DNA of 44,969 bases, taken from assembly GCA_003598085.1 (NCBI GenBank), contig QZKU01000122.1, forward strand, positions 1 through 44,969. The letters run 5' to 3'. The DNA is from Candidatus Abyssobacteria bacterium SURF_5. GTDB lineage: Bacteria; Abyssobacteria; SURF-5. This document shows positions 1 through 44,969 of the stretch, in pieces. The stretch's first letter is position 1. Each line of letters opens with the position of its first letter. The notes below the pieces were generated by a model. The model had not been told where the DNA came from. It made no database searches and saw only the letters and a program-made list of their open reading frames with translations. The position numbers were made by a program, and so were the translations under genes.

Positions 1-320
1 AGTGTTCGCAACTTGACTACCCATGAAAAGAAGTTCTTACTTAAAGAAGCTGCTCTTAAAATGATAACCGTCGGACAGTCTCTCTGTCCCTATTTTTTGT
101 CCTTGTCTGTTTTCAAACACCTTCTGTGGCTAATTCCCCTGAATCCTGCTGAAACGTCAATCGGTCTATTCTTGTAACTTCCATATCTACAAGAGCTTAC
201 AACTGCCGATGTTCTTTGGCCCCTGCCTTGCTCATACAAAAACAGGAAGAAACGTAATACAGAACGCTTCGGCTCGGTGAACGGGCGCAGGATCAAGACG
301 ACGGACTAAGAACACGAAAC
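1..320. other. Left-edge intergenic stretch, no convincing gene
   Basis: This AT-richer stretch precedes the efflux operon. One + frame is open from base 1 to a stop near 174, but its translation resembles nothing I recognise and a terminator-like hairpin lies inside it. The other two + frames stop at 14-16 and 24-26, so a gene outside the window may end here. An inverted repeat CTTGTA (171-176) / TACAAG (188-193), centred about 140 bases before the first efflux gene, could be an operator. It does not match the CueR palindrome I know. No clear -35/-10 pair was found. Confidence 0.4.
73..98 (+). terminator. Candidate Rho-independent terminator at the left edge
   Basis: GGACAG (73-78), a five-base loop and CTGTCC (84-89) form a 6-bp stem, followed by CTA and six T residues. 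It would end a + strand transcript entering from the left, before the efflux operon starts. Confidence 0.5.
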
Positions 321-1745
321 ATGAATATAAGCAAGAGAAAGAAATTTACCCTCCTGAGCGCAGGAGTGATTTTGGCGGTGATACTCGCCAGTTGCGCGGG
401 GATACCGACCCGTAACGAGCGCGCGGCCCGGCAGGATTTGGGCGCGACCGAGACTGTCTACCGTCCCGCGGCCGCAAAGCCGGACCTGCCCGTCCTGACG
501 GAGAACTCGGCTTTGGCAGAGTTGCTGCAATATGCCCTCCTGAACAGTCCGCGCGTTGAATCAAGTTTCTATGAATGGAAGGCGGCAGTCGAGGAAATCA
601 CTATGGCGCGCTCGCTGCCGAACCCGATGCTCCAGTTCGATCTGGAATTTGTGAGCGGGGTCGTTGAAGCGCTTACTCCAATGCTGATGACCGATCCGAT
701 GAGCAATTGGCAGATACCGTCCAAGCTCGGCCTGAAAGCCGAGGCCGCCTACGGAGAAGCGCTCGGGCAGCGGGCGGCTTTCGAGAATGAGCTGCTTGCG
801 ACGGCGCTCTCGGTCAAGCGCGCGTATTACCAACTGTGGGTCGTTGACCGGCAAATCTACTGGACTCGCGAGATGCTGAAAATCGTCGAGGACATCGAGA
901 GGATCGCGCGCGAGCGTCTGGCGGTCGGCAACGTTACGCAGCAGGACGTTCTTCGCGCGCAGATCGAGCGCGACAAGCTCGAAAATGAGTTGGCGAACCT
1001 TATAGATTCGCGCGGGCCGATCGTGACGCGTCTGAAATCGGCGCTGGGGATCGGACCCGATCAATCGTTTCCGGAGCCGGTCGCCGCGCTCGAACCATCC
1101 GTTTCCGGTTTGACGGAAGAATCGCTTCTCGAAACCGCCTTTGAGCGGAACCCGCGGCTGAAAGAGATGCGGGCGCAGGTGCTGCAGGCGATCGCGCTCT
1201 ACCAGCTTTCAAGAAAGACGACCGTTCCCGACTACTCGTTCGGATTTGGCGCCAATGTGGAAGCCTCGCCCGTGCCGTTCATGCCGTCGTTCGGGCTGAC
1301 GCTCCCGATATGGCGCGACAAGATTCGGGCCGAAATCTCACAGGGACAGGCGGGCGTGGGAGCGGCGCGCGCGAGGTTGTCCGCGGAAGAGCTCGAGCTC
1401 GCGGTCAGATTCGCCGAAACCGCGTTCTCCTGGCGCGAGACCGACCGCAACGTGCGGCTGTACAGCGACCGCCTGATCCCGAAAGCGAAGGCATCGCTCG
1501 AATCGGCGCGCGCGGGATATACCAGCGGCATAACCGATTTTCTCGATCTTCTCGATGCCGAGAAAACGCTTCTCGATTATCGGCTGGCGCATGCTTCAGC
1601 CGAGGGCCGGCGCGAAATCGTTCTGGCGGAAATGTCGCTCGTGATTTTGGGGCGGTGGCCCGAGGGAGTGCTGAACATGCTGGGGCCGGATATCGTGAAT
1701 GATTCCACTGCCGCGCGGCAGGTTAAAAAGGGGAAGAACAAATGA
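321..1745 (+). CDS. TolC/CusC-family outer-membrane efflux lipoprotein
   Basis: Outer-membrane channel subunit of the tripartite metal efflux pump encoded by this and the next two genes. The 474-residue product starts with a basic stretch and a hydrophobic segment ending in a lipobox (Leu22-Ala-Ser-Cys25), so it should be lipidated on Cys25, as CusC and OprM are. The rest is the alpha-helical, Ala/Glu/Arg-rich duplicated repeat typical of outer-membrane efflux proteins, with family-like signatures such as the GITDFLDLLDAEKTLLDY stretch near residues 395-412. Length is normal for the family. Its stop overlaps the next start in an ATGA arrangement, indicating translational coupling. The ribosome site is weak. 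Family is confident; metal specificity is inferred from neighbours. Confidence 0.9.
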   Translation: MNISKRKKFTLLSAGVILAVILASCAGIPTRNERAARQDLGATETVYRPAAAKPDLPVLTENSALAELLQYALLNSPRVESSFYEWKAAVEEITMARSLPNPMLQFDLEFVSGVVEALTPMLMTDPMSNWQIPSKLGLKAEAAYGEALGQRAAFENELLATALSVKRAYYQLWVVDRQIYWTREMLKIVEDIERIARERLAVGNVTQQDVLRAQIERDKLENELANLIDSRGPIVTRLKSALGIGPDQSFPEPVAALEPSVSGLTEESLLETAFERNPRLKEMRAQVLQAIALYQLSRKTTVPDYSFGFGANVEASPVPFMPSFGLTLPIWRDKIRAEISQGQAGVGAARARLSAEELELAVRFAETAFSWRETDRNVRLYSDRLIPKAKASLESARAGYTSGITDFLDLLDAEKTLLDYRLAHASAEGRREIVLAEMSLVILGRWPEGVLNMLGPDIVNDSTAARQVKKGKNK

Positions 1746-3685
1746 ACGAATCGGAAGAAAGAAAGCTTAATACTCCAGTCGATGAATCGCGGCATCAGCG
1801 GCTGGATTGGCTCAGGAAGCACAAGGAGCTGTTGTGGGGCGGGATTCTCCTGTTCGGCGCCATCATGTTCCTGATCGGCTATTACGGCGCGCGCTCCGGC
1901 CCGGTACCCGCGCCACATGTCGGCACCGAGGCGCACGCGGAGGAGGAGAACATCCGCTACTGGACGTGCTCGATGCATCCGCATATCCAGATGCCGGAGC
2001 CGGGAAAATGCCCCATCTGCTTCATGGATCTGGTGCCGGTCTATGAAAGCTCGCGCAGCAGCGGGATGGACGGTCCGGTGCTCGCGCTTTCCGAGACGGC
2101 GCGCGAATTGGCGGAAATCGAGACTACTCCGGTCGAGCATCGGCCGCTGACGAAGACCGTGCGGATGGTGGGCAAGATCGACTACGACGAGACCAGGCTC
2201 GCGCATGTATCCGCCTGGATCGGCGGTCGCATCGACAAGCTGCACGTCAATTACCTCGGTGTCCGCGTCAACAAAGGCGATCCGCTGATCTACCTGTATT
2301 CGCCTGAATTGCGTACGGCCCAGGAGGAATACATGATCGCCGACCGGCGCTGGAGAGAGGCGACAGAAGCGGGCGACGAGCACGAGATCGAATCGGCGCT
2401 CGCCGTGAAAGATGCGATCAAGAAAAAAATGGAGCTCTGGGGAATCCTTCCGGCACAGATCGAGAGGATCGGCGCCAACGGCGGCCCCGACGACCACATG
2501 ACGATCTACGCGCCCTCGAGCGGCACAGTGATCGCGCGCGAAGCGTTCGAGGGCAAGTACGTTCAGCCGGGCGAGCGCCTTTTCACCATTGTGGACCTGT
2601 CGGAGGTGTGGGCGAACCTCGATGCGTACGAAATCGACCTCAGTTCGCTGCGGATCGGCCAGATCGTGGAATTCGAGACCGACGTGTTCCCCGGCGAGAC
2701 GTTCAAGGGGAAGATCACCTTCATTCAGCCCGTCCTTAATGAGAATACGCGCAGCGTGAAGGTTCGGGTGAACGTCGCGAATCCCGATGAGCGCCTGAAG
2801 CCCGGCATGTATGCCCGCGCCCGGCTCGAGGCCCCGGTCGACAATTCCGGAAAAATAGTGAAGACCAGCGCCAGGCAAAACCGCGCACTCACCGTTCCCG
2901 CAACCGCTCCGCTGCTCACAGGAAAAAGAGCGGTGGTCTACGTCGAGGAATTTGTGAATAACGAGCCCGTGTATGTGGGGCGTCAAGTCGAATTGGGACC
3001 GCGAGCGGGGGATTATTACCTCGTTCTGGCTGGTCTGAACGAGGGCGAGCGCGTGGTGACCCGCGGCAACTTCAAAATCGATTCCGCCTTGCAGATACAG
3101 GCCAAGCCGAGCATGATGAAGCCCGAGGGCGGCGGCGGACCGGCGGGACACCAGCATGGCGCCGTCGTTGCGCAGGCCGATACCCACAAAGAGCATTCCG
3201 CCAAACCCGCAACCCCGAACCCGTCTCCCGATGCCAAACGGCTGCCCCCGATACCGGAAATGAAGCCGGTGCTGGCGGCTTATCTCGAGCTGGGTTCGGC
3301 GCTGGCCGCTGACAATACAAAAGCGGCGGCATCTGCTTTTGACGCAATGAGGAAGGCGTTCGCAAACGTAGACCCTCATTCCCAGAGCGGAGAAGCGCAT
3401 GACCGCTTCGCGCCGATTGCGCAGGAATTGCAATCGGCGATCCCCGCCGAGACCCCAAAAGATATTACGCAGCAAAGAGCCGCCTTTGCCTCGATTTCGA
3501 GTCCGATGGGCGATTACCTGGGCGCATTCAAACAGGATCTTGACTCGCCACTCTTCGAAACGTTTTGCTTCATGGCCTTCGGCGGCAAGGGCGGCACGTG
3601 GTATCAGAAAGGGCGCCAGATCAACAATCCGTACTGGGGCGAAACCATGCTTCGCTGCGGCGAGATCAAGTGCGAGATTAATTGA
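1742..3685 (+). CDS. CusB-type RND periplasmic adaptor with N-terminal metal-binding and C-terminal DUF3347 domains
   Basis: Membrane-fusion subunit linking the RND pump to the outer-membrane channel. In the 647-residue protein I see a membrane anchor at about 31-49, then a short heavy-metal-binding domain at 73-100 with Cys76, His79, Cys90 and Cys93 (WTCSMHP...CPIC). The usual barrel/lipoyl/hairpin adaptor core follows, with typical wording such as YAPSSGTV and PGERLFTIVDLSEVWANL. A Pro/His-rich linker leads to a C-terminal DUF3347-type domain (about 500-647) ending with the NPYWGETMLRCGEI signature. Cys/His metal sites and DUF3347 are typical of copper/silver Cus systems rather than Czc. 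The DUF3347 extension is absent from E. coli CusB and is repeated as a free protein at 8170-8769. It is coupled to the upstream gene by a 4-base overlap. Confidence 0.9.
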   Translation: MNESEERKLNTPVDESRHQRLDWLRKHKELLWGGILLFGAIMFLIGYYGARSGPVPAPHVGTEAHAEEENIRYWTCSMHPHIQMPEPGKCPICFMDLVPVYESSRSSGMDGPVLALSETARELAEIETTPVEHRPLTKTVRMVGKIDYDETRLAHVSAWIGGRIDKLHVNYLGVRVNKGDPLIYLYSPELRTAQEEYMIADRRWREATEAGDEHEIESALAVKDAIKKKMELWGILPAQIERIGANGGPDDHMTIYAPSSGTVIAREAFEGKYVQPGERLFTIVDLSEVWANLDAYEIDLSSLRIGQIVEFETDVFPGETFKGKITFIQPVLNENTRSVKVRVNVANPDERLKPGMYARARLEAPVDNSGKIVKTSARQNRALTVPATAPLLTGKRAVVYVEEFVNNEPVYVGRQVELGPRAGDYYLVLAGLNEGERVVTRGNFKIDSALQIQAKPSMMKPEGGGGPAGHQHGAVVAQADTHKEHSAKPATPNPSPDAKRLPPIPEMKPVLAAYLELGSALAADNTKAAASAFDAMRKAFANVDPHSQSGEAHDRFAPIAQELQSAIPAETPKDITQQRAAFASISSPMGDYLGAFKQDLDSPLFETFCFMAFGGKGGTWYQKGRQINNPYWGETMLRCGEIKCEIN

Positions 3686-3730
3686 TGAATAACGCATCGC
3701 TTCAGAATTTGCGAGAGAGTTGACCGCAAG

Positions 3731-6700
3731 ATGAACATCCAAGAGAATCGCTCCGGCAATCCCGAAGTGAAAGGCTGGATAAACCAGACGATCAGGTTCT
3801 GTCTGGAGAACAAGCTGATCGTTTTCCTCCTCCTCGCGTTTCTTCTGGGCTGGGGCATCTACGTCATGCCGTTCGACCGCGACTCGGATTTCTTCCCGAG
3901 CGATCCGATTCCGGTGGACGCGATCCCGGACATCGGTGAAAACCAGCAGATCGTCTTCACCGAATGGCCCGGCCGGTCGCCGCAGGACGTCGAGGACCAG
4001 GTAACGTATCCCCTCACCATTTCTCTGCAGGGCATCCCGGGCGTCAAATCGATTCGCAGCTATTCGATGTTCGGATTCTCGACGGTCTACGTGATCTTTA
4101 AGGACGGCATTGATTTCTACTGGTCGCGCTCGCGCCTGCTCGAGCGGCTGAACGTGGCCCAGCAAGACTTGCCGGAGGGAGTGATTCCGTCGCTCGGCCC
4201 CGACGCCACCGCTCTGGGCCAAATCTTCTGGTATACCGTCGAGGCCAAGGGGTTCGACCTGCAGGAGCTTCGCTCGATCCAGGACTGGTACATCCGCTAC
4301 GCGCTGCAGTCGACAGAAGGCGTCAGCGAGGTCGCCTCCATCGGCGGCTACGTCAAGGAATATCAGATCGACGTGAACCCCGACTCGATGCGCGCTCACG
4401 GTGTCATGCTCCAGGACGTTTTCTCCGCCGTCAGAAAGGCAAACATCGACGTCGGGGCCGAAACCATCGAGTTCAACGGAGTCGAATATCTCATTCGCGG
4501 AAAAGGGTTCATCAAGAACCTGACCGATATCGAAAACATCTTGCTAAAAACCAATGACGGCGTCCCCATCTACGTGAAGAACGTCGGGACCGCCGTTCTC
4601 GGGCCGGCGCTGCGCCGCGGCGTGCTCGATAAAGAGGGCGCCGAAGTTGTCGGCGGCGTGGTCATCGTTCGCTATGGCGAGAATCCGCTCGAGGTCATTG
4701 GGCGCCTCAAAGAAAAAATAAGCGAAATCCATGTGGGCCTTCCCAAAAAGACGCTCGCGGACGGCAGCGTTTCGCAGGTGCAGATCGTCCCGTTTTATGA
4801 TCGCACCGATCTCATTCATCAGACCCTCGAGACCCTGAACGACGCGCTAATCGAGGAAGTGCTCATAACGTGCTTTGTCGTCTTCATTCTTCTCGCGCAT
4901 TTCCGATCGAACATCCTGATCTCGGCGAATCTGCCGATCGCGGTGCTGACCGCCTTCATCCTGATGAGCATCTTCAAGGTGGACTCGAACCTGATGAGCC
5001 TGGGCGGCATCGCGATCGCGATCGGCACGATGGTCGACATGGGAATCATCCTCTGCGAGAACATCGTCAGACATTTTGATGAAGCGAGTCCGGACGAGGA
5101 CCCGCTCGAAGTCATCTATCTGGCGGCGAGCGAGGTCGGCAGCGCGGTCGTGACCGCAATCGCGACCACCTTGATCTCGTTCCTGCCGATATTCGCCTTG
5201 ACCGGGCCGGAAGGAAGACTGTTCAAGCCGCTGGCCTACACGAAAACCTTTGCGCTGTTCGGCTCCGTCTTCGTGGCGCTCACGGTGCTTCCGGCGTTCG
5301 CTCATATCCTGTTCACGAAAAGGCGGGTGCACGTCAACGTAAAGATGATCGCATATGGCGCGTTGGTCCTGATCGGGATCGTCGCCCTATTCTGGCTCTC
5401 GTTCTGGGCCGGCCTTCCGCTGATCCTGGCGGGCCTGTATCTCATGTTCGAGAAGCGCCTGCCGGCGCGGATTTTGAAGCGGATGCCGCAGATCATGTCC
5501 ATTCTGGCCGCACTGTTTGTGCTCGCGCTGCTGACAACGCACTGGATGCCGCTGGGTCTGGGAACGGGATTGACGCGCAATCTGATCTTCGTGTTCGGCA
5601 TCAACATAGCTTGGACTTCACTACGGGTGATCGTCATCAACTTCTACCCGAACCTGCTGGGAACATTTCTCCGGAACAAGCTGGCGTTCCTCTCGTTGCC
5701 GGCCGCGCTGGTCATTTTCGGAATAGTCGTCTGGCAGGGCTTCGGGAAAACGTTCAACTGGATTCCTGCAGGTCTGGAGAAGATCGGCCTTCCGCAGGAG
5801 AAGATCAAGGCGACCGCCCTCTGGTCGGGCGCCGTACATACGTTCCCCGGGCTGGGGCGCGAGTTCATGCCCGCGCTTGATGAAGGTTCATTCCTCTTCA
5901 TGCCGACGACGATGCCGCACGCTTCCATCGGAGAAGCGCTCGATATCCTGCAGAAACAGGACCGCGCGATTCGCGCGATTCCCGAGGTCGATATGGTCGT
6001 GGGGAAGATCGGGCGCGCTGAAACCGCAATCGATCCGGCCCCCGTCTCCATGATCGAGACCGTCATCACCTACAAACCGGAATATGGTCCGCCCGATCCC
6101 GAAACCGGCAAACGGCCGCGCCTGTGGCGGGACCATATCGAATCGACGGACGACATCTGGAATGAAATTGTCCGAGCGGCCGATGTGCCGGGCAGCACCT
6201 CAGCGCCGAAACTGCAACCGATAGCGGCGCGCATCGTGATGCTGCAATCAGGCATGCGCGCGCCAATGGGCGTCAAGGTCCGCGGGCAAACGCTCGAAGA
6301 GGTCGAGCGCGTGGGCTACGATATCGCGCGGTTCCTCAAAGAAGTCCCGAGCGTGACTCCTGAAGCGGTCATACCCGATCGCGTTGTCGGAAAGCCGTAT
6401 CTCGAGATCGACCTCGACCGCGAAAAGCTCGCGCGCTACAAGGTGAACATACGCGACGCGCAGGACGTGATAGAGATCGCCGTCGGCGGAATTCGAGCCA
6501 CGACCACGGTCGAAGGACGCGAGCGCTATCCGGTACGCGTGCGTTACCAGCGCGAGCTTCGAGATTCGTATGAGGCGCTCGAAAATATTCTGGTTTCGTC
6601 AAGTGAAAACGTGCAGATACCGCTGGCGCAACTCGCAGATATCAGTTACGTGCCCGGACCTCAGGAGATAAAGAGCGAGGACACGTTCCTGGTTTCTTAT

Positions 6701-7474
6701 GTGCTGTTCGACAAGCGGCCGGGGCACGCCGAGGTGGACGTCGTCGAGGAGGCCCAGCGCTATCTGCAGGCGAAAATCGAAAGCGGCGAACTCCTGCTTC
6801 CGCCCGGCACGAATTATACCTTTGCGGGCAACTATGAAAATCAGATCAACTTCCAGAATCGCTTCATGATCCTTCTGCCGGCAAGCCTGTTTCTCATTTT
6901 CCTGATCCTGTACTTCCAATTCCGGTCCACCTCGATCACCAGCCTTATCTTTATTCAAATCGCAGTAGTCTGGGCCGGCGGATTCATCATGCTGTGGCTG
7001 GCGGGACAGCCGTGGTTCCTGAACTTCTCGGTATTCGGCGAGAACGTGCGCGATATTTTTCATCTGCGTCAGTATAACCTGAGCGTGGCGGTCTGGGTTG
7101 GATTCATCGCCCTGTTCGGGGTCGCGACGGACGATGCGGTCGTGATAACCACCTATCTGAACCAGCAGTTCGGCTCAAGGACTGTCGCCTCAATCGAAGA
7201 TATCCGCCGCCTCACCATCGAGGCGGGCAAGAAACGAGTGCGGCCGTGCCTGATGACAACCGCGACCACCGTTCTCGCGCTGCTGCCTGTTTTGACCTCG
7301 AGCGGCAAGGGGGCCGACGTCATGATCCCGATGGCGCTTCCGCTGGTCGGCGGCATGACCATCGAGCTGATCACCCTGTTTGTCATGCCGGTCGTCTACT
7401 GCTGGCTCAAAGAGTTTCTCTGGAAACGGGGATGGAGGAAAGGACACTTCGTCGAAGCCGCCAAAGCGGCGTGA
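3731..7474 (+). CDS. CusA/CzcA-family heavy-metal RND efflux pump
   Basis: Inner-membrane proton-driven pump of the tripartite system. Family signatures: the N-terminal PDIGENQQIVFTEWPGRSPQDVEDQVTYP region (given here in two parts: PDIGENQQIVFTEW, then PGRSPQDVEDQVTYP), the GTMVDMGIILCENIVRH transmembrane segment, GREFMPALDEGSFLFMPTT and the C-terminal YNLSVAVWVGFIALFGVATD. At 1247 residues it is about 200 longer than E. coli CusA (1047). Much of the excess lies at about residues 525-707, where several extra hydrophobic segments are inserted between the sixth helix and the second porter half. A smaller insertion precedes YNLSVAV. The start has a purine-rich site 45 bases after the adaptor gene, so it is in the same operon. 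Cu/Ag is inferred from the adaptor. Confidence 0.93.
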   Translation: MNIQENRSGNPEVKGWINQTIRFCLENKLIVFLLLAFLLGWGIYVMPFDRDSDFFPSDPIPVDAIPDIGENQQIVFTEWPGRSPQDVEDQVTYPLTISLQGIPGVKSIRSYSMFGFSTVYVIFKDGIDFYWSRSRLLERLNVAQQDLPEGVIPSLGPDATALGQIFWYTVEAKGFDLQELRSIQDWYIRYALQSTEGVSEVASIGGYVKEYQIDVNPDSMRAHGVMLQDVFSAVRKANIDVGAETIEFNGVEYLIRGKGFIKNLTDIENILLKTNDGVPIYVKNVGTAVLGPALRRGVLDKEGAEVVGGVVIVRYGENPLEVIGRLKEKISEIHVGLPKKTLADGSVSQVQIVPFYDRTDLIHQTLETLNDALIEEVLITCFVVFILLAHFRSNILISANLPIAVLTAFILMSIFKVDSNLMSLGGIAIAIGTMVDMGIILCENIVRHFDEASPDEDPLEVIYLAASEVGSAVVTAIATTLISFLPIFALTGPEGRLFKPLAYTKTFALFGSVFVALTVLPAFAHILFTKRRVHVNVKMIAYGALVLIGIVALFWLSFWAGLPLILAGLYLMFEKRLPARILKRMPQIMSILAALFVLALLTTHWMPLGLGTGLTRNLIFVFGINIAWTSLRVIVINFYPNLLGTFLRNKLAFLSLPAALVIFGIVVWQGFGKTFNWIPAGLEKIGLPQEKIKATALWSGAVHTFPGLGREFMPALDEGSFLFMPTTMPHASIGEALDILQKQDRAIRAIPEVDMVVGKIGRAETAIDPAPVSMIETVITYKPEYGPPDPETGKRPRLWRDHIESTDDIWNEIVRAADVPGSTSAPKLQPIAARIVMLQSGMRAPMGVKVRGQTLEEVERVGYDIARFLKEVPSVTPEAVIPDRVVGKPYLEIDLDREKLARYKVNIRDAQDVIEIAVGGIRATTTVEGRERYPVRVRYQRELRDSYEALENILVSSSENVQIPLAQLADISYVPGPQEIKSEDTFLVSYVLFDKRPGHAEVDVVEEAQRYLQAKIESGELLLPPGTNYTFAGNYENQINFQNRFMILLPASLFLIFLILYFQFRSTSITSLIFIQIAVVWAGGFIMLWLAGQPWFLNFSVFGENVRDIFHLRQYNLSVAVWVGFIALFGVATDDAVVITTYLNQQFGSRTVASIEDIRRLTIEAGKKRVRPCLMTTATTVLALLPVLTSSGKGADVMIPMALPLVGGMTIELITLFVMPVVYCWLKEFLWKRGWRKGHFVEAAKAA

Positions 7475-7523
7475 TCAATAAAGATGTTTTTGCGGCGTCT
7501 AAGATGAAAGGAGAAATAAGAAA

Positions 7524-8063
7524 ATGATTAACCTCAAAAAGTTCCTGAAAAATTGCAGTGCGCGCGTCGCGTGCAAGTGCGGGCTGGCTCTTTTCGCGAC
7601 CGTTGCTTTGATCGGATGGAAATCGGCTTCCATTGAAACCGATCTATCCTCGGTCACAGCCAATCCGGGTGAATTCAGCAACAAGGTGATCACGCTCTCG
7701 GCGCCGGTGGTCGATAATTCCGTGCCTGAAGGCCGCGAGTACAAGACCTGGAATTTCGTTCTCGGTTCCTCCGGCAGCCGGCTTGCGGTCTATGAAGAGG
7801 GCTTTAATCCCGCCACGATCGTGAAGGCGCACAGTCTGGTCGAGAAGGCTCGGCTCTCGGGCGACGAAATCACGGTAACCGGCAAATTTGAAGAACGCGA
7901 GTCGGGCATGATCTTGAAGGTAGCTTCGGTCCGATATGGCGACACGCAAATCAATACCGACGAAGGCCCATTCGTTGAAACCGTGTATCGGGATGACTGC
8001 TACCCAGGGGGGCCGCTCTTCTATGACGGCCACACGTATTACCCGGGCAACTTCCCGTACTGA
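7524..8063 (+). CDS. Exported small protein with a probable OB-fold-like beta domain
   Basis: A 179-residue protein of unassigned family. The N-terminus is basic, then hydrophobic (about 19-33), and reads as a signal peptide or anchor. The mature part is beta-rich, with the pattern VTANPGEFSNKVITLSAPVV, then TWNFVLGSSG, and GDEITVTGKFEERESGMILK. That arrangement resembles exported tRNA_anti-like/OB-fold proteins; this is pattern inference only. The tail has two Tyr/Pro/Gly clusters ending at PGNFPY. A strong AAAGGAG site precedes the ATG and the gene follows the RND pump by 49 bases, so it is probably co-transcribed and acts in the envelope beside the pump. Confidence 0.7.
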   Translation: MINLKKFLKNCSARVACKCGLALFATVALIGWKSASIETDLSSVTANPGEFSNKVITLSAPVVDNSVPEGREYKTWNFVLGSSGSRLAVYEEGFNPATIVKAHSLVEKARLSGDEITVTGKFEERESGMILKVASVRYGDTQINTDEGPFVETVYRDDCYPGGPLFYDGHTYYPGNFPY

Positions 8064-8169
8064 GCTTTATGGCGGCTTCGCCTATATCGCCACGGGCGAA
8101 AAATGAGAAGCGCCTGTGCATAAAATTCTGTGTCACCGCGGCAATGAGTATGAAAAAAGGGGGAAACCG

Positions 8170-8769
8170 ATGCGGAAACTCATGGCTTTGACAAAGGGAC
8201 TTATCGTGTGCTTTGGCGTAGCGCTGCCGATTACGGCATGGGGAGCAGACTGTTGTGGCGGCCATTCGAGCGGTCACGGCTCACATCAAGCCGCAGCTGC
8301 AAACCGTGAACATGGCGACCACACAGTTAAGAACGAGGCGGAATCATCCGGCGATTCCGCAACGGACGCTGCGTTACAGAGCTACTTCGATATCCGGGCT
8401 TCTCTCGCACAAGACACGCTGAAGGAAGTGCCTGCTCACGCGAATGCATTCGCGAAGGAGATAGAGGATTTGAGCGCCGGAGATTCGGCGGACACAGCCA
8501 AAGATGACGCTGAAGGTTCTCTTGAAGCCGATATGGCCGCCACCGCGCGAGAGCTTGCGGGAAAGAAAGATATCGAGTCCGCCCGCACCGATTTCGGCAA
8601 GCTAAGCTCACAGTTATACGACTACCGGAAAATGAGCGGCGCCGCATCGGACGACGTTCATGTTTTCGCTTGCGACATGGCTAAGAAGATATGGCTGCAG
8701 GAGGGTGACATTCCGGGAAATCCATACTACGGTCTCTCAATGGCAAAATGCGGTCGCAAAATTGAGTAG
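8170..8769 (+). CDS. Periplasmic DUF3347-domain protein, probable metal-related
   Basis: The ATG at 8170 is preceded by AAAAGGGGG and begins a clear signal peptide (residues 1 to about 25, ending ITAWGA), so it is preferred over an upstream in-frame start at 8116. The mature 199-residue product opens with a Cys/His cluster (DCCGGHSSGHGSH), a plausible soft-metal site. It ends in a DUF3347-type domain with the signatures FACDMAKKIWLQ and NPYYGLSMAKCG. The same domain is fused to the C-terminus of the adaptor in this operon. DUF3347 proteins are commonly found beside copper efflux genes. A role as periplasmic metal-binding partner of the pump is inference from context. Confidence 0.8.
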   Translation: MRKLMALTKGLIVCFGVALPITAWGADCCGGHSSGHGSHQAAAANREHGDHTVKNEAESSGDSATDAALQSYFDIRASLAQDTLKEVPAHANAFAKEIEDLSAGDSADTAKDDAEGSLEADMAATARELAGKKDIESARTDFGKLSSQLYDYRKMSGAASDDVHVFACDMAKKIWLQEGDIPGNPYYGLSMAKCGRKIE

Positions 8770-8814
8770 CAGGGTTCGACCGAGCAGTCTCCCTTGCTCC
8801 AGCTGAGGGGATGA

Positions 8815-8845
8815 GGGCGCATCCCGATCTTCCGCGGATGCGCCC
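8815..8845. terminator. Long inverted repeat between convergent genes
   Basis: GGGCGCATCC (8815-8824) and GGATGCGCCC (8836-8845) can form a perfect 10-bp GC-rich stem with an 11-base loop. It lies exactly between the end of the efflux operon (+) and the end of the acyl-CoA synthetase gene (-). Neither strand shows a long U run, so it may act as a Rho-assisted or 3'-end-stabilising hairpin rather than a classic intrinsic terminator. Confidence 0.45.
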
Positions 8846-8873
8846 CGCCTCCGGCTGTGCGAAACAAAACAAA

Positions 8874-10433
8874 TTATATCTTTGTCTCCCTGCCTTTCCA
8901 GTAGGGTTCCTTTATGATTTTCTTGAGTATCTTGCCCGTATCAGTTTTCGGAAGATCGTCCACGAAATCAACCGACCGCGGCACCTTGTAACCTGCCAGA
9001 TGCTCCCGGCAGTAGCTAATGATCTCTTCCGCGGAGGCTTTCTCGCGTTCCTTAAGCACTATGACCGCTTTCACCGACTCGCCCCACTCGTCATCGGGAA
9101 CGCCGATGACTGCAGCCTCGAGCACTTTCGGGTGCCGGTAGAGGATGCCCTCGATCTCTGCCGGATAAATGTTCTCGCCGCCGCTGATGATCATGTCGAA
9201 CTTGCGGTCGACAAGATAATAGAATCCGTCTTCATCCATGCGCGCCATGTCGCCACTGTAGAACCAGCCGCCCTTGAACGATTTCTTCGTCGACTTCTCA
9301 TCCTTGTAATATTCGGTCACTTTCCCAAGGGTTGCGCCCTCTCTCGGCCTCGAGATGAACTGGCCCACCTGCCCCACCGGGACCTCGTTGCCGTCATCGT
9401 CGACCAATTTGATCTCGATCGTCGGAAGCGCCCGCCCAACGGAGCCGGGCCGCGCAAGCTGCTCCTCGGGCGGAAGATACGTGACCAATCCGGCCTCGGT
9501 GCCTCCATACAGCTCGTGGAGGCCCGCCGAAGGAAAATTCTCCACAATCCATTTCTTCGTCGAAAATGGAAGCGGAGCGGATGATTGAATCAGGCTCTTC
9601 ATTGCAGATGTATCGTATTTTTCAAAGACGTCCGGCGGCATGTTCTTGAGGCGGTTATACATGGTCGGCACCATCGAGGAGAAGTTGGCCTTGTATTTCT
9701 CGATGAGGCGCAGCGCTTCCTCCGGCCGGAACCGCTCCATGACGACGACGGTCTGCCCGCCATAATGGCTGACGGTCGACGTATTGATTGCGTTCATGTG
9801 GAACAGGGGCATCGTCAGCAACTGGACCGCGTTTTCGTCCAGCCGCAGCAGACCGAACAGCGACAGCATCTTGATATCCCAATCACCGTGCGGGGTGATT
9901 GCGCCTTTGGGAAAGCCCGTCGTTCCTGAAGTATACCCAATAAAGAGGGGATCCCCCGGCTGATTCTCGACACCCGGCTCGGCGGCGGATGCTTTCCGGA
10001 GAAGCTGTTCATAAGGGTGCATTCCGGCCGGACAATCTTCCCCCAAATGGATGTAGTTGGTCGCCGCTACCTTCGGCAGTTGCTTCATAATGGGCGTCAG
10101 CTTCTCGAGAAATTCCGACGAGACGACCACGGCCGAGGCGTCGGAATTATCGATGACATACCGCATTTCCTCCGGCGCGAGCCGCCAGTTGACCGGCACG
10201 AGCGTTATGCCCGCCTTGATCAATCCGTGGATGATCTCCAGAAATTCTGTCCGGTTTCGCATGATAACCGCCACCCGCTCCCTGCGCTTGAGACCAAGCG
10301 ACATCAGTGCGTTCCCGAAGCGGGCCGCTCGCTCATTGATCTCCTTGTATGTCGTCTGTTTATCGTTGAAGATGATGGCTGGTTTATCAGGGAATTCCTC
10401 TGCGTTCAGCTTCAGCTTGATTCCCAGGTCCAT
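8874..10433 (-). CDS. Acyl-CoA synthetase (AMP-forming)
   Basis: ANL-superfamily adenylating enzyme that activates a carboxylic acid as acyl-AMP and transfers it to CoA. The 519 residues are the full length usual for the family. Visible motifs, in order: the P-loop YTSGTTGFPKGA (about 168-179), the LYGGTEAG A5-type motif, YSGDMARMDEDGFYYLVDRK, GGENIYPAEIE and the C-terminal catalytic-lysine motif PKTDTGKILKK. The start has an AGAGGAGG site and a good promoter lies 50-90 bases upstream. It resembles medium/long-chain or aryl fatty-acid CoA ligases. The substrate cannot be told by reading. An enoyl-CoA hydratase 3 kb upstream on the same strand would suit fatty-acid breakdown. Confidence 0.9.
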   Translation of the reverse strand: MDLGIKLKLNAEEFPDKPAIIFNDKQTTYKEINERAARFGNALMSLGLKRRERVAVIMRNRTEFLEIIHGLIKAGITLVPVNWRLAPEEMRYVIDNSDASAVVVSSEFLEKLTPIMKQLPKVAATNYIHLGEDCPAGMHPYEQLLRKASAAEPGVENQPGDPLFIGYTSGTTGFPKGAITPHGDWDIKMLSLFGLLRLDENAVQLLTMPLFHMNAINTSTVSHYGGQTVVVMERFRPEEALRLIEKYKANFSSMVPTMYNRLKNMPPDVFEKYDTSAMKSLIQSSAPLPFSTKKWIVENFPSAGLHELYGGTEAGLVTYLPPEEQLARPGSVGRALPTIEIKLVDDDGNEVPVGQVGQFISRPREGATLGKVTEYYKDEKSTKKSFKGGWFYSGDMARMDEDGFYYLVDRKFDMIISGGENIYPAEIEGILYRHPKVLEAAVIGVPDDEWGESVKAVIVLKEREKASAEEIISYCREHLAGYKVPRSVDFVDDLPKTDTGKILKKIIKEPYWKGRETKI

Positions 10434-10490
10434 GGACGGCGCCTCCTCTTTTTCAAAGCTGATTCAATCCTCGTATTTTCGGCAGGGGTA

Positions 10491-10520
10491 ATTCTATCAG
10501 AAGCGAATTTGGGATTTCAA
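10491..10520 (-). promoter_or_regulatory. Sigma-70-like promoter of the acyl-CoA synthetase gene
   Basis: Read on the - strand: -35 TTGAAA (10520-10515), 18-base spacer, extended -10 TGATAGAAT (hexamer 10496-10491). Each hexamer differs from consensus at one position. Transcription would start near 10484, giving a leader of about 50 bases before the ATG at 10433. Confidence 0.6.
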
Positions 10521-10724
10521 CACGCAGTGAAGGTGTCGGTCGCGACGAAGACTGTGAAGGTGTCTGCGGAGCCGGTCCCTTCGCTTGGGCTATCCCCACC
10601 GCAGGGAATCGGGCGAATCAACTGTTGGACAATTTTCACAACGGATGCTCGGCATTGGTCAAGTGTTTGGATGCAAATCAAGAGACTGATCTTCAATGGT
10701 TAACGATGAGGGGATATGGCACGC

Positions 10725-13109
10725 TCAATGGCTGGTGTTGGGAACGAGGGCGCGCAGAACGCGGCGCAGGCTGAAGAAGGATTGCTTGAACGGATCGCGC
10801 TTGAATACGCTTTCGACGGCCGCGCGTTCAACGAGGACAAGGGCGATCTCCTCTGCGTCCTTGGGAATGACATAGAACCGCTTGCTCCATTCGCCGGTCT
10901 CTCCCATCATGTAGCCCTCGAGCAGCTCGCCGTCCTTGAAGAAAACTTCGACCGGATATCCGATGGGCCGGCCCGACCCAAGCAGGCGATCCAGCGAAAA
11001 CCGCTCGGCTTTGCGGATGAAGGTGACCATTTTCAATTCGTTGAAGTTGATGCTCATTTTCGAGTTGAGCGATGGCGCATTTATCGGGAGGAAATCGAAG
11101 TTGGGGGAATCGATATCCCACGAGATCAGTGTCCCGCGCAAATTGGCCCCGTCGGCGTAATGCACCACCGTCTCGCGATAGACTTCGGGCCGCTTGTAGA
11201 CAAAGACAAATTCGCCGATGGTCAGCTTGTCGCAGTCGCTGATCTCCTTTTGGCGACTGTAGGTGATATCGTTGACTTTGATCTGGTTGCCCTCGAGCGG
11301 TTGAATGAATATGATAATGCTCGCGTCGATCTTGGTCGTCATGATCTTGGCCTGAATATCCGCAACCGACGGGTGCGGCAGCACAATATCCGCTTTTCTG
11401 CTGCGGCCGATTGTCAGCGAGTTGCGCTTCTTCAGTTTTCCCAGGCGCTGCAGATTGAAGTAGCGTATCCTGTGCTTGGTTGGGTTCTTGGCAATCTCAA
11501 GCATTCCGACGAGATCGGTCGTAACAAAGAAGTAGCGTTTCACCAGGTAAACGAAAAACCACAGGATCGCCAGCGGAACCAGCACCTTCGCCAACTTCAA
11601 CGACAATTGCACCAATGCGGTTGCCGCACCGCTTACCCGAGCATACGCCGGGTTCATTGCCAGTTCGCGCCGGCCCCAGGCCGAAATGTCCGGCCGCGTA
11701 TAGAATCTGATCGGGATGGCGGCCGGGGTGACTTTGGCCTTGCTGTTGTCGACCAGGAACGAGATGAATCCCTTCACCTCCCAGCCGTCCTCGGGCAGCA
11801 TCGCCTCGTTCACCAGCAGGCACAGGTCGGCGATCACCTTTCCTTCCTCTTTTCGGAACTGCGGCTGCAGCTCGATTCCCTCGGGTAAAGTGAAACTGCT
11901 TTTCATTTGGATCGATTCCGTCGGGACATCCCCGGTGACAACCAGTGGCGTACTCTCGAGGTACTGACCGCCGGAAACGATGGGGCCGAACACGACCGTC
12001 TTCCGCTCCACCGCCTTCACAAATTCGCCCACAAGCTGCCCGCGGATCTCCCGGGCGAATGACGATTCCTGCGAAGCCCGGTTTTGCAGCGTCGCGTGAT
12101 ACTGAGTGTCAAATGTTTTCTCGATCGTCTCGGCCTGGGCCGCAATCTTCGAAACCTCCGCCCGCACTCGCGCCTCCAGCGCCAGTTGCGGCGGCTGGAT
12201 TTCGAGTAATTTGTCCGATGGAAGCACAAAGCTGACACGGCACACGTATGAGCCGGTGCGGTCCGGAAGCGATATCTGGAACGCCTGCGTCCACGGCTTG
12301 CTGTCGCAAACAACCACAGGCGGCTTAACGGGGACCGAGGCCGTATAGTTCCCCCGCTCCTCGTCGATCACCTCGGCCACTACCGAGAATGAGGTGCCCC
12401 AGACACCGGCGGAATCGGGAGTAAACGTGACGGTGAACTCGGTTTCGTTTTGCGGCAATGTCAGTGATCCGAGATCGCGTCCCGCCGCTTCCACTCTCAG
12501 CAGCATGTGGTTGCGCTTGGCCCAGTCCATGAACCAGTCCATCTCCTGGTGGGTTTCCGTCTCGATTGGTTTTTGAAACACGAACCAGTTATGGTCGGGC
12601 ATCCGGTTGGAATGTTCCTCTTTGAGCGACGAGAATGTTATCAGATTCGGAATGTCCTTCGGCGGGTTGTCCTTGTCATCACTGAGCCACATCAGCGTCC
12701 GCTCTGCATCGGGATCCTCCTCATAAAACTGCTCCATTTCGCGGAGACCCCGCTCCATCGCCATCGGCAGATTGGTGTTCAAATCAACCGGCGAGAGCAT
12801 ATCAACTTCGGAAAGAATGCGCCCGATGGTGTGCGACGACTTGACGCGCGAACGGATGAGAAGGTTCGATTTTTCTCCAAACGTGATTACCGTCACCCGG
12901 TCGCCGACCTGCGCCGAGGAGATAAATTGCTTCGCTTCGGCCTTTGCGGTATCAAACAGATCGAACATGCTCGAACTGACGTCGAGCACCACAACCAGGT
13001 CGCGGGATTTCGCAGTCGACGCCTCTGTCGGCCACAGCAATACTGCTGCGAGCGCGAACAGAATTGCGACGAGTCCGCATCGATATCTTCCGCTTATGGG
13101 ATCAGTCAT
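10725..13109 (-). CDS. VWA-domain membrane protein with cytoplasmic FHA-like and twin beta domains
   Basis: A 794-residue protein from the ATG at 13109, chosen because it begins a signal peptide (about 1-32, ending WPTEASTA); the open frame extends 34 codons further upstream. A von Willebrand A domain follows at once with a complete MIDAS: DVSSS (Asp43, Ser45, Ser47), the LNTNLP threonine loop and LSDDKD. Ig-like beta sequence fills the middle. A transmembrane helix lies near 505-530. After it comes an FHA-like domain (about 562-640; LTIGRSRKADIVLPHPSV) whose conserved His after the Ser is missing. Two copies of a small beta domain then follow (about 648-700 and 718-775), each with a (Y/K)DG...L.G core. 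Probably an envelope-to-cytoplasm signalling or scaffold protein; partner unknown. Confidence 0.8.
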   Translation of the reverse strand: MTDPISGRYRCGLVAILFALAAVLLWPTEASTAKSRDLVVVLDVSSSMFDLFDTAKAEAKQFISSAQVGDRVTVITFGEKSNLLIRSRVKSSHTIGRILSEVDMLSPVDLNTNLPMAMERGLREMEQFYEEDPDAERTLMWLSDDKDNPPKDIPNLITFSSLKEEHSNRMPDHNWFVFQKPIETETHQEMDWFMDWAKRNHMLLRVEAAGRDLGSLTLPQNETEFTVTFTPDSAGVWGTSFSVVAEVIDEERGNYTASVPVKPPVVVCDSKPWTQAFQISLPDRTGSYVCRVSFVLPSDKLLEIQPPQLALEARVRAEVSKIAAQAETIEKTFDTQYHATLQNRASQESSFAREIRGQLVGEFVKAVERKTVVFGPIVSGGQYLESTPLVVTGDVPTESIQMKSSFTLPEGIELQPQFRKEEGKVIADLCLLVNEAMLPEDGWEVKGFISFLVDNSKAKVTPAAIPIRFYTRPDISAWGRRELAMNPAYARVSGAATALVQLSLKLAKVLVPLAILWFFVYLVKRYFFVTTDLVGMLEIAKNPTKHRIRYFNLQRLGKLKKRNSLTIGRSRKADIVLPHPSVADIQAKIMTTKIDASIIIFIQPLEGNQIKVNDITYSRQKEISDCDKLTIGEFVFVYKRPEVYRETVVHYADGANLRGTLISWDIDSPNFDFLPINAPSLNSKMSINFNELKMVTFIRKAERFSLDRLLGSGRPIGYPVEVFFKDGELLEGYMMGETGEWSKRFYVIPKDAEEIALVLVERAAVESVFKRDPFKQSFFSLRRVLRALVPNTSH

Positions 13110-13429
13110 TTCCGTTTCCCAGTTTCGCAGAGAACGGCTTTGAATTGATGCTTGTGTGCCTCTACCCGACAAGAAGCATATGTAGGCTAATCTCAAAAGA
13201 GCATCATCCATGCCTGACGGACACGCGGAGATGCGTGTTGGCGTGGTTCCTTCATAAGCTTTTTAGATTCAATGGCTTAAGTATTTTTGAAATGAAGAGA
13301 GCGGGGAAATGACTGCAGGAAAAATGCGGGATAATTACAGGATCGTCATCTTTGAATTCATTTCTGAAATAACGGGATGGTTCCTTTTATCACGTTTCCG
13401 GTAGAAAAACTTTGCATCGCGATGCGCGG
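13110..13429. other. Intergenic region between enoyl-CoA hydratase and VWA genes
   Basis: About 320 bases without a supported gene. It must hold the promoter of the VWA gene (- strand), but I see no convincing hexamer pair. It contains an inverted repeat ACACGC (about 13218-13223) / GCGTGT and, just past the enoyl-CoA hydratase stop, a palindrome GCATCGCGATGC followed on the - strand by AAAGTTTTT. The latter could be a weak terminator for that gene. Confidence 0.4.
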
Positions 13430-14212
13430 TTACCGGCCTTTGAATTCCGGAGGGCGTTTCTGCAGAAAAGCCATGACGCCCTCCATCGCGTCTTCGGTGG
13501 CGGAAACGAGAACGACATTGTCGGCCTCAATCTCAAGAGCCTTCTCGATATCGGTTTCTAATCCCCGATTGACAGAATCGATGATCATTTTGACCGCGAC
13601 CGGCGCCTGCTGCGCGAGTCGGCGCGCAAGAGCTTTAGCCTCTTCAAGCAATGATGCGCCGGCGCAGACGGTGTTCACCAAACCGATTTCGGCGGCGCGC
13701 CGGGCGGGAACCCGGTCGCCGAGGAGCAGGAGCTCGAAGGCCCGCGCTCGGCCTATGAGCCGCGGCAGCCGCTGGGTTCCACCATAGCCGGGAATGATGC
13801 CAAGGTTTATCTCCGGTTGTCCGATCGAGGCGCCTTCGGCGATCAGACGCAGGTGGCAGGCCATCGCTAATTCACAGCCGCCCCCGAAAGCATATCCATT
13901 AATAGCGGCAATCACCGGTTTGGGGAACCGCTCGATCCGCGTGAACACGCGGTGGCGCAACATCGCGGCTTCCTTCACACGTCCCTCGGCGAAGGCCTCG
14001 CCGAATTCGGCCACGTCGGCGCCGGCGGAAAACGCTTTTTCGCCCGCACCCGTCAGAATCAGCGCTCGAATCCCATTGTCATTCTCGATCTCGGTTAGAA
14101 GACGATCGAGTTCCTCCGTCAGGCGCTGATTTATCGGGTTCATGGGAGGCCGGTTAAACGTTACAACCGCGATTTGTCCTTCAGGCTGCACAACAAGCGT
14201 TTCATATGACAT
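13430..14212 (-). CDS. Enoyl-CoA hydratase/isomerase (crotonase family)
   Basis: Hydrates or isomerises 2-enoyl-CoA thioesters. The start at 14212 is chosen because a perfect AGGAGG sits five bases upstream and the product then begins MSYETLVVQPEGQIAVVTFN, exactly like crotonases; an upstream in-frame start would overlap leuA. The 260-residue length is typical. The oxyanion-hole motifs ALILTGAGEKAFSAGADV (about 50-67) and AINGYAFGGGCELAMACHLR are present. The catalytic Glu positions fit QPEINLGIIPGYGGTQRLPR, which has the Glu of the hydratase family. It lies 47 bases after leuA on the same strand and may be co-transcribed with it. Substrate is unknown; short-chain or branched-chain degradation are both possible. 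Confidence 0.9.
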   Translation of the reverse strand: MSYETLVVQPEGQIAVVTFNRPPMNPINQRLTEELDRLLTEIENDNGIRALILTGAGEKAFSAGADVAEFGEAFAEGRVKEAAMLRHRVFTRIERFPKPVIAAINGYAFGGGCELAMACHLRLIAEGASIGQPEINLGIIPGYGGTQRLPRLIGRARAFELLLLGDRVPARRAAEIGLVNTVCAGASLLEEAKALARRLAQQAPVAVKMIIDSVNRGLETDIEKALEIEADNVVLVSATEDAMEGVMAFLQKRPPEFKGR

Positions 14213-14259
14213 GAATTCCTCCTGACATGGCGGCAGGCGCCTGTCGACGGGCTTGCCCA

Positions 14260-15789
14260 TCACTTCTTGTGATTGTTCCGATTCTGGAGCGAGAGCCATT
14301 TGTTGAGCGCGTTCAGGAACGCTTTGGCGCTGGCCTCGATGATGTCGGTGCTCAGGCCGTGTCCGGTTACCGAATCCTCCTGGAATCGCACTTTCACGAA
14401 GGCTTCGCCCATGGCGTCCTTGCCGATAGTGACCGCATTGATCGAATACTCGAGCAGGCGCCCCGCCACGCCGGTGATGCGCTCGATGGTTTTGTATGCC
14501 GCATCAACGGGGCCGTCGCCGACGGCGGAATCCAGGACCGAATCGCCGTTCTTCCTCAATTGCACGGTCGCAGTCGCTTTGGTATTGCTTCCGCTGGTGG
14601 TCTGCAGGTATTCGAGCACGTACACCTCTTCGACGAGGTCGAGAACATCCTCGACAATGGCCATCAAATCCTCGTCGCCGACTTCCTTCTTCTTATCCGC
14701 AAGATCGATGAATTTATTATAAACCTCTTTGAGCTGTTCGTCGTTCAGCTTGAATCCGATCGCCTCGCAGCGCGCCGAAAGGCCATGCTTGCCCGAGTGC
14801 TTGCCCAGCACGATTGAGCTTTGCGGGACACCGACGGATTCGGGCGTCATTATCTCGTACGTGAGCGCCTGCTTGATGACGCCGTCCTGATGCACGCCCG
14901 ACTCGTGCGCGAAAGCGTTCTTGCCGACAATCGGCTTGTTGCGCGGGATCACCAGCCCGGTCAGCGTGCTGAGCAGCTTCGACGTGCGGTAGATCTCCTG
15001 GCTGTTGATGCCGGTGTAGAACGGCAACTGGTCCTCGCGCGTTCGGAGCGCCATCACGATTTCCTCGAGCGCGGCGTTTCCGGCGCGTTCGCCGATGCCG
15101 TTAATGGTGCACTCGACCTGGCGCGCGCCGAAACGGACCGCGGCCAGGCTGTTTGCAACCGCCATCCCCAGATCGTTGTGGCAATGCGTGCTCAGGATCG
15201 CGCGGTCGATGTTGGGCACTCCTTCCCGTATCTTGCGAAACAGAGCGCCGATCTCGGCCGGAATCGCATACCCGACAGTATCGGGCACATTGACCACGGT
15301 GGCGCCGGCATCGATCACCGCACGGAGGATCTGGCACAGATAGTCGGCATCACTGCGGGTGGCGTCCTCGCATGAGAACTCCACGTCGCCGGTAAACCGG
15401 CGGGCGTAAGTGACCGCGCCGACGGCGTCCTCGAGCACCTGTTCCCGCGTCTTTCGCAGCTTATGTTTCAGGTGGATGTCGGAGGTGGCGATAAAAACGT
15501 GGATGCGCGGGCGAGCGGCCTCCTTGATGGCCTCCCATGCGGCATCAATGTCGGCTTTGTTGGTGCGCGCAAGACCGGCAACCGCCGCCCGTTTGATCGT
15601 ACCCGCTATCTTGCGGACAGACTCGAGCTCGCCTCGCGACGCAATCGGGAATCCGGCTTCCAGCACGTCCACGCCGAGCTTTTCGAGCTGGAGCGCCATG
15701 CGGATTTTTTCATCGATCGTCATCGCCGCGCCGGGCGACTGCTCGCCGTCCCGGAGTGTTGTATCGAAGATATATATTTGCTCACCCAT
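14260..15789 (-). CDS. leuA: 2-isopropylmalate synthase
   Basis: First committed enzyme of leucine biosynthesis: condenses acetyl-CoA with 2-ketoisovalerate. The 509-residue protein has the DRE-TIM catalytic barrel with FDTTLRDGEQSPG at the N-terminus, STHCHNDLGMAVANS (metal-binding His pair) and the NGIGERAGNAALEEI signature. The linker carries HESGVHQDG, and the C-terminal allosteric LeuA-dimer domain (about 385-500) carries the glycine-rich and VTIGKDAMGEAFVKVRF stretches, so it is likely feedback-inhibited by leucine. Citramalate synthase and homocitrate synthase are related, but length and motif set fit bacterial LeuA. A GAGG site precedes the ATG. A promoter, a Leu-rich leader peptide and hairpins lie upstream. 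No leuBCD is in the window. Confidence 0.93.
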   Translation of the reverse strand: MGEQIYIFDTTLRDGEQSPGAAMTIDEKIRMALQLEKLGVDVLEAGFPIASRGELESVRKIAGTIKRAAVAGLARTNKADIDAAWEAIKEAARPRIHVFIATSDIHLKHKLRKTREQVLEDAVGAVTYARRFTGDVEFSCEDATRSDADYLCQILRAVIDAGATVVNVPDTVGYAIPAEIGALFRKIREGVPNIDRAILSTHCHNDLGMAVANSLAAVRFGARQVECTINGIGERAGNAALEEIVMALRTREDQLPFYTGINSQEIYRTSKLLSTLTGLVIPRNKPIVGKNAFAHESGVHQDGVIKQALTYEIMTPESVGVPQSSIVLGKHSGKHGLSARCEAIGFKLNDEQLKEVYNKFIDLADKKKEVGDEDLMAIVEDVLDLVEEVYVLEYLQTTSGSNTKATATVQLRKNGDSVLDSAVGDGPVDAAYKTIERITGVAGRLLEYSINAVTIGKDAMGEAFVKVRFQEDSVTGHGLSTDIIEASAKAFLNALNKWLSLQNRNNHKK

Positions 15790-15806
15790 AAAATAACCTC
15801 GATTTT

Positions 15807-15823
15807 TAAAAGAGAACGCTCTT
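15807..15823 (-). promoter_or_regulatory. Weak hairpin with U run just before leuA (candidate attenuator terminator)
   Basis: On the - strand AAGAG-CGTT-CTCTT (15823-15810) is followed by further T residues and A/T-rich sequence, immediately before the leuA ribosome site. The stem is only 5 bp, so it is at best a weak terminator or a hairpin limiting ribosome access. It is included because of its place at the end of the Leu leader. Confidence 0.3.
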
Positions 15824-15872
15824 CTACTGATTCAGAATTTTTAGTGGTCGGAGTACTATTTTTTTATCTCAG

Positions 15873-15892
15873 TTCGCGGGCTTACCCGCGAA
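15873..15892 (-). promoter_or_regulatory. Leader hairpin enclosing the stop codon of the Leu leader peptide
   Basis: TTCGCGGG and CCCGCGAA form a perfect 8-bp stem with the 4-base loop TAAG. The TAA stop codon of the leader ORF (15884-15882) is the loop, and the 5' arm is the last codons CTT-CGC-GGG. A ribosome finishing the leader would melt this stem, while one stalled on the upstream Leu codons would not. Confidence 0.65.
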
Positions 15893-15992
15893 GTAACAGG
15901 AGGCTAAGAAGGAGGGATAGCGCGAGACCTTCATGGATGCACCGCATCCATGACTTTCGGAGCGAGGAATATACGAAATAAGTTGAGTCCAT
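15882..15992 (-). CDS. leuL: Leucine-rich leader peptide of leuA (36 codons; inner start at 15947 gives 21)
   Basis: A short ORF in the leuA leader, too short for ordinary gene callers. From the inner ATG (15947-15945) it encodes MRCIHEGLALSLLLSLLLLR followed by Gly and TAA. Nine of the twelve codons from 15926 to 15891 are Leu, using CTC, CTA, CTC, CTT, CTT, CTC, CTG, TTA, CTT. The stop codon lies in the loop of an 8-bp hairpin. The outer ATG (15992-15990) sits seven bases after the predicted -10, so that version would be leaderless. The inner ATG is buried in a 10-bp hairpin and has no strong ribosome site. The layout is that of an amino-acid-sensing attenuator leader controlling leucine synthesis; function is inferred from codon content and position. 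Confidence 0.75.
   Translation of the reverse strand: MDSTYFVYSSLRKSWMRCIHEGLALSLLLSLLLLRG
15931..15953 (-). promoter_or_regulatory. Perfect inverted repeat early in the leuA leader
   Basis: TCATGGATGC, a 3-base loop, then GCATCCATGA: a 10-bp stem directly before the run of Leu codons. It contains the inner ATG (15947-15945) of the leader ORF, so folding could mask that start or mark a pause site for RNA polymerase, as hairpin 1:2 does in classical attenuators. Confidence 0.6.
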
Positions 15993-15999
15993 GCCGATT

Positions 16000-16028
16000 A
16001 TTATACAGAAACGGCGCCGGTGCGTCAA
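16000..16028 (-). promoter_or_regulatory. Near-consensus sigma-70 promoter of the leuL-leuA transcript
   Basis: On the - strand: -35 TTGACG (16028-16023), 17-base spacer, -10 TATAAT (16005-16000, perfect). Only one of twelve hexamer bases departs from consensus. The start point is expected near 15993, giving a leader of about 200 bases before leuA. The -35 overlaps the stop codon of the upstream hydrolase gene. Confidence 0.75.
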
Positions 16029-16870
16029 ATCTTTTTCTCAGGATAGCCGGGGGAAGGTTTCCCGCAAGCGTTTTCATCCCTGCAAGTGAACTTTCTCAGA
16101 AATTCCAGAATTACCCTGTTGCATTCATCCGGACTCTTCAAATAGGCGCCGTGGCTGCCCTTGTATTCGTACAAGTATGAGCCGGGAATCGTGTCGCGCA
16201 TTTTCTCGGCGTACGAAAACGGGATCACCTTGTCGTCTCGGGAATGCAGAATGAGAGTCGGCGCCTTGATCTCGTGCAGCCGATGCGTGATATTGACCGC
16301 TGAAACCTCGCGCAACGTCTCGATCGCGACATGCGGCTTGCCTTTCGCCACAAGCTGCTTGTTCCACTCAGTTATCTCCGGCTGTGCTTCGTCGGCAAGT
16401 TGGCCCGAAAACATCTCGGCGAACGCAGGCATCCCCTCGCGCCGAATGAAATCAGTGACAAGATCGATGTCCATCCGGCCGACCGGCTCGCTGCGCGTCG
16501 CCCACAGGATAAGCGAATTCACCCGCTCCGGGTGCGCCAGCGCAAACAGTTGCGCAATGATTCCTCCAAATGACTGCCCCAGTATGTGGGCCTTGCGGAT
16601 TCCGATGATGTCGTACAATCCCTCGATGTCACGGATGTACTCGTCAAACCGGTACCCCCTGCGCGGCTTCGACGATTGTCCGAATCCGCGAAGGTCTGGC
16701 GCCACGACTGCGACGTCCCGCGCAAAATAGGGAATCTGCCTCACCCAGCTTTCCTTGCAGCCCATCCACCCGTGCAGCAGGATGAGATGTTGTTTTCCGC
16801 CGAGCCAGGGATCAAGAAAGTCGGCGAGAAGATAGCATATCTCGATCCCATTAACTGAGGCCGTAGGCAC
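16025..16870 (-). CDS. Alpha/beta-fold hydrolase
   Basis: Serine hydrolase of 281 residues with a GTG start. Motifs: the oxyanion HGW loop in LILLHGWMGCKESW, APDLRGFGQSSKP, the nucleophile elbow GQSFGG, the acid in LILHSRDDKVIPF and the catalytic His in KGSHGAYLKSP. Overall layout resembles proline iminopeptidases, haloperoxidases and other AB-hydrolase-1 enzymes. No signal peptide, so it acts in the cytoplasm. Substrate cannot be told. It ends where the leuA promoter begins, and a divergent ABC transporter gene starts 170 bases away on the other side. One of four alpha/beta hydrolases in the window. Confidence 0.85.
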   Translation of the reverse strand: MPTASVNGIEICYLLADFLDPWLGGKQHLILLHGWMGCKESWVRQIPYFARDVAVVAPDLRGFGQSSKPRRGYRFDEYIRDIEGLYDIIGIRKAHILGQSFGGIIAQLFALAHPERVNSLILWATRSEPVGRMDIDLVTDFIRREGMPAFAEMFSGQLADEAQPEITEWNKQLVAKGKPHVAIETLREVSAVNITHRLHEIKAPTLILHSRDDKVIPFSYAEKMRDTIPGSYLYEYKGSHGAYLKSPDECNRVILEFLRKFTCRDENACGKPSPGYPEKKI

Positions 16871-17039
16871 GCTGACTGATCTCCAACTCGCCCGAAATGT
16901 TTACAAGAATTTGTTTCAGAAGAAGATTGTAATCCAACTGAAGCCGGCTTGCAAGCGCTTGACCACATCCGTGCGGCGATGAAGAAATCAAATTCTCCCC
17001 GCCATTGAAAAAAACCCGCGAATATATCACAATTAGGAT

Positions 17040-18011
17040 ATGGACAGGAGCGGCGCAAATTCCTGCGGCGGCGAATCCGTGGTCGTCAAGGTGCAGGATT
17101 TGACGAAAATCTATGGCAGCCTGGTCGCAGTGGACCGCCTGAGCCTCGAGGTGCCGGAGGGAGAGATCTTCGGGCTGCTCGGGCCGAACGGCGCGGGAAA
17201 GACGACCTTGCTCTCGATGTTGTGCACGATCCTGCCGCCGACGTCGGGAAGGGCATGGGTCGACGGCTTCGACATCGTGAAGGACCCGCTGAAGGTGAGA
17301 AAATCGATCGGCATCGTTTTCCAGGCGCCGAGCGTGGACGACCTGCTGACCGGCCGCGAGAACCTGCGCATGCATAACCTTCTGTTTGCAGTCCCGCGCA
17401 AACTGAGGAAGCGGCGCATCGACGAGGCGCTCGCCCTCGTGAACCTGGAGAAACGCGCCGACGACCTCGTGAAGACATATTCCGGCGGCATGAGAAGGCG
17501 ACTCGAGCTTGCGCGCGGCATCATGCATCACCCGAAGATTCTGTTCCTCGATGAGCCCACGCTCGGGCTCGATCCGCAAACACGCGGCCACATCTGGGAA
17601 TATATCCGCGGACTCTCCCAGCAGGAATGCATCACCATCATACTGACTACGCACTATTTGGAGGAAGCCGAGGAGCTGTGCGACCGCGTCGCGATCATCG
17701 ATTACGGCAAGATCGCGGCGCTCGATTCGCCGCAGACGCTGATCAAGCAGATCACCGGCGACGTGATCAAGATACGGCAAGAGCGGCCGCAGTTGCAGGA
17801 AATCAAGTCCCTCACGTATGTGAAAGACGCATACATCAGAGATGGTTACCTTTGCGTCACCGTCAACGAGGCCGGCAAGAACCTGCAGGACCTGCTCGCG
17901 CACATCGGGCCGGTCGACTTTGTCGAGGTGCGCAAGGGGAGCCTGAATGACGTGTTCCTGCATTATACCGGTCGAGAAATCCGCGAAGCCGAACCGGAGC
18001 CGAGATTCTGA
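17040..18011 (+). CDS. ABC exporter ATP-binding protein (DrrA/NodI type)
   Basis: Energises an ABC-2 type exporter with the permease encoded just downstream. The 323-residue protein shows Walker A GPNGAGKTTLLS (about 54-65), Q-loop FQAPSVDDLLTGRENL, signature YSGGMRRRLELARGI, Walker B ILFLDEPTLGLDPQTRG and the switch His in ILTTHYLEEAEEL. A C-terminal regulatory tail of the kind found in DrrA-like ATPases follows (about 230-323). The ATG at 17040 has only a close GGA before it, and GTG at 17080 is an alternative start. Sixteen bases separate it from the permease gene. Substrates of this class are often drugs, lipids or polysaccharides. The actual cargo is unknown. Confidence 0.92.
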   Translation: MDRSGANSCGGESVVVKVQDLTKIYGSLVAVDRLSLEVPEGEIFGLLGPNGAGKTTLLSMLCTILPPTSGRAWVDGFDIVKDPLKVRKSIGIVFQAPSVDDLLTGRENLRMHNLLFAVPRKLRKRRIDEALALVNLEKRADDLVKTYSGGMRRRLELARGIMHHPKILFLDEPTLGLDPQTRGHIWEYIRGLSQQECITIILTTHYLEEAEELCDRVAIIDYGKIAALDSPQTLIKQITGDVIKIRQERPQLQEIKSLTYVKDAYIRDGYLCVTVNEAGKNLQDLLAHIGPVDFVEVRKGSLNDVFLHYTGREIREAEPEPRF

Positions 18012-18026
18012 AGAACGGACGGAACG

Positions 18027-18770
18027 ATGAACGAAATCGAAGGCATCTTTGCGATCTGGCTGCGCGAAATTAAAATCTATTTCCGGGAAAAGGAGCGCCT
18101 CGTTTCTTCCGTGATCTCCCCGCTGCTGTGGATATTCGTCTTCGGCGCCGGCTTCGGAACCCAAATGGATATCGAGGGATACCGCTACCAGATCTTCATC
18201 TACCCCGGCATTGCGGTGATGGCGGTGCTGTTCACCTCGTTGTTCTATGGGGTCTACATCATCTGGGACAGAAAGCTCGATTTTCTGAAGGAAGTGCTGG
18301 TAGCGCCGATAACCAGGGCGAGCGTGTTTACCGGCAAGATGCTTGGCGGCGCGACAGACGCGATGATCCAGGCGACCTTCATCCTGCTCATTGGATTCGT
18401 CATCAACGTTCCACTCGGGCCGCTCACGTTTCTGGCCGCGTTCCTCATGCTCCTGATGATCTCGATGGTCATGACGAGCATCGGGCTGTTGATCGGCGCC
18501 AACATGAAAAGCCCCGAAGGGTTCAACCTGATGATTGGATTTGTGCTGTGGCCGATGTTTTTCTTCAGCGGCGCTCTCTTCCCCGCTTCAAATCTGCCCT
18601 CCTGGCTCCTGACCCTGACGTACGTGAACCCGCTCACTTACGGAGTGGATGCGCTCCGCGGGATCATCCTCGGCATAAACCAGTTCCCCATTCACCTCGA
18701 CTTTCTCATTCTTCTCACTTTCTGCGCCCTCGCAATTGGAGCGGGAATGAGAAGCTTCAGGAAATTGTAA
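18027..18770 (+). CDS. ABC-2 type exporter permease
   Basis: Membrane partner of the preceding ATPase. The 247 residues have the ABC-2 layout: a cytoplasmic amphipathic start with FREKERL, six hydrophobic segments, and the C-terminal motif LPSWLLTLTYVNPLTYGVDALRG (split here as LPSWLLTLTYVNPLT and YGVDALRG) that defines the DrrB/NodJ group. Length is normal for single-permease exporters. GGACGGAACG precedes the ATG. It converges on the caspase-fold gene with only eight bases between stop codons. Confidence 0.9.
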   Translation: MNEIEGIFAIWLREIKIYFREKERLVSSVISPLLWIFVFGAGFGTQMDIEGYRYQIFIYPGIAVMAVLFTSLFYGVYIIWDRKLDFLKEVLVAPITRASVFTGKMLGGATDAMIQATFILLIGFVINVPLGPLTFLAAFLMLLMISMVMTSIGLLIGANMKSPEGFNLMIGFVLWPMFFFSGALFPASNLPSWLLTLTYVNPLTYGVDALRGIILGINQFPIHLDFLILLTFCALAIGAGMRSFRKL

Positions 18771-18778
18771 TGATTATG

Positions 18779-19603
18779 CTATTGTAACACCCTCCACCGT
18801 TTCATCTGCCTGGAACCATAGAGGTTCGGCGTCTGCGGATACTGCTGAGACGGCAGCTTCGCGCGAATTGCGTTGAACCAGTCCCCGTACGTCGCGTTTT
18901 CTTTCAGTGAGGAAAGAGCGCTCAGAGCGACAAAACTGAATGCGCCGTTGGCCCTTCCTTCAAACCAGGCGTCGTAGCTGTATTCAGTGTCCTGACAGCC
19001 CGCCAGCAAGAGAGCGGCATAGCGGCCGGGAGGACTGGAGACGCGCCGGGCTCGCCTCTTCCCCAACTTTGCAAACTCCCGCTTGGAAAGGTACGTCTCG
19101 GGCGGGAGAAAGCGAACCTTTCTTTGCGGGGCATCCTTGCTTCGGGTTGTGGGAGGTGTGCTGATGGGAGCGAATCTGGTGACCGAGCCGGAATGGCAGG
19201 AATCGGAGATCATGACCGTTTTAACCCCTCGCTGGCCCGCGCTGTAAAGCTCAAAAAGATCGTCGTCGGTGATCGGCCCATTGCTGCTGATATCGTGCGG
19301 ACAGAGGCATTCATCGGTGCCGTCCGGCTCATCGCCGTCCAGATCGGGAACGAATGAGCCATGCCCCGAATATGTGATTATCACGCTGTCACCCTTTTTC
19401 GCCGCCCGTATCAGTTCTCTGATCGAGGAACGCATCACCTCTCCGGTCGCATCCTTGTTCAGTATCCGCTGCACCGTGAAACCGCGGCCCTTCAGGACGT
19501 CCGCCCAGTCGTTGGCGTCGTTGACACAGCCGGATAAGTCGCTGCCGGTGCCCGGATAATCGTTGATCCCGATACAGAGCGCATTCTTGCTGTTCTTGAT
19601 CAT
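18779..19603 (-). CDS. Caspase-fold cysteine peptidase (metacaspase/orthocaspase-like, C14)
   Basis: A 274-residue protein from the ATG at 19603, which has AGAAGGAG upstream; the frame is open to 19687. It starts at once with the caspase core (KNALCIGINDYPGTGSDLSG), has catalytic His81 in ITYSGHGSFVPDLDGDEPDG and catalytic Cys136 in VMISDSCHSGS. These are the two residues of the C14 dyad, and acidic residues around the Cys suit Arg/Lys-directed metacaspases. There is no signal peptide and no obvious added domain, so it is a short cytoplasmic p20-type protease. The insert after the Cys (about 147-185) is Arg/Lys/Pro-rich and could be processed. A consensus promoter lies upstream with a 170-base leader. 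Role unknown; programmed death, stress or defence are possibilities. Confidence 0.85.
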   Translation of the reverse strand: MIKNSKNALCIGINDYPGTGSDLSGCVNDANDWADVLKGRGFTVQRILNKDATGEVMRSSIRELIRAAKKGDSVIITYSGHGSFVPDLDGDEPDGTDECLCPHDISSNGPITDDDLFELYSAGQRGVKTVMISDSCHSGSVTRFAPISTPPTTRSKDAPQRKVRFLPPETYLSKREFAKLGKRRARRVSSPPGRYAALLLAGCQDTEYSYDAWFEGRANGAFSFVALSALSSLKENATYGDWFNAIRAKLPSQQYPQTPNLYGSRQMKRWRVLQ

Positions 19604-19988
19604 GGCTTCTTCTCCTTCTCTTGAGCCCGCGCCAATATTTCCACTGCGCGGCATGCCCGCGCAGAACTTCCCGGAAAAGGGATCCACCGCCTTCTGCTTC
19701 TGTAATAAGCCGCCCCATCACGGCCCTTGCCCGCGGTTCCGGTTCGCGGCCTATCCTCCAGGAGCCAAAATGGTGAAAATAATATATTTCGCATTAATTA
19801 ATTTGTCAACAAAAAACTCTTAGCCGGTAAGCAATGGATTTGGAACAAGCGGAGGGAGGATGATTCCGATGCCGCCGCTGCGGTGGAGAGAGCGGCCGGG
19901 AAACTCCGAAACCTTTAAGCGGCGATTTTCTCGGAAACAGGCAGACTCGTCGACTGCGGGTTAGACCACGCGCGGCAATGCGATCGAG
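19604..19988. other. Intergenic region upstream of the caspase gene
   Basis: This 385-base gap holds the caspase promoter (19781-19809), its long 5' leader with an 8-bp hairpin CTGCGCGG (19644-19651) / CCGCGCAG (19657-19664), and, from 19810 on, the presumed 3' region of the upstream epimerase operon. No further gene is supported. Confidence 0.5.
19781..19809 (-). promoter_or_regulatory. Consensus sigma-70 promoter of the caspase gene
   Basis: On the - strand: perfect -35 TTGACA (19809-19804), exactly 17 bases of AT-rich spacer, -10 TATATT (19786-19781). The predicted start near 19774 leaves about 170 bases of untranslated leader before the ATG at 19603. Confidence 0.75.
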
Positions 19989-21122
19989 CTACCTTCCAAC
20001 ACTGAGCCGCTCAACCGCACACCTTTGCAGTGCTGTCTCGTCCAGATGCACGCCGAGTCCATAACCGCCCAACGGGGCGGCGGACCCGTTGAAGCCGAAT
20101 CCGAGTCGCGGATGCGCGATGTCGGCTTCGAGCAAGTGCCGGTTGTATGAGCCCTCGAGATGAATGAAATCGGGAACTGCGAATGCGAGATGTCTTCCGG
20201 CGGCGGCAAGAATGGAAGTCTCGCCGACAAGGCAGCCGAGCTGGAACTTGAGGCCGCGGCGGCGCGCGATCTCGATGATCTTCAGACAGCCGGTGATTCC
20301 GCCGCACTTCGCGAGCCGCACATTAAAAATATCGCATGCGCCCATGTCGGCCAACAGGTTGGCGTCGCTGATGCTGCAGAGGGATTCATCGGCCATCACC
20401 GGCACATTGCAGCGCTCGCGCACGTAGCGCATTCCTTCGATATCCTTTTGGCCGACCGGCTGCTCGACGGAAGAGATGTTGAAGCGCTGCAACTTCCTGA
20501 TCTTTGCCACCGCTTCTTCCGGTCCCCAGGCGCAGTTCGCGTCGATCCGGATATCGACCTTGGCGCCCATCACCCTCCGAATGGCTGAGAGGCGCGCCTC
20601 GTCGTCGCCCACGCCCACCTTCACCTTGAGCTGCGAGAAGCGAGCCAGCCTCAATTTAAGAGCGGCCCGTGCGGTGGACCATCTGCCATCCGCGGAGACC
20701 GGGCCGGTATAATGAATGTTTTTCTTTTTCGGTCCGCCGCGAAAATCGAGGACCGACCTCAAGAATTCTTTGCCGGCAAGATCGAAGAGCGCAAGATCGA
20801 CGGCGCAGAATGCGGCCTCGATCGAGCCTTCACCGCCCGCACGCATGAGCTCGGGGAGAAAATGCGAGACGTCCTCGAAACTGGTGAACTTCGCGCCGAC
20901 GACTTGCGGGCCGAAGGTGGTTTTGAGGGTGTCCATCACGGAAGAGAGGGTTTCGCCGGTGAGATAGGCGCGGGGAATTGTTTCGCCGGCGCCGCTCAAC
21001 GCATTATCGGAACGAATCCGCACAATGATATTTTCCGCCTCTTCGCGACCGGCTTCGGCGTGCACATATCTATGCTTGAACGGAATCCTGATCCTGTAGA
21101 TTTCGAACTGAACTATCCGCAT
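19989..21122 (-). CDS. Enolase-superfamily epimerase (dipeptide epimerase-like)
   Basis: A 377-residue member of the mandelate racemase/muconate lactonising group, most like L-Ala-D/L-Glu-type dipeptide epimerases. The catalytic lysine pair is in LKVKVG (Lys166 and Lys168), the metal ligands are Asp194 (DANCAW), Glu220 (VEQP) and Asp245 (ADES), and the opposing base is Lys272 (RLAKCGG). The late GCLVGETS motif also fits. Expected reaction: abstraction of an alpha proton next to a carboxylate, giving epimerisation of an amino-acid unit or a cycloisomerisation. The start overlaps the acyltransferase gene by 53 bases, so it is the last gene of a tightly packed six-gene operon. In this context it may act on an amino-acyl intermediate rather than on cell-wall dipeptides. 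Confidence 0.87.
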   Translation of the reverse strand: MRIVQFEIYRIRIPFKHRYVHAEAGREEAENIIVRIRSDNALSGAGETIPRAYLTGETLSSVMDTLKTTFGPQVVGAKFTSFEDVSHFLPELMRAGGEGSIEAAFCAVDLALFDLAGKEFLRSVLDFRGGPKKKNIHYTGPVSADGRWSTARAALKLRLARFSQLKVKVGVGDDEARLSAIRRVMGAKVDIRIDANCAWGPEEAVAKIRKLQRFNISSVEQPVGQKDIEGMRYVRERCNVPVMADESLCSISDANLLADMGACDIFNVRLAKCGGITGCLKIIEIARRRGLKFQLGCLVGETSILAAAGRHLAFAVPDFIHLEGSYNRHLLEADIAHPRLGFGFNGSAAPLGGYGLGVHLDETALQRCAVERLSVGR

Positions 21123-21975
21123 CCTTCCAGATCCTGTAAAAGACGCCGTACTGCGTCGGGTCGCGCCGAATGTATTGTTCCAGGCGCTCGATGTATCGCT
21201 TCATCAGGAAGCGCAGGGACTCGTCGGTATCGGGCAGCCCCTCCGTTTCGATCGGTTCGTCAAAGACAAACGTGAAACGATTATCCGGAAACCGGATGAT
21301 GTATGCCGGCACCACCGGCGCCTGCGCGCGAAGAGCAAACTTGGCCGGCCCCTTCGGAAAAGTTGTGGTGCGCCCGAAGAACTGCACGTCAATTCCGCCC
21401 TTCGTTGTGACGCGATCCCCCAGCACGCAGAGGATGCCGTTCTCGCGGAGAACCTGATAGCCTCCGTCGATTGCATTCGATGTGAAAATGATGCCGACAC
21501 CCGCTTCAAGGCGCGGTTTCACAAACAGATCGTTCACTTTCTTGTTTTTGTGCGGCGCGATGATGCCGTAGGCCGGATATCCGCACATTGCAAAATAAGC
21601 CAGTCCCAACTCCCAATTGCTGTAATGAGCGGAGACGACGACGACTCCCTTCCCTTTCTTCAGGCTGTCATCGATATTCTTCATGCCCTCGGTGCGGATA
21701 TGAGAATCGAGGTACCGCCTGTCGAGCTTGGGCATGCGGAAAAACTCAGCGAGATACAGGCTGAAATGATAATAAGTTTGCTTGATCGCCTCGTCCAGCG
21801 CCCTGCCTTCCAGATCGGGCCGGATAACGCGAAGATTCGCCCGCACCGACTCCCTGCCGCGCCGGTCGAAAAAACGGTGAATATCGGCGAGTCTCCGCGC
21901 GATCCAGTAAAGCTGGTTCAACGGGAAGACCGTCGCCAGGAAAACCGCTCCGAGGTATACCAGATACTCAATCAT
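21070..21975 (-). CDS. LpxL/HtrB-type lysophospholipid acyltransferase
   Basis: A 301-residue membrane-associated acyltransferase. The start at 21975 is chosen because it gives a hydrophobic N-terminus (IEYLVYLGAVFLATVF) and overlaps the upstream hydrolase gene by only eight bases; the frame is open further upstream. The HX4E catalytic motif is His117-Tyr-Ser-Asn-Trp-Glu122, followed by family blocks FFGRTTTFPKGPAKFALRA and PVVPAYIIRF. Enzymes of this family add a fatty acyl chain to lipid A, or in specialised clusters to other lipids. Lipid A maturation is the default reading. The surrounding GH3, methyltransferase and epimerase genes make a specialised lipid product equally possible. Confidence 0.87.
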   Translation of the reverse strand: MIEYLVYLGAVFLATVFPLNQLYWIARRLADIHRFFDRRGRESVRANLRVIRPDLEGRALDEAIKQTYYHFSLYLAEFFRMPKLDRRYLDSHIRTEGMKNIDDSLKKGKGVVVVSAHYSNWELGLAYFAMCGYPAYGIIAPHKNKKVNDLFVKPRLEAGVGIIFTSNAIDGGYQVLRENGILCVLGDRVTTKGGIDVQFFGRTTTFPKGPAKFALRAQAPVVPAYIIRFPDNRFTFVFDEPIETEGLPDTDESLRFLMKRYIERLEQYIRRDPTQYGVFYRIWKDADSSVRNLQDQDSVQA

Positions 21976-22807
21976 CTGTCTGTCGAACCTCCCCGATCCA
22001 CTCCACGATATCCCGCGCCACCTCGCCTGGCCTTTCGAACTGCACGGAATGGTTGCACCCCTTGTATAATAGGATTCTTTTGTGCTCCATCTCCAGCGAA
22101 TCGAATATCGTTTGCAGCTTCTCGTTATCGATGATCCGATCGTGCTCGGCAAGGAGCACCTGCGTCGGGGTCTTCCACTGGTAGTTGCGCTTCCTCAGGA
22201 GGCGATCGATCTTGAAGCTCTCGCGATAAAAGGAAGCCGTTACCCGGCGCAGCCGCAGCGGATCGTTCGCGATATAGGCGAGGCGCTCGGGCATCGACGT
22301 GAACATCGCGTCCTTGATGGGGATCGGGTGCAATGCGCGCGGGCGAAAGAGCGCATCAAAAGCGATTCGCGCTTTTTCGCCGGGAGCGGGCGCAACCCGC
22401 GGAAAAATGCCGGGCGCGATAAGTGTCAGAGAAGCAAAAAGGGCGGGATATGCGGAAGCGACGGCGGCCGCAAGCTTGCCGCCCCACGAGAGGCCGGCGC
22501 AATGCAACCGGTCGTGTCGGCCGGATATGCCGCAGGCGAAGTCGAGCACATCGAGCAGCAGCCGCCTGTAACTGCTGCAATGGCCGCGTTCCATGCTATT
22601 CATACCCGAGCCGCGCCTATCGAGCGCATACACGCCGATCCCCATACCGCTGATATGACGGGCGCACTCGGCGAACCATTCGGAATGGCTCTCGATGCCA
22701 TGCAGATAAATGAGCGCATCCGTTTGGGAGTCCGCCGGCCAACAACGATATTTCAGCGAACAGCCATCCTGTGTCCTGTATTCGCCCACGGTTGCCGACA
22801 TGCTCAT
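21968..22807 (-). CDS. Alpha/beta hydrolase (serine aminopeptidase S33 / monoacylglycerol-lipase-like)
   Basis: Hydrolase of 279 residues from the ATG at 22807; a TTG at 22852 would add 15 residues, and no start has a strong ribosome site. Motifs: LIYLHGIESHSEWF, YALDRRGSGMN, nucleophile elbow GLSWGG, the acid in LLAEHDRIID and the late His in YKGCNHSVQFERP. This pattern is that of the S33/MGL-like group acting on lipid esters or thioesters. It overlaps the acyltransferase gene by eight bases and follows the DUF362 gene closely, so its substrate is probably an intermediate of the same pathway. Confidence 0.85.
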   Translation of the reverse strand: MSMSATVGEYRTQDGCSLKYRCWPADSQTDALIYLHGIESHSEWFAECARHISGMGIGVYALDRRGSGMNSMERGHCSSYRRLLLDVLDFACGISGRHDRLHCAGLSWGGKLAAAVASAYPALFASLTLIAPGIFPRVAPAPGEKARIAFDALFRPRALHPIPIKDAMFTSMPERLAYIANDPLRLRRVTASFYRESFKIDRLLRKRNYQWKTPTQVLLAEHDRIIDNEKLQTIFDSLEMEHKRILLYKGCNHSVQFERPGEVARDIVEWIGEVRQTDD

Positions 22808-22856
22808 CACGCTCAAGGGAAGGAGCCGGACATGATCCGGCGAAGAACGCAACCAC

Positions 22857-23954
22857 TTAATACTTGAATCGCCCGCGATACCGCTTGACTTTGTTGGTGA
22901 CGTCCAGCGCGCTATTCGGGCAGAGCTCCATACAGCAGAAGCACGAGATGCACCGCTCCGGGTTGACGGTCGGATACGGCTTCAATTGAATCGCTCCCAC
23001 CGGGCAATGCTGCTCGCAAATTCCGCACTTGCTGCATTTATCTTCTATCGGCACCGGTCGGCTGGTCATCAGATGCGTGAGCAGGTGCCACAGGATGAAG
23101 CCGACCGGACCCCTCATCATCTTTGACGGCAATTTGAAATTTTCAATTTGCGCGATCGGCCCGACCGTCTTGATCGAACCGAGGGAAATCCGCCCGAGCC
23201 CGCGTTCTTGCGCCAATTGCAGCATCGGAACGCGAACAGGGTCCATGCCCATCATCACCGCCATCACGGCATCCAGCTCGACCCCGTTATCACTCACGAT
23301 GATTTTGCCGATTTCCCGCAAGTCCTCGGAGGAAGGCCCCTTCCCTTCCATCCCGATGACGGCGTCCATCACCACCAGGTCGGGCGCGCGAAGCTGATAG
23401 ATATCCACGAGCGCTTCGGAAAAGGTTTCGCACGACTGAGCAAGGCGGTGAATCGCCGTCTTCTGCCCGCCCACCAGCATCCCGAAGCTGTTCTTGATCG
23501 CGCCGGTTATATGGGTGAGCATGTGCGTCTTGAATTTTGGAATCGAGATGTAGAAATCGGTTTCGAGGAATGTGCGCGAAATAGTCACCTTGTCGGTGAA
23601 CCGCGACTTCATCGGCGCCGAGACGCCTTCTTCGCTGAGGTTGACGTAATAATCGGAGCACACATCGAGGAGGCCGCTTCTCTGCGCGCTCGTTTTATTC
23701 AATCCATACCCGCGCACGCCGGGATTGTCGCCAACGACAATCCGCGCCGGCCGCCGGGCCGCGACCGCCTTGACCACGCCGGCGACCACCGAGGGATGTG
23801 TTGTTATCGCACGGCTGACCCCGAACGGTCCGATGACGTTCGGCTTGATGACAACATTCTTGTTTTCGAGGTTCACTCCAAAGTCGGAAAAAGCCTTCTC
23901 AATAACCTCCGCCGCACTCGAATAGTCGGCGTCATACACCGCCACTGTCCCCAT
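22857..23954 (-). CDS. DUF362 protein with a C-terminal 2[4Fe-4S] ferredoxin domain
   Basis: About 365 residues. ATG at 23954 is preferred because AAGGGG lies six bases upstream; a GTG at 23960 is also in frame. The N-terminal two thirds is a DUF362 domain (NKNVVIKPNVIG... is typical; also PKFKTHMLTHITGAIKN). The C-terminal 65 residues form a bacterial ferredoxin with two clusters, CSKCGICEQHCP and CISCFCCMELCP. DUF362 iron-sulfur proteins are frequent but mostly uncharacterised; a redox role in biosynthesis is the usual guess. The gene starts 10 bases after the methyltransferase stop, inside the six-gene operon, implying a reductive or electron-transfer step in that pathway. Confidence 0.87.
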   Translation of the reverse strand: MGTVAVYDADYSSAAEVIEKAFSDFGVNLENKNVVIKPNVIGPFGVSRAITTHPSVVAGVVKAVAARRPARIVVGDNPGVRGYGLNKTSAQRSGLLDVCSDYYVNLSEEGVSAPMKSRFTDKVTISRTFLETDFYISIPKFKTHMLTHITGAIKNSFGMLVGGQKTAIHRLAQSCETFSEALVDIYQLRAPDLVVMDAVIGMEGKGPSSEDLREIGKIIVSDNGVELDAVMAVMMGMDPVRVPMLQLAQERGLGRISLGSIKTVGPIAQIENFKLPSKMMRGPVGFILWHLLTHLMTSRPVPIEDKCSKCGICEQHCPVGAIQLKPYPTVNPERCISCFCCMELCPNSALDVTNKVKRYRGRFKY

Positions 23955-23963
23955 ACGCACCCC

Positions 23964-25013
23964 TTATCTCAATACAAAATATGCGTGCCCGATCCCGTGC
24001 ACGAGCTTCTTATCTACGATTCCATACCCGCTCTTTTGAAAGAGGTCAATCCATTGACCGATGGGAAGGATCTCCTGCTTCGTGAGCGAGTGGAAAAGAT
24101 GATGCTCCAGTGTGGTGGTTGGAATCCTCCTCAGCCACACGCGCGGCAGTTTGAAGAATTCAGCCACCACCAACGCGGATTGAGGAAAATTTCTCTTGTA
24201 CTCCCCGAGAAGCTTGATCACCGGCTGAACCCCTCCATAAACGTATTCATGGAGAACATCGATTGCGGTGATTGCGTCGATATCGGGAAACAGTTCCGCA
24301 AGATGCTCGACGTCGAACATATCAGCCCGCGAGACGGTCACGCGGCCGCTGCAGGACGCGCCGTCCTCAAGCCGCCGGCGCGCGCATTCGATTGCCGCAG
24401 GATCACTATCGACGCCCGCTGCGGTTATCCCGGCCCTCTCGCAGAGGAGGAAGACAAACTCGAGGTCGCCGCACCCGAGATCGAGGACGCGGCGAAACCC
24501 GTGATCGTACACCATCTGGCGCATCGCGAGGAAAGGGAACTGCCGCCCTAATTCGCCACTGCCTTTGGCGACCGCGTCGCCGCGACGGATAACGTCGCGC
24601 CCGTACTTTTCCTGCGAGCGCGCGAGCGCTTCAAGTTTCGTGAAAACCGGCTCGTATCCATAGAGAAGATCAAACAGTCCTCGTGGCTCCTCGAGCAGAA
24701 TTTTGCCATTCACGTCCAGCATGCAGCGGTCGTTCTCGCAGTCGAGGACCTTGATGCCGTCGAGATATTCGCAGATCGATCTGAGCGTCTCGAGGTCCAG
24801 CTTGTTTGCCTGCGCAAATTCCTTCAAATCGACCGCGCCCTTTTCCAGCAGGTTATCGAGCAAACCAACATTCGAGAGCGTCCAGAAACAGGTGGTGGCG
24901 GCATATCCCCTGATAAGTTTCAACCCGAGAGCATGCTTCTTTCTCAGCCGCAAGAGACGGCCGATTCCTCCGATTTTATGCATGAAGCGGATTTGCTCGA
25001 GTATCGGATTCAT
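23964..25013 (-). CDS. SAM-dependent class I methyltransferase
   Basis: A 349-residue two-domain methyltransferase. The N-terminal part is helical with a winged-helix-like layout (TTCFWTLSNVGLLDNLLEKG) as in dimeric O-methyltransferases of natural-product pathways. The Rossmann domain has motif I VLDLGCGDLEFVF, the acidic motif II VDSDPAAIECARRR and AITAIDVLHEYVYGG as post-motif. Typical substrates of this group are hydroxyl or carboxyl groups on small molecules. Eleven bases separate it from the GH3 gene upstream. The product is probably a methylated lipid or small molecule; no direct evidence for the substrate. Confidence 0.87.
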   Translation of the reverse strand: MNPILEQIRFMHKIGGIGRLLRLRKKHALGLKLIRGYAATTCFWTLSNVGLLDNLLEKGAVDLKEFAQANKLDLETLRSICEYLDGIKVLDCENDRCMLDVNGKILLEEPRGLFDLLYGYEPVFTKLEALARSQEKYGRDVIRRGDAVAKGSGELGRQFPFLAMRQMVYDHGFRRVLDLGCGDLEFVFLLCERAGITAAGVDSDPAAIECARRRLEDGASCSGRVTVSRADMFDVEHLAELFPDIDAITAIDVLHEYVYGGVQPVIKLLGEYKRNFPQSALVVAEFFKLPRVWLRRIPTTTLEHHLFHSLTKQEILPIGQWIDLFQKSGYGIVDKKLVHGIGHAYFVLR

Positions 25014-25024
25014 TCCCGCCCTCT

Positions 25025-26698
25025 TTACAGCGCCTGCCCGCCTGATTTGATTTCAGATACGATTCGGAGTTTGAGGTTTTCACTATTATACATGAGCCGG
25101 GCGATTTTATACTGGCCGTCCGGCGCCCCGCTTTCGACCCGCCGTTTTCGGCACTGCTCGAAGCAGCCGTTTTCAACGATGCATAGAGATGGATGACCCA
25201 GCCGCTGAGAATCACGCTTGCCGGCGTATTCGATATTCTGCAGCCGCAGCTCGCGCTCAAAACGATCAAGCAGATTCCGGAGCAGTCGCTCGTTTCGTTC
25301 CGGCGTCTCGACCAGCAGTACGTACGCCGGCGGCTCGCTGAGCCGGAGTGTCAACACGAAATCGTCTATTGGAACGGCAAGCGCCGCGGCGCCCCGGCCA
25401 ACCGCCTCCGTCACCTGGGTTTCCGTGAGCTTCTCCCCAGTTATCGATACCGTGTTCCCCCCCTTGCGTTGAAACACGATGACCGGGGTCCTGTTGAACC
25501 GGTCGACCACTTTGACGATATCCTGAATATCATATCGGTACAGCCCGCCCGACGTCGTGATCACCAGATAGTATTCTCGCCCGATCTCCACCTCTTCGGG
25601 CCCCAGCGGTTTCCCACGGCGGCCGCCGTCCTCTCCAACCTCGAAGAATTCGAAAAAATGACCCGTTATCGCAAGCAGCCCCCTCGGCGTGTTCGACCAC
25701 AGCGGAATCGAGCAGTATGCTTCCGTTGCTATCAATCCCATATCGCGAAGGGGAACCTCGGGGAAATATTCTGACAGCCGGCTGATGTAAAAACCGGCCG
25801 AGCCGCCCTGCCATGTCGTGATGACTTCAAGCTCTCCCCACAGATCGCTCCCCTTGAGCAGCGCATCCTTGCGCCTGAGCGCCTCGAGTTCGCGCGCTCG
25901 CCGCCTGTTGGGACGGAGCGCATACTCGATATGGCTCCGCAGCCGCCGCGGGATGTCGATATCCTGCCGGAGAGAACCATCGGCGATATCTCGAATGAGT
26001 TCGTCGGCGTGAAGATTGACCTTCTTCATCAGGAGCACAATGGTGCTCGGATTGAGCGCCGCGATAGCAGTCACGTTCCGCTCGAGCGCGAGCCGCAGGA
26101 CAAGATAATACTTTGCCTCGAAGTCCTTCAAGCACATCACTTCGTACGGCACCGCGTACATTTGCTGGGTCAGGGGATACTGCAACTGGTAGCTGTGGCC
26201 GCTCATCGCTCCGTACGGAATCCCGCACTCGGTGTACCCTTCGATTTCGGCGCTCATCACGGAGAGAATCTTGCCGCGCGCCATGCGGCGGTGGTCGGCC
26301 AGGAGTTTGCGTTGCCACATCTTTTGCGTCTTCGAGAATTCTTCGTAGAAGGAGGGGGTTATCGGGATGAATTTGGGATCGCTCGTCGTGCCGCTCGTAC
26401 GGCCGAACATTTCCGGTTCTTCCTTGGTGAGCACCTGCCGTTCGCCGCATTGAAGGCGCTCGATGTATGGCTCGAATTCCTCGTATGGCCGCACGGGCAC
26501 GAGCTCCCGAAAATCGGCGAGCGAGCGAATGATCGAGAAGGAATGTTCCCGTCCGAAGGCTGTATCCCGGTTTCGAGAGAGGATGTCCATCAGTCGGTTC
26601 GCCTGCATGCGGGCGGGCTGGTGCGTGGCGTCCATCAGCTCGTTCCACGAGCGGCTGAGAACGGTTCTGAGATAGAGGAAGAGCAGGTGGTCGATCAT
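25025..26698 (-). CDS. GH3-family acyl-amido synthetase-like enzyme
   Basis: A 557-residue protein of the GH3 auxin-responsive-promoter family, whose plant members adenylate a carboxylic acid and join it to an amino acid. The nucleotide-binding motif GRTSGTTSDPKFIPIT lies at 99-114. Family blocks follow: YGAMSGHSY, NPSTIVLLMKKVNLH, WQGGSAGFYIS, EAYCSIPLW, GREYYLVITTSGGLYRYDIQDIVKVV (split as GREYYLVITTSGG and LYRYDIQDIVKVV), and the C-terminal GAPDGQYKIARLM with the lysine needed for adenylation. Length is normal. It heads a run of six close genes, so an amide- or ester-forming ligation is probably the entry step of that pathway. The start lies only 18 bases beyond the terminator of the upstream radical SAM gene, and its ribosome site is weak. 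Confidence 0.85.
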   Translation of the reverse strand: MIDHLLFLYLRTVLSRSWNELMDATHQPARMQANRLMDILSRNRDTAFGREHSFSIIRSLADFRELVPVRPYEEFEPYIERLQCGERQVLTKEEPEMFGRTSGTTSDPKFIPITPSFYEEFSKTQKMWQRKLLADHRRMARGKILSVMSAEIEGYTECGIPYGAMSGHSYQLQYPLTQQMYAVPYEVMCLKDFEAKYYLVLRLALERNVTAIAALNPSTIVLLMKKVNLHADELIRDIADGSLRQDIDIPRRLRSHIEYALRPNRRRARELEALRRKDALLKGSDLWGELEVITTWQGGSAGFYISRLSEYFPEVPLRDMGLIATEAYCSIPLWSNTPRGLLAITGHFFEFFEVGEDGGRRGKPLGPEEVEIGREYYLVITTSGGLYRYDIQDIVKVVDRFNRTPVIVFQRKGGNTVSITGEKLTETQVTEAVGRGAAALAVPIDDFVLTLRLSEPPAYVLLVETPERNERLLRNLLDRFERELRLQNIEYAGKRDSQRLGHPSLCIVENGCFEQCRKRRVESGAPDGQYKIARLMYNSENLKLRIVSEIKSGGQAL

Positions 26699-26715
26699 CT
26701 TGCCGCGTCTTCGCG

Positions 26716-26747
26716 AAAAAGAGGCGGAGCGTCGAGCTCCGCCTCTT
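26716..26747 (-). terminator. Rho-independent terminator after the radical SAM gene
   Basis: On the - strand AAGAGGCGGAGC (26747-26736), loop of five, GCTCCGCCTCTT (26730-26719), continuing into five T residues: a 12-bp stem with U run. It separates the radical SAM gene from the six-gene GH3 operon. A second palindrome, GCACGAGGCCTCGTGC, lies at 26783-26798. Confidence 0.85.
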
Positions 26748-26825
26748 CAACATAAAACGCCGCCGGCTGCTGCATCGGCCCCTGCACGAGGCCTCGTGCC
26801 GCGCCGGCGCCGCGGGGACGACTGC

Positions 26826-28196
26826 TCAGGCCGAATGCACGACCTTCTGCCGGGCGGCATCAAGGCGTTCAAGCTCGTCCTGATACGCCCGGCAATTGCG
26901 CACCAATGTGTCGTGTAACTCCGTCACGATACGTTCGCCGCCTTCATGCGTCGGAGTCAGGTGATACTTCTCGTACAGAAGCTGCAGCTTCTCCGGATTG
27001 TCGATTATGCAGCACGGGCGGCGATGATCCTCGTTGAACGGCTGCATGGAGCGGGCTTCCTTGAAGCACGGCGAGTTCAGAATCTCCACGAGCGAATGAT
27101 CGCGGATGTTATGGGTAGCCATGTGAATGAAGACACACGGCTCGACCATCCCGCTCGGGGTGACATGCAGGTACTTTCGCCCCCACGCCAGGCATCCTTC
27201 GGTGGCCTCGCCGTCATTCCAGAAATCGTAGACCACAATGGGTCTGGTCCTGCGAAATTTTTCGACGGCCTCAAATCGCTCCAGCCGCTGCCGCGCCGTG
27301 GGAATCAGAGCGGGGTCGGGATTGCGGCCGGTCGGCAGGTATTGAAAATACCAGCCGAAGGCCGGACCGTGCCGGACCAGTTCGTCGATGAATTCTTCAT
27401 TTATGATGGCATGATGGTTCTTCGTGGTGTGCGTCACGGAGAACCCGAACAGTACGCCTTCCCGTTTCAGCCTGTCCATCGCCGCAAGAATACGGGCATA
27501 GGCGTTTTTGCCGCGCCGGTCGTCGGTCTCGCGAGGGCCGCCTTCAATGCTGATGGCGGGATGCACGTTTCCGAGCCGCGCCATTTTCTTTGCCATAGCG
27601 TCATCGATCATCATTCCATGCGTGTAGACCTGGAAGAAAACGTCGTTGTGTTCCTCGGCGATATCAAACAGGTGAGGCCAGATTGTCGGTTCGCCCCCGG
27701 ATATGGTGATGAAATAAACGCCCAGTTCCTCTTTCGCTTCCCTGATAATCCGGCTGACTTCTTCGCGGCTCAGCTCCTGTGTCTTATCATATTCGGCGGC
27801 GTAACAGCCGAAACATTTGAGGTTGCATTTCATGCTGGGGCTGATTACCAGGAGGAACGGCGGGGGCTCTCCGTAAGTAGCGGTATATTGATCGCGGACC
27901 TCCTGCCCCAAGGTGAGATGGTTGAAAAACATGTTAAAGGCCAGCCTGCGCTGCGTCTGCGACGAGAGCCTCGGCAAGTTCCGCTTGACCATCTCGAAGA
28001 ACATGTCCATGCTCTCGCCGGCGATCTGCTGCTTTTCCGGATCCTGATTTTTCCTGACCGCGAGCGCTTTCGCCTTTGCCCTGTTCCTCAGGGTATCGAT
28101 GAGGGTTTCCAAGACTTTCCCGTTTCCCGTGACTGCCGGAAGAAGATAGGAAAGGCCTTTCGCCTTCATGTAAGCCATGGTCCGGTCCACATTCAT
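26826..28196 (-). CDS. Radical SAM protein with SPASM-like C-terminus
   Basis: Radical SAM enzyme of 456 residues. ATG at 28196 is chosen because AGGAGGG lies nine bases upstream; the frame opens at 28220. A helical N-terminal region (1-110) is followed by the cluster motif CNLKCFGC (Cys124, Cys128, Cys131), then radical SAM strands such as VYFITISGGEPTIWP and HPAISIEGGPRETDDRRG. A Cys-rich C-terminus (EGCLAWGRKYLHVTPSG, PCVFIH, RPCCIID) looks like a SPASM-type auxiliary cluster region. The long N-terminal helical domain is shared with uncharacterised radical SAM proteins. Substrate unknown. A strong terminator follows, so it forms the end of the transcript that includes the two upstream - strand genes. 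Confidence 0.87.
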   Translation of the reverse strand: MNVDRTMAYMKAKGLSYLLPAVTGNGKVLETLIDTLRNRAKAKALAVRKNQDPEKQQIAGESMDMFFEMVKRNLPRLSSQTQRRLAFNMFFNHLTLGQEVRDQYTATYGEPPPFLLVISPSMKCNLKCFGCYAAEYDKTQELSREEVSRIIREAKEELGVYFITISGGEPTIWPHLFDIAEEHNDVFFQVYTHGMMIDDAMAKKMARLGNVHPAISIEGGPRETDDRRGKNAYARILAAMDRLKREGVLFGFSVTHTTKNHHAIINEEFIDELVRHGPAFGWYFQYLPTGRNPDPALIPTARQRLERFEAVEKFRRTRPIVVYDFWNDGEATEGCLAWGRKYLHVTPSGMVEPCVFIHMATHNIRDHSLVEILNSPCFKEARSMQPFNEDHRRPCCIIDNPEKLQLLYEKYHLTPTHEGGERIVTELHDTLVRNCRAYQDELERLDAARQKVVHSA

Positions 28197-28224
28197 TACG
28201 TTCGCCCTCCTGTTTCTCATGTAA

Positions 28225-28252
28225 CCTGCTCAGGCCTCAGAGCAGGATTTTT
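28225..28252 (+). repeat. Inverted repeat upstream of the radical SAM gene
   Basis: CCTGCTC (28225-28231) and GAGCAGG (28240-28246) form a 7-bp stem followed, on the + strand only, by ATTTTT. It looks like an intrinsic terminator for the + strand, yet no + strand gene lies nearby. On the - strand the same hairpin falls in the leader of the radical SAM gene, about 29 bases before its start. Confidence 0.45.
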
Positions 28253-28294
28253 AAATGGTCGCCCAGGCCTTCCAGCGCACGTCTCTGTCTTGGG

Positions 28295-29251
28295 TCAACT
28301 CCGGCCGCTCACAGCGCCGCGTGCCGGGGGGGTACGTAACTGCGCCGCCGCTCTTTGCTGCAGCGCGCGGCTTATCATCTGCACGTCCGACGGCTCACTC
28401 AAATCCGTGGCGAGATCGGCATCGTCCCACAGAATCGCCTTCGCGGTCACTTCATATTTTTCGAGGACGTGCCGCTCGAGGTCCTGAATCGAAAGTGAGC
28501 CAAAAACGTACTTCAACGTCAGCTTGACGCCGAGAAATCGCGCTGCGCCGAGCGTGCTCTTGCGCATGTAGTACAAATTGTACAGATTGTCTTTCTGTGC
28601 CCGCACCTCGTCGGGATTGTCCAGAAACAGGTCCGGTCGCAGGAACTCCACATGCGCGCCCGTAAACTGGCCCTCCCGAAAATGCCCATACGTGCGAGCC
28701 TCCTCCGGGTATTGCCGCTCGCATTGCTGTCGACTCACGAGAGGAAAGACGAGATCGACCGATCTTTCATCCAGGACGCGATCGATCAACTCGTCCAAAC
28801 CTTCCGACGTCACCAGGGCAAGGTCGGATGGAATGAACATCACCAGGTCGCCCTTTTCGACTTCACCTACGCCGAACTGAAGGTTCGCGGCCGCGTCTCC
28901 CCGATCCTCAATAAAGGACGTTCCCGGATCATCTGTCAGCTTCAAGCGTCTCTCAACCTCCGGAGCCGCAAAGACGACTATTTTGTCAACGTGCCTCGAA
29001 CTGCGAAGCGCGTCGTAGACGTGCTCGATCATCGGCTTGCCATTGACTTCCAGCAAGTCCAGGTTCGGGACGTCCCGGAAATGTTTTTTGGCATCCTCGG
29101 TTTGCCAGACCGAAAACAGTATGGCAACCACACGTCCATCAGGACGTCCTGTGTCTTCAGAAGCGGGAAGAGAAGCCATGCTGCTTATGCCTGCGGCAGA
29201 AAGCGAAAGAAAAATCAGGACGGCGACAACGCCTTTCATTTTCACGTTCAT
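28295..29251 (-). CDS. Exported nucleotidyltransferase-fold protein lacking the usual G-rich loop
   Basis: A 318-residue protein that reads as a MobA/NTP-transferase fold: LLEVNGKPMIEHVYDALRSS, IVVFAAPEV, ANLQFGVGEVEKGDLVMFIPSDLALVTSEGLDELI (split as ANLQFGVGEVEKG and MFIPSDLALVTSEGLD). Two things are odd. The N-terminus (KGVVAVLIFLSLSAAGISSM) is a convincing signal peptide, although such enzymes need cytoplasmic NTP. And where the family has the nucleotide-binding GGxGxRM loop, this protein has VVAILFSVWQTEDAKKHFRD. It may be a periplasmic pseudoenzyme or an anchored variant. It lies between a hydrolase and a radical SAM gene on the same strand. Confident as a gene, moderate as to fold, function unknown. 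Confidence 0.75.
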   Translation of the reverse strand: MNVKMKGVVAVLIFLSLSAAGISSMASLPASEDTGRPDGRVVAILFSVWQTEDAKKHFRDVPNLDLLEVNGKPMIEHVYDALRSSRHVDKIVVFAAPEVERRLKLTDDPGTSFIEDRGDAAANLQFGVGEVEKGDLVMFIPSDLALVTSEGLDELIDRVLDERSVDLVFPLVSRQQCERQYPEEARTYGHFREGQFTGAHVEFLRPDLFLDNPDEVRAQKDNLYNLYYMRKSTLGAARFLGVKLTLKYVFGSLSIQDLERHVLEKYEVTAKAILWDDADLATDLSEPSDVQMISRALQQRAAAQLRTPPARGAVSGRS

Positions 29252-29314
29252 TGCTTTTACTTCTTTACTTTGAATGCTCCATTCTTTTACTATGCGTCAT
29301 CACGCCGCCTTCCT

Positions 29315-30166
29315 CTAGAGGAGCTTTCCGGAGACATCGGCCCGGGGAACGCTCATAAATTTCCTGATCTCCTGAAACACCTGAGGCTGGTCGTCATCCA
29401 GGATGACGTTGTGTCCGCTCCTCTCGAGCATCACCAACCGTTTCTGATCCGAGCCGATCTGTCGGAACGCGAGCGGGCCGCTCTTTGCTCCGGATATTCT
29501 GTCGCACTTCGATTGGATCAGCAATGTGGGCGCGGTGACACGGTCGAGCCGATGCTTGACGATCCGTATTAATTCGGACATGGTATGCAGGATTGCCGTC
29601 GGAACACGCTCATAGACAAAATAGAATGGTTCGCCGTCTGCCCCTGTAATCGCCTCGGGATTCCCCTTGACCTGCTTGAAAAACGCCCAGTAAATCCGCA
29701 ACATCAGGTCCGTCGGAAACCTGTCGTTGAGCGGACAGAGCGGAAGGCTCAACAGGATCAGCCGATCCACTGGATTGTGCGCCGCATAATGTGCCGACAG
29801 CGCCGCCCCAATCGAGAATCCGGCAAGACTTACTTCCTGATGGCGTTTCCGCAACTCGCAAAACTCGTCATGAACGGCTTCGTACCAGTCCTGCCATACG
29901 ACCCCTTCGAGGTCATCCGGGTGGGTGCCATGCCCCGGCAACAACATCGCTCGTGCGGTAAAGCCTAATTGGTCAAGAAACTCGGCAAGTTTTCTCATCT
30001 GGGCGGGAGAGCCGGCGATTCCATGCACGAGCAGGAACGCCCGTTCGCCTTTCCCAAGCGTATAGGGAGAATGTCCTCTGGCTACAGTTCGCGATCTCTG
30101 CCAGAAGGTTGAAATCTTTTTATTGAAGGGGACGTCATTTGTAAATTCGGACGCCGACAAGACCAT
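29315..30166 (-). CDS. Alpha/beta hydrolase, Est30-like carboxylesterase family
   Basis: A 283-residue cytoplasmic serine hydrolase. Motifs: AFLLVHGIAGSPAQMRKLAE, LLPGHGTHPDDLEGV, nucleophile elbow GFSIGA, the acid in LIQSKCDRISG and the catalytic His in LERSGHNVILDDD, as in thermostable carboxylesterase Est30 and monoglyceride lipases. A paralogue with the same motif order lies at 33478-34266. It begins the - strand block of genes. A perfect -10 TATAAT lies at 30278-30273 on this strand, about 107 bases upstream, without a good -35. Likely substrates are short-chain or monoacyl esters. Confidence 0.85.
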   Translation of the reverse strand: MVLSASEFTNDVPFNKKISTFWQRSRTVARGHSPYTLGKGERAFLLVHGIAGSPAQMRKLAEFLDQLGFTARAMLLPGHGTHPDDLEGVVWQDWYEAVHDEFCELRKRHQEVSLAGFSIGAALSAHYAAHNPVDRLILLSLPLCPLNDRFPTDLMLRIYWAFFKQVKGNPEAITGADGEPFYFVYERVPTAILHTMSELIRIVKHRLDRVTAPTLLIQSKCDRISGAKSGPLAFRQIGSDQKRLVMLERSGHNVILDDDQPQVFQEIRKFMSVPRADVSGKLL

Positions 30167-30272
30167 CTTTCTCTGTCGGCGGCAACGCCGCCTTGGCAGC
30201 TCTCATTCTCGGAATTTGATCAGCTTCAATCGGCCAAGCTTACCACATTTTACCAGAAAAAGCAAATGAAAC

Positions 30273-30278
30273 ATTATA
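30273..30278 (-). promoter_or_regulatory. Perfect -10 hexamer, tentative promoter for the esterase gene
   Basis: TATAAT on the - strand between the divergent esterase and DUF166 genes. No convincing -35 lies 16-18 bases upstream; a G/C homopolymer occupies the spacer. Listed as tentative. Confidence 0.35.
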
Positions 30279-30425
30279 CGAAAACGGGGGGGAATCGGTG
30301 ACAGCACAACAGATGGGGGACTGTTTGCTCCGTCCGGCTTTTGCCCGCTCGCCTTGCCAATTGGGGCCGATTCTGGCAGTATAGAAATGGGTGAATATCT
30401 TCTGAGGGCATGAACGGGAGGAACA

Positions 30426-31289
30426 GTGAGGGTATTTATTATCTGTCCTGACAAGATGAGGCCGAAGAAAGCAGAGCCCTTCTGCAAACTCTTCGATGAC
30501 GGCTATCCTTCCCGCTTCGTAAAACATCTCGTTGACGATCCGAGTTTGTGCATTGGCTGCGGGGAAGACTGCGACCACTGCCGCTACAGCGCACGCATCG
30601 ATTTTTCCAGAAACGTGGTCGGTGTGCTGAAACTGCCGATTGAGCTGCCGATGTTTGCCGATGATTCGGACCAGTATTTGCCGCCCGAGCTGCCGGAGCA
30701 CGATGTTACCATCGCGCTGAATGTCCATGAGGATCTTCTCACCGATATCCCGGCTCTTGCAAAAAAAGCTGGGGCAAAAGCGCTCATCGTGCCGGCGGAG
30801 GCGCCCGATTGGCTCGGCCGCGGTTGCCGACGGCGCGTAACCGAATTGTGTAAAGACCTCGGGCTCGAAACGGCCTTCCCGAAGCCGTTCTGCGCGCTGG
30901 AAGAAGCGGCGGAGCACCCTTTTATCAATGAGTTCATCCACAGGTTCAAAATCGGAAAACCGAAGATCCAGATTTTTGTCCACGACGGCAAGATCGTCAA
31001 CACACAGGTTGACTGCTGCGCGCCATGCGGCTGTACGTATTTCGTTGCAAAGAACCTCATCGGCAAACCCGTAACGCAAAGCATTAATGAGGACTTCACC
31101 GCGAAATACTGGCACAGCTACCCGTGCGTCGCGAGCATGCAGATGGACCCCGAAATCGGAGACACCATCCTCCATCGCGGTGGTTATATCCATTACAACG
31201 CCGTCAGCGATGCCGTCGAGGAAGCCAAAAAGCGCGAGCGAGAAGCAGAGGTGCCGGAGAAATCCGCAGAAGAAAAGAAGGCTTCGTAA
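30426..31289 (+). CDS. DUF166 family protein
   Basis: A 287-residue protein with a GTG start supported by GGGAGG. It matches the pattern I associate with DUF166, a family best known from methanogenic archaea and some uncultured bacteria: an opening VFIICPDKMRP, a Cys cluster LCIGCGEDCDHC (Cys42, Cys45, Cys49, Cys52), the block AKALIVPAEAPDWLGRG and a second Cys block VDCCAPCGCTYF followed by VAKNLIG. The Cys motifs suggest metal or Fe-S binding. The family has sometimes been annotated as thymidylate-synthase-like, which I do not consider evidence of function. It stands alone, divergent from the esterase gene, with a long gap before the response regulator. Confidence 0.8.
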   Translation: MRVFIICPDKMRPKKAEPFCKLFDDGYPSRFVKHLVDDPSLCIGCGEDCDHCRYSARIDFSRNVVGVLKLPIELPMFADDSDQYLPPELPEHDVTIALNVHEDLLTDIPALAKKAGAKALIVPAEAPDWLGRGCRRRVTELCKDLGLETAFPKPFCALEEAAEHPFINEFIHRFKIGKPKIQIFVHDGKIVNTQVDCCAPCGCTYFVAKNLIGKPVTQSINEDFTAKYWHSYPCVASMQMDPEIGDTILHRGGYIHYNAVSDAVEEAKKREREAEVPEKSAEEKKAS

Positions 31290-31705
31290 ACCACCGAAAG
31301 CCCGCTGGCGCATCCACTTTTTCGCACCCTCGATTGTTCCCGGAAATAACCGTCCGGCCCGTCGAATTCAAGCGCGCGACACCAGCATACAGCTATCGAT
31401 TCCTCTTGCCGCGGATTCCTTTTTTGCTTGAAAATTCATTCCGTTATGTGGTTTAATAAAGGTGGGAAGAAGTGCCGATCTGAATAGGAAGGCCTGAAAG
31501 CTCCCTGTCTCATTTCCATTTTCATCTTTCCCCCCTTCATTAAACTCTTTTGAAATGTCTCCGCCAGTCGTGCAGCAGTGTCGGTTCAGGACGCGATGGC
31601 GCGGCTGAATCATTTTCGATCCCGTATCGTTCGGAGTGAAGGCGGGAAAGCTTCCCGCGTTGGAAAATCTCCGGACAAGGATTCGGAAAAGAAAGGAGGC
31701 CGAAG
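31290..31705. other. Intergenic region between DUF166 and the response regulator
   Basis: About 415 bases with no supported gene. It contains a candidate promoter at 31428-31457 and pyrimidine-rich tracts. The last bases before 31706 hold an AAAGGAGG ribosome site. The long interval leaves room for a leader RNA of about 240 bases, but no known riboswitch fold was recognised. Confidence 0.45.
31428..31457 (+). promoter_or_regulatory. Candidate promoter for the response regulator gene
   Basis: -35 TTGAAA (31428-31433), 18-base spacer, -10 TTTAAT (31452-31457). Each hexamer has one mismatch. It would give a leader of about 240 bases. Confidence 0.45.
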
Positions 31706-32155
31706 ATGCGCGAGGAAAGACGGATAAAGGTTCTGGTTGTCGATGATGACCAGCATTTCCGGAATCTGGCGACCGGCCTGCTGGAAAAGTGCGGGTTTGA
31801 AGTCTCCAGTGTCGGAACGGGAGAGGAGGCCTTATACTGGATTCGGAACAATGACATCGATGTCGCGGTGCTTGATCTGCGGTTGCCCGATTTTGACGGC
31901 AATGAGCTGCTTCGCAGCTTCAAAATTATCCGGCCCGACCTCGAGGTGATCATCCTGACCGGCTATGGCACGATGCGATCGGCCCTGCTTGCGATGCGGG
32001 AGGACGTATTCGAGTATCTGACCAAGCCTTGCAGCACTGAGCTCCTGGCAGAGGTCATCTGCAAGGCAGCCGCAAAAAAGGCAAGTCCAATGTGTGCGCG
32101 CTGGTACAATATTTGGGCCGGCAGCGAATTAAAAGAGGGATATTCTGAAAAGTGA
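31706..32155 (+). CDS. Single-domain response regulator (receiver)
   Basis: A 149-residue protein made of one CheY-like receiver: acidic pair Asp13-Asp14 (VVDDDQ), phospho-acceptor Asp57 in VAVLDLRLPDFDG, Thr85 in ILTGYGT and Lys107 in YLTKPC. The sequence is closest to NtrC-type receivers, but no AAA+ or DNA-binding domain follows. The last 30 residues (AKKASPMCARWYNIW...) are unlike a usual output domain. A very strong AAAGGAGG site suggests high expression. It may pass phosphate to or from the hybrid kinase at 34411-36912, or influence the diadenylate cyclase encoded 100 bases downstream. Both are context inferences. Confidence 0.9.
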   Translation: MREERRIKVLVVDDDQHFRNLATGLLEKCGFEVSSVGTGEEALYWIRNNDIDVAVLDLRLPDFDGNELLRSFKIIRPDLEVIILTGYGTMRSALLAMREDVFEYLTKPCSTELLAEVICKAAAKKASPMCARWYNIWAGSELKEGYSEK

Positions 32156-32255
32156 TCCGTACCCGCGGCGCCTCAAGAAGGCGCACTTGCTTTTTGCCAA
32201 TTTCATGAGAGACTGAAAGAAAAAAACAGATCGGGATTTCGCCGAAGGAAGTTAT

Positions 32256-32870
32256 ATGGCTGCGGAACAACAAGAATCCATTCTGCTGAAGGATATTTGT
32301 AATATCAGACGAGAAGTCAACCTGCGAACTCTTGAGGAAGTTATCCTGCTCGCAATCGAGTTGGCAAGAGAAGGACGGGAAGGCAGGAAAATCGGCACCA
32401 TGTTTATCATCGGCGATTCGGGCCAGGTGCTAAAACGTTCCAGGGCTCTCATCCTGGATCCCCTCGCCCTTCATCCGAATGAAAAAAAGCATGTTACTGA
32501 TCCGGACGTGCGCGAGACCTTGAAAGAACTGGCCCAGCTCGACGGCGCGTTCATCATCTCTGATGATGGGATCGCCCTCTCCGCCTGCAGATACGTCAGC
32601 GCCACCGCCGAAGGCGTCGAGCTTCCCATGGGGTTGGGGAGCCGCCATGTGGCGGCTGCGTCCATAACAAAAGAAACGCACGCCGTCGCTGTTGTTGTCT
32701 CCGAAACTTCTATCGTCCGTGTCTTTGACAATGGCGAGATAATCTCAGAGATAATTCCGGAGTTATGGCTGCTCCGCCGCCATAGCCTGCACCTGAGCGG
32801 GCCGTATTCGACGCGCAGCAGCGAGGAGATGACGGTGGTAAGTAAGAAAGAGGATGAATCTAAAGGTTGA
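32256..32870 (+). CDS. Soluble diadenylate cyclase (DisA_N/DAC domain)
   Basis: Makes cyclic di-AMP from two ATP. The 204-residue protein has both DAC signatures: Asp96-Gly-Ala98 in AQLDGAFIISDDGIALSA and Arg130-His131 in LGSRHVAAASITKET, followed by the typical AVAVVVSETSIVRVFDNGEI. Unlike CdaA it has no membrane segments, and unlike DisA it has no DNA-binding helix-hairpin-helix tail. A short helical N-terminus (1-45) precedes the domain, so it is nearest in layout to small soluble cyclases. A GAAGGAAG site precedes the ATG. It follows a receiver gene by 100 bases. Nucleotide choice by motif is secure; regulation is unknown. Confidence 0.88.
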   Translation: MAAEQQESILLKDICNIRREVNLRTLEEVILLAIELAREGREGRKIGTMFIIGDSGQVLKRSRALILDPLALHPNEKKHVTDPDVRETLKELAQLDGAFIISDDGIALSACRYVSATAEGVELPMGLGSRHVAAASITKETHAVAVVVSETSIVRVFDNGEIISEIIPELWLLRRHSLHLSGPYSTRSSEEMTVVSKKEDESKG

Positions 32871-33196
32871 TTCCGGTTAACTTCGCCCCTTGCCGCCGAT
32901 CATCCATCCGATATTTCCCCTGAGAATGCAAGAAAACAATTGCACCGCCTGCATGAAATCAGTTGCATACTAACTCCTTTTCGAGCAATAAGTTACCGTT
33001 AAGCAGCCTCTTACCCGCGAGTCCAAGTTTACCTCTTGTTCTCCACTTTTCCGCAAAGGGATTCCCGCCGGTTGCTGTAACTCGTTCAGAATCAGTTTGT
33101 TGTGCCCTTCGCCGGGAAAATTGCGAATGATGGCACAGTTCTTGTACCCCAAATGTCAGCCTAACGAACCTTCTGAAAATTGGGGGAATCTCTCTC
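32871..33196. other. Intergenic region before the small membrane protein
   Basis: About 326 bases without a supported gene; a - strand open frame here has no ribosome site or family pattern. It contains a sigma-54-like sequence at 33131-33146 and AT-rich stretches. Confidence 0.4.
33131..33146 (+). promoter_or_regulatory. Possible sigma-54-type promoter
   Basis: TGGCAC (33131-33136), A, four bases, then TTGTA (33142-33146) match the -24/-12 layout with correct spacing, except that the -12 GC is GT. That base is important, so this is a weak candidate for the gene at 33197. Confidence 0.25.
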
Positions 33197-33418
33197 ATGA
33201 AGAAACCGAGAGCAATCTACATGCTAGCGCTTGTTGGTGTGCCGATTGTTGTGGCGTTTTTTACCAGTAGGAGCTTCACGATGAATACGGAATTTGCGAC
33301 GACATTCGCGCTGCTGCTTAGCCTGTTTTCAGTCAGTGTGATTGCGGGAGCGGCTTTTATGGGCGCGTATCGATTCCTGAAGAATGTCGGCCTGTTCAAG
33401 GGGCATTACTACTATTAA
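33197..33418 (+). CDS. Small two-helix membrane protein
   Basis: A 73-residue protein with two hydrophobic helices (about 7-25 and 33-58) and a basic/aromatic C-terminus ending in Tyr-Tyr-Tyr. A GGGGG stretch lies 12 bases before the ATG. No family recognised. It sits 59 bases before an esterase gene on the same strand and may be co-transcribed with it. Support is the membrane-protein composition and plausible start only. Confidence 0.5.
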   Translation: MKKPRAIYMLALVGVPIVVAFFTSRSFTMNTEFATTFALLLSLFSVSVIAGAAFMGAYRFLKNVGLFKGHYYY

Positions 33419-33477
33419 GATAAAGAGGACCGCAGGCTGATCGCCGGAGACGCGTTGACCGGCAAGCTGGAGGTTCT

Positions 33478-34266
33478 ATGCCACCACCGGAAACGATGCT
33501 TATGGAAAATGCCCCGCCGGCTCCTGCATTCTCTTTCAAAAGAGGAACTGTGGGATGCCTCCTGGTGCATGGATTCGGAGATACGGCCGCCTTAATGGAG
33601 CCGATGGCGGTTTATTTGAGAGAACAGGGGATAACCACGACCTCTGTGACGCTGCCCGGTCATGGGACGTCTCTTCACGATTTCGCCTTGATCTCCTCCC
33701 AGAAGTTGATCGGGACGGTTGAACGGGAATTTGCGGAAATGAAGGAGGCCTGCGGCTCGGTTGTAGTGGTCGGCTTCAGCATGGGCGGACTGCTCGCGAT
33801 TCATCTGGCGACCCTGCGCGATGTCGAAGGGTTGGTGACGATTTGCACGCCTGTTTTTCCCCGAGGAGGAGTGCTGAGTGAGCACGTGCTGCAACGTGCG
33901 GCCAGATTTGGAGCGCTCGTCGGCGCCAATATTCCCAAGTTCGGCATAACCAGCTTGTCGGACAAAACGCTTCGCTCGTACCTGAACGGGTACAACAAAT
34001 ATCCTTCCCGCAGCATATTGTGCCTGCTCGACCTTATGAAATTGACGCGCCCGATCCTCAAGAGGGTGACAGCCCCGCTCCTGGTCGTGCATTCCCAGCG
34101 AGACGACGTCATTTGGAGAGAGAGCGGCAATTATATCTTCCGTTCCGTCGCAAGCGCTGAAAAAAGGTATATCGTATTGGAGAACAGCCGCCACAAAGCG
34201 CCGCTTGACCGGGATCGCTGCGTTCTATTTGAAGAAGTGACGAACTTCTGCTTGTCGCGCGCCTGA
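33478..34266 (+). CDS. Alpha/beta hydrolase, Est30-like carboxylesterase family
   Basis: A 262-residue serine hydrolase with a good GGAGG site five bases before the ATG. Motifs: GCLLVHGFGDTAALMEPMA, LPGHGTSLHDFA, nucleophile elbow GFSMGG, the acid in LVVHSQRDDVIW and the His in LENSRHKAPLDRD. The order and wording match the esterase at 29315-30166, so the two are paralogues. Expected substrates are short-chain or monoacyl esters. Here the gene follows the small membrane protein and precedes the hybrid kinase, which has its own promoter. Confidence 0.87.
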   Translation: MPPPETMLMENAPPAPAFSFKRGTVGCLLVHGFGDTAALMEPMAVYLREQGITTTSVTLPGHGTSLHDFALISSQKLIGTVEREFAEMKEACGSVVVVGFSMGGLLAIHLATLRDVEGLVTICTPVFPRGGVLSEHVLQRAARFGALVGANIPKFGITSLSDKTLRSYLNGYNKYPSRSILCLLDLMKLTRPILKRVTAPLLVVHSQRDDVIWRESGNYIFRSVASAEKRYIVLENSRHKAPLDRDRCVLFEEVTNFCLSRA

Positions 34267-34325
34267 ACACACTTTTTTTCTCGTCCTTCAGGGCTCTCTT
34301 CTCAGTTGGACCCTTTATCCCCAAG

Positions 34326-34354
34326 TGGAAAATCATTATCCCTTATGTTATAAT
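34326..34354 (+). promoter_or_regulatory. Extended -10 promoter of the hybrid histidine kinase gene
   Basis: -35 TGGAAA (34326-34331, four of six), 17-base spacer, perfect -10 TATAAT (34349-34354) preceded by TGT, i.e. an extended -10. Start expected near 34361, about 50 bases before the ATG. Confidence 0.6.
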
Positions 34355-34410
34355 GCGATAACAGTTTATACTTCATCCGTCCGCATAAACTTGTTGCATG
34401 CATTGGCATT

Positions 34411-36912
34411 ATGAATGATTTTGCATACCTGCAGCGCATTCTAACCGAACAAAAAGTTACTCTCCTAAATCCTTCCATTGCGGATCCAGCAAAAAGGGCC
34501 TTGGTTCGCAATTTTTTGGAGTCCGTTTTTTCACATCTCATGTTGTGTCTTGGAGGAGCGGAAATCGGCGCGTGCGCATCCAAAGCGGCCGAAGCCGCTC
34601 TCCAAGAGGCCCGCACCAAGACAGAGCTTCTGGCCTCTCTCGATGATTTTGAGCTGGCGGCGTTGAATGTGATGCAGTCGTCCTTCAAAGACGAAGCCTT
34701 GCCGCCCACTTGGGGCAGTGTGTTTCGTTTTTTCTGCGAAACCAGAAAGAGATTGAGAAGTCGCTCGCCCGCAGAACCTCTCGAGCCGGCCCGAAATGAT
34801 TTCCCGGGTCTTTTTGACGAGGTAATCCATCAGATCCTCAATCCCTCGATCGGCCCCGAAGAAGTATTGAAGCTCATCTGCGATGGCGCATTGAAGCTGA
34901 CGGCCGCCGAGGCTGTCGCCATCTACGCGATAGACCGAGAAAACAATAGTTTCCTGCTCAAGCAGTTCGCGGCGGGCCCGCTTTTCCGCCAGATCGAACA
35001 GAAGAAGCTGCCGGAATTTCTGGCCGCCTTTGCGTCTATTCCGCGGAAGCCGGAGGACGCGGAGGGCCTTTTCCACATCGCGCTCACCCAAAGGAAGCCG
35101 GTCTTCAGCAGCGACATCATGAAAGACGGGCGCGTGCACATGCCGGAGGCGCTCAAACAACTGGGCGTGGACGCAATGCTGGTGATTCCCATGCTCGAAC
35201 CTGAAAACGAAGTGGGTTTCATTTCGGCCGTCCCGCCGCCAAATTCATCGTTTTCCGACGCCGAGATTGAGAACCTTTCGGTTTTCGCCGACCTTGCGGC
35301 CGTTACATGGCGCAACGCCCAACTTTACAATGATCTGAGGAAATCGGAGCGGCGATATCGTTACCTGATCGACAATGCAATCGATATCATCTTCATTCTC
35401 GACATGCAGGGCCGTTTTGTCTCGATCAACAAGCGCGGCGAGCAATTGACCGGCCATAAGGCGGAGGGTTGGATCGGGCGCCATTTTTCCGAGCTTATCA
35501 GCGCCGATGACCTGAGCGAAGTTTTGCAAGGGTGGTCCCGCGGAACTGCCGGTGGAGCCAATGTCATGCCTGTTCGAATACAGACCGCTCGGGGAGAGGA
35601 CCTTTATCTGAAAGTGAATAGTTCCCTTCTCGAGGAAGACGGGGAAATCAAGGGACAGATGTGCATTGCGCGGGACGCGACGGAGGAAACCAAGCGGGAA
35701 GCCGAGTTCAAGCGCCTGCACGAATCGGTGGTCGAGGCAAATCACAAGCTTGAGGAATCGATGGCGAAGCTGAAGTCGGCCCAGGCGAAACTGGTGCAGA
35801 CCGAAAAACTTTCGGCAATGGGGGAGCTCATCTCGGGAATCGCGCACGAACTGAACAATCCGCTCACCGGAATCATGGGGTACACCCAGCTCCTGCTCGA
35901 GACGGCTGAAAACGACAAGTACCGCCAGGACCTCGAAAAGATCAATACGGCAGCCTACCGGTGTAAACAGATAATCCAGAACCTGCTGCGCTTCTCCCGA
36001 AGCCATAAACCGCAGAAACAGCGTATTGACATTCAGGCGGTCATCAAGAGCGTGGCCGAGCTGAAGCGCTACCAGTTGCAGCTCGACGGAATAAAACTGA
36101 ATCTTCAGCTTCAGGAGAACGGCCTTTACATCATCGGCGACCACTACCAGCTCCAGCAGGTGATCCTCAACCTGATCAATAACGCGCATCAGGCGATTCA
36201 TACAGCGAAGAGCGGCGGCGCCATCGATGTGCGGACCGTATGCGACGAAGCATCCGGCCGGGCGCGCGTGTTTGTTTCGGATGACGGACCGGGTATTCCG
36301 CAGGAGGTGCTGCCCAGGATTTTCGATCCTTTCTTTACCACAAAGGAGCCAGGCGCCGGTACCGGCCTCGGCCTGAGCGTGGTATACGGGATCATACAAG
36401 AGCATGGGGGCCAAATCACAACTGAAAGCGTGCCGCACAAACATACCACTTTCTCTCTCGAACTCCCGCTTGATGGCTCGTCCACGTCCGACAAAGGAGC
36501 TGACGAGAAAATCAAGCCCTCCTCCAAGTCATCGAGCGTGCTCGTGGTCGATGACGAGGAGGTAATCCTCGATCTTCTGACCGACATTTTCTCGCAAATG
36601 GATTACAGTGTCGAACGCGCACATAACGGCGCAGAGGCGCTGGAGAAAGTGCGGAAAAAACCCTTCGACATCATCATCTGTGATCTGAAGATGCCAGGGA
36701 TGGACGGCAAGACCTTCTTCCAGAAAGTTACGAAGTCCAATCCGGGGCTGGCGCAGAAAATCATTTTCTCCACCGGCGATACGCTCAGCGAAGACTTCAG
36801 GGCCTTCTGCGCCGAGACCCGTCGGATCGTCGTCGAAAAACCATTCTTTCTGGACGACTTGAAAAACGCTATCGAAGCCGTAGAGGAGAACCAGTTCCGG
36901 CCACCGGAATAA
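34411..36912 (+). CDS. Hybrid sensor histidine kinase (GAF-PAS-HisKA-HATPase-receiver)
   Basis: An 833-residue cytoplasmic sensor with no transmembrane helix. Order: unassigned helical region (1-130), GAF domain (about 148-302), PAS (about 314-425), coiled linker, HisKA with phospho-accepting His479 in ISGIAHELNNPLTG, HATPase with N-box NLINNAHQAI, G1 DDGPGIP, F-box FDPFFTTK and G2 GTGLGLSVVYGI, and a C-terminal receiver (from about 710; VLVVDDEEV, DIIICDLKMPGMDG, VVEKPF). An intact His-to-Asp relay can therefore run within one protein, and phosphate may pass to the receiver at 31706-32155. The ATG has no clear ribosome site. Signal unknown; GAF and PAS suggest a small ligand or redox cue. 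Confidence 0.92.
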   Translation: MNDFAYLQRILTEQKVTLLNPSIADPAKRALVRNFLESVFSHLMLCLGGAEIGACASKAAEAALQEARTKTELLASLDDFELAALNVMQSSFKDEALPPTWGSVFRFFCETRKRLRSRSPAEPLEPARNDFPGLFDEVIHQILNPSIGPEEVLKLICDGALKLTAAEAVAIYAIDRENNSFLLKQFAAGPLFRQIEQKKLPEFLAAFASIPRKPEDAEGLFHIALTQRKPVFSSDIMKDGRVHMPEALKQLGVDAMLVIPMLEPENEVGFISAVPPPNSSFSDAEIENLSVFADLAAVTWRNAQLYNDLRKSERRYRYLIDNAIDIIFILDMQGRFVSINKRGEQLTGHKAEGWIGRHFSELISADDLSEVLQGWSRGTAGGANVMPVRIQTARGEDLYLKVNSSLLEEDGEIKGQMCIARDATEETKREAEFKRLHESVVEANHKLEESMAKLKSAQAKLVQTEKLSAMGELISGIAHELNNPLTGIMGYTQLLLETAENDKYRQDLEKINTAAYRCKQIIQNLLRFSRSHKPQKQRIDIQAVIKSVAELKRYQLQLDGIKLNLQLQENGLYIIGDHYQLQQVILNLINNAHQAIHTAKSGGAIDVRTVCDEASGRARVFVSDDGPGIPQEVLPRIFDPFFTTKEPGAGTGLGLSVVYGIIQEHGGQITTESVPHKHTTFSLELPLDGSSTSDKGADEKIKPSSKSSSVLVVDDEEVILDLLTDIFSQMDYSVERAHNGAEALEKVRKKPFDIIICDLKMPGMDGKTFFQKVTKSNPGLAQKIIFSTGDTLSEDFRAFCAETRRIVVEKPFFLDDLKNAIEAVEENQFRPPE

Positions 36913-36986
36913 TAAGAGGCTATTGTTTGAGAACTTCACGCGCACCCATTAAGAGGCTATTGTTTGAGAACTTCACGCGCACCCAT
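36913..36986. repeat. Perfect tandem duplication, two copies of 37 bp
   Basis: Copy 1 is 36913-36949 and copy 2 is 36950-36986, identical over all 37 bases (each begins TAAGAGGCTATTG and ends CGCACCCAT). It starts immediately after the kinase stop codon. It is a recent duplication or a variable-number site. Each unit could supply the 3' end of the kinase mRNA. Confidence 0.9.
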
Positions 36987-37058
36987 GCGGTTCATCCGGG
37001 TTCCGCTTCGGAACGCGGAGGCGGGGTCCGCTGAAGGGCAGCAGGAAAGGGACGATGT

Positions 37059-37844
37059 ATGATCATAGATTGTTTCAAGAAGAAAGGTGTGTGTCTTTTT
37101 TTTATATGGGCGTTTCTTTCGGCGGCGCTCCTTTCGCCGGCGCTGGCGGACGAAATTTATTTCAAGAGCGGCACCTCTCGCACTGCGGTAGTCATCCGTG
37201 AGAAAGACGGTTTTATCACGTTCAAGACCGAGATGGGAGTGTCGACCGTCAGCAGGGACAATATAGATTTTGTGGAAAAGGCTACTGACGAAGAGAACCA
37301 GGTCTTGCTGAGGAAATGGAGAGAGCAGGAGCGGGCGGAGATAGAGGCGCGGGATGCCCGCAGGGCGGCCGAGCGTGCATTTGAACAGGAACAACTCTCC
37401 AAGGGCATGATTCAATTCGAAAACAAATGGATGACGCCGGAGGAAAAGGAACGCATCCTCGAACTTCGAAGGCAGGCTCGGGAAGACAGGCTCCTCTTTG
37501 AGCAGGAACAGCGAAAAAAGGGGCATGTTTTCTTTCAGCATCTGTGGGTTACGCCCGAACAAGCGCAGGAACTCCGGCAAATGGAGCCGCAGATATACAG
37601 CCTGTACGATCAGATTACGGCCTGGCGGCAACAGATCAACTCGCTGCGGATGCAAATGTCATCCGTGGAGACGATAGAAGAGGCCGACGACTTCAGTAAA
37701 CGCATTGAAGAAGTCAACCAGCGAATCTCCGAGGCCACCGAGCGCCTTGGCAAACTGCTCCAGCGGGCGGATGAGATCGAGGCGGCAAGCGAGCGCTACG
37801 TGATGCCGGAAAAATTCCGCGAGGCGATGGCGAGCGAAGAATAA
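37059..37844 (+). CDS. Exported coiled-coil protein with SHD1/LSm-like N-terminal domain and internal repeats
   Basis: A 261-residue protein. A signal peptide (about 1-31, ending LSPALA) leads to a small beta domain at 32-76 (DEIYFKSG...GFITFKTEMG...SRDNIDFVE) of an Sm/LSm-like pattern. A charged helical part follows with two copies of a motif: KGMIQFENKWMTPEEKERI and KGHVFFQHLWVTPEQAQEL. A coiled coil covers about 185-245. The same small beta domain occurs in the extracytoplasmic half of the Ser/Thr kinase encoded next. No enzyme motif is visible. It probably has a structural or sensing role in the envelope together with that kinase. AAAGGGACG precedes the start. Confidence 0.75.
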   Translation: MIIDCFKKKGVCLFFIWAFLSAALLSPALADEIYFKSGTSRTAVVIREKDGFITFKTEMGVSTVSRDNIDFVEKATDEENQVLLRKWREQERAEIEARDARRAAERAFEQEQLSKGMIQFENKWMTPEEKERILELRRQAREDRLLFEQEQRKKGHVFFQHLWVTPEQAQELRQMEPQIYSLYDQITAWRQQINSLRMQMSSVETIEEADDFSKRIEEVNQRISEATERLGKLLQRADEIEAASERYVMPEKFREAMASEE

Positions 37845-37880
37845 TTTCATAAAGCCGCTTCCTCTCTTCCCGGTACTCTT

Positions 37881-39950
37881 ATGATCGGCAAGGAAATCGG
37901 GAATTACAAAATCCTCAAAGAGTTGGGAAGGGGCGGGATGGGCGTGGTCTACAAGGCCCACCAGGTCGCCCTCGGTCGCATGGTGGCGATGAAGGTGCTC
38001 CCCCAACACCTGACCACCGACACCGCCTTCATCAAACGATTCCAAAACGAAGCCCGCGCCATTGCAAAATTGAATCACCCCAACATCGTCCAGATTTACG
38101 ATATCGGCAATCAGGACGATATCCACTATTACACCATGGAGTTCCTCGAGGGCCCGTCTCTCGACCAGATCATCTACCGCGAGGGCTTCATGCCGCTTGA
38201 AAATGCGATGAACATCGTGCTGCAGGTGGCCCGCGCCCTCGACTGCGCGCACCGAGAAGGCATAATTCACCGCGATATCAAACCCAGCAACATCATTATC
38301 GACCGCTCGAAAAGAGCCAAAGTCACTGATTTCGGACTGGCTCTTCAGGAACGTTCCACCCGCCTGACAGTAGACGGAAGCATCGTCGGTACTCCTGAAT
38401 ATATGTCGCCCGAGCAGGCCGCAGCCGAGCCCGCTAGCGCACGGAGCGACATCTACTCTCTCGGCGTTGTCTTTTATGAGCTGCTGACGGGAAAGGTGCC
38501 GTTCGAGGGCGAAACCACACTGATGGTCCTGAAAAAAATCCAGTCATTGGAGCCGGAATGGCCGCGCGCTCTCAATCCGGAGATCCCGGTTGAAGTCGAA
38601 AAAGTCATTCAGCGGATGATGGCGAAGAAACCGCGCGACCGCTATGCGAACTGCCAGGAGTTGATCCAGGATCTTCGGCGGCTGAAGGCGGGCGTCCCGA
38701 TTCAAACCAGGAGAAAGGGCCCCGTTCACTTGTCCACGGCTGCGGCGTTAGCAGCGATTCTCGTGCTGGCGGCGGTGCTCTTGTTCAGGATGAGGGCAAA
38801 GCCGGAACCCGCGCCTCCTCCTCCGGAAGTGCCTGCTCTGCGCGAGATCGTTTCTGCGTACGAGCCGGCTGAACCGCCGGCGCCGGCATTATCGCCACTC
38901 GCAGCTCCCGCTGCTTCTCCGGATGAGCCTGTCTCATCTGACGCAGAGGCGCTTGCGGGCATAGCTCAGCAGCTTGCCGGGCTCGAAGTCCAGCTCGAGG
39001 GGGTGCGTTCAAGGAAAGCGACGCCGGATCTTTTTTGGCCGGATGTCCTCCTTTTCAAAAAGGGAAACAAGATCAACTGCTGCGTGGTGGGGGAATCGCT
39101 TGACAGGGTGAAGATCAGAACAACCGCGGGACTGGCGGATATACCTCGCGAAGAGATTCAGTTGATAGTTTATGCGACGCCCGCCGAGAAGGCATCGGCC
39201 AATGAAGCCCAGCGACGCGAGGAGGAGCGCCAGCAGGAGGAGCAGCAGATCCGCAAGCAGATCGCTTCGCTCCGGGAGAATAAGGCGGAGATCGAGCGGG
39301 AGGCGCAGGCGGCGTCTCCGCCCCCTCTCGATGAGCCTGCGGCTTCATCCGCGTCCGACTCCGCGCAGCCGCCCAAGGTGCTAGAGGAACAGCCGCGGAA
39401 GGATTCCGGAGCGCCAGATAAAGGTGTACTCAATCTGGCCGTTAACGAGAAGTGGAACGTCAGCACGACGTGCGGCAAAACAACCGGCGTTACCTTTGGA
39501 GATCAACTGCTGTCGGTCGTCAGCAGCCAGAATCCTGAAAAAGCACCGTGTGAAATTATCCTGGAAAAAGAACTGAATTCGGAGCCTCCTCATTCGCTTG
39601 AGGTGATCGTGGAAGCGAGGCAATTGATTATGGGAGACGATAGAATCACGGCCTCGTTGCTTGTCTCTTTCGCCGATGGAACCTCGATGGAATATAGCTT
39701 CTTCGATTCCGATAAGGAGCAACTGGCCAGTGAGGTCAGGCAAACTCCTGAAAAGCTCCGCATAAGCCGCCCCAAAAATACCGTCTCCCTTGAGCAAGGC
39801 TGGTATGTCCTGAAATTGCCGCTGGCCGAAGATGCTGCCAAAATTAATAAGGGAGAAAAAATCGCTCGTATATCGCTTATTCATAGTCAGCAAAAAGGGG
39901 GAAGTGTGATTATATTCCGGTATCGGGCGATCGTTCTGAACAACAAATGA
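37881..39950 (+). CDS. Transmembrane Hanks-type Ser/Thr protein kinase
   Basis: A 689-residue receptor-like kinase. The N-terminal catalytic domain (9-265) is complete: Gly loop LGRGGMGVVY, Lys38 in AMKVL, HRDIKPSN with Asp132, DFG 150-152, activation segment GTPEYMSPEQ and the DIYSLGVVFYELLTG block. One membrane helix (about 284-302) follows. Outside are a Pro/Ala-rich stretch, a small beta domain (about 383-428; DVLLFKKGNKINCCVVGE...PREEIQL) matching one in the preceding exported protein, a Glu/Gln-rich coiled coil, and a beta-rich C-terminal region (about 510-689) with NVSTTCGKTTGVTFGD. No PASTA repeats. The ectodomain is probably the sensor. Its last four bases overlap a possible start of the next gene. 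Confidence 0.92.
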   Translation: MIGKEIGNYKILKELGRGGMGVVYKAHQVALGRMVAMKVLPQHLTTDTAFIKRFQNEARAIAKLNHPNIVQIYDIGNQDDIHYYTMEFLEGPSLDQIIYREGFMPLENAMNIVLQVARALDCAHREGIIHRDIKPSNIIIDRSKRAKVTDFGLALQERSTRLTVDGSIVGTPEYMSPEQAAAEPASARSDIYSLGVVFYELLTGKVPFEGETTLMVLKKIQSLEPEWPRALNPEIPVEVEKVIQRMMAKKPRDRYANCQELIQDLRRLKAGVPIQTRRKGPVHLSTAAALAAILVLAAVLLFRMRAKPEPAPPPPEVPALREIVSAYEPAEPPAPALSPLAAPAASPDEPVSSDAEALAGIAQQLAGLEVQLEGVRSRKATPDLFWPDVLLFKKGNKINCCVVGESLDRVKIRTTAGLADIPREEIQLIVYATPAEKASANEAQRREEERQQEEQQIRKQIASLRENKAEIEREAQAASPPPLDEPAASSASDSAQPPKVLEEQPRKDSGAPDKGVLNLAVNEKWNVSTTCGKTTGVTFGDQLLSVVSSQNPEKAPCEIILEKELNSEPPHSLEVIVEARQLIMGDDRITASLLVSFADGTSMEYSFFDSDKEQLASEVRQTPEKLRISRPKNTVSLEQGWYVLKLPLAEDAAKINKGEKIARISLIHSQQKGGSVIIFRYRAIVLNNK

Positions 39951-39973
39951 TTCGGGAAAGGAAGTTTTGCTTC

Positions 39974-40264
39974 ATGAAACATACGCGATGTCTCGAAGAA
40001 GAAGAACGAAAGCTTCGGAGACTGCGTTTTATCGTTGATTTCTCCGCGCAGGTGCTTGCCCAGGAGAAGATGACGATTGACCAGGCGCTCGATCTGATAA
40101 ATGCGACCAAACAGGCGGCTGTGCGCTTGTTTCCCGGTTCAGAGCAGACTTTCGACATGATTTACGGGAGGCGCTTTCAGCGGATTTTGCGGGAGCGCTT
40201 CGCTTCCGCCGGCCGAAGGTATCCGCTCGATCAGGCAGACGAAGAGGAATTCGACGATTCCTGA
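39974..40264 (+). CDS. Small charged helical protein, unknown function
   Basis: A 96-residue protein, mostly helical, with a Glu/Arg-rich N-terminus and an acidic tail (QADEEEFDDS). ATG at 39974 is preferred because GGAAAGGAAG lies 9-10 bases upstream; an in-frame ATG at 39947 would overlap the kinase stop by four bases but has no ribosome site. No family recognised and no membrane segment. Its coupling to the Ser/Thr kinase gene suggests a function with it, perhaps as substrate or adaptor; that is inference. Confidence 0.6.
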   Translation: MKHTRCLEEEERKLRRLRFIVDFSAQVLAQEKMTIDQALDLINATKQAAVRLFPGSEQTFDMIYGRRFQRILRERFASAGRRYPLDQADEEEFDDS

Positions 40265-40274
40265 CGCATCCAAT

Positions 40275-40303
40275 TTGAATTGCCGGAAAAAAGAAGATAG
40301 AAT
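40275..40303 (+). promoter_or_regulatory. Candidate promoter of the membrane-tethered HTH gene
   Basis: -35 TTGAAT (40275-40280), 17-base spacer, -10 TAGAAT (40298-40303). Start near 40310 leaves an 80-base leader that contains a 19-codon ORF (40330-40389) whose TAG directly abuts the ATG at 40390. Confidence 0.45.
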
Positions 40304-40389
40304 AGGAAATCGGCACGCGCGCTAGCTGCATGGACGCAGAAGGACAACGCTGGCGGATGTTTGAAATCGACGCCTGGATGGAGATTTAG

Positions 40390-41025
40390 ATGTCGCTGGA
40401 GTTCCTGGTCATCCTCCTCTTTGTATTCATTCTGGGCGCGCTTGTCATGGCGCTGGGGACGAGAGCGGCGCCGATCCCCTTCGAGGAGTTTGCGATCGAG
40501 GATGATCCGATGCCGCCGGAGCCCAGCCTTGAAGAGCTTGTCGATATAATAACGGAGGACGAGGATCTTCTCAGGCCTGCGCCGCCTGTCCGCGTTCCTC
40601 ATCGGGAACTGCCGGGCGCGAGGTTGGGAGGCGGCGCGGTCGATGAGATGCAGTCGAAAGCATGCGTAACCGTTGCCCTCGCCCTGCAGGAAGACGCTTC
40701 CGAAAGAAGAAAATATAATCGCCGCCTCGGCGACAGGCGGTTCGAAGATCACCCCGTCGAAGGCGAAAGACGGCTCATTCAGAGGCGCATCTGGCTTCGC
40801 CGCAAGGAAGACCGCAGAGGAAAGGTGCTGCTGAATATAACCGATGCAGCGCATACGCTCGGCGTTACTATCGAGCAGGTGTATAAGTGGCTTGACTCAA
40901 CCGACATTCCTTTTTGTCAGGTGACCGATGGAAAGAGGAAAGCGATCCGATTCGAGGTAAACGAATTGATGCAGTGGCATTCCAAATTCGCCGCCAGAAG
41001 CAGAAAAAATGGGCCATACGTATGA
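40390..41025 (+). CDS. Membrane-anchored protein with MerR/excisionase-type HTH
   Basis: A 211-residue protein combining an N-terminal transmembrane helix (4-23) with a C-terminal helix-turn-helix (about 147-195). The HTH reads NITDAAHTLGVTIEQVYKWL, then DGKRKAIRFEVNELMQWH, the usual wording of excisionase/MerR-like DNA-binding domains. Between them are an acidic stretch (FEEFAIEDDPMPPEPSLEEL) and a very basic one (RRKYNRRLGDRRFEDH, RRLIQRRIWLRRKEDRRGK). If the topology is N-out/C-in, the DNA-binding domain faces the cytoplasm, making a membrane-tethered regulator. A GGAG site precedes the ATG. Target genes are unknown; the neighbouring kinase cluster is a natural candidate. Confidence 0.8.
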   Translation: MSLEFLVILLFVFILGALVMALGTRAAPIPFEEFAIEDDPMPPEPSLEELVDIITEDEDLLRPAPPVRVPHRELPGARLGGGAVDEMQSKACVTVALALQEDASERRKYNRRLGDRRFEDHPVEGERRLIQRRIWLRRKEDRRGKVLLNITDAAHTLGVTIEQVYKWLDSTDIPFCQVTDGKRKAIRFEVNELMQWHSKFAARSRKNGPYV

Positions 41026-41038
41026 GCAGGAGCGTCGC

Positions 41039-41539
41039 ATGAACAGTTTTCAGCCGGTCCGGTTTGCTACTTTCCTTCTTGTCTTTTTTCTCGCTGCGCT
41101 TCCCACACCGATTGCGGAAGCGGAAAATGAGGGCGCTCCGCCCGGTTCCGCACAAAACGCCGCCTCCTACATGGAGGAGCCGTGGGCGGTCTCGGGACAT
41201 CCCATCGGAGACACCATCGGGCGAGGGCTGGACTTCCTGCTCAAACCCGCATATGTTGCGGGCAGCTCGCTTTACTTTCTTGTTTTGCCGCCGCCCGAGC
41301 CGGAACACATAACCGGGCTTGAGATGCATGGATGCCCGCCGGTCCCGCCGTCCGCCGAGCCGGTGGAGCCGCCTGCTGAGCCCGCGCAGCCGTCTCCTGA
41401 GACGGCGCCACCGTCCACCCTCCCCGGGTCCCCAGCCCAAGTCGAACCGGCCGGGCCGGAGACTTCCGGCGAGGTGCAGCCGCCCGCACCCGAGACATCG
41501 CTCGAGCCTGAACCCGCTCAGGGAATAGCCGAGCCTTAA
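41039..41539 (+). CDS. Exported proline-rich protein
   Basis: A 166-residue protein from the ATG at 41039, chosen because AGGAG lies seven bases upstream and it begins a signal peptide (ending PIAEA); the frame is open from 41009. Residues 40-80 include a short hydrophobic helix (PAYVAGSSLYFLVLPPP). The C-terminal half is almost only Pro, Glu, Ala, Ser and Thr (repeated PPAEPAQPSPETAPPS-type units), a disordered spacer like those crossing the cell wall or periplasm. Its start region overlaps the end of the HTH gene. No family recognised. Confidence 0.65.
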   Translation: MNSFQPVRFATFLLVFFLAALPTPIAEAENEGAPPGSAQNAASYMEEPWAVSGHPIGDTIGRGLDFLLKPAYVAGSSLYFLVLPPPEPEHITGLEMHGCPPVPPSAEPVEPPAEPAQPSPETAPPSTLPGSPAQVEPAGPETSGEVQPPAPETSLEPEPAQGIAEP

Positions 41540-41689
41540 GCCACAAATGTATTTCCCCAAATCTGCATCGAATGGTTGTTTTGAAGCGGAACATTGAACC
41601 CTTATTCATCGTGGCAGCGGAAAATATCTTCTTTCAGCAGGTAAGCTGGAGAAGGAACATTTCCTCGCTCCGCCCCATCCGGGAACCAA

Positions 41690-43531
41690 ATGAATAACAG
41701 CTACCATTGCCGATCGAATGTACGCTGGATTCATTTCTTGGACGGCCTCGTCCTCGTCATTCTCCTCGCTTTAGTGGCAATAAGTGTAATGAGAAGGCAT
41801 CCTGGTTCGGGTGTTACATCTCAAGATCTGCTCCTCACCGTTGTAATTCCATCGATTGTGTTGCTTGAATTGTCAGTCATTACTTTCCTTGCTCATCGAA
41901 GGGCCGCTCTTTCAGTTTCGATTGCCGACGAAGGCCTTACATACAAATTCCGGCGGCTCATAAAGATCATTCCATTTGAGGCGATATCCCGGGTCAAGCT
42001 TGATCTTATGCCGCTGAATTTCGGATTAAAAATGAGGATCCATTCGACTGAAGGAATCGTCAAAATTCCCGCGCTTGAGCGGCTCCCCCAATTTCTTCAG
42101 GAACTGAAAAACGGGCTGGATGCGAGAGGTCTGTCTGACCGCTATGAAAAGTCAACATTCGAAAAGTCTCTGAAATTCGCGTTCTATGGGGAGCAAAGCT
42201 GGGAGCGCCTGCACGAGAACTCAATAAAATTTCTGTGCGTTCTGCTCCTGAGTGCGGTTGTCGGATGGGCTCTTGCCTCGATCGCAGAATTCACCGGCAC
42301 CGGCAGATTCCTGGCTGCGGCCGCCTCCGCATTCTGCTTTCTCGCCGTCCACCCGGCAGCAGAATTCATATTGATGTGGCGCGGATTGAAAGCGCCGCTT
42401 GACTCCGTTTCGCAGCGCGATAGAAATTATGAGAAAAAGGTTTTTCGCACTCTTCTCCTTGCCGTAACAGCCGCCTATCTTGCTGCCGCGACAGTTCTTC
42501 TCGGGATCCGACTGACCAGCCATGAAATGCTCTCGAAGAAATACGCGGCTAATGGTAGGAAGGCGTTCGAGCGTGGCCTGTATACCGAAGCCGAGAACAT
42601 GTTTTCGGCATCTATAAGAGAAGCTGAAGCAAGAGATCCGCAGCACCCGCGCCTGGTGAGAAGCCTCACTGGATTGGCCGAAGCTTATGAAAAGCATGGC
42701 CGTCTTTCCGAAGCTGAATTCCTATGCAATCGAGCGCTGGCAATCGGAGAAAAAGTATACGGACCTGATCATCAAGAAGTATCGTCCGTCCTGTCCGCGC
42801 TCGGAATAATCTATCGACAGCAAGGACGATACACTGATGCCGAAACCATGCACATGCGGGCGTTGGACATGGATACGAGGGACCTCGATGCGCATCATCC
42901 GAATGTGGCGATAGATCTGGCCAATCTTGCGGCCGTATACACTTCACAAGAGCACTACGAGAAAGCCGAGATGCTTCTGAAAAGATCATTGTTGACATTC
43001 GAGACGGCATTTAAAGGGGACGAACCTCGATCTGCTTTTGCACTTAATAACCTGGGCGCGCTCTACGTCCGAATGGGCCGATATCAGGAGGCAATCGAGT
43101 TACTCGCCCGCGCGGAGAAAGCACTCGAGTCTCTGAATCCGGAACACCCCGACCTTGCGACGGTGGTTACCTGGAAAGCGAAAATGCATTATGATCAAGG
43201 TGAATATGCCGAGGCCGAAGAACTCTATCAGCGAGAGCTTGAACTCAATGAAAAGAGCTTTGGGCCGGATCACCAATACGTCGTTTACTCCCTTCGAAAC
43301 CTCGCACATGTCTATTTCTGCCAGGAAAAATACGCCGAGGCCGAAGCAGTGTTGCTCCGAGCAGTCGAAATCCTGAAAGAGGCGCCCCAAGCCGACGAGC
43401 GCAGGCTCTTACCGCTTCTCAAATATCTGATTCGTGTGTACGAGAAGCAGGGCCGGCTCGATGAGGTCGAGCGTTTACATCTGGAGATTCTTCGGATTCA
43501 GGAGAGCGCGCCGCCATCCCGCCGCGGATAA
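41690..43531 (+). CDS. Membrane protein with PH-like domain and kinesin-light-chain-type TPR repeats
   Basis: A 613-residue protein. Two helices (about 17-35 and 48-68) are followed by a small beta domain resembling bacterial PH domains (about 72-145; SVSIADEGLTYKFRRLIKII then PFEAISRVKL). More membrane segments lie at about 179-200, 206-228 and 253-273. From about 290 to the end there are some seven 42-residue tetratricopeptide repeats of the kinesin light chain type (YGPDHQEVSSVLSALGIIYR, HHPNVAIDLANLAAVYTSQE, FGPDHQYVVYSLRNLAHVYF). It is probably a scaffold assembling partners at the membrane. It is the last gene of the + strand signalling block. The ribosome site is weak (GGGAACC). Confidence 0.85.
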   Translation: MNNSYHCRSNVRWIHFLDGLVLVILLALVAISVMRRHPGSGVTSQDLLLTVVIPSIVLLELSVITFLAHRRAALSVSIADEGLTYKFRRLIKIIPFEAISRVKLDLMPLNFGLKMRIHSTEGIVKIPALERLPQFLQELKNGLDARGLSDRYEKSTFEKSLKFAFYGEQSWERLHENSIKFLCVLLLSAVVGWALASIAEFTGTGRFLAAAASAFCFLAVHPAAEFILMWRGLKAPLDSVSQRDRNYEKKVFRTLLLAVTAAYLAAATVLLGIRLTSHEMLSKKYAANGRKAFERGLYTEAENMFSASIREAEARDPQHPRLVRSLTGLAEAYEKHGRLSEAEFLCNRALAIGEKVYGPDHQEVSSVLSALGIIYRQQGRYTDAETMHMRALDMDTRDLDAHHPNVAIDLANLAAVYTSQEHYEKAEMLLKRSLLTFETAFKGDEPRSAFALNNLGALYVRMGRYQEAIELLARAEKALESLNPEHPDLATVVTWKAKMHYDQGEYAEAEELYQRELELNEKSFGPDHQYVVYSLRNLAHVYFCQEKYAEAEAVLLRAVEILKEAPQADERRLLPLLKYLIRVYEKQGRLDEVERLHLEILRIQESAPPSRRG

Positions 43532-43565
43532 GTTCTCGTGCCCCCCAGATTCTACAGATTCATAT

Positions 43566-43677
43566 AACCGCCGATGAACGCCGAAGCGTCTCTTTGAAGT
43601 CATTCCTGCGGAGACAGGAATCCAGTCTTGCTTTTTATCTTACATTCAACCGCCGATACACGCCGATGAACGCCGAC
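43566..43677. repeat. Two copies of a CCGCCGAT-ACGCCGA intergenic repeat
   Basis: AACCGCCGATGAACGCCGAA (43566-43585) recurs as CAACCGCCGATACACGCCGA (43648-43667) followed by TGAACGCCGAC. Only two units, about 60 bases apart, with a palindrome between them. It is not a CRISPR array. Confidence 0.65.
43602..43621. repeat. Short palindromic repeat ATTCCTG-N6-CAGGAAT
   Basis: ATTCCTG (43602-43608), six bases, CAGGAAT (43615-43621). It resembles the widely dispersed CATTCCTGCG...CAGGAATCCAG intergenic palindrome of many bacteria. Confidence 0.6.
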
Positions 43678-43902
43678 AAAGACACCTATCCGCAGATTCC
43701 GCATGACCTTGCCTGCCAAGCGTCTCGCATGGTCACGCCTTGGCGTGATTTTCACAGACACCGTCCTCGATTCGATCGAGGGTCCAGTTTGATCCTTCCG
43801 CTCGACTTTGAACCTTGAACTTGAAACCTCAACCTATTATCAACTGCATCGAGGATACGGACGCATCGTGGTATGTGGATGGGCGATTCCCCTCAGCGCA
43901 GA

Positions 43903-44127
43903 TTAAGCATATTCATAAAGAGGAACGGTCGCCGTGGGATGACCTGCAGTTTGAAGCAACTTTTCAATGCGTCGGATGGTCTCAGGACTAAAAAGAACAT
44001 CCCCGCACACAGAGCAGACTTCGGCCGGAACATGGTCAATGACAATTACCTGGCCCTTGTGACGAACCGTATGCACGACCAATCTCTGCTCGTACTCACC
44101 TGGACATCCTTTGATGCTGCATTTCAT
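43903..44127 (-). CDS. YgiT-type zinc-finger antitoxin
   Basis: A 74-residue protein beginning MKCSIKGCPGEYEQR with a second pair CSVCGD, i.e. two Cys pairs (Cys3/Cys8 and Cys37/Cys40) of the MqsA/YgiT N-terminal zinc finger, then SPETIRRIEKLL. It lacks the HTH domain of full MqsA. The ATG at 44127 overlaps the stop of the upstream toxin-like gene by four bases (ATGA), so the earlier in-frame start at 44160 is rejected. YgiT-type short proteins are regularly paired with DUF4258 proteins as antitoxins. Confidence 0.82.
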   Translation of the reverse strand: MKCSIKGCPGEYEQRLVVHTVRHKGQVIVIDHVPAEVCSVCGDVLFSPETIRRIEKLLQTAGHPTATVPLYEYA

Positions 44128-44450
44128 CTTCCTTGCTCCCTTTGGAATGGTGTCCTCCATTTCGGTGGTTTTGGCTCATACGCCGTAATAATTATGAGCA
44201 CAGGCTTGCCGGTCGTGCAAACGACGTGAAGCGGTCTTTCATTGCTGGTGTAACCTGCAATTAAGCAACACGCTCCTCTACGATGCTCGGGATAATTCTC
44301 AACGATTCTGGCTGAAGCTACAGCCTCGTAAATATCGTTGAGAGAAATTTCTTCTTCAACCATTTCCTGATGAGCGTGCTGAGTGACACGCACCTCATCC
44401 TTCTCTACCTGCGTGCGTAATCGAGCAAGTATTTGCTCATCGGTATCCAT
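44124..44450 (-). CDS. DUF4258-family toxin-like protein
   Basis: A 108-residue protein of the DUF4258 pattern: VRVTQHAHQEMVEEEISLND (His and Met of the first helix), AVASARIVENYPEH, RPLHVVCTTGKPVLIIITAYEP. The fold is thought to be RelE-like, hence a likely mRNA or ribosome-targeting toxin. This is family-level inference. It is first in a two-gene operon with the YgiT-type antitoxin. Its ATG has no ribosome site and lies about six bases after the predicted -10, so the message may be leaderless. Confidence 0.82.
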   Translation of the reverse strand: MDTDEQILARLRTQVEKDEVRVTQHAHQEMVEEEISLNDIYEAVASARIVENYPEHRRGACCLIAGYTSNERPLHVVCTTGKPVLIIITAYEPKPPKWRTPFQREQGR

Positions 44451-44456
44451 GACTTC

Positions 44457-44486
44457 ATTCTACTATTCTTGGACCTTGAGAGTCAA
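44457..44486 (-). promoter_or_regulatory. Promoter of the toxin-antitoxin pair
   Basis: On the - strand: -35 TTGACT (44486-44481), 18-base spacer, -10 TAGAAT (44462-44457), each with one mismatch. The start point falls at or within a base or two of the toxin ATG (44450). Confidence 0.55.
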
Positions 44487-44544
44487 TTTCCGCTGAGAGG
44501 CGGTATTCAGTGTCTTGAAGCGTTCAGACTCGATAACGGAACCC

Positions 44545-44734
44545 CATTTCAATCGCGAAGAGGTGCCCCCATTTTACGGCAAAGTCTACCGCAACACTTA
44601 CGAATTGAGGGAGGCTGTGCTGCAGTTCGTTCAGGAATAGCTCATGGCGGTTGGAGAAGCTGGGCTTTGCAACGCCGCTCGTCGCGGCGCCACGTTGGAG
44701 CAACAATGAAGCCATAAGAGCAGAGGAGCAATAA
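44545..44734 (+). pseudogene. Frameshifted C-terminal remnant of an integrase-type transposase
   Basis: One frame (44545-44640) reads HFNREEVPPFYGKVYRNTYE then LREAVLQFVQE and a TAG stop. The +1 frame from 44645 reads WRLEKLGFATPLVAA and runs to TAA at 44732-44734. Together they match the end of IS3/IS481-type transposases (GKVYRNTxELREAVxxFVExYNxxWxxEKLGFxTP), with a small deletion and frameshift where YN..W should be. No start or N-terminal part is present, so it is a fossil. Exact IS family is not certain. Confidence 0.7.
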
Positions 44735-44969
44735 TGGAGCAGCAAAAGCAGATGATGGGAATGAGCTGGAGCCGATTCGCGGCGATGATCGCGACGTCGA
44801 CTTTCATCATGTTTTTCCTGATGTACCAACTCGTCTACTCGCTTGACCACGCGACATTCAGTATGAACCGTCTGACTCATTTTCGACAGTTTGAAAAATT
44901 AAGCTATTTTGTATCAAGAACTTACAGAGACAGAAAAAGCTCTAGGCACTACATTTTCTCTGGCTCTCT
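44734..44969 (+). CDS. N-terminal part of a DUF305-associated-type membrane protein, runs off the window
   Basis: An ATG at 44734 with GGAG seven bases upstream opens a frame that stays open to the window end (78 codons). Residues 8-46 ([20 protein letters not shown], then [19 protein letters not shown]) strongly resemble the membrane N-terminus of small proteins found with DUF305 and copper-resistance genes. After MNRL (about 44875) the usual YMAL membrane continuation is replaced by the polar [20 protein letters not shown], and base composition becomes AT-rich. The gene is therefore probably interrupted at about 44876, perhaps by an insertion element whose body lies outside the window. Its start overlaps the stop of the transposase remnant (TAATG). 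Confidence 0.55.

Follow-up and report, generated by a model that had tools for sequence, protein, structure and literature searches.

In 2025, a GH3-dependent route to ornithine lipids, formed by OlsH and OlsI, was described in Singulisphaera acidiphila (PMC12493201). The bacterial GH3 protein OlsH converts free fatty acid into N-acyl ornithine, which the alpha/beta-hydrolase OlsI then O-acylates (PMC12493201). The known chemistry is an ATP-dependent N-acylation of an amino acid, then an O-acylation. Bacterial GH3 proteins exist in the thousands; to our knowledge, OlsH is the only one with a described role.

The operon analysed here comes from a deep-subsurface bacterium and lies in a window (the whole stretch of DNA) of 44,969 nucleotides. 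As in S. acidiphila, genes for GH3, an alpha/beta-hydrolase and a methyltransferase share one operon. Unlike OlsH/OlsI, the window operon adds genes for a predicted racemase, an LpxL-type acyltransferase, a DUF362-ferredoxin and a radical SAM protein, and its methyltransferase appears to be of the keto-acid C-methyl type. The operon resembles the OlsH/OlsI pathway but is no member of it. The first-pass annotation knew of no described pathway with this gene set; for part of the logic this does not hold, since a GH3 protein and an alpha/beta-hydrolase are already described together as OlsH and OlsI (PMC12493201).

Layout and conservation of the locus

A six-gene operon had been proposed on the minus strand at 19989–26698. 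The six ORFs, the tight spacing and the Pfam families are all present, each of the six families scoring above the Pfam cut-off. The genes, with two upstream neighbours, are listed in order of transcription.

28295..29251, minus strand: MobA-like nucleotidyltransferase (NTP_transf_3, 40.9 bits)
26826..28220, minus strand: radical SAM/SPASM protein, directly upstream of the six genes (Pfam Radical_SAM and SPASM)
25025..26698, minus strand: GH3-family acyl-amido ligase (557 aa; Pfam GH3, GH3_M, GH3_C)
23964..25013, minus strand: SAM methyltransferase, probably of the MppJ/MrsA/SgvM alpha-keto-acid C-methyltransferase type (full-length matches, metal-binding His)
22857..23960, minus strand: DUF362 protein with C-terminal 2[4Fe-4S] ferredoxin (Pfam DUF362, 161.6 bits; Fer4)
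21968..22852, minus strand: alpha/beta-hydrolase, monoglyceride-lipase/lysophospholipase type (Hydrolase_4, 134 bits)
21070..21975, minus strand: LpxL/HtrB-type acyltransferase (Lip_A_acyltrans, 152 bits)
19989..21122, minus strand: enolase-superfamily (MLE subgroup) racemase/epimerase (MR_MLE_C, 167 bits)

The GH3 and methyltransferase genes are 11 nt apart, and the methyltransferase and DUF362 genes 3 nt. The next gap, to the hydrolase, is 4 nt, or 49 nt if the conserved ATG at 22807 is taken as the start; the true start of the hydrolase is likely 22807 or 22801. The hydrolase and acyltransferase genes overlap by 8 nt, and the acyltransferase and epimerase genes by 53 nt. The acyltransferase start is placed at ATG 21975 because alignment with the relatives begins only near that Met, and the same alignments rule out the longer ORF from TTG 22152. 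In a promoter and terminator scan, sites were no more frequent than in shuffles.

The phylum sample comprises three genomes of Ca. Abyssubacteria, the source and two relatives (L009 and L010). All three hold the six-gene set in the same order, with 58–76% amino acid identity in the relatives, so the genes are not scattered. Synteny with the window ends at the epimerase, and the flanks diverge. Because both other genomes keep the genes and their order and homology stops at the epimerase, the grouping is more than chance, which supports the six genes as one functional unit. The suggestion that the upstream radical SAM gene may add to the set is borne out: L009 carries it at the same position with 75% identity, the edge of the L010 contig still includes its C-terminal end at that position, and it belongs to the conserved block. 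Against solved structures, its product finds only general rSAM/SPASM relatives. The MobA-like nucleotidyltransferase is probably part of the block as well, since L009 has it at the corresponding position with 62% identity; the L010 contig stops before that position.

Relatives of the individual enzymes

Plant GH3 structures match the window GH3 protein along its entire length (JAR1, E=1e-56). The nucleotide motifs TSGTT..PKFIP and GGLYRYDIQD are present and the motif columns conserved. Its predicted role is the ATP-dependent activation of a fatty acid, which is then coupled to an amino acid. The protein scores 100.9 bits against the OlsH equivalog of NCBIfam (NF052613, cut-off 620), and nine other GH3 homologues score 34–123 bits. 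The hydrolase reaches 23.1 bits against the OlsI model (NF052614, cut-off 385), with its C-terminal end only. Both models are missed by a wide margin; therefore ornithine is not implied. An OlsB-family N-acyltransferase (PF13444) is found in none of the three phylum genomes and in both control genomes, and an OlsB-type route of N-acylation in the phylum is rejected on this basis. N-acyl amino acids would thus be reached there through GH3.

The acyltransferase shares the Pfam family and the HX4E motif with the LpxL/HtrB lipid A secondary acyltransferases, and is predicted to add a secondary acyl chain. Unlike them, it is a paralogue: each of the three phylum genomes has another, higher-scoring LpxL-family gene at a different place. 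It also falls below the cut-off of the NCBIfam lipid A models, and its gene is coupled to that of the epimerase by an overlap of 50–53 nt.

The methyltransferase had been called an O-methyltransferase type. It is a methyltransferase, but its closest relatives appear to be the metal-dependent alpha-keto-acid C-methyltransferases MppJ and MrsA rather than O-methyltransferases. It matches the 2-ketoarginine methyltransferase and MppJ over the full length, and has the two-domain architecture of MppJ, MrsA and SgvM. Both metal-binding His are kept, in the LHEY and LFHSLT columns, as they are in L078; the zinc ligands of SgvM include H244 and H296 (PMC10502145). Unlike these enzymes, it shows low identity and stays below the MrsA family cut-off (TIGR04543 equivalog, 85.3 bits against 425).

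The DUF362-ferredoxin is 72–76% identical in the two phylum relatives with all ferredoxin Cys kept, and a redox step is predicted for it. An AlphaFold model built from three sequences was set aside (pLDDT 36). The nearest solved structures to the hydrolase are monoglyceride lipases, and its Ser-Asp-His is kept in homologues from GH3 clusters of other phyla; it is a candidate O-acyltransferase or lipase.

The epimerase belongs to the enolase superfamily. The catalytic residues are present (KxK, the metal ligands D, E and D, and the second K). Dipeptide epimerases carry a DxD motif at strand 8. The window enzyme shows VGET and, in place of DxD, EGSY. Among linked or clade members, the 26 that are aligned as far as this position all have EG[SAGC][FY]. 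The structural model of the window enzyme (pLDDT 87) comes closest in fold to dipeptide epimerase 3jva and to N-succinyl-Arg/Lys racemase 2p88. In N-succinylamino acid racemases, a pair of Lys acts on substrates that carry an amide carbonyl (PMC8142540). The window enzyme resembles 2p88 in fold (TM-score 0.90), Lys/Lys pair and metal ligands. It differs in having 28% identity by structure alignment, the VGE[TS] and EG[SAGC][FY] signature, a one-residue insertion and linkage to lipid genes. The enzyme belongs to a distinct subfamily tied to GH3, and its predicted activity is that of an N-acyl amino acid racemase.

Enolase-superfamily residues alone cannot tell racemisation from elimination or cycloisomerisation. 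A dipeptide or peptide head group might instead be the substrate of the epimerase, or the enzyme might carry out one of these other reactions, so that the GH3 product is not simply racemised. We consider this unlikely. Fold and sequence are almost equally near the dipeptide epimerases, which share the superfamily subgroup, catalytic residues and fold, and a RimK-type ATP-grasp ligase fused to a GH3 homologue in L057 could add residues. DxD is nevertheless absent from all GH3- or LpxL-linked members, yet present (DLD) in the unlinked homologue L117. The dipeptide-epimerase equivalogs are missed by far (NF041118, 126.4 against 500 bits; NF011708, 94.7 against 343 bits), and the window gene is not linked to murein genes. 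An N-acyl amino acid is the more likely substrate than a murein dipeptide.

Linkage and fusions in other phyla

The module extends to other phyla, where GH3 adjoins the same epimerase subfamily in many genomes. Ten of the 15 genomes with the epimerase fall among the 19 with GH3, out of 386 (hypergeometric, 1.4e-11, related genomes treated as independent). Without the window's own phylum and a duplicate genus the value is 5e-7, related genomes again treated as independent. For several close GH3 genes (L044–L046, L050, L052) the neighbourhood contains no epimerase, and some epimerase genes occur in genomes without any GH3. In four GH3-less genomes (L113, L115, L116, L118) the epimerase is paired with an LpxL-type gene. 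It is fused to a hydrolase in one case (L111) and to a haem-oxygenase-like domain in three (L011–L013). In L049, a close homologue of the window GH3 is fused to a fatty-acid hydroxylase and adjoined by the epimerase; L087 and L088 have FA_hydroxylase, GH3 and epimerase in a row. A neighbour in L051 resembled a chorismatase by eye only, and Pfam gives just a RidA-type domain.

Some GH3 homologues sit in type-II fatty-acid-synthase clusters with DUF1571 (LolA-like) proteins; clusters around homologous GH3 genes hold KS-KS, FabZ, FabG, ACP, methyltransferase, DUF1571, epimerase and hydrolase. Such clusters bear on a further reading, in which the product is not a structural membrane lipid but a diffusible or pigment-like acyl amide, such as GH3 would form from an amino acid and a polyene or aryl acid. 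Among the genes matched in the GH3-linked KS-KS clusters of other phyla are two dehydratases, a ketoreductase and an ACP; an enoyl reductase is not among them. In L048, L053 and L078 one of the KS is without its active-site Cys, as in a chain-length factor, and plant GH3 enzymes conjugate hormones and benzoates. In the window phylum, by contrast, the KS matches contain no KS pair, only KS of the FabF-like kind and single further KS genes. The LpxL-type acyltransferase, the fatty-acid hydroxylase fusion and the lipase-like hydrolase indicate ordinary fatty chains. We therefore give the pigment-like product a low probability.

Proposed pathway

On balance we lean slightly towards an operon that makes a membrane amino lipid, with N-acylation by GH3, racemisation by the epimerase and a second chain added by the LpxL-type enzyme. 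We infer every reaction, the substrates and the product from gene content, gene order, conservation, catalytic motifs, fusions and linkage. A free fatty acid, probably hydroxylated, would be activated by GH3 at the expense of ATP and coupled through an amide bond to an amino acid at its amino group. The Lys/Lys pair of the epimerase would then remove the alpha proton of the N-acyl amino acid and return it from the opposite side, giving the D (or a mixed) form. By analogy with LpxL on lipid A, the LpxL-type acyltransferase would attach a further fatty chain to the hydroxyl group of the first one. The alpha/beta-hydrolase may supply or trim acyl chains, or share in O-acylation as OlsI does. The methyltransferase and DUF362-ferredoxin may tailor the amino-acid head group or a keto-acid precursor. 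The acylated amino-acyl or lipid product first suggested would thus remain the best reading, probably of the acyl-amide lipid type.

It is very improbable that the operon merely gathers everyday genes of lipid A, murein and housekeeping metabolism on a common transcript. Lipid A and murein recycling are the settings in which the acyltransferase and epimerase families are most familiar, but this plain reading is rejected by the second LpxL-family gene, the loss of DxD, the gene order kept while the flanks diverge, and the fusions and repeated linkage in unrelated phyla. Of the two conditions that the first-pass annotation named as refuting its proposal, scattered genes in relatives and an ordinary lipid A and murein role of these two enzymes, neither overturned it.

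More tentatively, and with rather less confidence than for the amino lipid itself, the locus may represent a widespread, undescribed lipid family. In its members, GH3 and a dedicated enolase-superfamily N-acyl amino acid racemase would together produce an amino-acid head group in the D (racemised) configuration. The second-chain and tailoring enzymes would be interchangeable across phyla (LpxL-type acyltransferase, hydrolase, fatty-acid hydroxylase, or a dedicated fatty-acid synthase with a LolA-like carrier). A literature search found no paper linking GH3 with a racemase in lipid synthesis, and searches with DUF1571 and DUF362 found no pathway.

Through conserved order and gene fusions, the locus and its relatives connect bacterial GH3 proteins with lipid enzymes and with a new subfamily of racemases, and they offer concrete substrates to try. 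If the proposal is true, a membrane lipid with a racemised amino acid or a D-amino acid would represent a new class of lipids and would provide a marker for uncultured subsurface lineages.

The six-gene unit

The operon (19989-26698, minus strand) was described in the first-pass annotation as six tightly packed genes, and the ORF check and family profile matches bear out both the reading frames and their families. From the GH3 gene to the epimerase gene the junctions are 11, 3 and 4 nt wide, and the next two are overlaps of 8 and 53 nt. The acyltransferase start is placed at 21975 and that of the hydrolase probably at 22807 or 22801, because relatives align from there.

The window, from a draft genome of 5.1 Mb, was compared with loci from two other genomes of its phylum, L009 and L010. 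The order GH3, methyltransferase, DUF362-ferredoxin, hydrolase, LpxL-type acyltransferase, epimerase is kept in both with 58-76% identity, so the gene-order comparison that the annotation had called for found no scattering. A radical-SAM gene lies directly upstream in both, preceded in L009 by a nucleotidyltransferase gene as in the window. The acyltransferase and epimerase genes overlap by 53 nt in the window and by 50 nt in each of the two relatives. DNA past the epimerase has no match to the window in L009 or L010, except for one remote hit to the acyl-CoA-ligase family in L010, whose counterpart lies elsewhere in the window. Since the order is kept while the DNA beyond the epimerase diverges, the six-gene unit is real and the epimerase is its downstream edge.

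Other genes near the operon
18779-19687 (-), Peptidase_C14 (caspase-domain) gene, 301 nt downstream; not conserved in the phylum relatives
16025-16870, additional alpha/beta-hydrolase gene
29315-30166, additional alpha/beta-hydrolase gene, 63 nt before the nucleotidyltransferase gene; the contigs of the relatives stop at this point
33478-34266, additional alpha/beta-hydrolase gene

Proposed reactions

The operon is best read as a GH3-dependent amino-lipid pathway in which a dedicated racemase acts on N-acyl amino acids and an LpxL-type enzyme adds the second acyl chain. Gene order, motifs, fusions and linkage are direct observations, and the reactions, substrates and product given here are predictions. 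In a planctomycete, the GH3 protein OlsH converts free fatty acid to N-acyl ornithine, and the alpha/beta-hydrolase OlsI puts the second chain on this product (PMC12493201). Family model tests place the window GH3 and hydrolase outside the OlsH and OlsI families. A search of the three genomes of the phylum found no OlsB-family N-acyltransferase. We infer that the GH3 ligase would make an N-acyl amino acid.

The epimerase (19989-21122, minus strand) has every catalytic residue of the muconate-lactonizing-enzyme subgroup. The folds nearest to its model (pLDDT 87) are those of dipeptide epimerase 3jva and N-succinyl-Arg/Lys racemase 2p88. Its clade carries the signature VGE[TS] and EG[SAGC][FY], with a one-residue insertion; at the latter site 2p88 has ELT, and the unlinked homologue L117 has DLD, the motif of dipeptide epimerases. 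In N-succinylamino acid racemases two Lys residues take off and return the alpha proton of substrates with an amide carbonyl (PMC8142540). Having this carbonyl, the putative GH3 product fits that substrate type, and the epimerase may act on it as a dedicated racemase.

In lipid A, hydroxyacyl chains receive a secondary chain from LpxL enzymes, and this type of bond is the one required in an acyloxyacyl amino lipid. Because each of the three genomes of the phylum has a further LpxL-family gene, the operon's copy is free for another job; it would perform the second acylation, giving an acyloxyacyl amino lipid.

The methyltransferase (23964-25013, minus strand) had been labeled an O-methyltransferase, a label we revise: the proteins of solved structure to which it is related along its whole length, 2-ketoarginine methyltransferase and MppJ, are C-methyltransferases acting on alpha-keto acids. 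It retains both metal-binding His residues known from SgvM, and a homologue lies inside the GH3 cluster of L078, a locus from another phylum. DUF362 and lactate racemase belong to the same Pfam clan (PMC11770544).

Linkage of GH3 and epimerase in other phyla

GH3 and epimerase alignments were searched against 386 genomes spread over the domain. GH3 is present in 30, and close (E below 1e-50) in 19 of these; the epimerase is present at E below 1e-60 in 15, and ten of these 15 also have a close GH3. For this co-occurrence the hypergeometric probability is 1.4e-11, or 5e-7 with the window's phylum and a duplicate genus removed; both are a guide only, because the test counts genomes as independent. 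On the GH3 tree the epimerase neighbourhood switches state at least 8 times, and therefore the linkage is more than one inherited block. Four neighbourhood arrangements occur in other phyla; they are listed here with the fusions and one large cluster.

Arrangements, fusions and clusters
Arrangement 1, epimerase beside GH3: L011-L013, L051, L077, L087, L088
L011:431-2344, L012:8088-9956, L013:5790-7688 (three unrelated genomes), epimerase homologue forming one protein with a preceding Haem_oxygenas_2 domain (haem-oxygenase-like iron enzyme); GH3 follows directly
Arrangement 2, large clusters of KS-KS, FabZ, FabG, ACP, methyltransferase, GH3, DUF1571 (LolA-like), epimerase and hydrolase, or subsets thereof: L047, L048, L053, L054, L078-L085
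L048:2521-15871, about 14 genes: two KS, two FabZ, FabG, ACP, PPTase, methyltransferase, DUF1571 proteins, GH3, epimerase, hydrolase
Arrangement 3, fatty-acid hydroxylase-GH3 single protein with adjoining epimerase gene: L049:9111-11681 (fusion); unfused, in a row: L087, L088
Arrangement 4, LpxL-family gene immediately before the epimerase, ends coupled, without a close GH3: L113, L115, L116, L118
L111:3430-5475, hydrolase-epimerase single protein; GH3 on a different short contig of the genome
L057:9004-11562, RimK-type ATP-grasp ligase fused to a GH3 domain

In the L111 fusion the hydrolase has Cys in place of the nucleophile Ser, as does one member of the tandem hydrolase pair of L077 (6956-7801). 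One of the two KS genes of the L048 cluster lacks the active Cys; as no enoyl reductase was found among the cluster's matched genes, the acid made may be a polyene. At L051:2925-4076, a RidA-domain protein adjoining the epimerase and GH3 resembles chorismatases by eye.

The GH3 operon would represent a new variant that resembles the OlsH/OlsI ornithine-lipid pathway in outline, but is not a member of it.
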